DNA of 43,076 bases from Merismopedia glauca CCAP 1448/3 (GTDB taxonomy: Bacteria; Cyanobacteriota; Cyanobacteriia; Cyanobacteriales; CCAP-1448): assembly GCF_003003775.1 (NCBI RefSeq), contig NZ_PVWJ01000033.1, positions 1-43,076 on the forward strand, given 5' to 3'. Shown piece by piece: positions 1-43,076 of the stretch; position 1 is the stretch's first letter; every line of letters starts with the position of its first letter. The notes beneath the pieces are model-generated. The model saw nothing but the letters and a program-made list of their open reading frames with translations. It did no database searches and was not told where the DNA came from. A program made the translations under genes and the position numbers.

Positions 1-88
1 GAGGGGCGGAGGGGCGGAGGAGCAAGTACAGTTGAGTGCGTAAGTCCTAAATTTTTATTTTTACAGTAGCTTAGTTAGTATTATTTTG
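1..88. repeat. Window edge with GGGGCGGA direct repeats
   Basis: The first about 20 bases hold two copies of the 8-mer GGGGCGGA in tandem, probably the end of a simple repeat that starts outside the window. The rest, up to lspA, is AT-rich with no recognisable gene. Confidence 0.4.
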
Positions 89-556
89 ATGAAATCAAAA
101 AATTATTTATTGTGGTTAGCCGCTATATTGAGTCTAATTACGGACAGGTTGACCAAATATTGGATAGTTAAAACAATTCCCTTTAAAGCTAGCTGGGTTT
201 TTATTCCAGGATTGTTTAATCTGACTTACGTGCGTAATAAAGGAGCAGCTTGGAGTTTATTTAGTGACAATGGTTCGTGGCTGCGGTGGTTATCTTTAGC
301 AGTAAGTCTGGGGTTAGTTGCTTTTGCTCTCTGGGGACCTGTTTTGAAACGTTGGGAGCAAGCTGGTTGGGGTTTAATATTAGGTGGAGCGATAGGTAAC
401 GGAATCGATCGCTTTATCGATGGCAGCGTGGTTGATTTTATCGAATTTCGTCTCTTCGAGTTTCCTGTGTTTAATATAGCGGACACGAGTATTAATATAG
501 GCATTATATGTTTACTAATAGCCAGTTTTCGGCAACCCAAACCCCGTAAAAGCTAA
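89..556 (+). CDS. lspA: Lipoprotein signal peptidase (signal peptidase II)
   Basis: Integral-membrane aspartic protease that cleaves the signal peptide from diacylglyceryl-prolipoproteins at the cytoplasmic membrane. About 155 residues, the usual family length, with four hydrophobic segments. The family motifs are visible: VRNKGAAWSLF near residue 50, GNGIDR near 105, VVDFIEF with catalytic Asp near 116, and FNIADTSINIG with the second catalytic Asp near 132. A TTG lies one codon upstream at 86, but the ATG at 89 is the more natural start. Lipoproteins that would need this enzyme occur in the same window (Psb27, PstS). It is followed by a palindromic repeat and a heptamer repeat rather than a clear terminator. 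Confidence 0.95.
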   Translation: MKSKNYLLWLAAILSLITDRLTKYWIVKTIPFKASWVFIPGLFNLTYVRNKGAAWSLFSDNGSWLRWLSLAVSLGLVAFALWGPVLKRWEQAGWGLILGGAIGNGIDRFIDGSVVDFIEFRLFEFPVFNIADTSINIGIICLLIASFRQPKPRKS

Positions 557-569
557 TTAGAAGTCATTC

Positions 570-598
570 GTACAGACGTAGCACTGCTACATCTGTAC
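570..598. repeat. Palindromic repeat, GACGTAGCACTGCTACGTC family
   Basis: A 29-bp inverted repeat 14 bases after the lspA stop, with one mismatch between its arms. Near-identical copies occur at 8871-8899, 20165-20193 and 27401-27429, all intergenic. It may act as a transcript-end hairpin, but no T-tract follows. Confidence 0.8.
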
Positions 599-714
599 AA
601 AAGTCAGAAGTAAACTAAGTCTGTAAACTAAGTTTAGTTGGTCAATGAGCGATATGCTTCCAGCACGCTACGCGATCGCTTTACGAGAAGACACTGAGGA
701 AGCCTCTCCTAATG

Positions 715-738
715 CCCAATCCCCAATCCCCAATCCCC
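715..738. repeat. CCCCAAT heptamer tandem repeat
   Basis: Three and a half tandem copies of the heptamer CCCCAAT just upstream of recN. This is the STRR class of short tandem repeats described in cyanobacterial genomes. Confidence 0.8.
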
Positions 739-762
739 TAAACTAGAAGAAAAGCGATCGCC

Positions 763-2502
763 ATGCTCACCTGTTTGCGAATTGAAAACTTTGCCCTAAT
801 CGACTCTCTAGAAATAGAATTGGGTGCGGGTTTGAACGTGCTAACTGGGGAAACAGGAGCCGGAAAATCGATTATTTTAGATGCGATTGATACGGCTTTG
901 GGGGGAAAAGTTGCTCACCGTTTGATTCGCTCTGGAGCTAGTCGAGCTATGGTAGAAGCTACATTTCGAGTTAATCCCCAAGTGCTGGCTTGGTTAAATG
1001 AGCGGGAAATTGACCTTCTGGAAGAGCAATCGGTAGTTTGTGCCAGAGAAATTGCTGTCATTGCTGGAAGTTTGCGAACTCGCACCCGCGTTAATGGGGT
1101 ATTAATCAATCGCCCAACTATGGAAGGATTGCGCGATCGCTTGGTGGAAATTACGGCTCAAGGTCAGACTTTACAGCTTACTACCCCAGCATGGCAACGG
1201 CAATTACTAGATACTTATGGTGGCGATCGAGTAATTGAATTAAGATCGAAAGTGAGTGAGATTTATGCTGGCGTTCAGGAAATTGCTAATACATTAGAAA
1301 ATCGCCGTCAATCAGAACAGCAACGGTTGCAAAGACTAGATTTTATCAAATATCAAACTCAAGAATTATCTGCGGCTCAATTAGAAGATCCCGACGAACT
1401 AGAAAATCTCGAATCAGAAAGACAACGCCTGACTCACGTTGTCGATCTCCAGCAATTGAGCTACCAGGTGTATCAAGGACTCTACCAAAGCGATTCTGGA
1501 GAACCAGCAGCCGCCGATTTGTTGGGAAAAGCCGAAACTACCCTCACAGATATGGTAGATTATGACCCCCAACTGCAACCGCTACTAGAAATTGTTAATT
1601 CAGCCTTAAGTCAGATTGTAGAAGCGGCTAGACAAGTTAACACTTACGGGGATGGACTAGAAGCAGATCCCGAAAGATTATTGGAAGTGGAAGACAGGAT
1701 TCGCCTTTTGAAGCAACTTTGTCGCAAATATGGAGCTACATTAGCTGAGGCGATCGCCCATTACCAAAATTTGCAAGCTGAACTGACAGGATTAGAAAAC
1801 GAGGGTGAATCCATCGAAGATTTGGAGAGTCGGTATCGAGTTTTAGAAGAGAAATTGACTCAAGTTTGTACGGAACTCACCCAAAAACGCTTCATAGCTG
1901 CTCAAGATTTAGAAGCTAAATTGATAGCTCAACTCAAGCCGTTAGCAATGGAAAAAGTCCAATTCAAAGTTGGGATTTATCCCATTCCCCCTAGCGCTAT
2001 GGGAGCAGATCGGGTCATATTTAACTTCAGCCCCAACCCAGGTGAACCATTACAACCCCTATCAACTACCGCTTCTGGTGGAGAAATGAGTCGGTTTTTA
2101 CTGGCTTTAAAAGCTTGTTTTTCCGAAGTTGATGAAACGCAAACCTTGATTTTTGATGAAATTGATGCTGGAGTAAGTGGGAGAGTCGCCCAGGCGATCG
2201 CCGAAAAACTCCAACAACTCAGCCAAGATCGGCAAATCCTCTGCGTTACCCACCAACCCCTCATCGCTGCAATGGCAGATCGTCACTTTCGGATTGATAA
2301 ACAAGTAATTCCGGCTCAAAACTCCCATGAAGCCGAACGTACTGTAGTGAGAGTTAGTATGTTATGCGAGCAGAGCGATCGCAGACAAGAATTAGCCCAA
2401 TTAGCTGGTGGAAAATCGGCTGTAGATGCAATGGCATTTGCTGAATCTTTATTAGTACAAGCAAACAGTCAAAGAAAGATTCAGCAGTCCGAAAAAAACT
2501 AA
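763..2502 (+). CDS. recN: DNA repair protein RecN
   Basis: SMC-like ATPase that helps hold and repair DNA double-strand breaks. The 579 residues match the normal length. An N-terminal half-ATPase head carries the Walker A GETGAGKS (residues 29-36). A long charged central region (about 170-370) would form the antiparallel coiled coil. The C-terminal half-head carries the ABC-type signature SGGEMSRF (from 438) and the Walker B FDEIDAG (from 464). The ATG at 763 follows an AGAAGAAAAG purine stretch that can serve as ribosome binding site and gives the canonical MLTCLRIENFALID start. It stands alone; the next gene is convergent. Confidence 0.96.
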   Translation: MLTCLRIENFALIDSLEIELGAGLNVLTGETGAGKSIILDAIDTALGGKVAHRLIRSGASRAMVEATFRVNPQVLAWLNEREIDLLEEQSVVCAREIAVIAGSLRTRTRVNGVLINRPTMEGLRDRLVEITAQGQTLQLTTPAWQRQLLDTYGGDRVIELRSKVSEIYAGVQEIANTLENRRQSEQQRLQRLDFIKYQTQELSAAQLEDPDELENLESERQRLTHVVDLQQLSYQVYQGLYQSDSGEPAAADLLGKAETTLTDMVDYDPQLQPLLEIVNSALSQIVEAARQVNTYGDGLEADPERLLEVEDRIRLLKQLCRKYGATLAEAIAHYQNLQAELTGLENEGESIEDLESRYRVLEEKLTQVCTELTQKRFIAAQDLEAKLIAQLKPLAMEKVQFKVGIYPIPPSAMGADRVIFNFSPNPGEPLQPLSTTASGGEMSRFLLALKACFSEVDETQTLIFDEIDAGVSGRVAQAIAEKLQQLSQDRQILCVTHQPLIAAMADRHFRIDKQVIPAQNSHEAERTVVRVSMLCEQSDRRQELAQLAGGKSAVDAMAFAESLLVQANSQRKIQQSEKN

Positions 2503-2539
2503 ATTTTAGTTTCTAATGAGGATTAAATCTGAATTACAA

Positions 2540-3232
2540 TCATAAACTATCTGGATCTATCCCCATCGCCCGCAATCGTTCTGCTAGTCTTACCGCCTTT
2601 TGCTCAGCTTGCTCAGCCCTTTGTTCAGCTTGTTCTGCTCTTTGTTCCGCTTGTTCTGCCCTTTGAGAAGTTTCTGTAGGGGTTAAAAAGCTTCTACCAT
2701 TTGGGTGATAAATCTGTAAATCTGTTTCTGAAGGCTCAAATCGAATACCCAATCTTGGGCTAACCCATCCATTGATAGGATTAATCAACTCTAGAAAGCC
2801 TTCGTTTCTCACCCAACCGCTTAATTGATTTCCGTCAGGATCGTACAGATAGTATTCTTCTACGCCAAAACGGTCGTAAAATAAGAGCTTTCGATTCATC
2901 TCAGCCGCAGTATTGCCAGGAGAGAGGATTTCAAACACTACTTGTGGCGCGATATTATCTTCTTTCCACTGTTTATAGGAACCTCTGTCGCCTTTGGCTC
3001 TTCCAAATACTACCATCGCATCTGGAGCAACGCGAGTTTTGTTGTCTCCTTCAACTGGATACCAGAGCAAATCTCCAGCAATGAATACATTAGGATCGTT
3101 AGCAAAGAGCCACTCTAGATTTTCCTTGATGGTGACAATCCAACGAAACTGCTTGGTATTATCCGACATTGGTTGACCATCACAATCTGGATAGATTACC
3201 TCTGACTGAGAGGATGGTTGTAGCTGTACCAT
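2540..3232 (-). CDS. Uma2 family (DUF820) nuclease-fold protein
   Basis: Member of the Uma2/DUF820 family, a PD-(D/E)XK endonuclease fold greatly expanded in cyanobacteria and of unknown cellular role. Core residues are visible: Asp71 in PDAMVV, Glu101 in FEILSPG, and a Lys at 115 in NRKLLFY, followed by EEYYLYDP. The length of 230 is typical. Residues 191-212 are three exact RAEQAEQ heptads that should form a coiled coil for oligomerisation; in the DNA this is a 21-bp tandem repeat. Often linked to mobile or defence contexts, but no partner is next to it here. Whether it cleaves DNA is unknown. Confidence 0.88.
   Translation of the reverse strand: MVQLQPSSQSEVIYPDCDGQPMSDNTKQFRWIVTIKENLEWLFANDPNVFIAGDLLWYPVEGDNKTRVAPDAMVVFGRAKGDRGSYKQWKEDNIAPQVVFEILSPGNTAAEMNRKLLFYDRFGVEEYYLYDPDGNQLSGWVRNEGFLELINPINGWVSPRLGIRFEPSETDLQIYHPNGRSFLTPTETSQRAEQAEQRAEQAEQRAEQAEQKAVRLAERLRAMGIDPDSL
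2597..2662. repeat. 21-bp coding tandem repeat in the Uma2 gene
   Basis: Three tandem 21-bp units encoding RAEQAEQ at the C-terminal end of the Uma2 protein. The units differ by single bases. In-frame copy-number change would lengthen or shorten the coiled coil by whole heptads. Confidence 0.85.
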
Positions 3233-3464
3233 ACCTTTGCTATTGAAGAAAGCGATTATATCGCCAGCTTAGCACAACCTATTTTATCTGAAGTAGTGCG
3301 ATCGCCAACCCAGATCGCGGTTGATTTAACACTGCCCTTCTTACCATGTCTTGAGGTAGATTAAAGCTGTTATTTTTTTCTAAAAAACTCTCAAATATAG
3401 ATATTTAACTCTGTAATTGATAAGATAAAAAAGTTGGGAAGAATTACGATGCTTAAGCCTTAAT

Positions 3465-3854
3465 ATGTCAGAAACTGCCGTTCAAGTAATAATTACTTTA
3501 TCCGATCCTCAGTTAAAAGATGAGGAAATGCAAGAAGCCATCCAAAATCTGCAATTGGAAGCTAAAGAAGTTGATGGAGTTGAGGAAGCTGAATTAATTA
3601 GCCTAGAACAAGCACCACCAAATTCTAAAAGTTTAGGTGGTTTCTTACTCAATCAGTTTAAAGCTTTGGTTGAAATTAAAAAACTGCCAAATTTAATTAA
3701 AACATTAGGTAGTCGTTTGTTTGGCAATCAAATTATTAAAGTTAAAGCAGAGAAAAACGGTAACAAGCTAGAGATCGAAATTAGTAATCCTGAAGACTTA
3801 GCCAAGGTTATGCCTGAAATCAACAAATTTATCGATAATACCAAATCAATATAG
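3465..3854 (+). CDS. EACC1-like effector-associated constant component
   Basis: A 129-residue soluble protein. It has an N-terminal strand (VQVIITLSDP), an acidic helix (DEEMQEAIQNLQLEAKEVDGVEEAEL), a linker APPNSKSLG, a hydrophobic helical stretch (about 58-88), then IKVKAEKNGNKLEIEISNPEDL and a final helix. This layout fits the effector-associated constant component 1 (EACC1) family, known from predicted conflict systems beside caspase-like proteases and NTPases. The gene downstream is a caspase. The assignment rests on pattern recognition, not a search. The last codons (from AAT ACC AAA TCA ATA) and the TAG lie inside the left end of a MITE, so the natural C-terminus has probably been replaced. 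AT-rich, with no HIP1 site. Confidence 0.68.
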   Translation: MSETAVQVIITLSDPQLKDEEMQEAIQNLQLEAKEVDGVEEAELISLEQAPPNSKSLGGFLLNQFKALVEIKKLPNLIKTLGSRLFGNQIIKVKAEKNGNKLEIEISNPEDLAKVMPEINKFIDNTKSI

Positions 3855-4151
3855 ATCTGCTACATATTAACTTTCTGTAGGGGCGCAAAGCTTTGATAGG
3901 TGTCAATTTAAGGCTCAAATGGTTGCTGCATCGTCAATTTCAGCGACAACCGCCAGGGGTTAAAAACCCCTGTCTCATAGCTCAAGTCCACTTAAGTGGA
4001 CTAAAGCTACTCTGTAGTCCTCTTCAGAGGACTTTAGCTATCAGCCGTGAACTTGAGTTCACGGCGGGGTAAAGGTTTCACGTTAAGTTGATGCTAGTGA
4101 AAGCTTTGCGCCCCTACCCAATATTTGTAGCGTTTTCAAGGTGAATTGGTA
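3839..4151 (+). mobile_element. Palindromic MITE copy (a), split by a second insertion
   Basis: Without the 204-bp insert and one copy of its 9-bp duplication this is a 100-bp element, the same length as the intact copy at 5814-5913. It starts TACCAAATCA, has a GTAGGGGCGC/GCGCCCCTAC palindrome at its centre, and ends GGTGAATTGGTA. The termini are inverted repeats (TACCAAATCA and TACCAATTCA). It occupies nearly the whole gap between the EACC1 and caspase genes and overlaps the 3' end of the former. Confidence 0.85.
3896..4099. mobile_element. 204-bp hairpin-rich insert with 9-bp target duplication
   Basis: Lies exactly at the centre of the MITE palindrome and is flanked by direct copies of AAAGCTTTG (3887-3895 and 4100-4108) that occur once in uninterrupted copies. 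The ends are weak inverted repeats (TAGGTGTCAATTTAA against TAGCATCAACTTAA). Four hairpins lie inside: 3954-3972 (CAGGGGTT/AACCCCTG), 3985-4002 (AGTCCACTTAAGTGGACT), 4016-4033 (AGTCCTCT/AGAGGACT) and 4045-4064 (CCGTGAACT/AGTTCACGG). No coding capacity, so non-autonomous. Confidence 0.85.
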
Positions 4152-4168
4152 GAACTAGGGGGTTGTTG

Positions 4169-5593
4169 GTGGCTAAGGTAGCCTTGTTAGTTGGAGTCAG
4201 TGAATATCAGTCAGGATTTAACCCTTTGCCTAATGCCATTGAAGATATTAACGCAATGGAAAAGGTGTTGCGAGAAAAGGGAGATTTTGAAGTCACAACT
4301 TTAGCAAATCCAGATCCACACGTAATGCAATTAGCCATCGATCGCCTATTTGCTAATCGTACTTCAGAAGACTTGCTATTATTCTATTTCTCTGGTCATG
4401 GCATCAAAGACCACAGACGTAAATTTTATCTAACTACTTCTCAAACTACTAAAGATAAACAGAGAATAATTGTACCAGCTACTGCTATTTCTACTAGTTA
4501 TTTACAAGAGCAAATGACTGAAAGTCGTTCGGAACGACAGGTTATTATTCTAGATTGTTGTTATAGTGGTGCGATCGCTCAAGGTTTAACTCTCAAAGGT
4601 GATGCTGAAATAGATATCCTAGCAGAATTAGGAGGTAAAGGTAGAGCAATTCTCACCTCTTCTAATTCTATTCAAGAATCTTATATTCAAGACGGTTTAG
4701 AACTCTCTATTTATACTCATTATTTGGTAGAAGGAATTGAAACTGGTGCTGCCGATCTTGATAAAGATGGTCGCATTTCAGCCGATGAACTTCATAAATA
4801 TACTAGCAAGAGAGTTCAAGAAGCTTCTCCTGCTATGACTCCACAGTTTTATCCAGTAGAAGAAGGCTACGAAATCTATTTAGCGCGATCGCCCATTAAC
4901 GATCCTAAACTAATATATCGCCAAGAAGTTGAACGCATAGTCGAAGAAGATGAAAACGAAATAGATTTTATTACTGGAGAAATTGATTATCTCAATCGCG
5001 TTTATTTGGATCGATTCTGGTGTAACTTGGGTTTATCTGCTGAGTTAGCCAAGCAAATTGAAACTGAGGTAATGCAACCTTTCCGCCAGCGTCAGCAAAA
5101 TTTGCAAGAGTATCAAAAAGTTTACTCTGAAGCTATCAAAAAACGATTTCCTTTCACAACTAGCGATCGCGCCAAACTAAAGCGCTTCCAGGAAATTTTA
5201 GGACTTAGAGATCAAGATATTCAAGCTTTAAATGTATATCCATCCTGGCAAGTGTTTGAGTTTGATGTAGTGACAGTTGATGCCCAAGGTCAGGAAATAC
5301 AGACGACAGATGTAGGTAGTTTTCCACCCAATCTATTTGGCTTATACGATATGCACGGGAATGTGTGGGAATGGTGCGCTGATACTTGGCATAAAAACTA
5401 TGAAGGCGCGCCGTCAGATGGTAGTGCTTGGATAGATAATGGTAATGATAATCAATCTCGAACACTGCGGGGCGGTTCCTGGTACGGCAATCCTGTTCTC
5501 TGCCGTTCTGCTATTCGCTTCATTTTTACGCGCGGCGACTTCTACTTTAATGTCGGTTTTCGCGTCGTGTTGTCTTCTGGCAGGACTGTTTAG
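4169..5593 (+). CDS. Caspase-fold protease with C-terminal FGE/C-type-lectin-fold module
   Basis: Caspase-like (peptidase C14/metacaspase-type) domain from residue 1 to about 240, counted from the GTG at 4169. The catalytic His is in FYFSGHG (His77) and the catalytic Cys in LDCCYSG (Cys131). An EF-hand-like loop, DLDKDGRISADEL, follows near 197-209. A helical linker runs to about 360. The end is an FGE-sulfatase (C-type-lectin fold) piece: FEFDVVTVDAQGQEI, GLYDMHGNVWEWCADTW, RGGSW and GFRVV. Compared with usual family layout, the middle of that module (the GGTFxMGS to EAEWEYA part) is missing in frame. The C-terminal stretch looks like a DGR variable region. TTG codons at 4163 and 4166 are alternatives, but AGGGGG at 4157-4162 is best spaced for the GTG, which gives MAKVALLVGVSEY. 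Likely a conflict or cell-death effector paired with the EACC1 gene. Confidence 0.88.
   Translation: MAKVALLVGVSEYQSGFNPLPNAIEDINAMEKVLREKGDFEVTTLANPDPHVMQLAIDRLFANRTSEDLLLFYFSGHGIKDHRRKFYLTTSQTTKDKQRIIVPATAISTSYLQEQMTESRSERQVIILDCCYSGAIAQGLTLKGDAEIDILAELGGKGRAILTSSNSIQESYIQDGLELSIYTHYLVEGIETGAADLDKDGRISADELHKYTSKRVQEASPAMTPQFYPVEEGYEIYLARSPINDPKLIYRQEVERIVEEDENEIDFITGEIDYLNRVYLDRFWCNLGLSAELAKQIETEVMQPFRQRQQNLQEYQKVYSEAIKKRFPFTTSDRAKLKRFQEILGLRDQDIQALNVYPSWQVFEFDVVTVDAQGQEIQTTDVGSFPPNLFGLYDMHGNVWEWCADTWHKNYEGAPSDGSAWIDNGNDNQSRTLRGGSWYGNPVLCRSAIRFIFTRGDFYFNVGFRVVLSSGRTV
5467..5570 (+). other. Candidate DGR variable region
   Basis: Encodes RGGSWYGNPVLCRSAIRFIF and on to GFRVV. The fixed framework (RGGSW, CRSA, GFRVV) is interspersed with variable codons that nearly all end in C or T (TAC GGC AAT GTT CTC ATT TTC ATT TTT GAC TTC TAC TTT). 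The sense strand has only about 10 A but about 38 T over 104 bases, as expected when template adenines in AAY codons have been randomised. The 3' edge TCGGTTTTCGCGTCGTG would be the initiation-of-mutagenic-homology side. No template repeat and no reverse transcriptase lie in the window, so any retroelement would act from elsewhere. Confidence 0.62.
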
Positions 5594-5813
5594 CCCTCTG
5601 CTCTCTTGCCCTCTTGCCCTTTGCCCTTCTTTCTCTTTGCCCTTTTGTTGTCGCCTCTGGCGACTCGAATTATCTTGACAAAATCTAACCTTATAGAATC
5701 CATTTGGTATCTATGCTATAACTCCGATGGGGATAGAGTTTCAGCCAACTAATGGTTTGAGATTAAAATGCTGTCTTGGTAAGGGCTTCATAAAAGATCT
5801 CAAATGGGTTCTA
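5594..5813. other. Intergenic, low-complexity then featureless
   Basis: 5594-5646 is a C/T-rich imperfect tandem repeat (GCCCTCTT/GCCCTTT units) directly after the caspase stop. A small hairpin, GTCGCC/GGCGAC, follows near 5650-5663. A short inverted pair, GAATCCATTTGGTAT near 5697 and CAAATGGGTTCTATACC near 5800, brackets the remainder. No gene seen. Confidence 0.5.
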
Positions 5814-5913
5814 TACCAAATCACTAAATACTTGCTACGTATGAATTCTCTGTAGGGGCGCAAAGCTTTGCGCCCCTACCCAAGATTTGTAGCATCTTCA
5901 AGGTGAATTGGTA
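5814..5913 (+). mobile_element. Palindromic MITE copy (b), intact 100 bp
   Basis: Reference copy of the family. Left end TACCAAATCAC, right end GGTGAATTGGTA, and a perfect 28-bp palindrome at 5852-5879 (GTAGGGGCGCAAAG joined to its complement). Other copies: 3839-4151 (split), 16128-16215, 31094-31193 (inverted), and a left-end fragment at 17277-17303. Confidence 0.85.
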
Positions 5914-5951
5914 TTAATAAGATTTATTGTGAAGCAGGTATCTTCCCATAG

Positions 5952-5978
5952 GTGGGACAGCCGTCCCGGCTATCCCAC
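5952..5978. repeat. GTGGGACAGCCG hairpin
   Basis: Inverted repeat with 12-base arms (one mismatch) and a 3-base loop, intergenic. The GGGACAGCCGTCCC theme is typical of dispersed cyanobacterial palindromes. Confidence 0.6.
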
Positions 5979-6030
5979 AAGTCACTAATTTAGAATTTAG
6001 CTTCAGAAATTGTGAAAAGATATTGAATTT

Positions 6031-6087
6031 AGTCCGCGCAGGCGGACTTTGGTTGTGTAGGCGCGATTTTAATCACCCGCATCAATC
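6031..6087 (+). repeat. AGTCCGCGCAGGCGGACT dispersed repeat, copy 1
   Basis: About 57 bases with an 18-bp palindrome followed by GTAGGCGCGATTTTAATC and CCCGCATCAAT. Nearly identical to 7630-7685. It lies 70 bases upstream of the DUF4160 gene and may influence its transcription or mRNA leader. Confidence 0.8.
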
Positions 6088-6157
6088 TCTTTTTTGTGAC
6101 GATATAACGGTGACAAAAGCTAAGCGTTAGGTTATCATAGACCAGTGGGAGGTGTCT

Positions 6158-6403
6158 ATGCCAACTGTACTCAGGGAAAACGGGTTTCGCGTCGTCATTT
6201 ATCCTAACGACCACTTACCCTCCCACGTTCATGTACTCAAAGGGGATGGCGAGGTGCGGATTGACCTGGGAGATGAAGAAACGGCTCCCAAGCTTTTGAG
6301 TGTTTCAGGAAAGATTAGCGATAAAGATCTAGCAAAAGCGCTTTACCTGGTAAAAGATCGTCAGTTTGAGCTATTAACAAAGTGGAGGGAGATTCATGGT
6401 TAA
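6158..6403 (+). CDS. DUF4160 domain protein (toxin-like partner)
   Basis: Small protein of 81 residues with the DUF4160 signature: MPTVLRENGFRVVIYPND, then HLPSHVHVLKGDGEVRIDL, and a C-terminal helix ending LLTKWREIHG. A GTG at 6152 is in frame, but GGAGG at 6148-6152 is correctly spaced for the ATG at 6158. The stop overlaps the next gene's start by 8 bases, implying translational coupling. DUF4160 with DUF2442 is a common two-gene cassette in cyanobacteria and is predicted to be a toxin-antitoxin-like pair; no activity is demonstrated by this sequence. Confidence 0.88.
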   Translation: MPTVLRENGFRVVIYPNDHLPSHVHVLKGDGEVRIDLGDEETAPKLLSVSGKISDKDLAKALYLVKDRQFELLTKWREIHG

Positions 6404-6830
6404 AGCTGATTTGACAATTGATACAGAACTAAAAGGACAGATCGCGCGGGCGCGACAGGCGGGTGCAACACTAGATGATACAGAACCGCGTGCTATAAGA
6501 GCCTGGTATGAAATGGTTTCCCAGCGAGTGTTTATTGAGCTAAGAAATGGGGTAATAATGGGGTTTCCCCAGACTTTATTGCAAGGATTAGAGGATGCCA
6601 CACCAGAACAACTAGTAGCAGTAGAAATTACCTCATCTGGCTATGGGTTGCACTGGGAGAGTTTAGATGTAGATTTAGGCGTACCGCAGCTTGTAGCAGG
6701 GATATTTGGCACGCAGAAGTGGATGTCGGAGATGGGACGACAGGGAGGACGAGTCAAGTCAGATGCCAAAGCGAAAGCATCTCGTGAAAATGGCAAGCTG
6801 GGCGGTCGTCCGAAAAGAATACTTATTTGA
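6396..6830 (+). CDS. DUF2442 domain protein (antitoxin-like partner)
   Basis: A 144-residue protein. The DUF2442 domain spans about 40-105: RVFIELRNGVIMGFP, then a LEDATPEQL segment and SGYGLHWESLDVDLGVPQLV. A basic, Gly-rich C-terminal tail follows (GRQGGRVKSDAKAKASRENGKLGGRPKR), resembling an AT-hook and suggesting DNA binding. The ATG lies inside the end of the DUF4160 gene, with GGAGGG a few bases upstream. The pair is probably one operon that autoregulates, as such cassettes usually do (inference). It is followed by a terminal-inverted-repeat element. Confidence 0.88.
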   Translation: MVKADLTIDTELKGQIARARQAGATLDDTEPRAIRAWYEMVSQRVFIELRNGVIMGFPQTLLQGLEDATPEQLVAVEITSSGYGLHWESLDVDLGVPQLVAGIFGTQKWMSEMGRQGGRVKSDAKAKASRENGKLGGRPKRILI

Positions 6831-6886
6831 AAAAGCAGTTCTCTGTAAATCAAGAATCTCCCGTCACGGCGTAGTTAACGGGAGAG

Positions 6887-7044
6887 AGTAGACCTCTTGG
6901 GAAAGATCGCTCAGACTGAAGTCTGGCGCTATACAACCGAAACCTGCCTACGCAGGTTAATAGCAGCCCGCGCAGGCGGGCTTTGTCTGTATAGCCCAAG
7001 GCTTCTAGCCTTTGGGCACCAAGGACTTTCGCAAGAGGTCTAGT
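6887..7044. mobile_element. 158-bp MITE with 19-bp terminal inverted repeats
   Basis: The left end AGTAGACCTCTTGGGAAAG (6887-6905) and the complement of the right end, ACTAGACCTCTTGCGAAAG (7026-7044), match at 17 of 19 positions. Internal hairpins are AACCTGCCTACGCAGGTT, AGCCCGCGCAGGCGGGCT and CCAAGGCTTCTAGCCTTTGG. It has no coding capacity. The right end sits 3 bases from the ndk stop codon, so it probably provides the 3' end of the ndk transcript. A diverged single end, ACTTATGCAAGAGATCTAT, occurs near 28996, just after the end of glmS. Confidence 0.8.
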
Positions 7045-7047
7045 CAA

Positions 7048-7497
7048 TTACTCGTACAGCCAAGGCTTAATAGTGGGTTCCCAACTGACTAATTCATCAT
7101 CTTTAAACCACAAAGCAATCTCTTTTTGCGCCGTTTCTACGGCATCAGAACCGTGGATTAAGTTACGTCCAATATTAACCCCAAAATCTCCCCGAATCGT
7201 TCCTGGTTCAGAAGTTAGGGGGTTGGTAGCACCAATCATTTTTCTCGCAGAAGCAACTACACCGTAGCCTTCCCAAACCATAGCTACAACAGGACCAGAA
7301 GTAATAAATTCCACCAAACTGCCAAAAAAGGGTCTTTCTCGATGTACATCATAGTGATTTTCGGCTAGTTCCCGACTGGGGTGGATTAGTTTTAATCCGA
7401 CTAACTTAAAACCTTTAGATTCAAACCGCCAGAGTATTTCTCCCACAAGTTGACGCTGAACGCCATCTGGTTTAACTGCTACAAATGTCCTTTCCAA
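7048..7497 (-). CDS. ndk: Nucleoside diphosphate kinase
   Basis: Transfers the gamma phosphate of ATP to nucleoside diphosphates through a phosphohistidine in the cytoplasm, balancing NTP and dNTP pools. The 149 residues match the bacterial family. Lys9 in [10 protein letters not shown], Arg85 in [12 protein letters not shown] and the catalytic His115 in RNLIHGSD are all present. The start [13 protein letters not shown] is canonical. It is transcribed in the same direction as ddl but separated from it by a 230-base repeat-filled gap, so it is probably an independent unit. A MITE end abuts the stop. Confidence 0.97.
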
Positions 7498-7532
7498 AAT
7501 TTACTCCGTTATGCGATCGCTGTTGAAATCTC

Positions 7533-7714
7533 AAACCCAAATTATCTCAGAAACTGCGAAGCGAAGGAAGGACGTAATGGCGGTTGAAACCGCAGCTACA
7601 CAGGCAAAACCCGCCTACGCGGGTTAATTAGTCCGCGCAGGCGGACTTGGGTTGTATAGGCGCGATTTTAATCGCCCGCATCAATGATGTCATACCAAAC
7701 GCAAATTATCTCAG
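7533..7714. repeat. Hairpin cluster bracketed by an 18-bp direct repeat
   Basis: AAACCCAAATTATCTCAG (7533-7550) and AAACGCAAATTATCTCAG (7697-7714) differ by one base. Between them lie GCGGTTGAAACCGC, AACCCGCCTACGCGGGTT and the second copy (7630-7685) of the AGTCCGCGCAGGCGGACT repeat. No gene. This fills the ndk-ddl gap. Confidence 0.75.
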
Positions 7715-7727
7715 TTTTTGGGATAGT

Positions 7728-8792
7728 CTACGAATCTGTTTTCGCGGCGGTTTCTCTAGAAATAGCCAATTGAATCAACCTATCTACCAAATCTGGAAAT
7801 TCCACTCCACTAGCTTGCCATAATTGAGGATACATACTAGTAGCCGTAAACCCTGGTAGGGTGTTAATTTCATTAATTAAAACTTCTCCAGTGGCTTCAA
7901 CGTAGAAAAAATCTACTCTAGATAATCCGGCTGCATCTACGGCTAGAAACGCCTGGAGAGCCATTTCTTGAATTTTTGAGGATATTTCAGTTGGTACTTG
8001 AGCGGGAATAAATAAATCTGCTCTTCCTTGGGTATATTTAGTCTCATAGTCATAGAAATCGCTGTTAAAAGCAATTTCTCCCACTACTGAAGCTTGAGGC
8101 TGTTCGTTACCCAAAATGGCACATTCTAACTCTCGCGCGACTACTCCAGCTTCCACTATGATACGGCGATCGTAACTAGCCGCATTATCCAGCGCTGCTT
8201 CTAATTCAGAACGAGATTTAACCTTAGCAATACCGACAGATGAACCCAAATTCGCTGGTTTGACAAAACAAGGATAACCCAAAGTTTCTTCAATGCGATC
8301 GCACAACTTCGGAAATATACAAGGATTTGACCACACATCTGCTCGACTGACCGCCATATACTTAACTTGAGGCAATCCAGCTTGAGCAAATGCCATCTTC
8401 ATGGCAATCTTATCCATACCCACAGCCGAACCCAACACCTCAGAACCCACAAATGGAACTTGCATCAACTTGAGCAATCCTTGTAGGCTGCCATCTTCCC
8501 CATTTGGTCCGTGAATTATCGGAAACCAGACATCGACATCCGCCGCACTACTGGGGAGACACCAACGATTTCCACCTTCAGAATTTAACGGTTGTCCCGA
8601 ATCTAACACCCCTTGAGATACTTCTATATTCTGCCAACAGCCATCTTTTTGGACGTAAAAAGGGAGTAATTCGTACTTACTGCCGTTCGCTGGAGCCGTA
8701 ATCCCCCTAGCTATGGCTCTAGCAGAACTAATAGAAACCTCATGTTCTCCAGAACAACCGCCAAACAACAGCCCTACCCTTAATTTTGCCAC
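7728..8792 (-). CDS. ddl: D-alanine--D-alanine ligase
   Basis: ATP-grasp enzyme joining two D-alanines for peptidoglycan precursor synthesis in the cytoplasm. The 354 residues fit the longer Ddl subclass. The N-terminal motif [18 protein letters not shown], the central [14 protein letters not shown], the ATP-grasp segment [15 protein letters not shown] and the Mg-binding, substrate-closing motif [16 protein letters not shown] are all recognisable. The start [12 protein letters not shown] is canonical. It is followed downstream by repeats, and 110 bases separate it from the upstream hli gene. Confidence 0.96.
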
Positions 8793-8870
8793 GATCTACA
8801 CCTTTAGATCCGTTCGTCGCTGATAGCCTACCACAGATTAATTATGGTCAATCAACCGGATTTGATATGA

Positions 8871-8899
8871 GTAGAGACGTAGCACTGCTACGTCTCTAC
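8871..8899. repeat. Palindromic repeat, GACGTAGCACTGCTACGTC family
   Basis: Perfect inverted repeat GTAGAGACGTAGCA/TGCTACGTCTCTAC with a single central base, 2 bases beyond the hli stop codon and 78 bases before the ddl start. Confidence 0.85.
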
Positions 8900-8901
8900 A
8901 G

Positions 8902-9093
8902 CTACCGCAATCCTAGCCAGGTAAAAAAGTCCTGATGGGTGAAGAATTCGAGGATGAGTAGAGCTAAAAAACCGATCATGGCAAATCTACCATTAATTTG
9001 TTCGGCGTAGGCAGAAAAGCCAAATGTGGGTTCAGGTGGTATGTATGTGGTTGGTTCACTTTGGGGTGGAGTTGCTGGTGTTTCTGAAGTCAT
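8902..9093 (-). CDS. hli: High-light-inducible (HLIP/SCP) chlorophyll-binding protein
   Basis: A 63-residue one-helix protein of the LHC superfamily. The Pro-rich N-terminus precedes a single membrane helix carrying the chlorophyll-binding signature ExxNGRxAMxGF (residues 31-42, EQINGRFAMIGF). HLIPs bind chlorophyll and carotenoid in the thylakoid membrane, dissipate energy and assist photosystem II assembly. Usually induced by high light or nutrient stress; no specific promoter element could be identified here. The precise paralogue (A-D) cannot be told. Confidence 0.93.
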   Translation of the reverse strand: MTSETPATPPQSEPTTYIPPEPTFGFSAYAEQINGRFAMIGFLALLILEFFTHQDFFTWLGLR

Positions 9094-9190
9094 AATTCGG
9101 TTTTTCTTAAATCAGACGAATAAATGAAGGTGAACTGCCGTGCAATTAATATTGTATCTTCCTTGGCTATTCCTTCAGGCTGAGCGATAG

Positions 9191-9229
9191 CCTTCTTCCT
9201 TCTTCCTTCTTCCCTCTTCCTTCTTCTTA
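9191..9229. repeat. CTTCCTT heptamer tandem repeat
   Basis: Tandem TTCTTCC-type heptamers on the plus strand between sdhB and hli, reaching the sdhB stop codon. The same unit recurs at 25176-25213 and 31227-31266. Confidence 0.75.
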
Positions 9230-10222
9230 ATAATTAGATGATTTTTCTACTGATTCTATCAGCGATCGCACTGCTGCTGTCCCTTCTGAAGGCTCGAAAC
9301 TCCAAGGGAATTTGCCTCTAGATAGCATTCTCAATCCCAATGGTCCTAAACTAGCTAAACCTTTTAAATCTCGCAACGAGTTTCCTACTACTTTAATTCC
9401 AAATTGTCGCTCATCAATCCAACCCCCAGACTTGACTAATTCTACTAAGACTTGACGATGGCGAATTGCCGTGGAAACGGGTTCTTTAGTATGCTGGTGA
9501 GTAGCTAAAATTTTCTGTTTAATTTTGCCAATTTGTTCCAAAGGTTCGACTCCGGTGGGACAAACACTATTGCAATATTGACAGCGAGTACAACCCCAAA
9601 CTCCGGTAGTTTCGCTATTATATTCTTCTAATCTTTGGCTAGTTTGATTATCTCTAGAGTCTGTGACTAAGCGATTAGCTTTAGCTAATGCATGGGGACC
9701 AACAAATTGTGGATTGACCTCTATAGCATTACACTCAGAGTAGCAGGCTCCACAAAGAATACAATTTCCTGGTAAATTTAGTCCCTCTCTTTCTTGAGGA
9801 GATTGAGTAAATTCTGTTTCTGGAATTGGTAATCCTGAAGAATCAACATAGGGTGATATGGCTTCTAAACCTTGCCAAAAATTTCCCATATCTACCACTA
9901 GATCTTTAATTACTGGTAAATTACCTAGAGGGGCAATGGTAATTTTGGGAATTCCAGAATCCGATAAAGTTTGAGTTCTAGCTATTTCCTGAGCTACATT
10001 TTCCTTACAAGCTAAACCCGATCGACCATTAATCCGCATGGCACAACTGCCACAAATTGTATTGCGACAATTTTTGCGAAAGGCTAGGGTTCCATCATAT
10101 TCCCATTTAATCTGATTTAGACAATCTAAAATTGTGTTACCTGGTTCTACTTCGAGATCGTAACTTTGCACCCAGGGAGGGGCATTTTCACTTTGTCTGA
10201 TAATTTGAAAATTTACTTGCAT
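9227..10222 (-). CDS. sdhB: Succinate dehydrogenase/fumarate reductase iron-sulfur subunit
   Basis: Electron-transfer subunit of complex II. All three cluster sites are visible: [2Fe-2S] by Cys52, Cys57, Cys60 and Cys72 (CRNTICGSC plus C); a second set in CILCGACYSEC (154-164); and a third in CTRCQYCNSVCPTG (211-221). The length of 331 is longer than E. coli SdhB because of a C-terminal extension, as in other cyanobacteria. In cyanobacteria it feeds electrons to plastoquinone in the thylakoid. The flavoprotein and anchor genes are not adjacent, which is usual for this phylum. Confidence 0.94.
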   Translation of the reverse strand: MQVNFQIIRQSENAPPWVQSYDLEVEPGNTILDCLNQIKWEYDGTLAFRKNCRNTICGSCAMRINGRSGLACKENVAQEIARTQTLSDSGIPKITIAPLGNLPVIKDLVVDMGNFWQGLEAISPYVDSSGLPIPETEFTQSPQEREGLNLPGNCILCGACYSECNAIEVNPQFVGPHALAKANRLVTDSRDNQTSQRLEEYNSETTGVWGCTRCQYCNSVCPTGVEPLEQIGKIKQKILATHQHTKEPVSTAIRHRQVLVELVKSGGWIDERQFGIKVVGNSLRDLKGLASLGPLGLRMLSRGKFPWSFEPSEGTAAVRSLIESVEKSSNY

Positions 10223-11016
10223 TATGAGTTAAATTGCAAAGGTTGAGCGATATCTGGTCAATAACTTTGGCTGCTTTCTCTTTCAGGAGATTCATTCGAT
10301 GATACAGAGATTACAAGTGTGTTCGTCAAGATTTACCCCCTAATTTTTCACTTCAAGCCTAGGGATTGACCAGGTAAAAGGATCGTAAATAAGAATACAT
10401 AACTCTAATTTTAGAGTCCAAACATCCTCTCCTGGAAATATAACTAGGTTTATATATTCAGCACTGATTGACTATATCCTCGGTCAATCGGTTTAAGCTT
10501 GAGGTACGATTGGCGATCGCCACTAGAGAGACTTACCAGATTGTCACTGTTTTTACCCACAATTAATTATCGCTCATCAGTAAATTTTTTTCCCAACTCC
10601 ATCCCAAACCCTACCCTGTAGAGAGACATAGGTATATTTAGTAGTCTTTGGTAACTGGTATCTCTCAAGCTATTAAGTAAAAAATACTCAGACAAAATCG
10701 TCACAATTCGCTAAACAGAGGATTGACACCCATAATCTTATAGTTGAGAGTAGTTACTGAATCACCGACATTTTCTTGAGGGTTAATCTGCTAAATCTAT
10801 GATTTTCGGGAAATCAATATAAATGTAAAAATTTTGTCAACATTTTCAAATTTAAGGATATATTTTTTATATAGCCAATTCCAGAGAAAAATTTGGTAGC
10901 CAAAGTTATAAGTTAGGAAGATTGAATGTTAATATATTAATTCTAAGTCCTATTACTGATTACTCAACATCCAAATTCACTCCTTGGCAAAAGGTACACA
11001 AGATTCTGGTAACGCA
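10223..11016. other. 794-bp divergent intergenic region
   Basis: Separates sdhB (minus) from the cyAbrB2 gene (plus). It is AT-rich, especially near 10845-10885, with one HIP1 site near 10512. No open frame of note, hairpin family or palindromic MITE was seen. It probably carries both promoters and a long leader for the regulator gene, but no convincing -35/-10 pair could be assigned. Confidence 0.4.
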
Positions 11017-11424
11017 ATGACTGAGACAGCCACCGCTCCTTTAACAGGAAGACAACTACTTCAAAAAGTAAAAGAACTCTCCCATCTTCCCAGACGGGAA
11101 ACAGCAAAACGATGTGGTTATTACACGCTAACTAAAAATAGCCAGATGCGGGTAAATCTCACAGATTTTTATGATGCTGTATTAGCCGCTAAGGGTGTTC
11201 CTTTAGAACCAGAAGGGACAAAAGATGGTCGCGGGAGAGAACCAACTTATCGCGTTAGCGTCCATCAAAACGGTCAAATTGTGATTGGTGCAACCTATAC
11301 TCAAGCTATGGGATTAAAGCCAGGAGATCAATTTGAAATCAAACTTGGCTACAAGCACATTCACTTAATTCAAGTAGATGCAGATAAAGTTACTATTGCT
11401 GAAGATGAAGCTTCAGAAGAATAG
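11017..11424 (+). CDS. cyAbrB2-type AbrB-like transcriptional regulator
   Basis: Cyanobacterial AbrB-like DNA-binding regulator, clade B (Synechocystis Sll0822 type), which controls carbon and nitrogen balance genes. Recognised by MTETATAPLTGRQLLQKV, the helix LSHLPRRETAKRCGYY, and the C-terminal AbrB-like part EPTYRVSVHQNGQIVIGATY followed by GLKPGDQFEIKLGYKHIHL. A TTG at 10984 would add 11 residues, but it has no ribosome binding site and family members begin at the MTETATAPL methionine, so 11017 is chosen (135 residues). The gene for a CPBP protease starts 21 bases downstream and may be co-transcribed. Confidence 0.92.
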   Translation: MTETATAPLTGRQLLQKVKELSHLPRRETAKRCGYYTLTKNSQMRVNLTDFYDAVLAAKGVPLEPEGTKDGRGREPTYRVSVHQNGQIVIGATYTQAMGLKPGDQFEIKLGYKHIHLIQVDADKVTIAEDEASEE

Positions 11425-11445
11425 TTATGATAACTTTGGCGATCG

Positions 11446-12366
11446 ATGAGTTGGTTTAAACAAATAAAACAGCAATGGCTGGGGTTAATAGTCGCAACTC
11501 CAGCTTTGGTGAAAGTTTTAGGCTTCTTTTCGATCTGGGTAGTTTGTTGGTTGCCGATCGCTATTCCTTTAGCTCATTGGTTGAGTTGGCATCCACTCCA
11601 ACCCCTACAAACTTCTCAAAAGTTATATTTGATTACTTCTTTGTATCTGATTGCACCTGTCATCATTTCAGGTGCAATCAGATATAGTCAAAAATTTTGG
11701 TCAAGTTACGGCGTGAGCTTGACCAATTTCACCAATATCCTAATTTCCTTGGTAATTGGGATCGCTTTAGCATTAGGTGGATTAGCGATCGCATTTTTGC
11801 TAGAAAATGCCCTCGGTTGGGTAGATTGGGAGGCAGAATCTTGGCTAAAACTTGTAGATATCAGTATTCCCATTCTACTTTTAGCTCTCTTTATTGGCGC
11901 TTGTGAAGAATTAATTTTTCGGGGATTTATCCAAACCGAATTGCAAGAAGATTATTCTCCGCTAATCGCTACAGTCATTACTAGTTCAATTTTTGCAGTC
12001 TCTCACTTAGTTTGGGAATGGGACAAGACTTTACCAGAAGTTCCAGGTTTGTGGTTACTAGGAGTAGTTCTCACCCAAGCGCGCTGGGTGAATGGAGGTA
12101 ATTTGAGTTTAGCCTGGGGACTCCATGCTGGTTGGGTTTGGGGTTTAACTTGTTTAGATACGGCTCAGATTTTGGTTTATACAGGTAAAGGTTCCGAGTG
12201 GTTTACAGGTTGGGGGGGAAATCCTTTAGCTGGAGGTAGCGGGATTTTCTGTTTATTATTGACTGCGGTGGCGATTCAACTGTTGCCTTTTCCAGATCCT
12301 TTACCATCTATGCCTCAAGTTATGACAATGGTAAGGGGATTGACAAAAGATCGGGAAGTTGGTTAA
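11446..12366 (+). CDS. CPBP family intramembrane glutamic endopeptidase
   Basis: Membrane protease of the CPBP (CAAX protease and bacteriocin-processing, Abi) family, 306 residues with about eight hydrophobic segments. The catalytic motif EELIFRGF has Glu154, Glu155 and Arg159. Supporting histidines are His187 in AVSHLVWEWD and His227 in AWGLHAGWVWG. Substrates in cyanobacteria are unknown. It begins 21 bases after the cyAbrB2 stop, suggesting an operon. Codons for residues 67-80 form a perfect 16-bp inverted repeat. Confidence 0.92.
   Translation: MSWFKQIKQQWLGLIVATPALVKVLGFFSIWVVCWLPIAIPLAHWLSWHPLQPLQTSQKLYLITSLYLIAPVIISGAIRYSQKFWSSYGVSLTNFTNILISLVIGIALALGGLAIAFLLENALGWVDWEAESWLKLVDISIPILLLALFIGACEELIFRGFIQTELQEDYSPLIATVITSSIFAVSHLVWEWDKTLPEVPGLWLLGVVLTQARWVNGGNLSLAWGLHAGWVWGLTCLDTAQILVYTGKGSEWFTGWGGNPLAGGSGIFCLLLTAVAIQLLPFPDPLPSMPQVMTMVRGLTKDREVG
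11644..11684. repeat. Perfect 16-bp inverted repeat inside the CPBP gene
   Basis: The arms TATCTGATTGCACCTG (11644-11659) and CAGGTGCAATCAGATA (11669-11684) are exact complements around a 9-base loop. The repeat encodes YLIAPVIISGAIRY within a predicted membrane helix and does not disturb the frame. Confidence 0.9.
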
Positions 12367-12772
12367 GTGCGATCGCAATAAAACTACTAGTTAAAATAAC
12401 ATAGCTCCATCAGAGTTGCGATAAAAAAAATAATTAGGGAACTCTAGCGATATTAGTCAAGTCATTTGAATGGTCAGCGATCGCTCGATAATTCTCCAGA
12501 AAAACTCGATCTTTCATACACCCAAAATTGAGGCAATAGATCGGAATCTATTTGATGATATCTGGTGTCACAAAAAAGTTGAGTAAAAATGACCTCAATG
12601 AGTTAAGATCGCAGCCACTTGCTGTAATTTTGGGCTGGGATGGATTATCTAATCCGAGGATACGAATTTGAGTAATTATACTTGCGCTTAAATTCAAGAT
12701 CTTGGAACATCAATCGCCTAAAAAATAGGTAAGTAATACTTCAACCATCAATCTTCTTAAAGATACGAAGCT
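12367..12772. other. 406-bp intergenic region
   Basis: Upstream of the SLH protein gene. It contains HIP1-type octamers near 12368 and 12478. No repeat family member or convincing gene was seen. A 38-codon frame at 12555-12671 is not supported. Confidence 0.4.
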
Positions 12773-14413
12773 ATGCAACCCAAATCGTCTAGATTTTGCC
12801 TCTACTTATCTCAACTAATCGGCTCGCTCAAATCTAGCCCTAGTCTCTGTCTAACAGCAGCTTTATTATTAACAACTAGTAACACTTTAGCATTATCTAA
12901 CCCCTCTACTGCCACAAATCCCGCAGTCATAGCACAAGTACCTACCTCAGCTTCAGTTATTTATGTTAATCCCACCTCTGGGGTGGATAATCCTGGTATA
13001 GGAACCAGTGAAGCCACACCAGTACGCACCATCACGTATGCCATCAAACAAGCCCAAGGGGGAACCGTAATTCAATTAGCCCCTGGAATTTATAGTGTGG
13101 AGACAGGAGAAGTATTTCCCCTAAAGCTTCCTAAAGGAGTTAGTTTACGAGGGAATGAAGCCAATCAAGGGCAAGAAATCGGCATTATTGGCGGTGAAAT
13201 TTATATGAGCCAATATGAAGGTAATCAAAGCGTGACCGTATTTGCTGCGGCTAACAGTACAATTAGCGGCGTGAGCATTATTAACCCTAAAACTCGCGGT
13301 AGTGGTTTGTGGGTAGAAACAAGTAATGTCACTGTCAGAAACAATACTTTTCCTAACAATGCTAGAGACGGAGTTTTTATCACCGGAACAGCCACTCCTA
13401 TCATTGAAAATAACCTGTTTTTAAAAAATAGAGGCAACGGAATTTCGATTGGCAGAAAAGCTGGAGGAGAAATCAGAAACAATGTTTTTGATAATACCGG
13501 ATTTGCCATTTCTGCGAGTGATAGCGCTAGCCCCCGCATCATCCAAAATCAAATTCGCCAAAATATTGACGGCATAATTTTATCAGGAAACACAGCCCCA
13601 ATTTTACGCAATAATCTGATTGAAAATAACCAAAGAGATGGGGTGGTTGCATTGACTAATTCCTTGCCAGATTTGGGCACTAAAGAGAGTCCTGGAGGCA
13701 ATCAAATTCGGAACAATGGTCGTTACAACGTCAATAACTCGACTCGCCGAAATACAATTTCTGCCTATGGAAACGATTTTCCAGGGAAATTCTCTGGTTT
13801 ATTAGATCCAATGCCTAGTCTGTTTGCAGACACTCAAGGACATTGGGCGGAAGCGCAAATTAATACTTTGGCGGCAAAAAACATTATTTCTGGGTTTCAA
13901 GATGGCTCATTTCGTCCTAATGAACCTGTAACTCGCGCCCAGATTGCAGCGATTATTGATAAAGCTTTTTCTCCAGTCCCCGTGAAGACAGCCGCTACAT
14001 TTAAAGATGTCAGCCCTACCTATTGGGCTAATTCATCCATTCAAAAAGTAACGGCGGGTGGGTTTATGTCTGGCTATCAAGGTCAATTGTTTAAGCCAGA
14101 AGAGAAAATTCCCAGAGTGCAAATTTTGGTATCTCTAGTTAGTGGGTTAAAACTTGAGTCGACAGGGGAAGAAGTGCTGTCAATTTACAGCGATCGCCAA
14201 TCTATTCCTAAGTATGCCACTACAGCAGTAGCCGCCGCCACCGAAAAACTTTTGGTAGTTAACTATCCTAGTGCCAACGAACTCAACCCCAACCGTGAGA
14301 CTACTAGGGCGGAAGTGGCTGTTTTCATTTACCAAGCTTTGACTAATTTAGGACGAGTGCAACCGATTGCTTCTCCATATGTCGTTAGAACTAATCAAGC
14401 TGCTCTTCCTTAA
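12773..14413 (+). CDS. Secreted beta-helix (DUF1565) protein with three SLH domains
   Basis: A 546-residue exported protein. Residues 1 to about 42 look like a signal peptide with a long basic n-region. Residues about 60-330 form a right-handed parallel beta-helix of the DUF1565/pectate-lyase-like type: IYVNPTSGVDNPGIGTSEATP, then repeated NN-rich rungs such as RNNTFPNNARDGVFITG and ENNLFLKNRGNGISIG. Residues about 350-520 hold three S-layer homology repeats (FADTQGHWAEAQI, FKDVSPTYWANSSIQ, YSDRQSIPKYATTAV), which bind peptidoglycan-linked polymers. Likely anchored at the cell surface or periplasm; no enzymatic activity can be inferred. Confidence 0.9.
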   Translation: MQPKSSRFCLYLSQLIGSLKSSPSLCLTAALLLTTSNTLALSNPSTATNPAVIAQVPTSASVIYVNPTSGVDNPGIGTSEATPVRTITYAIKQAQGGTVIQLAPGIYSVETGEVFPLKLPKGVSLRGNEANQGQEIGIIGGEIYMSQYEGNQSVTVFAAANSTISGVSIINPKTRGSGLWVETSNVTVRNNTFPNNARDGVFITGTATPIIENNLFLKNRGNGISIGRKAGGEIRNNVFDNTGFAISASDSASPRIIQNQIRQNIDGIILSGNTAPILRNNLIENNQRDGVVALTNSLPDLGTKESPGGNQIRNNGRYNVNNSTRRNTISAYGNDFPGKFSGLLDPMPSLFADTQGHWAEAQINTLAAKNIISGFQDGSFRPNEPVTRAQIAAIIDKAFSPVPVKTAATFKDVSPTYWANSSIQKVTAGGFMSGYQGQLFKPEEKIPRVQILVSLVSGLKLESTGEEVLSIYSDRQSIPKYATTAVAAATEKLLVVNYPSANELNPNRETTRAEVAVFIYQALTNLGRVQPIASPYVVRTNQAALP

Positions 14414-14498
14414 TCTGTTGGAAATTAATACGGTTTATATAGTTGCGTTGAGGTTAATCTCAGCGCAACTATTTTGGGAAGTCTGTCTCTATTAGAAC

Positions 14499-14577
14499 TG
14501 ACGCAGATTGCCAAATTTTACACTATCTGTGCAGTAGGGTAGGCAATGCCTACCCCACCTATGGTATCTGTGCGTAA
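14499..14577 (+). mobile_element. GTAGGCAATGCCTAC palindromic element, copy 1
   Basis: About 79 bases from TGACGCAGATTGCC to ATCTGTGCGTAA with the palindrome GGGTAGGCAATGCCTACCC in the middle. The ends are imperfect inverted repeats (ACGCAGAT and ATCTGTGCGT). A second, inverted copy lies at 24394-24477. Confidence 0.75.
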
Positions 14578-14809
14578 GCCCCATATATCTAGCTTATCGA
14601 CGGGTTATAGGGTATTAATTCTAGTTGACGAGCAGGCTAAAGCTAATTCTAGCTCTAGATTACCTTAATTATTTGTGAGTATATTCCATGTTTTGACTCA
14701 CTAGTTTCTACAATAGTCAATAGTCAATGCAACTAGTTAAGGGCGATATTTGCGATCGCTCTCTATCTGTTCCAGTGACGTTCCGTTCATTAAATCCACA
14801 GCGACGACT

Positions 14810-15889
14810 ATGCTTGACGCTATCATTGTGCTTCTATTTATTCTAGCGGTGGCAGGAATAGGATACGACAGCGCAGACATACTACCACCAGAAATGCAAG
14901 CCCAAGTCACAAATATCCAAGCTTTTCGTTGGGTAACAGCCGGTTTTGGGGCTTTAGTGGGCGGAGCGATCGGTTTATTAGCCCAAACCGCTTATCGCCG
15001 ACTGGAAAACAGAGTCAGAGAAATGCCCGTAGAAGTGCTACTAACTCGTTCTGTGGGGTTAGTAATTGCCTTGTTAGTCGCACTATTGATGCTAGCGCCT
15101 ATTTTCTTACTACCAACTCCTTCAGACCTATTCTTTATTAAGCCGCTAATAGCCGTTTTAGCAACTGTAACTTTCTCTTATTTAGGGGTTTCACTCGCAG
15201 ATACTCACGGACGTGCATTTTTACGGCTGCTTAATCCCAATAATACAGAAAGTATTCTGGTATCTGAAGGAACCCTCAAAGCTGCTGTAACTAAAGTATT
15301 AGATACTAGCTGTATTATCGATGGGCGAATTGAAGAGCTTTTGGGGACTGGCTTTGTTGAAGGACAAATTATCATTCCCCAGTTTGTTTTACAAGAGCTA
15401 CAACAATTAGCTGATGTCTCTAATGATATGAAGCGTTTGCGAGGACGTAGGGGTTTAGATATTCTCAACAGCATGAAAACGACTTATCCAGAGAGAATAA
15501 TCATTAATACTGTTGACTATGAAGATGTATCTACAGTTGACGCTAAGCTAGTCCGTTTTACTCAAGAAATCAACGGCACTTTATTAACCAATGACTACAA
15601 CCTTAGTAAAGTAGCTAAATTGCAGAAGGTGGTAGTCCTCAACGTCAACGATTTGGCGCAAGCGGTACGTCCTCTATACTTGCCTGGTGATAGTTTAGAT
15701 CTCAAAGTGATCAAAGAGGGTAAAGAGCCAACTCAAGGAATCGGCTATCTCAATGATGGCACGATGGTGGTTGTCGAAGAAGGACGCAGCTATGTAGGTA
15801 CTGAATTGCGAGTGATTGTGACTTCGGCTTTGCAAACTTCGGCGGGAAGGATGATTTTTGCTCGTCCTCAAAGTTCTGTCTTGGCATAA
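14810..15889 (+). CDS. Membrane-anchored PIN-TRAM domain protein (YacL-like)
   Basis: A 359-residue protein with N-terminal membrane segments (MLDAIIVLLFILAVAGIGY and more up to about 130). A PIN nuclease-fold domain follows with acidic residues Asp165 and Asp171 in VLDTSCIIDGRIEELL and a later acidic site in LLTNDYNL. A C-terminal TRAM RNA-binding domain covers about 305-359. This is the Bacillus YacL architecture; the role in cyanobacteria is not known, and RNA processing at the membrane is an inference. A frame-extending TTG at 14750 falls in a HIP1 site and lacks a ribosome binding site, so the ATG at 14810 is preferred. Confidence 0.9.
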   Translation: MLDAIIVLLFILAVAGIGYDSADILPPEMQAQVTNIQAFRWVTAGFGALVGGAIGLLAQTAYRRLENRVREMPVEVLLTRSVGLVIALLVALLMLAPIFLLPTPSDLFFIKPLIAVLATVTFSYLGVSLADTHGRAFLRLLNPNNTESILVSEGTLKAAVTKVLDTSCIIDGRIEELLGTGFVEGQIIIPQFVLQELQQLADVSNDMKRLRGRRGLDILNSMKTTYPERIIINTVDYEDVSTVDAKLVRFTQEINGTLLTNDYNLSKVAKLQKVVVLNVNDLAQAVRPLYLPGDSLDLKVIKEGKEPTQGIGYLNDGTMVVVEEGRSYVGTELRVIVTSALQTSAGRMIFARPQSSVLA

Positions 15890-16127
15890 CTGGCTTTAAC
15901 TAGAAATATTTCTCTATTAGTCTTGATTGGTATTTTTTCTAGCCCGATCAAGTGAATAAACATTGCATTTAAGTTATACCATTTTCGGCATTGTTGATTG
16001 TTGATTGTTGGTTGGGTTTTCTTCCAGCCTTATCTCTCACTCTTCCCACTTTTGCTGTCAACTTATTTCATAGCTTGATTCAGCAACGCCCCATTTTCAT
16101 GTTCTTGGGCTACAAATTGGGGTTTAT

Positions 16128-16215
16128 ACAGATCTGCTACATATTAACCTTCTGTAGGGGCGCAAAGCTTTGCGCCCCTACCCAACATTTGTAGCGTTTT
16201 CAAGGTGAATTGGTA
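16128..16215 (+). mobile_element. Palindromic MITE copy (c), left end diverged
   Basis: Shares AGATCTGCTACATATTAAC with the split copy at 3839-4151, has the perfect 28-bp palindrome at 16154-16181, and ends CAAGGTGAATTGGTA. The outermost left bases are not recognisable. Confidence 0.8.
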
Positions 16216-16216
16216 T

Positions 16217-16283
16217 TAGAGACGTTGCAATCAACGTCTCTACGTTTGGATCTGTAGCATGACTTTTGGGAATTGGTATTAGA
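16217..16283 (+). mobile_element. GACGTTG hairpin element joined to the MITE end
   Basis: TAGAGACGTTG-CAAT-CAACGTCTCTA (16217-16242) is followed by a spacer and GAATTGGTATTAGA at 16270-16283. The same 14 bases occur at 16207-16220, forming direct repeats around the element. The related copy at 21536-21592 also ends in the complement of GAATTGGTATTA. Confidence 0.7.
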
Positions 16284-16511
16284 TAGACCGCGATTTTACT
16301 TAATTATCTCTATATTTTCTCACCAGAGTAATAAAACAGACACTATGTTAGCTTAATTGCCTTCCGTATTTTCACTGGGTAAATTACACTTAGGGAAATC
16401 GCTGAATTTTCGGCTTATGTGGTTATAAAAAGATTAAATAGCCATGTAGAGACTGATTTATACCGAAGCAAATCGCATTCATAACTTACTTCTTTAGGAG
16501 GAACCCCAGTC

Positions 16512-17183
16512 ATGAAATTAGGAAAGGTTATAGCTTCTGTGGTTGGAGGGAGTACAGCATTTATCCTAGCTAGTGCTTTAACAGCTACTGGTACTAAAGC
16601 TGCAACAGTTGTCCTTGACTTTGAAGGTGTGGGTGACTTAAATCCAGTGGGAAATTTTTACGATACAGCCCCTCACGACTTCGATATTACTTTTTCTGAT
16701 AATGCTTTGGGAATTGTAGATGAAGATGCTGGTGGAAGCGGTAATTTTGGTGGCGAACCCAGTCGAGACACGGTACTCTTCTTCTTGGGTGGTTCGGCTG
16801 CCAGAATGAATGTCCTTAACGGCTTTACTACGGGTTTTTCATTCTTTTATTCAGCAATTAATAACCCAGGCTTTGTTAGAGTCCTTGATGCTAGTGATAA
16901 TGTTCTTGCACAAATAGATTTACCTACGACTCCATTCAATGGCGCTCCAGATCCAACAGGTCAATTTAGTCCTTTTGTGCCAATTGGTGTGACATTCCAA
17001 GGTACAGCTTTTGCTGTAGACTTTGGTGGAACTGTTAATCAGATTGGCTTTGATAACATTACTTTGGGTTCTGCTACTCCTGGAACCACAGTTCCCGAAC
17101 CTACTACTATTTTAGGTACTTTAGCCTTCAGCGCTTTGGGTGGTAGCACCTGGTTGAAACGCAGACGCAAACAGCAAGGCTAG
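16512..17183 (+). CDS. PEP-CTERM sorting domain protein
   Basis: A 223-residue secreted protein. The signal peptide is about residues 1-30 (MKLGKVIASVVGG to ATGTKAA). The middle begins VVLDFEGVGDLNPVGNFYD and resembles other cyanobacterial beta-sandwich PEP-CTERM proteins of unknown role. The C-terminus has the sorting signal VPEPTTILG, a hydrophobic stretch and the basic tail KRRRKQQG, which exosortase recognises during export to the surface or exopolysaccharide. AGGAGG lies 10 bases before the ATG. A clear terminator follows 20 bases after the stop, so it is a single-gene unit. The exosortase gene is not in the window. Confidence 0.93.
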   Translation: MKLGKVIASVVGGSTAFILASALTATGTKAATVVLDFEGVGDLNPVGNFYDTAPHDFDITFSDNALGIVDEDAGGSGNFGGEPSRDTVLFFLGGSAARMNVLNGFTTGFSFFYSAINNPGFVRVLDASDNVLAQIDLPTTPFNGAPDPTGQFSPFVPIGVTFQGTAFAVDFGGTVNQIGFDNITLGSATPGTTVPEPTTILGTLAFSALGGSTWLKRRRKQQG

Positions 17184-17202
17184 AACTAGCTAAAAGTTTG
17201 AG

Positions 17203-17236
17203 AAGTAGAGGTGCAACAACATCTCTACTTTTTTAT
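17203..17236 (+). terminator. Intrinsic terminator after the PEP-CTERM gene
   Basis: An 11-bp stem AAGTAGAGGTG/CATCTCTACTT (one G-T pair) with loop CAACAA runs into TTTTTT. Confidence 0.9.
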
Positions 17237-17276
17237 TGGCAATGAAACTATCGTCAGATATAGTATTTTTCATTTA

Positions 17277-17303
17277 ATACCAAATCACTAAATACTTGCT
17301 AAG
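17277..17303. repeat. MITE left-end fragment
   Basis: TACCAAATCACTAAATACTT matches the left end of the intact MITE at 5814, then similarity stops. The palindrome and right end are absent, so this is a decayed or truncated copy. A CTCCTGC/CTTCTGC heptamer run follows at about 17336-17361. Confidence 0.7.
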
Positions 17304-17404
17304 CTGATATGCAAATAAAAATTGGGTATTTACTCTTCCCTCCTGCCTCCTGCCTTCTGCCTGATCTCAACCTTGTAAATTAAATGCAAAGGCAAGCTTA
17401 GTAA

Positions 17405-20062
17405 CTATAAATACTCTCCATATTGCTGAATCAGTTTGGCAACTAATCCAGTCCAGCCAGTTTGATGACTAGCACCAATTCCCGCACCATTATCACCGTG
17501 GAAATATTCATAAAATAGGATTAAATCTTGCCAATTAGGATCGGTTTGAAACTTTTTAGTCCCACCATAAACAGGTCGTATACCTGCAAAGTTTTTCTCA
17601 AAAATAGCGATCGCTCTTTGAGATAATTCAGTAGCTACTTGCCAAAGAGTCATCATTTTTCCTGACCCAGTGGGATATTCTACTTGAAAATCATCTCCTA
17701 GGTAATGATGGAACTTTTGCAAAGATTCTATGAGCAGGAAATTGACGGGAAACCAAACAGGACCACGCCAGTTAGAGTTTCCACCAAATAAACCCGTACT
17801 AGATTCTGCTGGTTCATAATCTACTCTAAATTCACAGGTATTAGCCTTAAAAATATAAGGATGTTCCGCATGATATTTCGACAAAGCACGAATCCCATAT
17901 TCTCCTAAAAACTCAGTTTCATCGAGCATTTTTTGCAGAATGCGCCGCAGTTTATCTGGAGAAACAATAGCCAATAATCGCCGCGTACCCACACCATTAG
18001 TTGACATACAAGCTACATTTTGTCGTAAGTCAGGACGGTTTTTGATAAACCATTCTAATCGCAACTTGAAATTAGGCAACTTTTCTAGTATTTCTGGTTC
18101 AATAGTTTCCACCGCAAATAAAGGTATTAACCCCACCATTGAACGGACTTTTAAACTAATTTGTTGGTCGTTGGGGAGATGCAATACATCATAGTAAAAA
18201 CCATCAGATTCATCCCACAAACTAACTTCCTCTCCACCCATGTGATTCATGGCATTAGCTATATATAGGTAATGTTCAAAAAATTTGGTGGCAATATCTT
18301 CATATACTGGGTTAGTCTTCGCTAATTCTAGGGCTATAGTTAACATATTCAAACAATACATTGCCATCCAACTAGTACCATCAGATTGGTCAATATATCC
18401 ACCTGTCGGCAAAGTCGCACTGCGGTCAAATACTCCAATATTATCTAAACCCAGGAATCCTCCTTGAAAGACATTTCTTCCAGCCACATCTTTGCGATTT
18501 ACCCACCACGTAAAGTTGAGCATGAGCTTTTGAAAAACCCGTTCTAAAAATAGCCTATCCGATCGACCAAACATCTTTTGTTCAATCTTGTAAACTCGCC
18601 AAGTTGCCCAAGCATGAACGGGAGGATTAACATCACCAAAAGCCCATTCATAAGCGGGAAGTTGTCCATTGGGATGCATAAACCATTCCCTAGTTAAAAC
18701 ATCCAATTGGTGTTTAGCAAAATCTGGATCGACCATCGCGAGAGGAATGCAGTGAAAGGCTAAATCCCAAGCCGCATACCAAGGATATTCCCACTTATCT
18801 GGGATGGAAATAATATCTTGATTATCTAGATGAAACCACTCACTATTTCTCCCGTTTTTGCGCTCTTTTGCTACTGTTTTGTCTGCGGAATCACCTTTAA
18901 GCCAACTGTCAACATTGTAGTAATAAAATTGTTTGCTCCAAAGCATCCCTGCAAATGCTTGTCTTTGAATATTTCGTAAATCTTCGCTAATTTTAAAGGG
19001 AGTTATACGCTGATAGAACTCATTTGCTTCCTGCTGTCTGAGAGATATTTTTTGCTCAAATTCGGAACTAAAAGGAGTTAAAAAATTAGGTGAAGTCGTC
19101 AGCCGGAGACGGACTACTTTACTGGCTCCAGGTTCTATCGTTAATAAATAATTGACAGCAGCTTTTGTACCTGTTTTTCCTGGATTAACAGCTTGTTGAT
19201 GACCGTTAACAATATAGTCATTAATCCCATCTTTGACATATTTACCCTGATTGGAAACCCCAAACAGTTTTTCGTTGTTAGTTTCATTCTCAGTGAATAA
19301 AATTTCATTTAATCCCTCACAATACAAGTATTGTTCGCTTAAATCTGGGTGAATAGCTTGAATAGTTTGCCAAGAATTACCAGATTTAGTTTCTGTTAGT
19401 GAGGGTTTCTGGCGATCGCTGTTCCATGACCAAGTATTCCGAAACCAAAGAGTGGGTAGTAGATGCAGATCTTTCGTTTCTCTACCCCGATTAATCACAG
19501 TAATTTGGATAGAAATATCTTCAGGCTCATTTTTAGCATATTCAACAAATACATCAAAATAGCTATTGTCATCAAATACACCAGTATCGATTAATTCAAA
19601 CTCTGGTTCGTGACGGTTGCGATGACAATTTTGTGTAACTAATTGCTCGTAAGGAAAAGCTGTTTGAGGATATTTATATAATCCTTTCATGTAAGAATGG
19701 GTAGGGGTACTATCAAGATAAAAATAATATTCTTTAACGTCTTCCCCGTGATTACCCTCACTACCTGTTAAACCAAACAAGCGCTCTTTTAAAATAGGAT
19801 CTGCACCATTCCAAAGCGCGATCGCAAAACACAATCTCTGAGAGCGATCGCAAATTCCTAAAATTCCATCTTCCCCCCAACGATAGGCACGAGAACGAGC
19901 TTGATCGTGGGTAAAATGATCCCAAGCACTACCATCAGAACTGTAATCTTCTCGCACCGTACCCCATTGTCTTTCACTTAAATATGGTCCCCATTGATAC
20001 CATTTTGCTTGGTTAGTACGGGCTGCTTCTAATCTAATTTCTTCTTGAGTTAGAGGTTTCAT
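17405..20062 (-). CDS. MGH1-like/GH63-type glucosidase
   Basis: An 885-residue cytoplasmic glycoside hydrolase of the GH63 (mannosyl-oligosaccharide glucosidase-like) group, with an (alpha/alpha)6 barrel in the C-terminal half. Recognised by [19 protein letters not shown] at the start, the central [38 protein letters not shown] and the late [20 protein letters not shown]. Bacterial homologues act on glucosylglycerate, mannosylglycerate or alpha-glucosides; the substrate here is unknown. No signal peptide. It is followed closely (after 220 bases) by the convergent PEP-CTERM terminator, with no evident operon partner. Confidence 0.88.
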
Positions 20063-20411
20063 AATTTTAGTATTGCTGGCATTGCTGATTTGAAGTATGA
20101 ATTGTTGATTGTTGATTGGGTTTTCTTTCGCCCCGATCTCTCACTATTTTGACTTCTGACTTCTGTACAGACGTAGCACTGCTACGTCTCTACGACTGAC
20201 TTCTGACTTCATGCACTAGTTCATACCTTGATTCAGCAACGCCGGATTGCTCTGTCTATGCTTATCCCTACACCCCACATCCTAACTAGCAAATTAAATG
20301 CGTGTATAGATTATGGTTTACTATCTGGAGTATTCCTGTTCGATCCTAGATCTGGCTGAATTGTTGCTGAAGAATTCTGAGGAAAATCTTGACTATGAAT
20401 GCAGCCTAAAC
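20063..20411. other. 349-bp intergenic region with repeats
   Basis: Contains a TTGTTGA heptamer run near 20099-20117, CTTCTGA units near 20150-20165 and 20197-20212, and a GACGTAGCACTGCTACGTC palindrome between them. The rest shows no gene. Confidence 0.6.
20165..20193. repeat. Palindromic repeat, GACGTAGCACTGCTACGTC family
   Basis: A 29-bp inverted repeat flanked on both sides by CTTCTGA heptamers. One arm mismatch (GTACAG against CTCTAC) at the ends. Confidence 0.85.
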
Positions 20412-21047
20412 TCAGGAAAAACTCATAGAGTTGTCAGTAGCACTACAAGCGGATAAAGATTTACAAAGTAATAACCGATTTGGTTGTTTGAACCACAACC
20501 AACTCCAACTCGATTCTGCTTGTTTGAGTCGATAGCCTAAATTGAGATAAAGTTGTCGCGCTTCCTGATTATTATCTAAAACGTGCAGATAAATTTCTCT
20601 AAACCCCCACTGACAAGCTTTAGCTTCGCAAACCTCTAGTAGCTTTTTCGCTATCCCTTGACGGCGATAGTCTCGATCTACAGCTAAGTTAGAGATATAC
20701 ACATAAGGTTTATGAGGTTCTGCTTCCCAAAATAAGGGAGATTTAACCGCTATTTCCACCGTTCCTAAGAGGTATTCTCCCCCCAAAGAGTTGGTATTTG
20801 TCGCTACTAAACAGATATAACGATAAGTTGGGGAAATCAAACGATTTTTCACATCTTCGTAGATCCCCAGCCGAACTACAGGATAAAGCCAGTTATACAA
20901 ACCCATATTGGAGTGAAAACCATCTGCTAAAATTTCCGCTATGGTGATTGAGTCTTCTATTTCGGCAGCACGGATACACATCCCCTGGGAGCGATCGCTT
21001 GCAGGTAAACTATAGTCATCATCAAAGTTTGCACCTGTGGCTGGCAT
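20412..21047 (-). CDS. GNAT family N-acetyltransferase
   Basis: A 211-residue GCN5-related acetyltransferase. The acetyl-CoA-binding motif A is ISNLAVDRDYRRQGIAKKLL (about 119-138), followed by motif B NNQEARQLYLNLGYR. An N-terminal extension of about 25 residues precedes IRAAEIEDSITIAEIL. Similar cyanobacterial and plastid proteins exist, but the acetyl acceptor cannot be inferred. The ATG start is chosen because it opens the frame; the internal Met before CIRAAEIED (residue 23) would also be plausible. It stands alone, divergent from the tRNA gene. Confidence 0.88.
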   Translation of the reverse strand: MPATGANFDDDYSLPASDRSQGMCIRAAEIEDSITIAEILADGFHSNMGLYNWLYPVVRLGIYEDVKNRLISPTYRYICLVATNTNSLGGEYLLGTVEIAVKSPLFWEAEPHKPYVYISNLAVDRDYRRQGIAKKLLEVCEAKACQWGFREIYLHVLDNNQEARQLYLNLGYRLKQAESSWSWLWFKQPNRLLLCKSLSACSATDNSMSFS

Positions 21048-21191
21048 ATATTTGGGAGTATGACCTTATGATTGACAGCAAACCGCGATCGTGACAGATC
21101 CAGTTTTTTTAAAGACAGACCAAACACTTTAACCTAGAATTATGCTATTCTAATCAAAGGTAGTGCAAAAAGCCGATCCGATTGTTTCCGC

Positions 21192-21262
21192 GCGGGCGTA
21201 GTTTAGTGGTAAAACCTTAGCCTTCCAAGCTAATGATGCGAGTTCGATTCTCGCCGCCCGCT
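21192..21262 (+). tRNA. tRNA-Gly (anticodon TCC)
   Basis: Cloverleaf: acceptor GCGGGCG/CGCCCGC with discriminator T, D arm GTTTAGTGGTAAAAC, anticodon stem TTAGC/GCTAA with loop CTTCCAA (anticodon TCC), and T arm GCGAG-TTCGATT-CTCGC. 71 bases; CCA is not encoded. Confidence 0.95.
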
Positions 21263-21295
21263 TCTGAGAGCATAACTTAAGACGAGAATAGCCAA

Positions 21296-21454
21296 TTAGG
21301 CAGTCGATCGCGAATTCTCCCTACTGAGCTTTTTTACCTTGTCTTTTAAAGCCATCAATCGTTGCCGTAGAGTCAAGCGATCGCTTTTACCTGTAATGCT
21401 GTAACCAATCAATTGTTCTATCCGTTCTTCATCATGGTAGATAAAGTGTTGCCA
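21296..21454 (-). pseudogene. Possible remnant of a coding sequence
   Basis: A minus-strand frame of 52 codons with no ATG and two stops directly upstream. It reads QHFIYHDEERIEQLIGYSIT and then SDRLTLRQRLMALKDKVKKL before TAA. The charged, helix-like composition and a HIP1 site suggest a decayed gene end, but the family is not recognised and chance cannot be excluded. Confidence 0.3.
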
Positions 21455-21535
21455 CTACTAAATCGCAATACATCAAGTTTAGAACTCAGTTATCTCCAAA
21501 AAACACTTTGTCATTTCTCAAAAGCGATCGCAATT

Positions 21536-21592
21536 AATACCAATTCTTGAAAGTAGAGACGTTGCGATGCAACGTCTCTACACACCAATTAT
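21536..21592 (-). mobile_element. GACGTTG hairpin element
   Basis: TAATACCAATTCTTGAAA leads into a 29-bp inverted repeat GTAGAGACGTTGCGA/GCAACGTCTCTAC (21553-21581) and ends ACACCAATT. Inverted relative to the copy at 16217-16283. It lies about 250 bases upstream of clpC. Confidence 0.75.
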
Positions 21593-21840
21593 GTAACCCC
21601 ACAAATGAACATGGTATAAGTTTGATTTGGCTCGATCCCTCAAAATTACTAGACTAATAGTGACGCGAATCTCATCAACAAATAATACCCAATCGATCTC
21701 AGAATTAAGAAGATTGATTAAATAGCCGAGAAAACCGACATAAATCTCTTGCAAAAAGTAGTCTTGACCGTACAAACTAAAAGAATTCACTGTGTTAGAA
21801 TCAGCATCACAGGCACGCAGCAGGGGAACTGAAAAACGCT

Positions 21841-24330
21841 ATGTTTGAACGTTTTACAGAAAAAGCCATTAAGGTAATTATGCTTGCCCAGGAAGAAGCA
21901 CGTCGCCTGGGTCATAACTTCGTGGGTACAGAGCAAATCTTATTAGGACTAATTGGTGAAGGTACAGGAGTAGCTGCTAAAGTCCTCAAATCTATGGGTG
22001 TCAATCTTAAAGATGCCAGAATTGAAGTTGAAAAAATTATTGGTAGAGGTTCTGGCTTCGTCGCCGTAGAAATTCCTTTTACTCCTAGAGCCAAAAGAGT
22101 ACTAGAGTTATCTTTAGAAGAAGCTAGACAGTTAGGGCATAACTATATCGGTACAGAACACTTACTTTTGGGATTAATTCGCGAAGGAGAAGGAGTAGCT
22201 GCTAGGGTCCTCGAAAATTTGGGAGTTGACTTATCCAAAGTTCGCACCCAAGTCATTAGAATGCTAGGCGAAACCGCAGAAGTTTCCACCGTTGGCGGCG
22301 GATCGGGACGAACTAAAACTCCTACCCTAGATGAATTTGGCTCTAACTTGACAGAAATGGCAAAAGAAGGCAAGTTAGATCCTGTCGTCGGTCGCCAGAA
22401 GGAAATTGAGAGAGTAATCCAAATTCTAGGACGGCGTACCAAAAATAACCCCGTACTGATCGGCGAACCAGGTGTTGGTAAAACAGCTATAGCGGAAGGA
22501 TTAGCTCAACGGATTGCCAACAACGATATACCCGATATTTTGGAAGATAAACGGGTCGTTACCCTCGATATTGGTCTATTGGTAGCTGGAACCAAGTATC
22601 GAGGCGAATTTGAAGAACGGCTCAAGAAAATCATGGATGAAATTCGTCAAGCCGGAAACGTAGTTTTGGTAATTGATGAAGTTCATACTCTGATCGGTGC
22701 TGGTGCGGCTGAAGGTGCAATTGACGCGGCTAATATCCTCAAACCAGCCTTAGCTAGAGGCGAGTTACAGTGTATTGGTGCAACGACACTAGATGAATAT
22801 CGCAAGCATATTGAAAGAGATGCAGCCTTAGAAAGAAGGTTCCAACCCGTTATGGTGGGAGAACCAACCGTCGAAGAAACCATCGAGATTCTGTATGGGT
22901 TACGCGAGCGCTACGAACAGCACCACAAGCTAAAAATCACCGATATTGCGGTAGAAGCTGCGGCTAAGCTCTCCGATCGCTATATCTCAGACCGTTACCT
23001 ACCAGACAAAGCGATCGATTTGATTGACGAAGCTGGTTCTAGAGTCAGGTTAATTAACTCCCAATTGCCTCCAGCAGCTAAAGAACTAGACAAAGAACTG
23101 CGTCAAGTCCTCAAAGATAAAGACGATGCAGTTAGGGGTCAAGACTTCGAGAAAGCTGGACAGTTGCGCGATCGCGAAATGGAAATCAAAGCTGAAATCC
23201 GCGCTTTAGCTCAAAACAAGAAAACTGACTCCAAAACCGACACTCTTTCCCCAGTCGTCACGGAAGAAGATATCGCTCATATCGTCGCCTCTTGGACTGG
23301 CGTTCCCGTCAACAAGCTAACTGAATCTGAATCAGAAAAGCTGTTGCACATGGAAGATACCTTACACCAACGCCTGATTGGACAACACGATGCGGTCACC
23401 GCCGTATCGAAAGCCATTCGTCGCGCTAGAGTCGGTTTGAAGAATCCTAACCGTCCCATCGCTAGTTTCATCTTCTCAGGTCCTACAGGGGTAGGTAAGA
23501 CAGAATTAACCAAAGCCTTAGCTGCTTACTTCTTTGGTTCTGAAGATGCGATGATTCGCCTCGATATGTCCGAATATATGGAACGCCATACAGTTTCTAA
23601 ACTGATTGGTTCCCCTCCAGGATATGTCGGCTATAACGAAGGTGGTCAACTGACAGAAGCTGTCCGCAGAAGACCATATACGGTGGTGCTATTCGACGAA
23701 ATCGAAAAAGCTCACCCCGATGTCTTCAATATGCTATTGCAGATTTTAGAAGACGGACGACTTACCGATGCTAAAGGTAGAACGGTAGACTTCAAGAATA
23801 CCCTTTTGATTCTTACCTCTAACATTGGTTCTAAGGTAATTGAAAAAGGCGGTGGCGGTTTAGGATTCGATTTTGCCGAAAATCAAACCGAATCTCAATA
23901 CAACCGAATTCGTTCTTTAGTCAACGAAGAACTGAAAAACTACTTCCGTCCAGAGTTCCTCAATCGGGTAGACGAAATTATTGTCTTCCGTCAACTCACC
24001 AAAGACGAAGTTAAAGAAATCGCCGAAATTCTGCTCAAGGAAGTATTCGGTCGCTTGACGGAGCAAGGAATTACTCTAGAATTAACCGATAAATTCAAAG
24101 ATCGGTTAGTCGATGAAGGCTATAACCCCAGTTACGGAGCGCGTCCCTTACGTAGAGCGATTATGCGCCTGTTAGAAGACGTTTTAGCTGAAGAAATCCT
24201 CTCTGGTCGCATTAGAGACGGAGGAACCGCCTCGGTCGATATTGGCGAAGACGGTCAAGTCAAAGTTGAAACCAAAGAAACAGAAACTAGAGAATTAATT
24301 TCTTCCACGGCTGATACAGTTGCAAGTTAG
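21841..24330 (+). CDS. clpC: ATP-dependent Clp protease ATP-binding subunit ClpC
   Basis: Hsp100 unfoldase that feeds substrates to the ClpP/ClpR protease, essential in cyanobacteria. 829 residues. Two N-terminal Clp repeats ([20 protein letters not shown] and [16 protein letters not shown]) are followed by AAA+ module 1 with Walker A GEPGVGKT (208-215) and Walker [10 protein letters not shown]. The UVR-type coiled segment near 420-455 ([18 protein letters not shown]) distinguishes ClpC from ClpA/B. AAA+ module 2 has Walker A GPTGVGKT (547-554) and ends with the [12 protein letters not shown] sensor-2 region. The ATG at 21841 gives the canonical start. A strong terminator lies 30 bases after the stop, so it is monocistronic. 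Confidence 0.97.
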
Positions 24331-24359
24331 ATATCAATCAATAGATGAATAAGTTCAGG

Positions 24360-24388
24360 GACGGTAGTTTACCTACCGTCTTTTTTTT
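24360..24388 (+). terminator. Intrinsic terminator after clpC
   Basis: An 8-bp stem GACGGTAG/CTACCGTC with loop TTTAC is followed by eight T. Confidence 0.93.
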
Positions 24389-24393
24389 GCGGA

Positions 24394-24477
24394 ACTTACG
24401 CACAGATATCATAGGTAGGGTAGGCATTGCCTACCTTACTCCAAAGATAGGATAGTGTAAAATTTGGCAATCTGCAT
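24394..24477 (-). mobile_element. GTAGGCAATGCCTAC palindromic element, copy 2
   Basis: Inverted copy of the element at 14499-14577, sharing CTTACGCACAGATA at one end and GTGTAAAATTTGGCAATCTG at the other, with the palindrome GTAGGCATTGCCTAC inside. It begins 6 bases after the clpC terminator. Confidence 0.75.
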
Positions 24478-24510
24478 CAATCCTATCTATATGGTGAAAC
24501 GTAAATATTC

Positions 24511-25128
24511 ATGTTAAAACCAACTTTAGCTGCCTTAATTCTCTTACTAAGTACCGTCTCACCCGCAACTGCGGATTTGGGGAAAAGAATTGTAAGAGGA
24601 GATTGCGGTAGACGTAGTTGCAAAGCTGTGCTGAAAGACTTACGCAGCCGTTATCCCGATTATATTCGGGAATTTGAGAAACAATGCGATCGCCCCAGAA
24701 TTTTGGGGTTGCAAGTAGGTGTAGGTAATAGTAATGCTCAACAAGTTTGGTTTTACTGCTGGGATGCTAAAAAAGAACAAGGGACTCGTTACGGCAGTTA
24801 TCTGGGTACTCTACCGCTTCTAGGTAGTGATGAGGCTAAGTTTTTGTCACCTTTACCTAGCGATTCGCCATATACAGCAGAGTTAAAATCGCGCTATCTG
24901 GCAGCTATTAAAAAAGCTCAGTTTGAATGTGCTACCAAAAGCGGTAATTTTATTATTTTAACTTCAGAATCAGATAATACGGTGCAATTGCAATGTTATT
25001 TCCAAGGTGGCGTACAACCTTTAGACGAGAATGGTGATTTTAAGTCTGATGGTGAAGCGTCTAGGGGTGCGAGTGTAGATGAAATTTTGGGTACTTTTCC
25101 AGTGAGTGAAAGTATGGAGATAAAGTGA
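24511..25128 (+). CDS. Secreted Cys-containing protein of unknown function
   Basis: A 205-residue protein, not recognised as a known family. Residues 1-21 form a signal peptide (MLKPTLAALILLLSTVSPATA, AxA cleavage site). The mature part has six cysteines, at about 32 and 37 (GDCGRRSCKAV), 59, 83, 140 and 162. Such spacing would allow three disulfides in the periplasm. No membrane helix after the signal. Start ATG at 24511; upstream lies a palindromic element 34 bases away, which probably contributes to the leader. It is convergent with the helicase gene. A gene of this type with a HIP1 site looks native. Confidence 0.7.
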   Translation: MLKPTLAALILLLSTVSPATADLGKRIVRGDCGRRSCKAVLKDLRSRYPDYIREFEKQCDRPRILGLQVGVGNSNAQQVWFYCWDAKKEQGTRYGSYLGTLPLLGSDEAKFLSPLPSDSPYTAELKSRYLAAIKKAQFECATKSGNFIILTSESDNTVQLQCYFQGGVQPLDENGDFKSDGEASRGASVDEILGTFPVSESMEIK

Positions 25129-25175
25129 ATGCTATTCTCTAAGCTACTTTGTAAATAAAAATTACTTATTTTATT

Positions 25176-25213
25176 TCCCTTCTTCCTTCTTCCTTCTTCC
25201 TTCTTCCCTCTTC
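25176..25213. repeat. TTCTTCC heptamer tandem repeat
   Basis: About five tandem CTTCTTC/CTTCCTT heptamers between the convergent secreted-protein and helicase genes. Confidence 0.8.
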
Positions 25214-25219
25214 GTTCTT

Positions 25220-27343
25220 TCACATCGTTTCCTGTAAATAAACAGGGTTGGTTAATGGCATAGCTGCATTAACTAAAGATAATAAAGGTCCAATTTGTTC
25301 TTGTCCATTTGTGGCTAATTCGCTATGACACAAGTAAACTCTTTCGTCTGTTCTCGCCAATAAATCTCGTAAAATACGCTTTAAACGAGCTTCATCAGTG
25401 GTTTGAGTATCTGTTAAAATCGCATTTCCTGGCTGTTTCAAATTATCTTGCAGAAATAGCGGCGCACCAAATAAAGTTGCAGCACCACCACTGAGCCACA
25501 GGGAAGAACCTGCATCAAGCCAAAATTGCCATTTGTGGGAGTTTTGACGAGAGCGGTATTGAAAAATGGTAGCAAGGGTAATAGCACGTCTGTTTGGCTC
25601 TAGATAGCTAATGGGGTAAGGATTGGCGGTAATGGTTCCTTGTTCGAGTAAGACAATTAATCGAGCGATGACAGTGTGAAGAGGAGTATCGGTGGCTAAG
25701 CGCTTGTTTACTTCCCAGTAGTGTTGAGCGGTTTCCATTAACCCTCGTAAGGCGGCTAATTGCTCGTAGGGTAGATGACTACCATTCCACAAAAATTCTT
25801 GAATGGCTCGATCTAGTAAGGCGACAAATGACGGGATGAGATGCATTTGGTGTTGCTGCTGCTGTTCTTCGATCCACTTCAAAATCCTTTCGTAAGCAGT
25901 TGTCGCTCGATATCCTAACCGATCCCAACGGGGAAAGGCTGTAACTGGCAATAACTTAGGTAATTCAAAATCTGGACAATAGCAGCTATCTACGATTAAT
26001 CCGGCTCTTACTGAGTCAATTTCTGGTGTATTAGTTTGATCGGCAGTATCTTGTACTCGATTACTCAATACTACTAACATTTCGGCTACGGCATCTTTTT
26101 CTACTAATCTGCCCAACCCAGGGTAAACTAGAGCCAAGAGGGTTAATAAAGCTCGGATGGCGGGATAACTAATGAGGGGTCTGCGATCGCTCACTGATTC
26201 AACCAATATCCCTGCGCTATTGAGCAGTTCTGTGAGGGTATAACGGGCGATCGCGTCTAATCCTGGGGTAATAATCGCGATTTCTGCTGGCGAAATGATG
26301 TCACGTTGGATAGCTTCACTAATGACTTGAACTGTTTGTCGTAAAAGTTCTCCTCTAGAGGTGGTTTGAATCGAACTTACCGCTACTGGTAAATTGGTAA
26401 ATGCACTCGGATCTGTGACTATTTCTAGAATTGATTCTCCTAAACTTTCTAACAGAGAATCAGGAGAGTCAGCAGCTAAATTTTCAATGCGACAGCGCTG
26501 GCTAAGTTCGTGTAAATAATCTGGATCGGCATTTAATCCCAACCGCACTGCACCATCGATATTGTAGGTGAACGCGCCAATACAGCCAAAATCTAGGAGA
26601 CGATCAAATAAATCTTTAGTTATCCCTGGATACTCATCTACATCATCAGCTAAGATAGCCGAATAGCGATCGCGCAACTGTTGCTGATACACCGGATTTG
26701 GCAATAAATTATGGGCATATAAATCGCAAATTAGCCCATAAGTCAATAATCCACGCTCTAAACACCAATTTTGCCACTTAACTAATAATTTTTCCGCCCA
26801 TTTCCAATCTGCTGGTGCGATCTGCTTATCTGATTCTTCTACTGCAAAACCAGCTTCTAAAACCGTAGAAATCTGACTAATTTCTACCCCACTACAACCT
26901 GCTAACTGTAACAAGTCTAGCAACCGTCGCACGCCACGATACTCATTGACACCCATTTCCTGTAGCTTACCCAACTCTAAATCGTCACGCCATAACCTAG
27001 TCGCGCAATCTTGTTCGGTTTCTGGACGCAAACGCAAGGGAAATTGAGCCGGAAAAGCCAGACTTTCAATCAATAAGGGCCAGTATAGACGCACCTCATC
27101 TTCAAAAAACCCCAAAGGAGTTTTCACAACGACTGGATACTTTCCTTGATATGCTGTGGCTAAACGATCTGCAAAGTGACGGCGACGTTCTTCATTTGCA
27201 GCCATCAGCAAAACTCCTGGAATTTGCCGCTTTGACTTCTTCTTTCCAGGCGTATTCTGCATCCACTCGCCAAAAGCCATTAGTAAACGAGTTGTCTTCC
27301 CAGTTCGACTACCACCATTTACCCAAACAGAATCAGAAAGCAC
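25220..27343 (-). CDS. UvrD/AddB-like superfamily 1 helicase-type protein
   Basis: A 707-residue cytoplasmic protein. Walker A GSRTGKTTRLL lies at residues 11-21. A Walker B-like AILADDVDEYPG near 230 matches the VDExQ position of UvrD-type enzymes. AIITPGLDAIARYTLTELLNSAGI (about 356-379) resembles the start of helicase domain 2 in UvrD/AddB/RecB proteins. A final VYLCHSELATNG (near 678) stands where motif VI would be, but lacks the usual arginine, so helicase activity is uncertain. Cyanobacterial homologues are often labelled recombinase family protein. The start is GTG at 27343. Role in recombination or repair is inferred only. Confidence 0.7.
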   Translation of the reverse strand: MLSDSVWVNGGSRTGKTTRLLMAFGEWMQNTPGKKKSKRQIPGVLLMAANEERRRHFADRLATAYQGKYPVVVKTPLGFFEDEVRLYWPLLIESLAFPAQFPLRLRPETEQDCATRLWRDDLELGKLQEMGVNEYRGVRRLLDLLQLAGCSGVEISQISTVLEAGFAVEESDKQIAPADWKWAEKLLVKWQNWCLERGLLTYGLICDLYAHNLLPNPVYQQQLRDRYSAILADDVDEYPGITKDLFDRLLDFGCIGAFTYNIDGAVRLGLNADPDYLHELSQRCRIENLAADSPDSLLESLGESILEIVTDPSAFTNLPVAVSSIQTTSRGELLRQTVQVISEAIQRDIISPAEIAIITPGLDAIARYTLTELLNSAGILVESVSDRRPLISYPAIRALLTLLALVYPGLGRLVEKDAVAEMLVVLSNRVQDTADQTNTPEIDSVRAGLIVDSCYCPDFELPKLLPVTAFPRWDRLGYRATTAYERILKWIEEQQQQHQMHLIPSFVALLDRAIQEFLWNGSHLPYEQLAALRGLMETAQHYWEVNKRLATDTPLHTVIARLIVLLEQGTITANPYPISYLEPNRRAITLATIFQYRSRQNSHKWQFWLDAGSSLWLSGGAATLFGAPLFLQDNLKQPGNAILTDTQTTDEARLKRILRDLLARTDERVYLCHSELATNGQEQIGPLLSLVNAAMPLTNPVYLQETM

Positions 27344-27400
27344 GAATTATCCTTTGATTAATTTGCTAATATACCACTTACATGAAGTCAGAAGTCAGTC

Positions 27401-27429
27401 GTAGAGACGTAGCAGTGCTACGTCTGTAC
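27401..27429. repeat. Palindromic repeat, GACGTAGCAGTGCTACGTC family
   Basis: A 29-bp inverted repeat in the opposite orientation to the other copies (centre AGCAGTGCT), flanked by GAAGTCA/GAAGTCAG heptamer-type units. Lies between the divergent helicase and pcxA genes. Confidence 0.85.
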
Positions 27430-27536
27430 AGAAGTCAGAAGTAATTATCAAGGGGAGAATTAAAGAGGATGATAATTGTTAATTTAATTCTACTTCTGCT
27501 ATATGGCAATCAACTAAATTTGGCAAAAAACTAGAT

Positions 27537-28874
27537 ATGGAGATATCGGGACTGATACCATTTAAATCTTCGTGGCGTAAAGCTAGTCAGTGGTTATATC
27601 AAACTCCTGAAAGATCTTTAGATCAAGCTTACAGTGCAGCCTTAAAAATTAAAGCTTTAGAGGATGAGCATTTTGGCGGTAAGAAAGTATCTATCGAAGG
27701 TAGTGAATATGGAGATAGTCTCAATGCTTATTTTTTAGCAGAATTAAGGAAATATCTCAACATTGCTAAAGTAAGATTAGTAGAATTTAGAACTAGTCGC
27801 TCTTTAATTACTAATAATGATGCTCTCAAAGGAGAACTTCAACCTCCCAATCTAAATTTAGAAGATAAACAAACAGAAGAAGTTATTATTGAGAAACTCA
27901 AGTTTATCGATAGTGCGATCGCCAGATATACTTCTAAATCAACTCAACTAGTTCCAGTTAGTCAAAATCTGACAAATAAGTTAGAAAAAACCACTAATTC
28001 AAGCCAATCCAGCAGCAATAAACCAGACAAACTCAATACCCCAGATAATTTTAAAAATAGAGATGTCGAAACTGTCTCCGACAAAACTAAGATAGTACCC
28101 AGAACCATACTAGGAACCTTAAGGCGGATCAAACGAGAATTAGACCCCGAAGCTGAAGAAAAGGTAGTTACCAACTTCCGCAAATCGAAAAACAAAACTG
28201 TTATTTCTCTGCGCTTTCTGCTTTTATTAATTCTCATCCCCCTCCTAGTTCACCAAATTAGTAAAGCTACGATTGTCGGACCGTTAGTTGATAAATTTAG
28301 GGTGGAACAGAATGCAGAAGTATTTTTAAATGTGGATTTACAAGAGGAAGCTTTTAGGGAATGGGAACGATACGAAAAAGAAATTAAATTTAAGACTATG
28401 TTAGGGATAATTCCCCAACTTAATCCCGAAGAAATGGAGGAAAAAGTTAAGGAAAGAGTTGAAGAAATTAAAACAGAATATGCTCAAAAAAGTGCAGATG
28501 CAGTCAAAAATGTCTTTGCCGATATGTTCTCTTTGCTTGGTTTCGCCCTTGTAATTGTTACTAACAAGAAAGAGATTGCTATTTTTAAATCTTTCATTGA
28601 TGAAATAGTCTACGGTTTAAGCGATAGCGCTAAAGCTTTTATTATCATTTTGCTGACAGATATTTTTGTCGGTTACCACTCACCTCACGGTTGGGAAGTA
28701 GTGTTGACAAGTATATCTAGACATTTAGGATTACCAGAAAATGAAGAATTTAACTTCCTATTTATCGCGACTTTTCCCGTGATTTTAGATACTATTTTCA
28801 AATATTGGATCTTCCGCTACCTGAACCGAATTTCGCCTTCTGCTGTGGCTACATATCGAAACATGAATGAGTAA
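27537..28874 (+). CDS. pcxA: Proton extrusion protein PcxA (CemA family)
   Basis: Membrane protein needed for light-induced proton extrusion; the plastid homologue is CemA (Ycf10), found in the chloroplast envelope. 445 residues. The soluble N-terminal half has the cyanobacterial start (SSWRKASQWLYQTPERSLDQ). The C-terminal half carries about four membrane helices: ISLRFLLLLILIPLLVHQIS, AVKNVFADMFSLLGFALVIV, AKAFIIILLTDIFVGYH and FNFLFIATFPVILDTIFKYW. It ends YLNRISPSAVATYRNMNE, the conserved CemA tail. The ATG at 27537 lacks a strong ribosome binding site but is the family start. A monocistronic unit. Confidence 0.95.
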   Translation: MEISGLIPFKSSWRKASQWLYQTPERSLDQAYSAALKIKALEDEHFGGKKVSIEGSEYGDSLNAYFLAELRKYLNIAKVRLVEFRTSRSLITNNDALKGELQPPNLNLEDKQTEEVIIEKLKFIDSAIARYTSKSTQLVPVSQNLTNKLEKTTNSSQSSSNKPDKLNTPDNFKNRDVETVSDKTKIVPRTILGTLRRIKRELDPEAEEKVVTNFRKSKNKTVISLRFLLLLILIPLLVHQISKATIVGPLVDKFRVEQNAEVFLNVDLQEEAFREWERYEKEIKFKTMLGIIPQLNPEEMEEKVKERVEEIKTEYAQKSADAVKNVFADMFSLLGFALVIVTNKKEIAIFKSFIDEIVYGLSDSAKAFIIILLTDIFVGYHSPHGWEVVLTSISRHLGLPENEEFNFLFIATFPVILDTIFKYWIFRYLNRISPSAVATYRNMNE

Positions 28875-29010
28875 GGAGTAAGGAGTAAAACTTGGAATAG
28901 ATACATTTAGCTATTCTAAAGGCTACTTATCCAGATTTTAAGCGGAAAATTCTCATATTTACCGGAATATAAGACTCAAATTCTACCATTTTGGGACTTA
29001 TGCAAGAGAT

Positions 29011-30885
29011 CTATTCTACAGTTACCGATTTGGCTAAATTTCTGGGTTGATCCACATCTAAACCGCGACGAGCCGCTATATGATAAGCCAGAAGTTGTAA
29101 AGGGATTACTGTCAAAATTGGGGACAGAAGTTCATCAACTGGAGGAACTGGCAAGATTTTATCGAATATTTCCGCAGCTTCCTCATCATTTAACTGGGTG
29201 ACACCGATTAACTCTGAATCTCTAGCTTTGGCTTCTTGAGCATTAGATAAAGCCTTTTCATAAACCTTACCAGGAATAGCGATCGAGACTACGGGCACTT
29301 TGGCATCTAATAGGGCAATAGGACCGTGTTTCAGTTCTCCTGAAGGATACCCTTCAGCGTGAATGTAACTAATCTCCTTGAGCTTCAGCGCCCCCTCTAA
29401 GGCAATGGGGAAACTAATCCCTCTGCCTACAAAAATAAAGTCGGTAGTATCCACGTAACTATGAGCTAATTCCTCAATGTAGCGCTCTTGACTTTCTAAA
29501 ATCAGTTCCATTTGAGCGGGTAGCTGTTGCAAACCGCCTAGCATCTTCTCTATTTCAGTGGTTGAAAGGCTTTGGCGATGAGCCGCAAAATCCAAAGTTA
29601 AGCAATAAAATGCCATCAATTGAGCCACAAAAGATTTAGTCGCTGCTACCCCTATTTCAATCCCCCCATGAGTATCAATGATGTGGGGTACAAGTTGGGC
29701 GAGGGAACTTTCTGGTCTATTGGTAATTCCTAATAAACGAGCTTGCCAACGAGGTTCTTTATCTGCACGCCGTTGCTGTTCCATTGTCAAAGCCGCTAGA
29801 GTATCAGCAGTTTCTCCTGATTGACTAATCCCAATGGTGAGGGTGTTGGGAGTTAGTGGGGGTGGTGCATAACGAAATTCAGAGGCGTAATGAACGTTAG
29901 TGGGAATCCCCGCTAATTGCTCTAATAAGTATTTTCCGACTAAAGCTGCGTGCCAACTAGTACCGCAAGCAACTATTTGAATTTGTTGTACTTCAGAAAA
30001 TAGTTCGCTGGGTAAACCTAAATTAATGGGCGATGTACCTGCTTCCGATTGCCATCCTGAACTGAGATATGCTTCTAAACAAGCCCTGACGACTCCTGGT
30101 TGCTCGTAAATTTCTTTGAGCATGAAGTGGCGGAACCCTTGTTTTTCCACCATAACGGGGTTCCAGTTGAGGGTGCGAGGGGCTTTGCGAAGTTTGTCTC
30201 CTGCAAAGTTATAAACTTCGACTCCTAGAGGAGTAATTCGAGCTAATTCGCCATTTTCTAGGGGTAGTATAGCTTTGGTATATTGCACCAAGGCAGGAGT
30301 ATCAGAAGCACAGAAAAACTCGCCTTGACCAAATCCAATTACTAATGGGGCTTGTTGCCGAGCTACAATTAATTCATCGGGATAGTCTGCACAGATAGCT
30401 GCGATCGCAAATGCTCCTTTTAAATCGTTTACAGCTTGTCTGACAGCATCTAAAAAGGAGTTGCCACTGACAGATAAATAGTCGGCAATCAGATGAGGAA
30501 TGACTTCTGTATCGGTTTCCGAGCGAAATTCATGACCTTTCGCTTTCAGTTTACTTCTGAGATCGCGATAGTTTTCAATAATTCCGTTTTGAACTACAGC
30601 TAAGCGCCTATTTGTGTCTGTATGCGGATGAGCGTTGTATTCTTCTGGTTTCCCGTGAGTTGCCCAGCGAGTATGCCCAATCCCAAGCCTAGCTGGATTA
30701 TTTAGGCTTTCGAGCTTTTCTTGCAGGTTGCAGAGTTTACCTTTAGCCCGAACGCAGTCTAAATTCCCTTCGCTAACTGTAGCTACCCCAGCAGAGTCGT
30801 AGCCTCTATACTCTAGCTTTTCCAGTCCGGCTAGCAGAATTTCGGTGGCGGCTCTAGTCCCGATGTATCCTACAATACCGCACAT
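29011..30885 (-). CDS. glmS: Glutamine--fructose-6-phosphate aminotransferase (isomerizing)
   Basis: Makes glucosamine-6-phosphate from fructose-6-phosphate and glutamine, the first step to UDP-GlcNAc for peptidoglycan and glycans. 624 residues. N-terminal Ntn glutamine amidotransferase with nucleophile Cys2 (MCGIVGYIGTRAA) and the EYRGYDSAG and GHTRWATHGKP motifs. Two SIS sugar-isomerase domains follow (CGTSWHAALVGKYLLEQ and GRGISFPIALEGALKLKE). The C-terminus ends PRNLAKSVTVE, as in the family. No glmS ribozyme was recognised in the leader. It is divergent from nothing close; 380 bases separate it from the upstream same-strand hydrolase gene. Confidence 0.97.
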   Translation of the reverse strand: MCGIVGYIGTRAATEILLAGLEKLEYRGYDSAGVATVSEGNLDCVRAKGKLCNLQEKLESLNNPARLGIGHTRWATHGKPEEYNAHPHTDTNRRLAVVQNGIIENYRDLRSKLKAKGHEFRSETDTEVIPHLIADYLSVSGNSFLDAVRQAVNDLKGAFAIAAICADYPDELIVARQQAPLVIGFGQGEFFCASDTPALVQYTKAILPLENGELARITPLGVEVYNFAGDKLRKAPRTLNWNPVMVEKQGFRHFMLKEIYEQPGVVRACLEAYLSSGWQSEAGTSPINLGLPSELFSEVQQIQIVACGTSWHAALVGKYLLEQLAGIPTNVHYASEFRYAPPPLTPNTLTIGISQSGETADTLAALTMEQQRRADKEPRWQARLLGITNRPESSLAQLVPHIIDTHGGIEIGVAATKSFVAQLMAFYCLTLDFAAHRQSLSTTEIEKMLGGLQQLPAQMELILESQERYIEELAHSYVDTTDFIFVGRGISFPIALEGALKLKEISYIHAEGYPSGELKHGPIALLDAKVPVVSIAIPGKVYEKALSNAQEAKARDSELIGVTQLNDEEAAEIFDKILPVPPVDELLSPILTVIPLQLLAYHIAARRGLDVDQPRNLAKSVTVE

Positions 30886-31265
30886 TCCAGCTTACTCCTC
30901 ACTAGAAAAAATTAACTTAACTGTCAACCAACCTGATCGCACTAGGTTGCAACATAGCTTACTACGGTACTTGGGGATCTCAAAAACGTCAAGGGCGATC
31001 GCTCATTTTTGTCAAGTTACCTGCTTGTGACTTGGTTTAACTCTCTCCTAATTTGGTTAATCTATCCATTACTGCTTCAAATTTGGCATCTAACACCAGT
31101 TCACCTCAAAGATGCGATAAATCTTGGGTAGGGGCGCAATGCATTGCGCCCCTAAAGATAATTTATATGTGGCAAGTATTTAATGATTTGGTATAACAAT
31201 TGAACAGTTAGCTTCTGCAAATCTATCCTTTCTTCCCTTCTTCCCTCTTCCCTCTTCCTTCTTCC
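30886..31265. other. 380-bp gap upstream of glmS
   Basis: Contains a HIP1 site near 30995, an inverted MITE copy (31094-31193) and a TTCTTCC/TTCCCTC heptamer run (about 31227-31266). No gene seen. The glmS promoter must lie between the MITE and 30885. Confidence 0.6.
31094..31193 (-). mobile_element. Palindromic MITE copy (d), inverted
   Basis: Reverse complement reads TACCAAATCATTAAATACTT at the left and GGTGAACTGG at the right, with the perfect 26-bp palindrome at 31129-31154. The palindrome centre is CAATGCATTG instead of CAAAGCTTTG, a paired change that keeps the palindrome. Confidence 0.85.
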
Positions 31266-32765
31266 CTATGGTCTACAACTTTGTCTTTCTTGCGTAAACT
31301 TGGGTTCTTGCCAAGAAAAAGCAAAATGGCTCACAGATTCTACTTTAGGACTAAATTGACGCAAGCTTGCCATTTGAGTTTCTAAAGGGGGTTTATTATT
31401 CCATTTTTTGCCCCAAACTCCCGCTAAGACCGGAGAAACGCGAGTCTGTGAGGTTGCCTGCTGCAAGACTCGTTGCAGTTGCTCAGAGATACAAGCACTA
31501 CTGTTACAAACGGCATACAACATCGGATGCCATTCCATATTTTTCGGAAACCGATCCCAGGGCTGTAAGCGAGAATCATAGCCAGTTTGCCTGACTGGTT
31601 GGTTTGCATCTGGGAAAAATACGGCTCCAGTAATCAATCCTTGCTTTTGAACGGGATACATGGCTGTAGCTAAAAAGTCTAACACTCCTTGAGCAGCATG
31701 AGCGACACTTAATTGCCATAGTTCCCACTGCCATACAGGTTGTCTGGCTTCTGGAGGTAATTGCATTTCCTGTGGCGCTGGATTGCGACCTTGCCACAGT
31801 GGAGAACCTTCACTGGGGTATAGTTGGTCTAATTGTCTGACATCCCCTGCGGTGATGTAACCGCGACTGGCGAATCTTCGGATTAGATCTTTGCCTTTGT
31901 TATTTAATCCACGGTTGTAAAGAGCATTGAAAGCAGCATCACCATAAATCCACAAGTCTTGAACTTTGCTGACGACTGAATTACTACCTTCTCCACGGGG
32001 ATAGCGGATATAGTCAAATAAAACCCCATCTGGTCGTCTGCGAAGGACGGATTTGACTAGTTTGTTATAGTCGGTTTTGGCTTGCAGGTTGTAGGGATCG
32101 ACAAAAGCTTGAGAACCTTCAGAAGTGGTGATGACGGCGGTTTCTCCTTTGCCATTACGAGCGATCGCACCTTGTCTATCTGGGCGCAAGGAGTAGGTAT
32201 AACCGAAGTTCATGCTAAACATCCAAGCGTAGACTTTTAAGCCCCTTTCTCGCCCTTTTTGAATGGCTTGGGCTAACAAATCGGCTCTTTCTTGTCCTGG
32301 CGATCGCACTACAGAGGGCCAAGGAGTTGGATTATCTGCCACTGGGAGCAATACTTGACTGTCTCCTAGCACTTCTACATAAACTTTGTTATAGCCACGA
32401 TTGACAATCCGATCTAAAATTTCCTCAATGTATCCAGGTCTGAGATCGCAAGCATAAAGCCGCAACCAAATTCCTTGAGATGGAGGCCAAGTTTGACGGC
32501 GACATTCTTGTAAGTCTTGGGCGTGGTTTTTGAGCAGTTTTTGATAGCGAGTTCTGGCGTTGCGATTCCCTTGTAAAGAAGAATTGAGTAACTGGTGTTT
32601 TTGGGCGATCGCGTCTTTTACTTGTTGACAGTAACCCAGGGTTTTGGCTTGACTCAAGGGAATTTTCCCTCCTATTTGGAAGAGGGTGCTACCTAGCAGC
32701 AATCCAATCCATAAATGCCTTTTCAATCGGTATTGATTCCCAAATAAAAGTTTATTTATCAACAT
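31266..32765 (-). CDS. Family 10-like glycosyl hydrolase (GHL10), secreted
   Basis: A 499-residue protein with an N-terminal basic segment and hydrophobic helix (HLWIGLLLGSTLFQIGG, about 18-34) acting as signal or anchor. The catalytic-type TIM barrel shows GIWLRLYACDLRPGYIEEIL, YVEVLGDSQVLLPV, GLKVYAWMFSMNFGY and the acidic strand DGVLFDYIRYPRGEG typical of the GHL10 (COG1649-type) family. A helical region near 45-95 precedes the barrel. Activity on envelope polysaccharide is likely but not shown. The stop lies at the edge of a heptamer repeat. No operon partner apart from a possible link to psb27 upstream (159 bases away). Confidence 0.85.
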   Translation of the reverse strand: MLINKLLFGNQYRLKRHLWIGLLLGSTLFQIGGKIPLSQAKTLGYCQQVKDAIAQKHQLLNSSLQGNRNARTRYQKLLKNHAQDLQECRRQTWPPSQGIWLRLYACDLRPGYIEEILDRIVNRGYNKVYVEVLGDSQVLLPVADNPTPWPSVVRSPGQERADLLAQAIQKGRERGLKVYAWMFSMNFGYTYSLRPDRQGAIARNGKGETAVITTSEGSQAFVDPYNLQAKTDYNKLVKSVLRRRPDGVLFDYIRYPRGEGSNSVVSKVQDLWIYGDAAFNALYNRGLNNKGKDLIRRFASRGYITAGDVRQLDQLYPSEGSPLWQGRNPAPQEMQLPPEARQPVWQWELWQLSVAHAAQGVLDFLATAMYPVQKQGLITGAVFFPDANQPVRQTGYDSRLQPWDRFPKNMEWHPMLYAVCNSSACISEQLQRVLQQATSQTRVSPVLAGVWGKKWNNKPPLETQMASLRQFSPKVESVSHFAFSWQEPKFTQERQSCRP

Positions 32766-32890
32766 TTAGCTTGAAACAACTATATATTTTCTTGGTTATT
32801 GTAAACGACTTATAGACGAGACAAAACCGGGACGATCGGGGTTCCCGGTTTATGAGGGACTGCGGACTGGGGATTTTGTATTCCTCTTAA

Positions 32891-32921
32891 CTTCTGACTT
32901 CTGACTTCTGACTTCTGACTT
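32891..32921. repeat. CTTCTGA heptamer tandem repeat
   Basis: More than four tandem CTTCTGA units directly downstream of psb27, ending 2 bases from its stop. Confidence 0.85.
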
Positions 32922-32923
32922 AT

Positions 32924-33325
32924 TTAAGATCCTCGCTTCAAAGCGGCTTCTGCTTGAGCAAATTCTTGAGCTAGGCGATCTTTGAGTTTTTGGGGTAAAG
33001 GACGATTGGGATATGATGTATAGTGAGCCGCCAAAGAATTTAAAGCGGTGCGTAAGGTGGTAAACGAACTCAACCTAGATAAATTATCATCCCGACGGTA
33101 TAAGGCAGCATAATCGTTAATGCTTTGTTTAGCTATGCCTTGAGCCGCAGATTTGTCAGGAGAGTCGTCAGGCAGATCGACTGCTGTTCTTAAGTTTTGC
33201 AGTAAGGTCAGAGTATCTTGGTTGTAATTACCTACCATGCCTGCGGGGGTATCAGTACCGCAACCAGAGATGGCGATCGCTATTACTAGTACTAAAGCTA
33301 GTAAACTTGACAAGTAACGCTTCAT
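32924..33325 (-). CDS. psb27: Photosystem II assembly lipoprotein Psb27
   Basis: Thylakoid-lumen lipoprotein that binds CP43 in immature photosystem II and keeps the Mn cluster site accessible during assembly and repair. 133 residues. A signal peptide with lipobox AISGC (lipidated Cys22) is followed by the four-helix Psb27 domain (YNQDTLTLLQNLRTAVDLPDD, NDYAALYRRDD, FTTLRTALNSLAAHYTSYPN, LPQKLKDRLAQEFAQAEAAL). It is 108 bases downstream of pstB on the same strand, but with its own start context. Lipidation would need LspA, encoded at 89-556. Confidence 0.96.
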   Translation of the reverse strand: MKRYLSSLLALVLVIAIAISGCGTDTPAGMVGNYNQDTLTLLQNLRTAVDLPDDSPDKSAAQGIAKQSINDYAALYRRDDNLSRLSSFTTLRTALNSLAAHYTSYPNRPLPQKLKDRLAQEFAQAEAALKRGS

Positions 33326-33433
33326 AAGTATTTCTTTCGGTGGAGACAGACAAAAACTAATAAGTCGTCCCCATTTTTGTTGACGACTAACTTCGATCCT
33401 ATAACGGATTGTTACCCCCAGGTAAAGCTATTT

Positions 33434-34261
33434 TTAGCCGAATCTACCACTAACGTATTCTTGGGTAGCTTGTTCTTTGGGATTTTGGAAGATATTTTCA
33501 GTGCTGTCGAACTCTCCTAAATAGCCTGTACGTCCGCCTTTTTCTAAGGTGACATTGAAAAATGCTGTCATATCGGATACCCGCGTCGCTTGCTGCATAT
33601 TGTGGGTGACGATAATGATGGTATATTGCGCTTTCAGTTCTTGGATTAACTCTTCCACGCGGATAGTGGAAATGGGATCTAGAGCCGAACAAGGTTCATC
33701 CATCAAAATAACTTCGGGTTGAACAGCTATAGCTCTAGCAATACACAATCTTTGCTGTTGTCCGCCAGAAAGAGATAATCCACTTTGCTTGAGTTTATCT
33801 TTTGCTTCATCCCATAATGCTGCTTTTCGCAAGCTTTTTTCGACCAATTCGTCCATATTACCGCGATAGCCGTTAATTCTGGCTCCAAAAGCAATATTTT
33901 CGTAGATGGATTTAGAAAAGGGATTCGGTTTTTGGAATACCATTCCAATCCGACGGCGTACTTCTTCAATTTTGCGGTCAAATTTTGAGTCGTGAAGGTT
34001 TTCTCCATGAAACTCGATTCTACCTTCTACCTTGGCTCCTGGAATCAGATCGTTCATCCGGTTAAAGCATCTGAGTAAGGTGCTTTTACCGCAACCAGAA
34101 GGACCAATGAAAGCCGTAACTTTATTTTGCGGAATATTGATATATGTGTCTTTTAATGCTAAGAAAGAACCATAATAAACCCTAACTTTTTCGGCGGCTA
34201 AAGCTACTGGGTGAGAGATAGGTTGTTCTAGAGACTGAAGACTAGAGTAATTAGATGTCAT
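33434..34261 (-). CDS. pstB: Phosphate ABC transporter ATP-binding protein PstB
   Basis: Cytoplasmic ATPase of the high-affinity phosphate importer PstSCAB. 275 residues. Walker [20 protein letters not shown], the ABC signature [15 protein letters not shown], Walker [14 protein letters not shown] and the switch His in [16 protein letters not shown] are visible. The C-terminal [16 protein letters not shown] is typical of PstB. Last gene of the pst unit, 56 bases after pstA. Confidence 0.97.
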
Positions 34262-34317
34262 AAATGCCTTGTCGTCAAAAATTCCTGGTATGTGATTAAC
34301 TGTGAGTAAATTTTGCT

Positions 34318-35241
34318 TCAGTTGCGACCTTGTTGGAATTTATTACGTAGATAGATAGCTATTCCATTCATAAAAAGTAGCACTACCATTAATATTACAA
34401 TTCCGGCTGCCGCATTAGTGTGAAATTCTTCCTCGGCGCGAGAAACCCAGTTAAAAATTTGCAATGGTAAGGCGGTAAATTGACTTTGTAAGTCTTTGGG
34501 CAGAAAAGTAACAAAGGTAGCTGCACCAACGACAATCAAAGGAGCAGTTTCCCCAATTGCCCTAGATAGAGCTAAAATTGTCCCAGTCATAATCCCAGGT
34601 AATGCCAGAGGGAAAATATGTTCCCTAATCACCTGCCAGCGAGTTGCTCCTAAAGCAAATCCAGCTTGACGCAAACTAGAGGGGATTGCTCGTAGGGTTT
34701 CGCGGGTGGTGATGATGATGATTGGTAAAATTAGTAAAGCTAAAGTCATAGCTCCTGCCAGTATACTACGTCCCCCAGTTAAGGGTTCCATAATTCGGAC
34801 AAAAACTTGCAATCCCAACATTCCGTAAATAATGGAAGGGACACCCGCTAAGTTAGCAATGTTGATTTCAATGATGCGGGAAATCCAGTCATCTGGAGCA
34901 TATTCTTCTAGATAAATTCCGGCTCCCACTCCTAAAGGAAAAGCAATTGAGGCGGTTAAACCTAATAACCATAAAGTTCCAATTAAAGCTGGTTTAATTC
35001 CTGCTTGTAAAGGTCTGCGGGAAGGGAAATTGTTGATAAAATCACCTGTGAGCCTTGGCCAAGCATCTGCTACAGTATCAATTAGTAAAGCAGCTAGAAC
35101 GATTAAACCGATCGCTGTAGCTACCCAAGTGGCGATCGCAAATATGCGATCGTAAGTATGACGTTTGTCTAGAGAAACATTGAATAATAGACTTGGATCT
35201 ATTTCTTGATTACTGCTGTTTATGGGATTGTGGGCTGACAT
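34318..35241 (-). CDS. pstA: Phosphate ABC transporter permease PstA
   Basis: One of the two membrane subunits forming the phosphate channel. 307 residues with six predicted helices. The permease coupling motif appears as [31 protein letters not shown] and later [31 protein letters not shown]. The N-terminal extension of about 30 polar residues is usual in cyanobacteria. Between pstC and pstA lie two heptamer repeats, which widen the spacing to 101 bases without breaking the operon order. Confidence 0.96.
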
Positions 35242-35251
35242 CGTTTTGGTA

Positions 35252-35277
35252 ATTGTTGATTGTTGATTGTTGATTGG
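35252..35277. repeat. TTGTTGA heptamer tandem repeat inside the pst operon
   Basis: Three to four tandem GATTGTT units 10 bases upstream of the pstA start. Confidence 0.8.
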
Positions 35278-35317
35278 GGAGATAGTTTTGTGTTCAATCT
35301 TCTACCTTGTCTCCTGA

Positions 35318-35344
35318 ACTTCTGACTTCTGACTTCTGACTTCT
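35318..35344. repeat. CTTCTGA heptamer tandem repeat inside the pst operon
   Basis: Nearly four tandem CTTCTGA units ending at the pstC stop codon. Same unit as at 32891-32921. Confidence 0.8.
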
Positions 35345-36287
35345 AATCGTATTTTTGCCGGAATTTCCGCACGAACCAGAAGCTTAAGATATTTAAAACT
35401 AAGGTCATGAAGAACAATGCAGCGCCTACAGCAAAAAGGGTTTTATAAACCAAAGAACCGGCTGGAGTATCCCCTTTACTGACTTGGACGATGTAAGCCG
35501 TCATGGTTTGAACTTTGACGAAGGGATTGACGGTGAGTTGGGGGTTTTGTCCAGCCGCGATGGTGACAATCATAGTTTCACCAATGGCGCGAGAAATCGC
35601 CAAAATGAAGGAAGCTACAATCCCCGACAAAGCTGAGGGTAAAACCACAGACATAATTGTTTCCCGTTTAGTAGCTCCCAAGGCATAAGATCCTTGTCTG
35701 AGAGCGTTGGGAACTGCATAAATCGCATCTTCACTCAAAGAAGCGACTAGGGGAATAATAGAAACTCCCATGACTAATCCAGCACTGAGAGCATTAAATG
35801 TCTCTAAGCCTGGAATAAAACCTTTCAAAATTGGCGTGACAAATAATAGGGCAAAGTAGCCATAAACTACGGTGGGGACACCAGCTAATATTTCCAAAGC
35901 TGGTTTCAGAATCCGTCTCAGCTTTTCTGGAGCATATTCGCTGAGGCAAATCGCCGCTAATAATCCCACTGGTAAAGCAATTCCAATCGAAATTGCAGTT
36001 GTCACAATTGTGCCACACACTAAAACAATGATGCCAAACTTTTTGTTAGCAAAAGTAGGCGACCATTCAGTTTCCGTCAAAAATCTGGTGATGGGAATTT
36101 CTTTAAAAAACTCTAAGGTTTCGTAACTAATACTTAAGACAATCCCGATGGTGGTAGCGACAGAGATTAAAGCAAAGATCAGGAAAGTCAACTTGACAAC
36201 TTGTTCGACTACCTTATTTAAGCCTCGCTGGGGTTGCCATAACTTTTGGCGATCGCCCTCTACAGAAATGGCTTGGTTGGTACTCAT
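35343..36287 (-). CDS. pstC: Phosphate ABC transporter permease PstC
   Basis: Second membrane subunit of the phosphate importer. 314 residues, six helices. Recognised by EYAPEKLRRILKPALEILAGVPTVVYGYFAL, then LRQGSYALGATKRETIMSVVLPSALSGIVAS and ISRAIGETMIVTIAAGQNP. Transcribed 146 bases after pstS. The gene order S-C-A-B is the standard one. Confidence 0.96.
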   Translation of the reverse strand: MSTNQAISVEGDRQKLWQPQRGLNKVVEQVVKLTFLIFALISVATTIGIVLSISYETLEFFKEIPITRFLTETEWSPTFANKKFGIIVLVCGTIVTTAISIGIALPVGLLAAICLSEYAPEKLRRILKPALEILAGVPTVVYGYFALLFVTPILKGFIPGLETFNALSAGLVMGVSIIPLVASLSEDAIYAVPNALRQGSYALGATKRETIMSVVLPSALSGIVASFILAISRAIGETMIVTIAAGQNPQLTVNPFVKVQTMTAYIVQVSKGDTPAGSLVYKTLFAVGAALFFMTLVLNILSFWFVRKFRQKYD

Positions 36288-36433
36288 GCAGTTAGAATTT
36301 ACCTATGAGGTTATAGTTAATTTTATAGGTTCAAGACAAGCAGGTTATGAGATTGTCTTTTTGGTGGGTCGAAAAAAACAAATGCAGTCACCAAATTTTA
36401 TAAGTGGCAACTACATCTATTCTACCTTCTTTG

Positions 36434-37510
36434 CTATTTAGCTTTGCTCAACAAGTCTTTGAGAGTTGCTCCTTTTGGTGCATTGACATAAATTGAACCA
36501 GTTTTATTACCCTTGTAGCGAGTTTGAACTTGAGTTGCTAATTCGCTAGGTAGAGGTACATAACCAGTATCAGCAATGAATTTCTGACTGTTAGTATCTA
36601 GGTAAAAATCCACGAAAGATTTGACTTCTGGGCGCTCTAAGTCTTTTTTGCTAACATAAAGAAATATTGGTCGTGAAAGCGGATTATAAGTACCATTCAG
36701 AACTGCTTCAGCACTAGGACCAACGCACCCTTTACCATTATCAATTTCTACAGCTTTCAGTTTATCTTTGTTTTGCTCGTAATAGGCATAACCAAAGTAG
36801 CCCATCCCACCTTTTTCACCAGCCACACCCTGTACTAAGGTATTATCATCTTCGCTGGCAGTATAATCAGTCCGGCTAGATTTTTCTTTCCCTACAATTA
36901 CTTTCGTAAAGTAATCGAATGTACCAGAGTCAGTACCCGCTCCATATAAATCTAGTTTCAAATCTGGAAAAGCTGGATTAATTTGCTTCCAATTAGTCAC
37001 TTTTCCTTGAGCTTCTGGTGCCCAAGTTTTTTTCAATTCATCTACTTTCAAGCACTTAACCGCCGTATTTTCGGGATTAACTACTACTGATAAAGCATCA
37101 TAAGCAATAGGGATTTCGACAAATTCAATCTGACCTTTTTGGCAATTAGCAATTTCTTCGGCTTCAATAGCACGAGAAGCTCCTGTGACGCTAATTTCCC
37201 CAGCACAGAATTTTTTGAAACCGCCTCCTGTACCAGATTCACCTACTGAGACATCAATGGCTGCGTTAGCTTTCTTAAATTCTTCTGCCATAGCTTCAGA
37301 AATGGGAAATACTGTACTGGAGCCATCAACATTGACTTTGCCAGAGGCATTAGAAGTGGTAGTAGCACCAGGACTTGCTGTCGAGCCACCCTTGGGAGTT
37401 TCACCACTTTGACAGCCACTCATGATGATACTTAATGTAGCCAATGAGGTGATAGCTACCAAACTTTTCTTTTGCACTAACATAGTGTTTTTTAACTTCT
37501 TCTCTGACAT
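36434..37510 (-). CDS. pstS: Phosphate-binding lipoprotein PstS
   Basis: Periplasmic phosphate-binding component that delivers phosphate to PstCA. 358 residues. Lipoprotein signal with lipobox IMSGC (Cys33), a Ser/Thr/Gly-rich linker, then the binding fold: VNVDGSSTVFPISEAM, GESGTGGGFKKFC, TGASRAIEAEE and GAGTDSGTFDYFTKVI, all phosphate-contact loops. A second Met at residue 10 (MLVQKKSLVAITS) gives a shorter, more usual signal peptide and an AGAGAAGAAG precedes it, so the start is uncertain by nine codons. First gene of the pst unit, under a Pho box. Confidence 0.96.
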   Translation of the reverse strand: MSEKKLKNTMLVQKKSLVAITSLATLSIIMSGCQSGETPKGGSTASPGATTTSNASGKVNVDGSSTVFPISEAMAEEFKKANAAIDVSVGESGTGGGFKKFCAGEISVTGASRAIEAEEIANCQKGQIEFVEIPIAYDALSVVVNPENTAVKCLKVDELKKTWAPEAQGKVTNWKQINPAFPDLKLDLYGAGTDSGTFDYFTKVIVGKEKSSRTDYTASEDDNTLVQGVAGEKGGMGYFGYAYYEQNKDKLKAVEIDNGKGCVGPSAEAVLNGTYNPLSRPIFLYVSKKDLERPEVKSFVDFYLDTNSQKFIADTGYVPLPSELATQVQTRYKGNKTGSIYVNAPKGATLKDLLSKAK

Positions 37511-37566
37511 AAATCGCTAGTCGTTTGCAGATTAACTTTTTAGTTTGTTCTCTGTAAACACCTAAT

Positions 37567-37596
37567 TGGTTAAATTTGAGTTAAGCTCTGGTTAAA
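37567..37596 (-). promoter_or_regulatory. Pho box (SphR/PhoB-type) upstream of pstS
   Basis: On the minus strand three 8-mers with 11-base period read TTTAACCA-GAG-CTTAACTC-AAA-TTTAACCA. This matches the cyanobacterial Pho box of three CTTAACCT-like direct repeats spaced by three bases. It lies 57-86 bases upstream of the pstS start, so phosphate starvation should induce the operon. Confidence 0.85.
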
Positions 37597-38081
37597 ATTA
37601 GGATTAGCTATTTTTGTACCATACTGCTTTTGGATCGTACATCATCAGTAGGTTCGTCTAGCAGACTGATGTGAACTACCTACACTAACCTTCGGTACAC
37701 TTTAAGTACCTCAACAGAATTATAGCGGTTCTGGTTTTGATGCACTACTCATGGGCGGGCAAGATGCCTACCCCACAAGAGTTTCAAAAAAGTCGGCTGG
37801 GCGGGTTCGATATAAGCCTTAACTGTTACAGCATATAGATCCTGGCAAAACCCGCCCCTACAATTTGTTTATGTTTAATTGTACCCACTTACTTAAAATA
37901 ACCTTTAAACATACCACAAAATATTTATGCAAAAGTTGTAGTTAAAAAGTCATCAAGTTGAAAAACTTAGCCCTAAAGCTTTAAACTCATAAACTCAGGT
38001 CTACACGATACAGTGCGTGAGACGACTCTTATCTTTTGCTAGAATCTCCTGATTAGCCACCTACCCACTCCCTCTAAGCAC
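37597..38081. other. Divergent gap upstream of pstS and the aminotransferase
   Basis: Holds two palindromic remnants: GGGCGGGCA/TGCCTACCC at 37753-37773 and GGGCGGGTT/AACCCGCCC arms at 37799-37807 and 37849-37857. No gene. The first part belongs to the pstS promoter region. Confidence 0.5.
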
Positions 38082-39233
38082 ATGGAAAACAAACTGATGT
38101 TGATGATTCCAGGCCCGACACCAGTGCCTGAACAAGTCTTACTCGCTTTAGCCAAACACCCAATGGGGCATCGTAGCGGCGAGTTTAGCAAGATTATGGC
38201 AGAGGTTACTGAAAACCTCAAGTGGTTGCACCAAACTCAAAGCGATGTTTTGACGCTCACAGTTTCGGGAACTGGAGCAATGGAAGCGGCTATTATTAAC
38301 TTTGTGAATACAGGCGATCGCGTTTTGGTTGGCTGTAATGGTAAATTTGGCGATCGCTGGGCTAAACTAGCTCAAGCTTTTGGTTTAGATGTCGTCAAAG
38401 TCAGCGCTGAATGGGGACAACCTCTAGATCCAGAAGCCTTTCGCGCTCATCTAGAAGCCGATACCGACAAGAAAATCAAAGCTGTCATCATTACCCACAG
38501 TGAAACCTCCACAGGAGTGTTAAATGACCTAGAAACCATCAATCGCTATGTTAAGGCTCATGGGGAAGCTTTAATTATCGTTGATGCGGTAACCAGTTTG
38601 GGAGCAGTTAACGTTCCTGTAGATGATTGGGGACTCGATGTCGTCGCTTCCGGTTCTCAAAAAGGCTACATGATTCCCCCAGGTTTGGGATTTATCTCTG
38701 TTAGCGCTAAAGCTTGGCAAGCTTATGAAAATGCCAAAATTCCCAGATTCTATCTAGATTTAGGACCATACAAGAAAAACGCTGCCAAAAACACGACTCC
38801 CTTCACGCCTCCAGTTAACCTGATTATCGCCTTACAAACAGCTTTAAACATGATGAAAGCGGAAGGCTTAGAAGGGATCTTCAGTCGCCATCAACGGTTG
38901 ATGACGGCTACCCGCGAAGCCGCCAAAGCCTTGGGATTGGGGTTATTTGCTCCAGAGGGATATGGTAGTCCTGCAATCACTGCTGTTGCTCCTACAGGGC
39001 TTGATGCCGAGCAAATTAGATCGGTGATGAAAAAACGCTATGACATCGCTCTAGCGGGCGGACAAGACCACCTCAAGGGACAAATTTTTAGGATAGGTCA
39101 CCTAGGATTTGTGTGCGATCGCGATATCCTAGCAGCGATCGCCTCTTTAGAAGCCAGTTTGCGAGAATTGGGCTATGAAGGCTTTACTCCAGGTGCTGGA
39201 GTTGCAGCCGCAGCCAGAGTTTTTGCCCAATAA
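38082..39233 (+). CDS. Class V PLP aminotransferase (alanine/serine-glyoxylate type)
   Basis: Fold-type I PLP enzyme, 383 residues, likely alanine-glyoxylate or serine-glyoxylate aminotransferase in photorespiratory glycolate metabolism. Visible: MLMIPGPTPVPEQVLLALA, GHRSGEFSKI, VSGTGAMEAAI, THSETSTGVLND, the PLP-ring Asp168 in IIVDAVTSLGAV, and the Schiff-base Lys194 in SGSQKGYMIPPG. Orthologues in filamentous cyanobacteria carry the old name soluble hydrogenase 42 kDa subunit (tritium exchange subunit), which is not supported by this sequence. Followed by a strong terminator. Confidence 0.92.
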   Translation: MENKLMLMIPGPTPVPEQVLLALAKHPMGHRSGEFSKIMAEVTENLKWLHQTQSDVLTLTVSGTGAMEAAIINFVNTGDRVLVGCNGKFGDRWAKLAQAFGLDVVKVSAEWGQPLDPEAFRAHLEADTDKKIKAVIITHSETSTGVLNDLETINRYVKAHGEALIIVDAVTSLGAVNVPVDDWGLDVVASGSQKGYMIPPGLGFISVSAKAWQAYENAKIPRFYLDLGPYKKNAAKNTTPFTPPVNLIIALQTALNMMKAEGLEGIFSRHQRLMTATREAAKALGLGLFAPEGYGSPAITAVAPTGLDAEQIRSVMKKRYDIALAGGQDHLKGQIFRIGHLGFVCDRDILAAIASLEASLRELGYEGFTPGAGVAAAARVFAQ

Positions 39234-39262
39234 CAACTGAATTCAACTAACTCTTAATAAAT

Positions 39263-39293
39263 AGATAGTAGCTGGTGCTACTGTCTTTTTTTT
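39263..39293 (+). terminator. Intrinsic terminator after the aminotransferase
   Basis: A 9-bp stem GATAGTAGC/GCTACTGTC (one G-T pair) with loop TGGT is followed by eight T. Confidence 0.92.
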
Positions 39294-39630
39294 GTCAGAA
39301 TTATGATATGTTTTTGATTCGCTCAAACTTTCAAATAACTCAGAGTCTCAATCTCCAAGAAAAAACTTGACGTTTCCTGAATCGGGAAATAAGGTTGTAA
39401 CTAAAGACCAATAAAAAATTTTCATAGTCAATATTTCATTGACTAAGCTAATCAGCATCTAAATTGGGTATTTTGATATTGGGAACACAGCTATCAAACC
39501 TGCTCCTGAAGCCCCTGAAGCCATACCCTGATCAAATGTAAATGCACAACAGCTTATCTTGGTGTGTCAACCAATAACTAGATAGAAAATCATTGATTAA
39601 TTGTTTTAAATTTCTAGGAACCTTTATCTG
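39294..39630. other. 337-bp gap upstream of rfbF
   Basis: AT-rich. No repeat family, palindrome or gene was recognised. Presumably carries the promoter of the rfbF-rfbG unit. Confidence 0.4.
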
Positions 39631-40398
39631 ATGAAAGCAGTAATTTTAGCCGGAGGGTTGGGCACAAGAATATCTGAAGAAACTCATTTAAAGCCAAAAC
39701 CAATGATTGAGATTGGTGGTCGTCCCATCTTGTGGCATATAATGAAAACTTTTTCCACTTATGGAATTAATGATTTTATAGTTTGTTGCGGTTATAAAGG
39801 TTATGTAATTAAAGAATATTTTGCTAACTACTTTTTACATATGTCGGATGTAACATTTGATATGGTTTCCAATCAGATGTCAGTACATGAAAAACACGCA
39901 GAACCTTGGCGAGTGACTCTGGTAGATACTGGCGAAGAAACTATGACTGGTGGTCGATTAAAACGTGTCCAAGATTATGTGGGTAACGAAACTTTTTGCT
40001 TTACCTATGGAGATGGTGTTAGTAATATTAATATAGATAAATTAGTTAAATATCATCAAGATCAAGGTGGATTAGCTACAGTAACAGCCGTACAACCGCC
40101 TGGTCGTTATGGTTCTTTAAATATTGACAATAACTTAGTCCTAAATTTTATGGAAAAACCTCATGGAGATGGTGGTTGGATTAATGGTGGATATTTTGTT
40201 TTAGAGCCTCCAGTTTTTGAATTAATCACAGCAGATTCTACAATTTGGGAGGTAGATACATTGCCCCTCATTTCCGAAAAAAAACAATTATCAGCTTTTA
40301 AACATGATGGTTTTTGGCAAGCAATGGATACTTTACGAGATAAAAACTTGTTAGAAAGTTTATGGAATTCTGGTGAAGCTCCCTGGAAGGTGTGGTAA
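39631..40398 (+). CDS. rfbF: Glucose-1-phosphate cytidylyltransferase
   Basis: Makes CDP-glucose from glucose-1-phosphate and CTP, the first step to CDP-3,6-dideoxyhexoses and related deoxy sugars. 255 residues, the usual length. The nucleotidyltransferase signature MKAVILAGGLGTRISEETHL with KPKPMIEIGG, then ILWHIMKTFSTYGINDFIVCCGYKG, FTYGDGVSNI and DGFWQAMDTLRDKNLLESLW, is diagnostic. The stop overlaps the next start (TAATG), so rfbF and rfbG are translationally coupled. AT-rich with no HIP1 octamer, which hints at transfer but is weak for a short gene. Confidence 0.95.
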   Translation: MKAVILAGGLGTRISEETHLKPKPMIEIGGRPILWHIMKTFSTYGINDFIVCCGYKGYVIKEYFANYFLHMSDVTFDMVSNQMSVHEKHAEPWRVTLVDTGEETMTGGRLKRVQDYVGNETFCFTYGDGVSNINIDKLVKYHQDQGGLATVTAVQPPGRYGSLNIDNNLVLNFMEKPHGDGGWINGGYFVLEPPVFELITADSTIWEVDTLPLISEKKQLSAFKHDGFWQAMDTLRDKNLLESLWNSGEAPWKVW

Positions 40399-41465
40399 TG
40401 AATCCTCAATTTTGGCAAGGAAAAACAGTTTTAATAACAGGTCATACGGGATTTAAAGGGAGTTGGTTGTGTTTGTGGTTGCAGGGTTTAGGAGCTAAAG
40501 TCACAGGTTACAGTCTCTTACCTCCCACAAAACCAAGTTTGTTTGAAGTAGCTAGAGTAGAAGAATCAATTACTTCTGTAATCGGAGATATTAGAGATAG
40601 AAGTCAATTACAAGCAATAGTCGCACAATCTCAACCAGAAATTATTTTCCATCTAGCTGCTCAAGCTTTAGTGCGAGAGTCATATCAAAATCCCGTAGAT
40701 ACTTATGCTACGAACGTGATGGGAACAGTCAATCTATTGGAAGCAGTGCGGGGAATTGGTAGCGTTAAGGTTGTGGTCAATGTTACTTCTGATAAATGCT
40801 ATGAAAACCGCGAATGGATTTGGGGTTATCGCGAAAACGAGCCTTTAGGAGGTTACGATCCCTATAGTAGTAGCAAAGCTTGTGCTGAGATAGTCACAGC
40901 CGCCTACCGCAATTCCTTTTTTCATCCTGACAAGTATGCCGAACATGGTTTAGCATTAGCCACAGCCAGAGCCGGAAATGTGATTGGTGGAGGAGATTGG
41001 GCAAGCGATCGCTTGGTTCCAGATATAATTAACTCAGCTATCAACGGTCAGACGCTATTAATTCGCAATCCCTACGCTACCAGACCTTGGCAACACGTCT
41101 TAGAACCTCTCAATGGATATCTAACCCTCGCAGAGCATCTTTTCCAGCATGGTTCTGCCTATAGCGAAGCTTGGAATTTCGGTCCTAACGAATCAGATAT
41201 CCAGCCCGTGCATTGGATTGTCGAGCAATTACTCTCACTTTGGGGTGACGATCTTTCTTGGACCAAAGACACACTGATTCAAAGTCACGAAGCTAATTAC
41301 TTATCTTTAGATTGTGCCAAAGCTCGTTCTCGATTGGGGTGGCGACCAAAACTGGATCTCCTCACCGCACTAACTTGGATTGTCGATTGGACAAAGTTAT
41401 TTCAGTCAGGCAAAAATATGCGCGCAGTTACCGAAGACCAAATCCGACAATTTACCAATCTATAG
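40398..41465 (+). CDS. rfbG: CDP-glucose 4,6-dehydratase
   Basis: SDR-family dehydratase converting CDP-glucose to CDP-4-keto-6-deoxyglucose. 355 residues. The NAD-binding TGHTGFKGSWLCLWL lies at the N-terminus. VTSDKCYENREW supplies the catalytic Thr-Asp-Lys region, and YDPYSSSKACAE the YxxxK-type pair. NVIGGGDWASDRLVPDII and RPWQHVLEPLNGYLTLAE are family markers. The ATG overlaps the rfbF stop by one base, with GGAAGG at 40385-40390. A GTG two codons upstream is less likely. No rfbH-type 3-dehydrase is visible in the window, so the final sugar is open. Confidence 0.95.
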   Translation: MNPQFWQGKTVLITGHTGFKGSWLCLWLQGLGAKVTGYSLLPPTKPSLFEVARVEESITSVIGDIRDRSQLQAIVAQSQPEIIFHLAAQALVRESYQNPVDTYATNVMGTVNLLEAVRGIGSVKVVVNVTSDKCYENREWIWGYRENEPLGGYDPYSSSKACAEIVTAAYRNSFFHPDKYAEHGLALATARAGNVIGGGDWASDRLVPDIINSAINGQTLLIRNPYATRPWQHVLEPLNGYLTLAEHLFQHGSAYSEAWNFGPNESDIQPVHWIVEQLLSLWGDDLSWTKDTLIQSHEANYLSLDCAKARSRLGWRPKLDLLTALTWIVDWTKLFQSGKNMRAVTEDQIRQFTNL

Positions 41466-41471
41466 CTACAG

Positions 41472-41499
41472 CCAACAATCAACAATCAACAATCAACAA
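41472..41499. repeat. CAACAAT heptamer tandem repeat
   Basis: Four tandem AACAATC units in the 65-base gap between the convergent rfbG and DegT-type genes. Complement of the TTGTTGA unit seen at 35252-35277 and elsewhere. Confidence 0.8.
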
Positions 41500-41530
41500 A
41501 TTTTGTTTGATTGAGGCGATAAATCGCCAG

Positions 41531-42667
41531 TTACTGACGGTCGAACTCGCATAAAGCTGCAACTACATAATCTATCTCTTCATCTTTTAACTCTGGGAAT
41601 AAAGGTAGGGTAATGATGGTTTCCCAGACTTCTTTAGCAACTGGAATTTCGCTAGGATACTTATGGAATAAAGGATGTAAAGGTAAAGGCATATAGTGTA
41701 CGCCAGTAGCAATTCCTTTTTGTTTTAAGGAGACGATGAGGCGATCGCGTTCATGGCAACGAACGCCAAAGATCCAGTAAGCAGAATCCTCCAGTTCGTA
41801 GGGATACAGAGGTTGAATTTGCTGACAATCTTGAATTCCTTGCAGGTATCGCTGGATAATGCGGCGACGCTGTTGGTTCATCCAATCTAGTTTCTGGAGT
41901 TGAGCTAGACCAATAGCTGCCATCAAATCATTCATATTATATTTGTAGCCGAGTACAGCGACTTCGTAGTACCAATGACGACTATCTATCGCTCCAGTAG
42001 CTGTGTAGTCTGCAACTCGCTTCCAAGTATCTTTATCGATCCCAATCCAACGATTAGCTCTTAAAGGCTCAATTAGTTCGGAGTTGTGGGAGGAAATCAT
42101 ACCTCCATCTCCGGTGGTCATTCCTTTCTTCTCTTCAAAGCTAAAACAGCCAATATCTCCCCAAGTACCTAGTTTTTTGCCTTTGTAAGCACCACCTGCA
42201 CAATGAGCGCAGTCTTCAATTACTACCAAATTATTCTCTTTGGCAATCTTCATTAATTCTTCCATCGCCACTGGATGACCGCCAAAATGTACTGCCATGA
42301 CAGCTACACAGTCTTTGGTCAGTTTTTTTTGCAGATCCTCTAAACTCATCGAAAGTGTGTGAGGATCGACATCGACAAACACTGGCTCCAAATGATTGTA
42401 AAGGATAGCCGTAGCCGTAGAGACAAAAGTAAGTGCTGTCACTAAAACTTTAGAACCAGGGGGAAAATTATAGGCGGTTAAGGCTAAATGTAAAGCGGCG
42501 GTTCCTGAGTTAACTCCAATGGAAGAAGTTGCACCAATATAACGGTTCCATTCCTGCTCAAATTTAGTCACTAATGGTCCTAAACCCAACCAAGAGCGAT
42601 CGAAAACTTCACGGATGTTGGCTAATTCTTCTTCACCCACACAGGGTTTAAATAGTCTGATTTCCAT
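41531..42667 (-). CDS. DegT/DnrJ/EryC1/StrS family sugar aminotransferase
   Basis: PLP-dependent aminotransferase of nucleotide-sugar biosynthesis, 378 residues. GVNSGTAALHLALTA binds the cofactor phosphate, VVIEDCAHCAGGAYKG holds the PLP-ring Asp152, and CFSFEEKKGMTTGDGGM the Schiff-base Lys181. The lysine is retained, so it is a transaminase rather than an RfbH-like dehydrase, in which that position is His. The segment FSFEEKKG in place of the common FSFHxxKN is a subfamily variant. It starts 12 bases after the rfbC-like gene and forms an operon with it. The sugar substrate is unknown. Confidence 0.92.
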   Translation of the reverse strand: MEIRLFKPCVGEEELANIREVFDRSWLGLGPLVTKFEQEWNRYIGATSSIGVNSGTAALHLALTAYNFPPGSKVLVTALTFVSTATAILYNHLEPVFVDVDPHTLSMSLEDLQKKLTKDCVAVMAVHFGGHPVAMEELMKIAKENNLVVIEDCAHCAGGAYKGKKLGTWGDIGCFSFEEKKGMTTGDGGMISSHNSELIEPLRANRWIGIDKDTWKRVADYTATGAIDSRHWYYEVAVLGYKYNMNDLMAAIGLAQLQKLDWMNQQRRRIIQRYLQGIQDCQQIQPLYPYELEDSAYWIFGVRCHERDRLIVSLKQKGIATGVHYMPLPLHPLFHKYPSEIPVAKEVWETIITLPLFPELKDEEIDYVVAALCEFDRQ

Positions 42668-42679
42668 TTGTTTAAACTC

Positions 42680-43076
42680 TTAAATAAAAGGTGTAATAAA
42701 ATCTGAAAGTGTCCCCAACTTACTATCTTTAGATGATAGTTGTGGTTGTTGAACGGGCCAAGGAATAGCTAAGGATTCGTCATTCCATCTTAAGCCGCCT
42801 TCTGCTTCTGGTTGATACATTGCATCTACTTTATAAAAAACTAAAGCTGGTGATGTCAAAGTACAAAATCCATGAGCAAAACCTTTAGGAATATAAACGC
42901 AGTTTTGGCTTTCTGCTGATAGTTCAATAGCATCCCACTGTCCGTAGGTAGCAGAGTTTTTTCGCAAATCTACAAACACATCCCACACTTTCCCAGACAA
43001 AACTCGTACCAATTTAGTTTCTGTATGAGGTGGCTTTTGGAAATGTAAACCTCGAATCACACCCTTTTCTTGGGAG
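42680..43076 (-). CDS. rfbC: dTDP-4-dehydrorhamnose 3,5-epimerase-like protein, partial
   Basis: RmlC/RfbC-type cupin. The start lies beyond the window edge: the open frame continues upstream of the Met at 43060 as SQEKGVIRGLHFQ, so the visible 132 codons are the C-terminal part. RGLHFQ, LVRVLSGKVWDVFVDLR, the catalytic-His segment PKGFAHGFCTL and the Tyr-containing FYKVDAMYQPEAEGGLRWND are typical. The true substrate may be a dTDP- or CDP-keto sugar. It is the first visible gene of a minus-strand unit with the aminotransferase. Confidence 0.92.
   Translation of the reverse strand, partial: SQEKGVIRGLHFQKPPHTETKLVRVLSGKVWDVFVDLRKNSATYGQWDAIELSAESQNCVYIPKGFAHGFCTLTSPALVFYKVDAMYQPEAEGGLRWNDESLAIPWPVQQPQLSSKDSKLGTLSDFITPFI

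Follow-up and report, generated by a model that had tools for sequence, protein, structure and literature searches.

Quasi-palindrome mutation by template switching is established in Escherichia coli, where it has been followed with lacZ reporters and where a hotspot in thyA has been cited (PMC7202029). Template switching has also been reported in coding genes of Saccharomyces cerevisiae; an arm of 16 bp occurs in one of 68 candidate genes, a case that the study did not evaluate statistically (PMC8604942). A further study describes template switching as an origin of RNA hairpins (PMC8794818). In the coding DNA of prokaryotes, Ladoukakis and Eyre-Walker (2008, cited in PMC4060949) found a small excess of short inverted repeats of 6–9 bp, and PMC4060949 itself describes coding-region inverted repeats as mostly normally represented, with wide differences between genera. 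In the mitochondria of Nematomorpha, coding palindromes are numerous and reach 284 bp, and template switching has been proposed as their source (PMC6649704). Searches of the open-access literature gave no report on the palindrome described here, nor on comparable events in genes of cyanobacteria.

The palindrome lies in a membrane protease gene of the cyanobacterium Merismopedia glauca CCAP 1448/3. The window, which is the whole stretch of DNA that was analyzed, comprises 43,076 nucleotides, and the features of the locus are as follows.

11446–12366, + strand: CPBP / Rce1-like membrane protease gene (306 amino acids, PF02517), which contains the palindrome
11644–11659, + strand: left arm, TATCTGATTGCACCTG, codons Tyr67 to Pro71 plus the first base of Val72; presumed template arm
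11660–11668, + strand: 9-nt loop between the arms, TCATCATTT
11669–11684, + strand: right arm, CAGGTGCAATCAGATA, codons Ser75 to Tyr80; presumed rewritten arm

This locus shares several traits with the described systems. As in E. coli, an imperfect repeat would have become perfect by copying between the arms during replication; the E. coli cases are laboratory mutations, whereas the present one is deduced from a comparison of species (PMC7202029). As in yeast, the arms appear to have been homogenised inside a gene and the amino acid changes are clustered, but the yeast events were placed on strain trees with ancestral reconstruction, and the relatives compared here are not close (PMC8604942). 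A perfect stem from one event would also parallel the RNA hairpins, although those are RNA genes and this is a bacterial protein gene (PMC8794818). A conversion of imperfect into perfect repeats via template switching, as proposed here, is also the explanation given for the excess of Ladoukakis and Eyre-Walker (2008, cited in PMC4060949), which concerns repeats of 6–9 bp and not 16 bp. Perfect inverted repeats within protein genes are likewise the Nematomorpha pattern, but there they are longer (to 284 bp), numerous, and located in a mitochondrial genome (PMC6649704).

The host gene scores 58 bits with the PF02517 profile, for which the cut-off is 22.4, and Glu154, Glu155, Arg159, His187, and His227 are invariant in a 33-row alignment. 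These residues fit Glu-Glu-x3-Arg and His, which we take to be the conserved motifs of CPBP / Rce1-like proteins. Its domain and motifs mark the gene as one for a protease of this type. In the AlphaFold2 model, based on a 33-row alignment (mean pLDDT 86.6), residues 67–80 form part of the second half of a helix spanning residues 56–81. According to the original prediction, the palindrome lies in frame in a CPBP protease gene and encodes part of a helix, and the profile match and the predicted helix bear this out. An AbrB-like regulator gene is located directly upstream of the protease gene (ORF 10984–11424; domain scan from 11017).

The coordinates, arm length, and pairing of the predicted 16-bp repeat with its 9-base loop are all exact: the 16 bases of each arm are complementary, and the arms are in frame and touch codons 67–80. 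This is the longest perfect stem of the window at loops of 0–60, and the runners-up have 14 bp. An order-3 Markov model of the window was used to simulate 40 windows; with loops of 3–60, the mean number of stems per window was 0.225 at 12 bp and 0.1 at 13 bp, and longer stems did not occur. Extrapolation from this model gives approximately 0.001–0.003 stems of 16 bp per window. In 300 rounds of synonymous shuffling of the protease gene, with the encoded protein held fixed, the longest stem anywhere in the gene did not exceed 12 bp. The expectation that such a palindrome is very unlikely to arise by chance is thus upheld by the 12-bp maximum of the shuffles and the 13-bp maximum of the Markov windows.

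Orthologues were collected from two sources, namely a search of 100 genomes (98 with a match), from which the sequences of the best 30 matches were taken, one of them the query gene itself, and a scan of named genomes, from which the best 80 of 180 relatives were used. After six duplicates had been dropped, the alignment held 103 rows, many of them from Nostoc. These orthologues, drawn from best matches, are 44 to 54% identical to the protein studied here; the comparison genomes include none of the same genus and one other of the same family. The palindrome is absent from all 103 aligned orthologues, and the 16-bp stem is kept in none. Their longest perfect stem within the site at loops of 3–30 is 9 bp (in one of the 103), and the stem at the site is the longest of the gene, or tied for it, in 11. 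The alignment at the palindrome is gap-free, so that the protein shows neither an insertion nor another indel there. Whether the repeat was conserved or newly acquired had been posed as a question for orthologues, and these orthologues answer in favor of new acquisition. Orthologues with unrelated codons and no inverted repeat had further been put forward as an indication of coincidence. The repeat is indeed absent from all 103, yet this does not make it a coincidence: one arm is ordinary, the other has become its reverse complement, and relatives already have an imperfect repeat.

A template switch is recognized by a perfect repeat that is imperfect in relatives and by changes that are clustered in one arm. 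At the aligned positions, the orthologues keep at most 12 of the 16 pairs that are complete in this gene (mean 8.5 in the 103 rows, 7.1 in 21 dereplicated rows). The left arm has a mean identity of 10.0 of 16 bases to the orthologues (best 14) and the right arm one of 5.25 (best 9), and the left arm is the nearer of the two in all 103 comparisons. The right arm also resembles the reverse complement of the relatives' left arms more than it resembles their right arms; this is the same evidence as the contrast in arm identity and not independent of it, because the arms are exact complements in this gene. At the protein level, Tyr67 and Pro71 of the left arm are found in all 103 orthologues, Leu68 in 94, and Ala70 in 93. 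In the right arm, Ser75 and Tyr80 each occur in none of the 103 and Arg79 in six; the orthologues have Trp at residue 75 in 96 cases and at residue 79 in 68. The bases at 11669, 11670, and 11684 of this arm are common to none of the orthologues. Residues 75–80 are the least orthologue-like of 255 six-residue windows, mainly owing to residue 75, and at the nucleotide level the right arm ranks 44th of 761 windows from the least conserved, which is low and not extreme. In these aligned sequences, the left arm is thus the ordinary one and the right arm the altered one. The left arm is not wholly of the common form, because Val72, the first base of which closes this arm, is found in none of the 103 orthologues; the CCTG bases at the junction of Pro71 and Val72 are common to two. 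Residues 61 and 84, which lie outside the arms, also depart strongly from the orthologues. In a gene tree of 54 rows, this gene is on a long branch of 1.14 changes per site and its placement is unresolved.

The relatives carry an imperfect inverted repeat at the same place. By the number of pairs that orthologues keep, this center comes first among the 1433 of the gene; once amino acids and codon use are allowed for, its rank is 4, 4, and 1 in sets of 21, 37, and 46 dereplicated rows, respectively. The orthologues average 8.5 pairs against 6.3 in synonymous shuffles of their own genes, and none of 300 rounds reached 8.5, a count that gives no probability since the rows are related. Stems of 7 to 9 bp with a 9-nt loop, as in this gene, occur in several orthologue lineages. 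In relatives, Ala-Pro-Leu ... Trp-Gly-Ala/Val is encoded by DNA of a GCNCCNC ... GGGGNGC-like form, and the imperfect repeat stems in part from the peptide Ala-Pro-Leu ... Trp-Gly. Since other centers of the gene reach similar corrected scores, the imperfect repeat supports the view that template switching had a substrate here and does not prove a function. On a wider reading, which we consider rather unlikely, the site would be a lasting hotspot of mutation in cyanobacteria: the constrained peptide would preserve the imperfect repeat and its 9-nt loop throughout this protease family, codon choice would add pairing beyond expectation, and template switching would homogenise the arms repeatedly, with this genome as the most complete outcome.

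The palindrome probably arose by quasi-palindrome correction, through a template switch during replication in which the left arm was copied into the right arm. The ancestral gene probably carried an imperfect inverted repeat at the site. The growing strand would have folded back on itself or switched over to the sister strand, and the polymerase would have taken the left arm as template before returning. This would have turned the right arm into an exact reverse complement of the left one, with replacement of the conserved Trp by Ser75 and gain of Arg79 and Tyr80. The reading frame would have been kept, together with the helix as predicted, and the change may have been tolerated, perhaps as a neutral one. 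This change in the right arm looks tolerated, because the palindrome residues sit in a predicted helix and the catalytic-type residues are intact. A single event may have sufficed; one event is not separable from several, because the branch is long and unresolved and the genomes compared include none of the same genus.

Among the alternatives, a functional hairpin would explain the pairing through selection, either for an mRNA pausing or stability element or for a binding site of DNA or protein. The RNA of 11634–11694 does fold very stably (-29 kcal/mol, z = -8.55, none of 200 shuffles as stable), and the relatives pair above their synonymous shuffles at this center (8.5 against 6.3). This reading is nevertheless improbable, as stems at the site in orthologues do not exceed 9 bp (in one of 103) and are the longest of the gene in only 11, other centers of the gene have similar corrected scores, and selection would have had to tolerate losing a Trp that 96 of 103 orthologues retain. 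No T-run adjoins the stem, after which the + strand reads TAGTCAAAAATTTT, and an intrinsic terminator was rejected on this ground; a terminator scan called none here, but it covered loops of 3–8 and the 9-nt loop is outside its range. A search of Rfam up to an E value of 1 gave no match above the curated score, and its only match, RF03532 over 11625–11709, scored 21.5 bits (E 0.38) where the gathering score is 100. A conserved regulatory RNA hairpin was rejected as well, with a long stem in none of the 103 orthologues, no adjacent T-run, and no Rfam match above the curated score. A promoter-like match on the minus strand (11691–11662) overlaps the palindrome; the region has three promoter-like matches against a mean of 5.3 in shuffles. 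Among the options of the original prediction were a hairpin that acts in pausing or attenuation and a binding site, and this part of it finds no backing in the T-run and Rfam results or in the unconserved long stem. Ordinary substitutions may instead have completed the imperfect palindrome by chance on the long branch of this gene. The amino acids here go far towards pairing, since synonymous shuffles already give 8 to 15 of 16 pairs at the site itself (mean 10.9, with 15 in two of 300 rounds), and relatives already have the imperfect repeat. Against this, all 16 pairs or a stem of 13 bp appeared in none of the 300 rounds, and the sampled coding stems of the genome form a separate group at 16–19 bp and not a smooth tail. 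Chance completion is therefore also improbable.

An assembly or library artefact, such as a fold-back chimaera, deserves mention for a draft genome of 254 contigs. Fold-back artefacts usually produce inverted duplications longer than this palindrome, and the gene stays open, aligns without an indel, and has a helix that is predicted to be intact, which makes an artefact very improbable. The least credible origin is an inserted mobile hairpin element. The window does contain dispersed hairpin repeats, but the gap-free protein alignment, with no insertion, contradicts such an element. In this genome, a search with the arms found only the two arms themselves at zero mismatches and nothing further at one mismatch; at two mismatches there were eight places, compared to four for a reversed control pattern. 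In viral contigs, the two arms did not recur as an exact pair with this spacing, and plasmids gave no match to the palindrome. A dispersed REP/MITE-like hairpin repeat or mobile element was rejected from the gap-free alignment and the lack of further copies with zero or one mismatch. The earlier idea of a palindrome captured in a gene survives insofar as one arm appears to have been copied locally; a copy from outside was not found in the genome itself, the viral contigs, or the plasmids.

Long coding stems were also surveyed in 2.02 Mb of the 5.2-Mb genome, with 1483 uncurated ORF calls of at least 360 nt (1.616 Mb). Stems of 9, 10, 11, 12, 13, and 14 bp numbered 289, 78, 20, 7, 1, and 1, respectively, compared to 256, 66, 18.5, 3, 1.25, and 0.25 in four rounds of synonymous shuffling, and are thus near or somewhat above the shuffles. 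Seven coding stems of 16 to 19 bp were found, including the palindrome, and none in the four rounds of shuffles. It therefore seems that the long perfect repeats of this genome come from a process of their own, and the palindrome is one case of several in the sampled ORFs. Five of the six other long stems lie in ORFs that are questionable, are of low complexity, or have no relatives. Three of the six are as follows.

L176:7802–8596 and L176:15289–15753, contig C28: perfect 16- and 17-bp coding stems in two ORFs
L187:6764–9697, contig C4, minus strand: perfect 19-bp coding stem with a 3-nt loop and the motif GCGATCGC, in a histidine-kinase-like gene

A search of 59 other genomes found nothing that matches the stem-bearing ORFs of C28, and for this reason they are possibly acquired DNA. 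The long stem of contig C8 starts 14 bases into the ORF as called, perhaps outside the true gene, and those of C9 and of the C4 ORF at 35 kb lie in protein that is of low complexity by eye. In the right arm of the histidine kinase stem, Arg stands against Gly in 13 of 15 close homologues and Ala in two; the left-arm residues are not well conserved either, and which arm changed is not settled. Across 138 loci from other genomes, with 398 kb of ORFs, stems of 9–14 bp numbered 85, 24, 6, 0, 1, and 1 against 63.5, 13.5, 4.5, 2, 0.5, and 0 in shuffles, and this small sample had no stems of at least 15 bp. The genome of the same family, G001, has one 15-bp stem in 400 kb (315 kb of ORFs, without a shuffle control). 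The Merismopedia genome has both sbcD and sbcC, genes for a hairpin nuclease, above curated cut-offs, and a missing palindrome nuclease was rejected as the cause of its long coding repeats.

The window also carries other repeats. A dispersed repeat of approximately 84 nt is found at 3838–4154, 5813–5916, and 16115–16218, and its copies at 5833 and 16135 form a perfect 14-bp hairpin (GTAGGGGCGCAAAG / CTTTGCGCCCCTAC). A second hairpin family (GTAGAGACGTAGCA / TGCTACGTCTCTAC, with variants) is found at 570, 8871, 20165, 21553, and 27401. Similar hairpins occur on contigs C2, C8, C10, and C23 of this genome, and G001 carries a related TGTAGAGACG hairpin.

The mechanism favored here, quasi-palindrome correction, is already known, and the example is unusually clear rather than new in kind. 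The survey hints that the long perfect coding repeats of this genome stand apart as a group, which could serve to find more such events. The palindrome offers a clear natural bacterial example in which probably one short event altered several neighboring amino acids, and such clustered changes could be misread by tests for positive selection.
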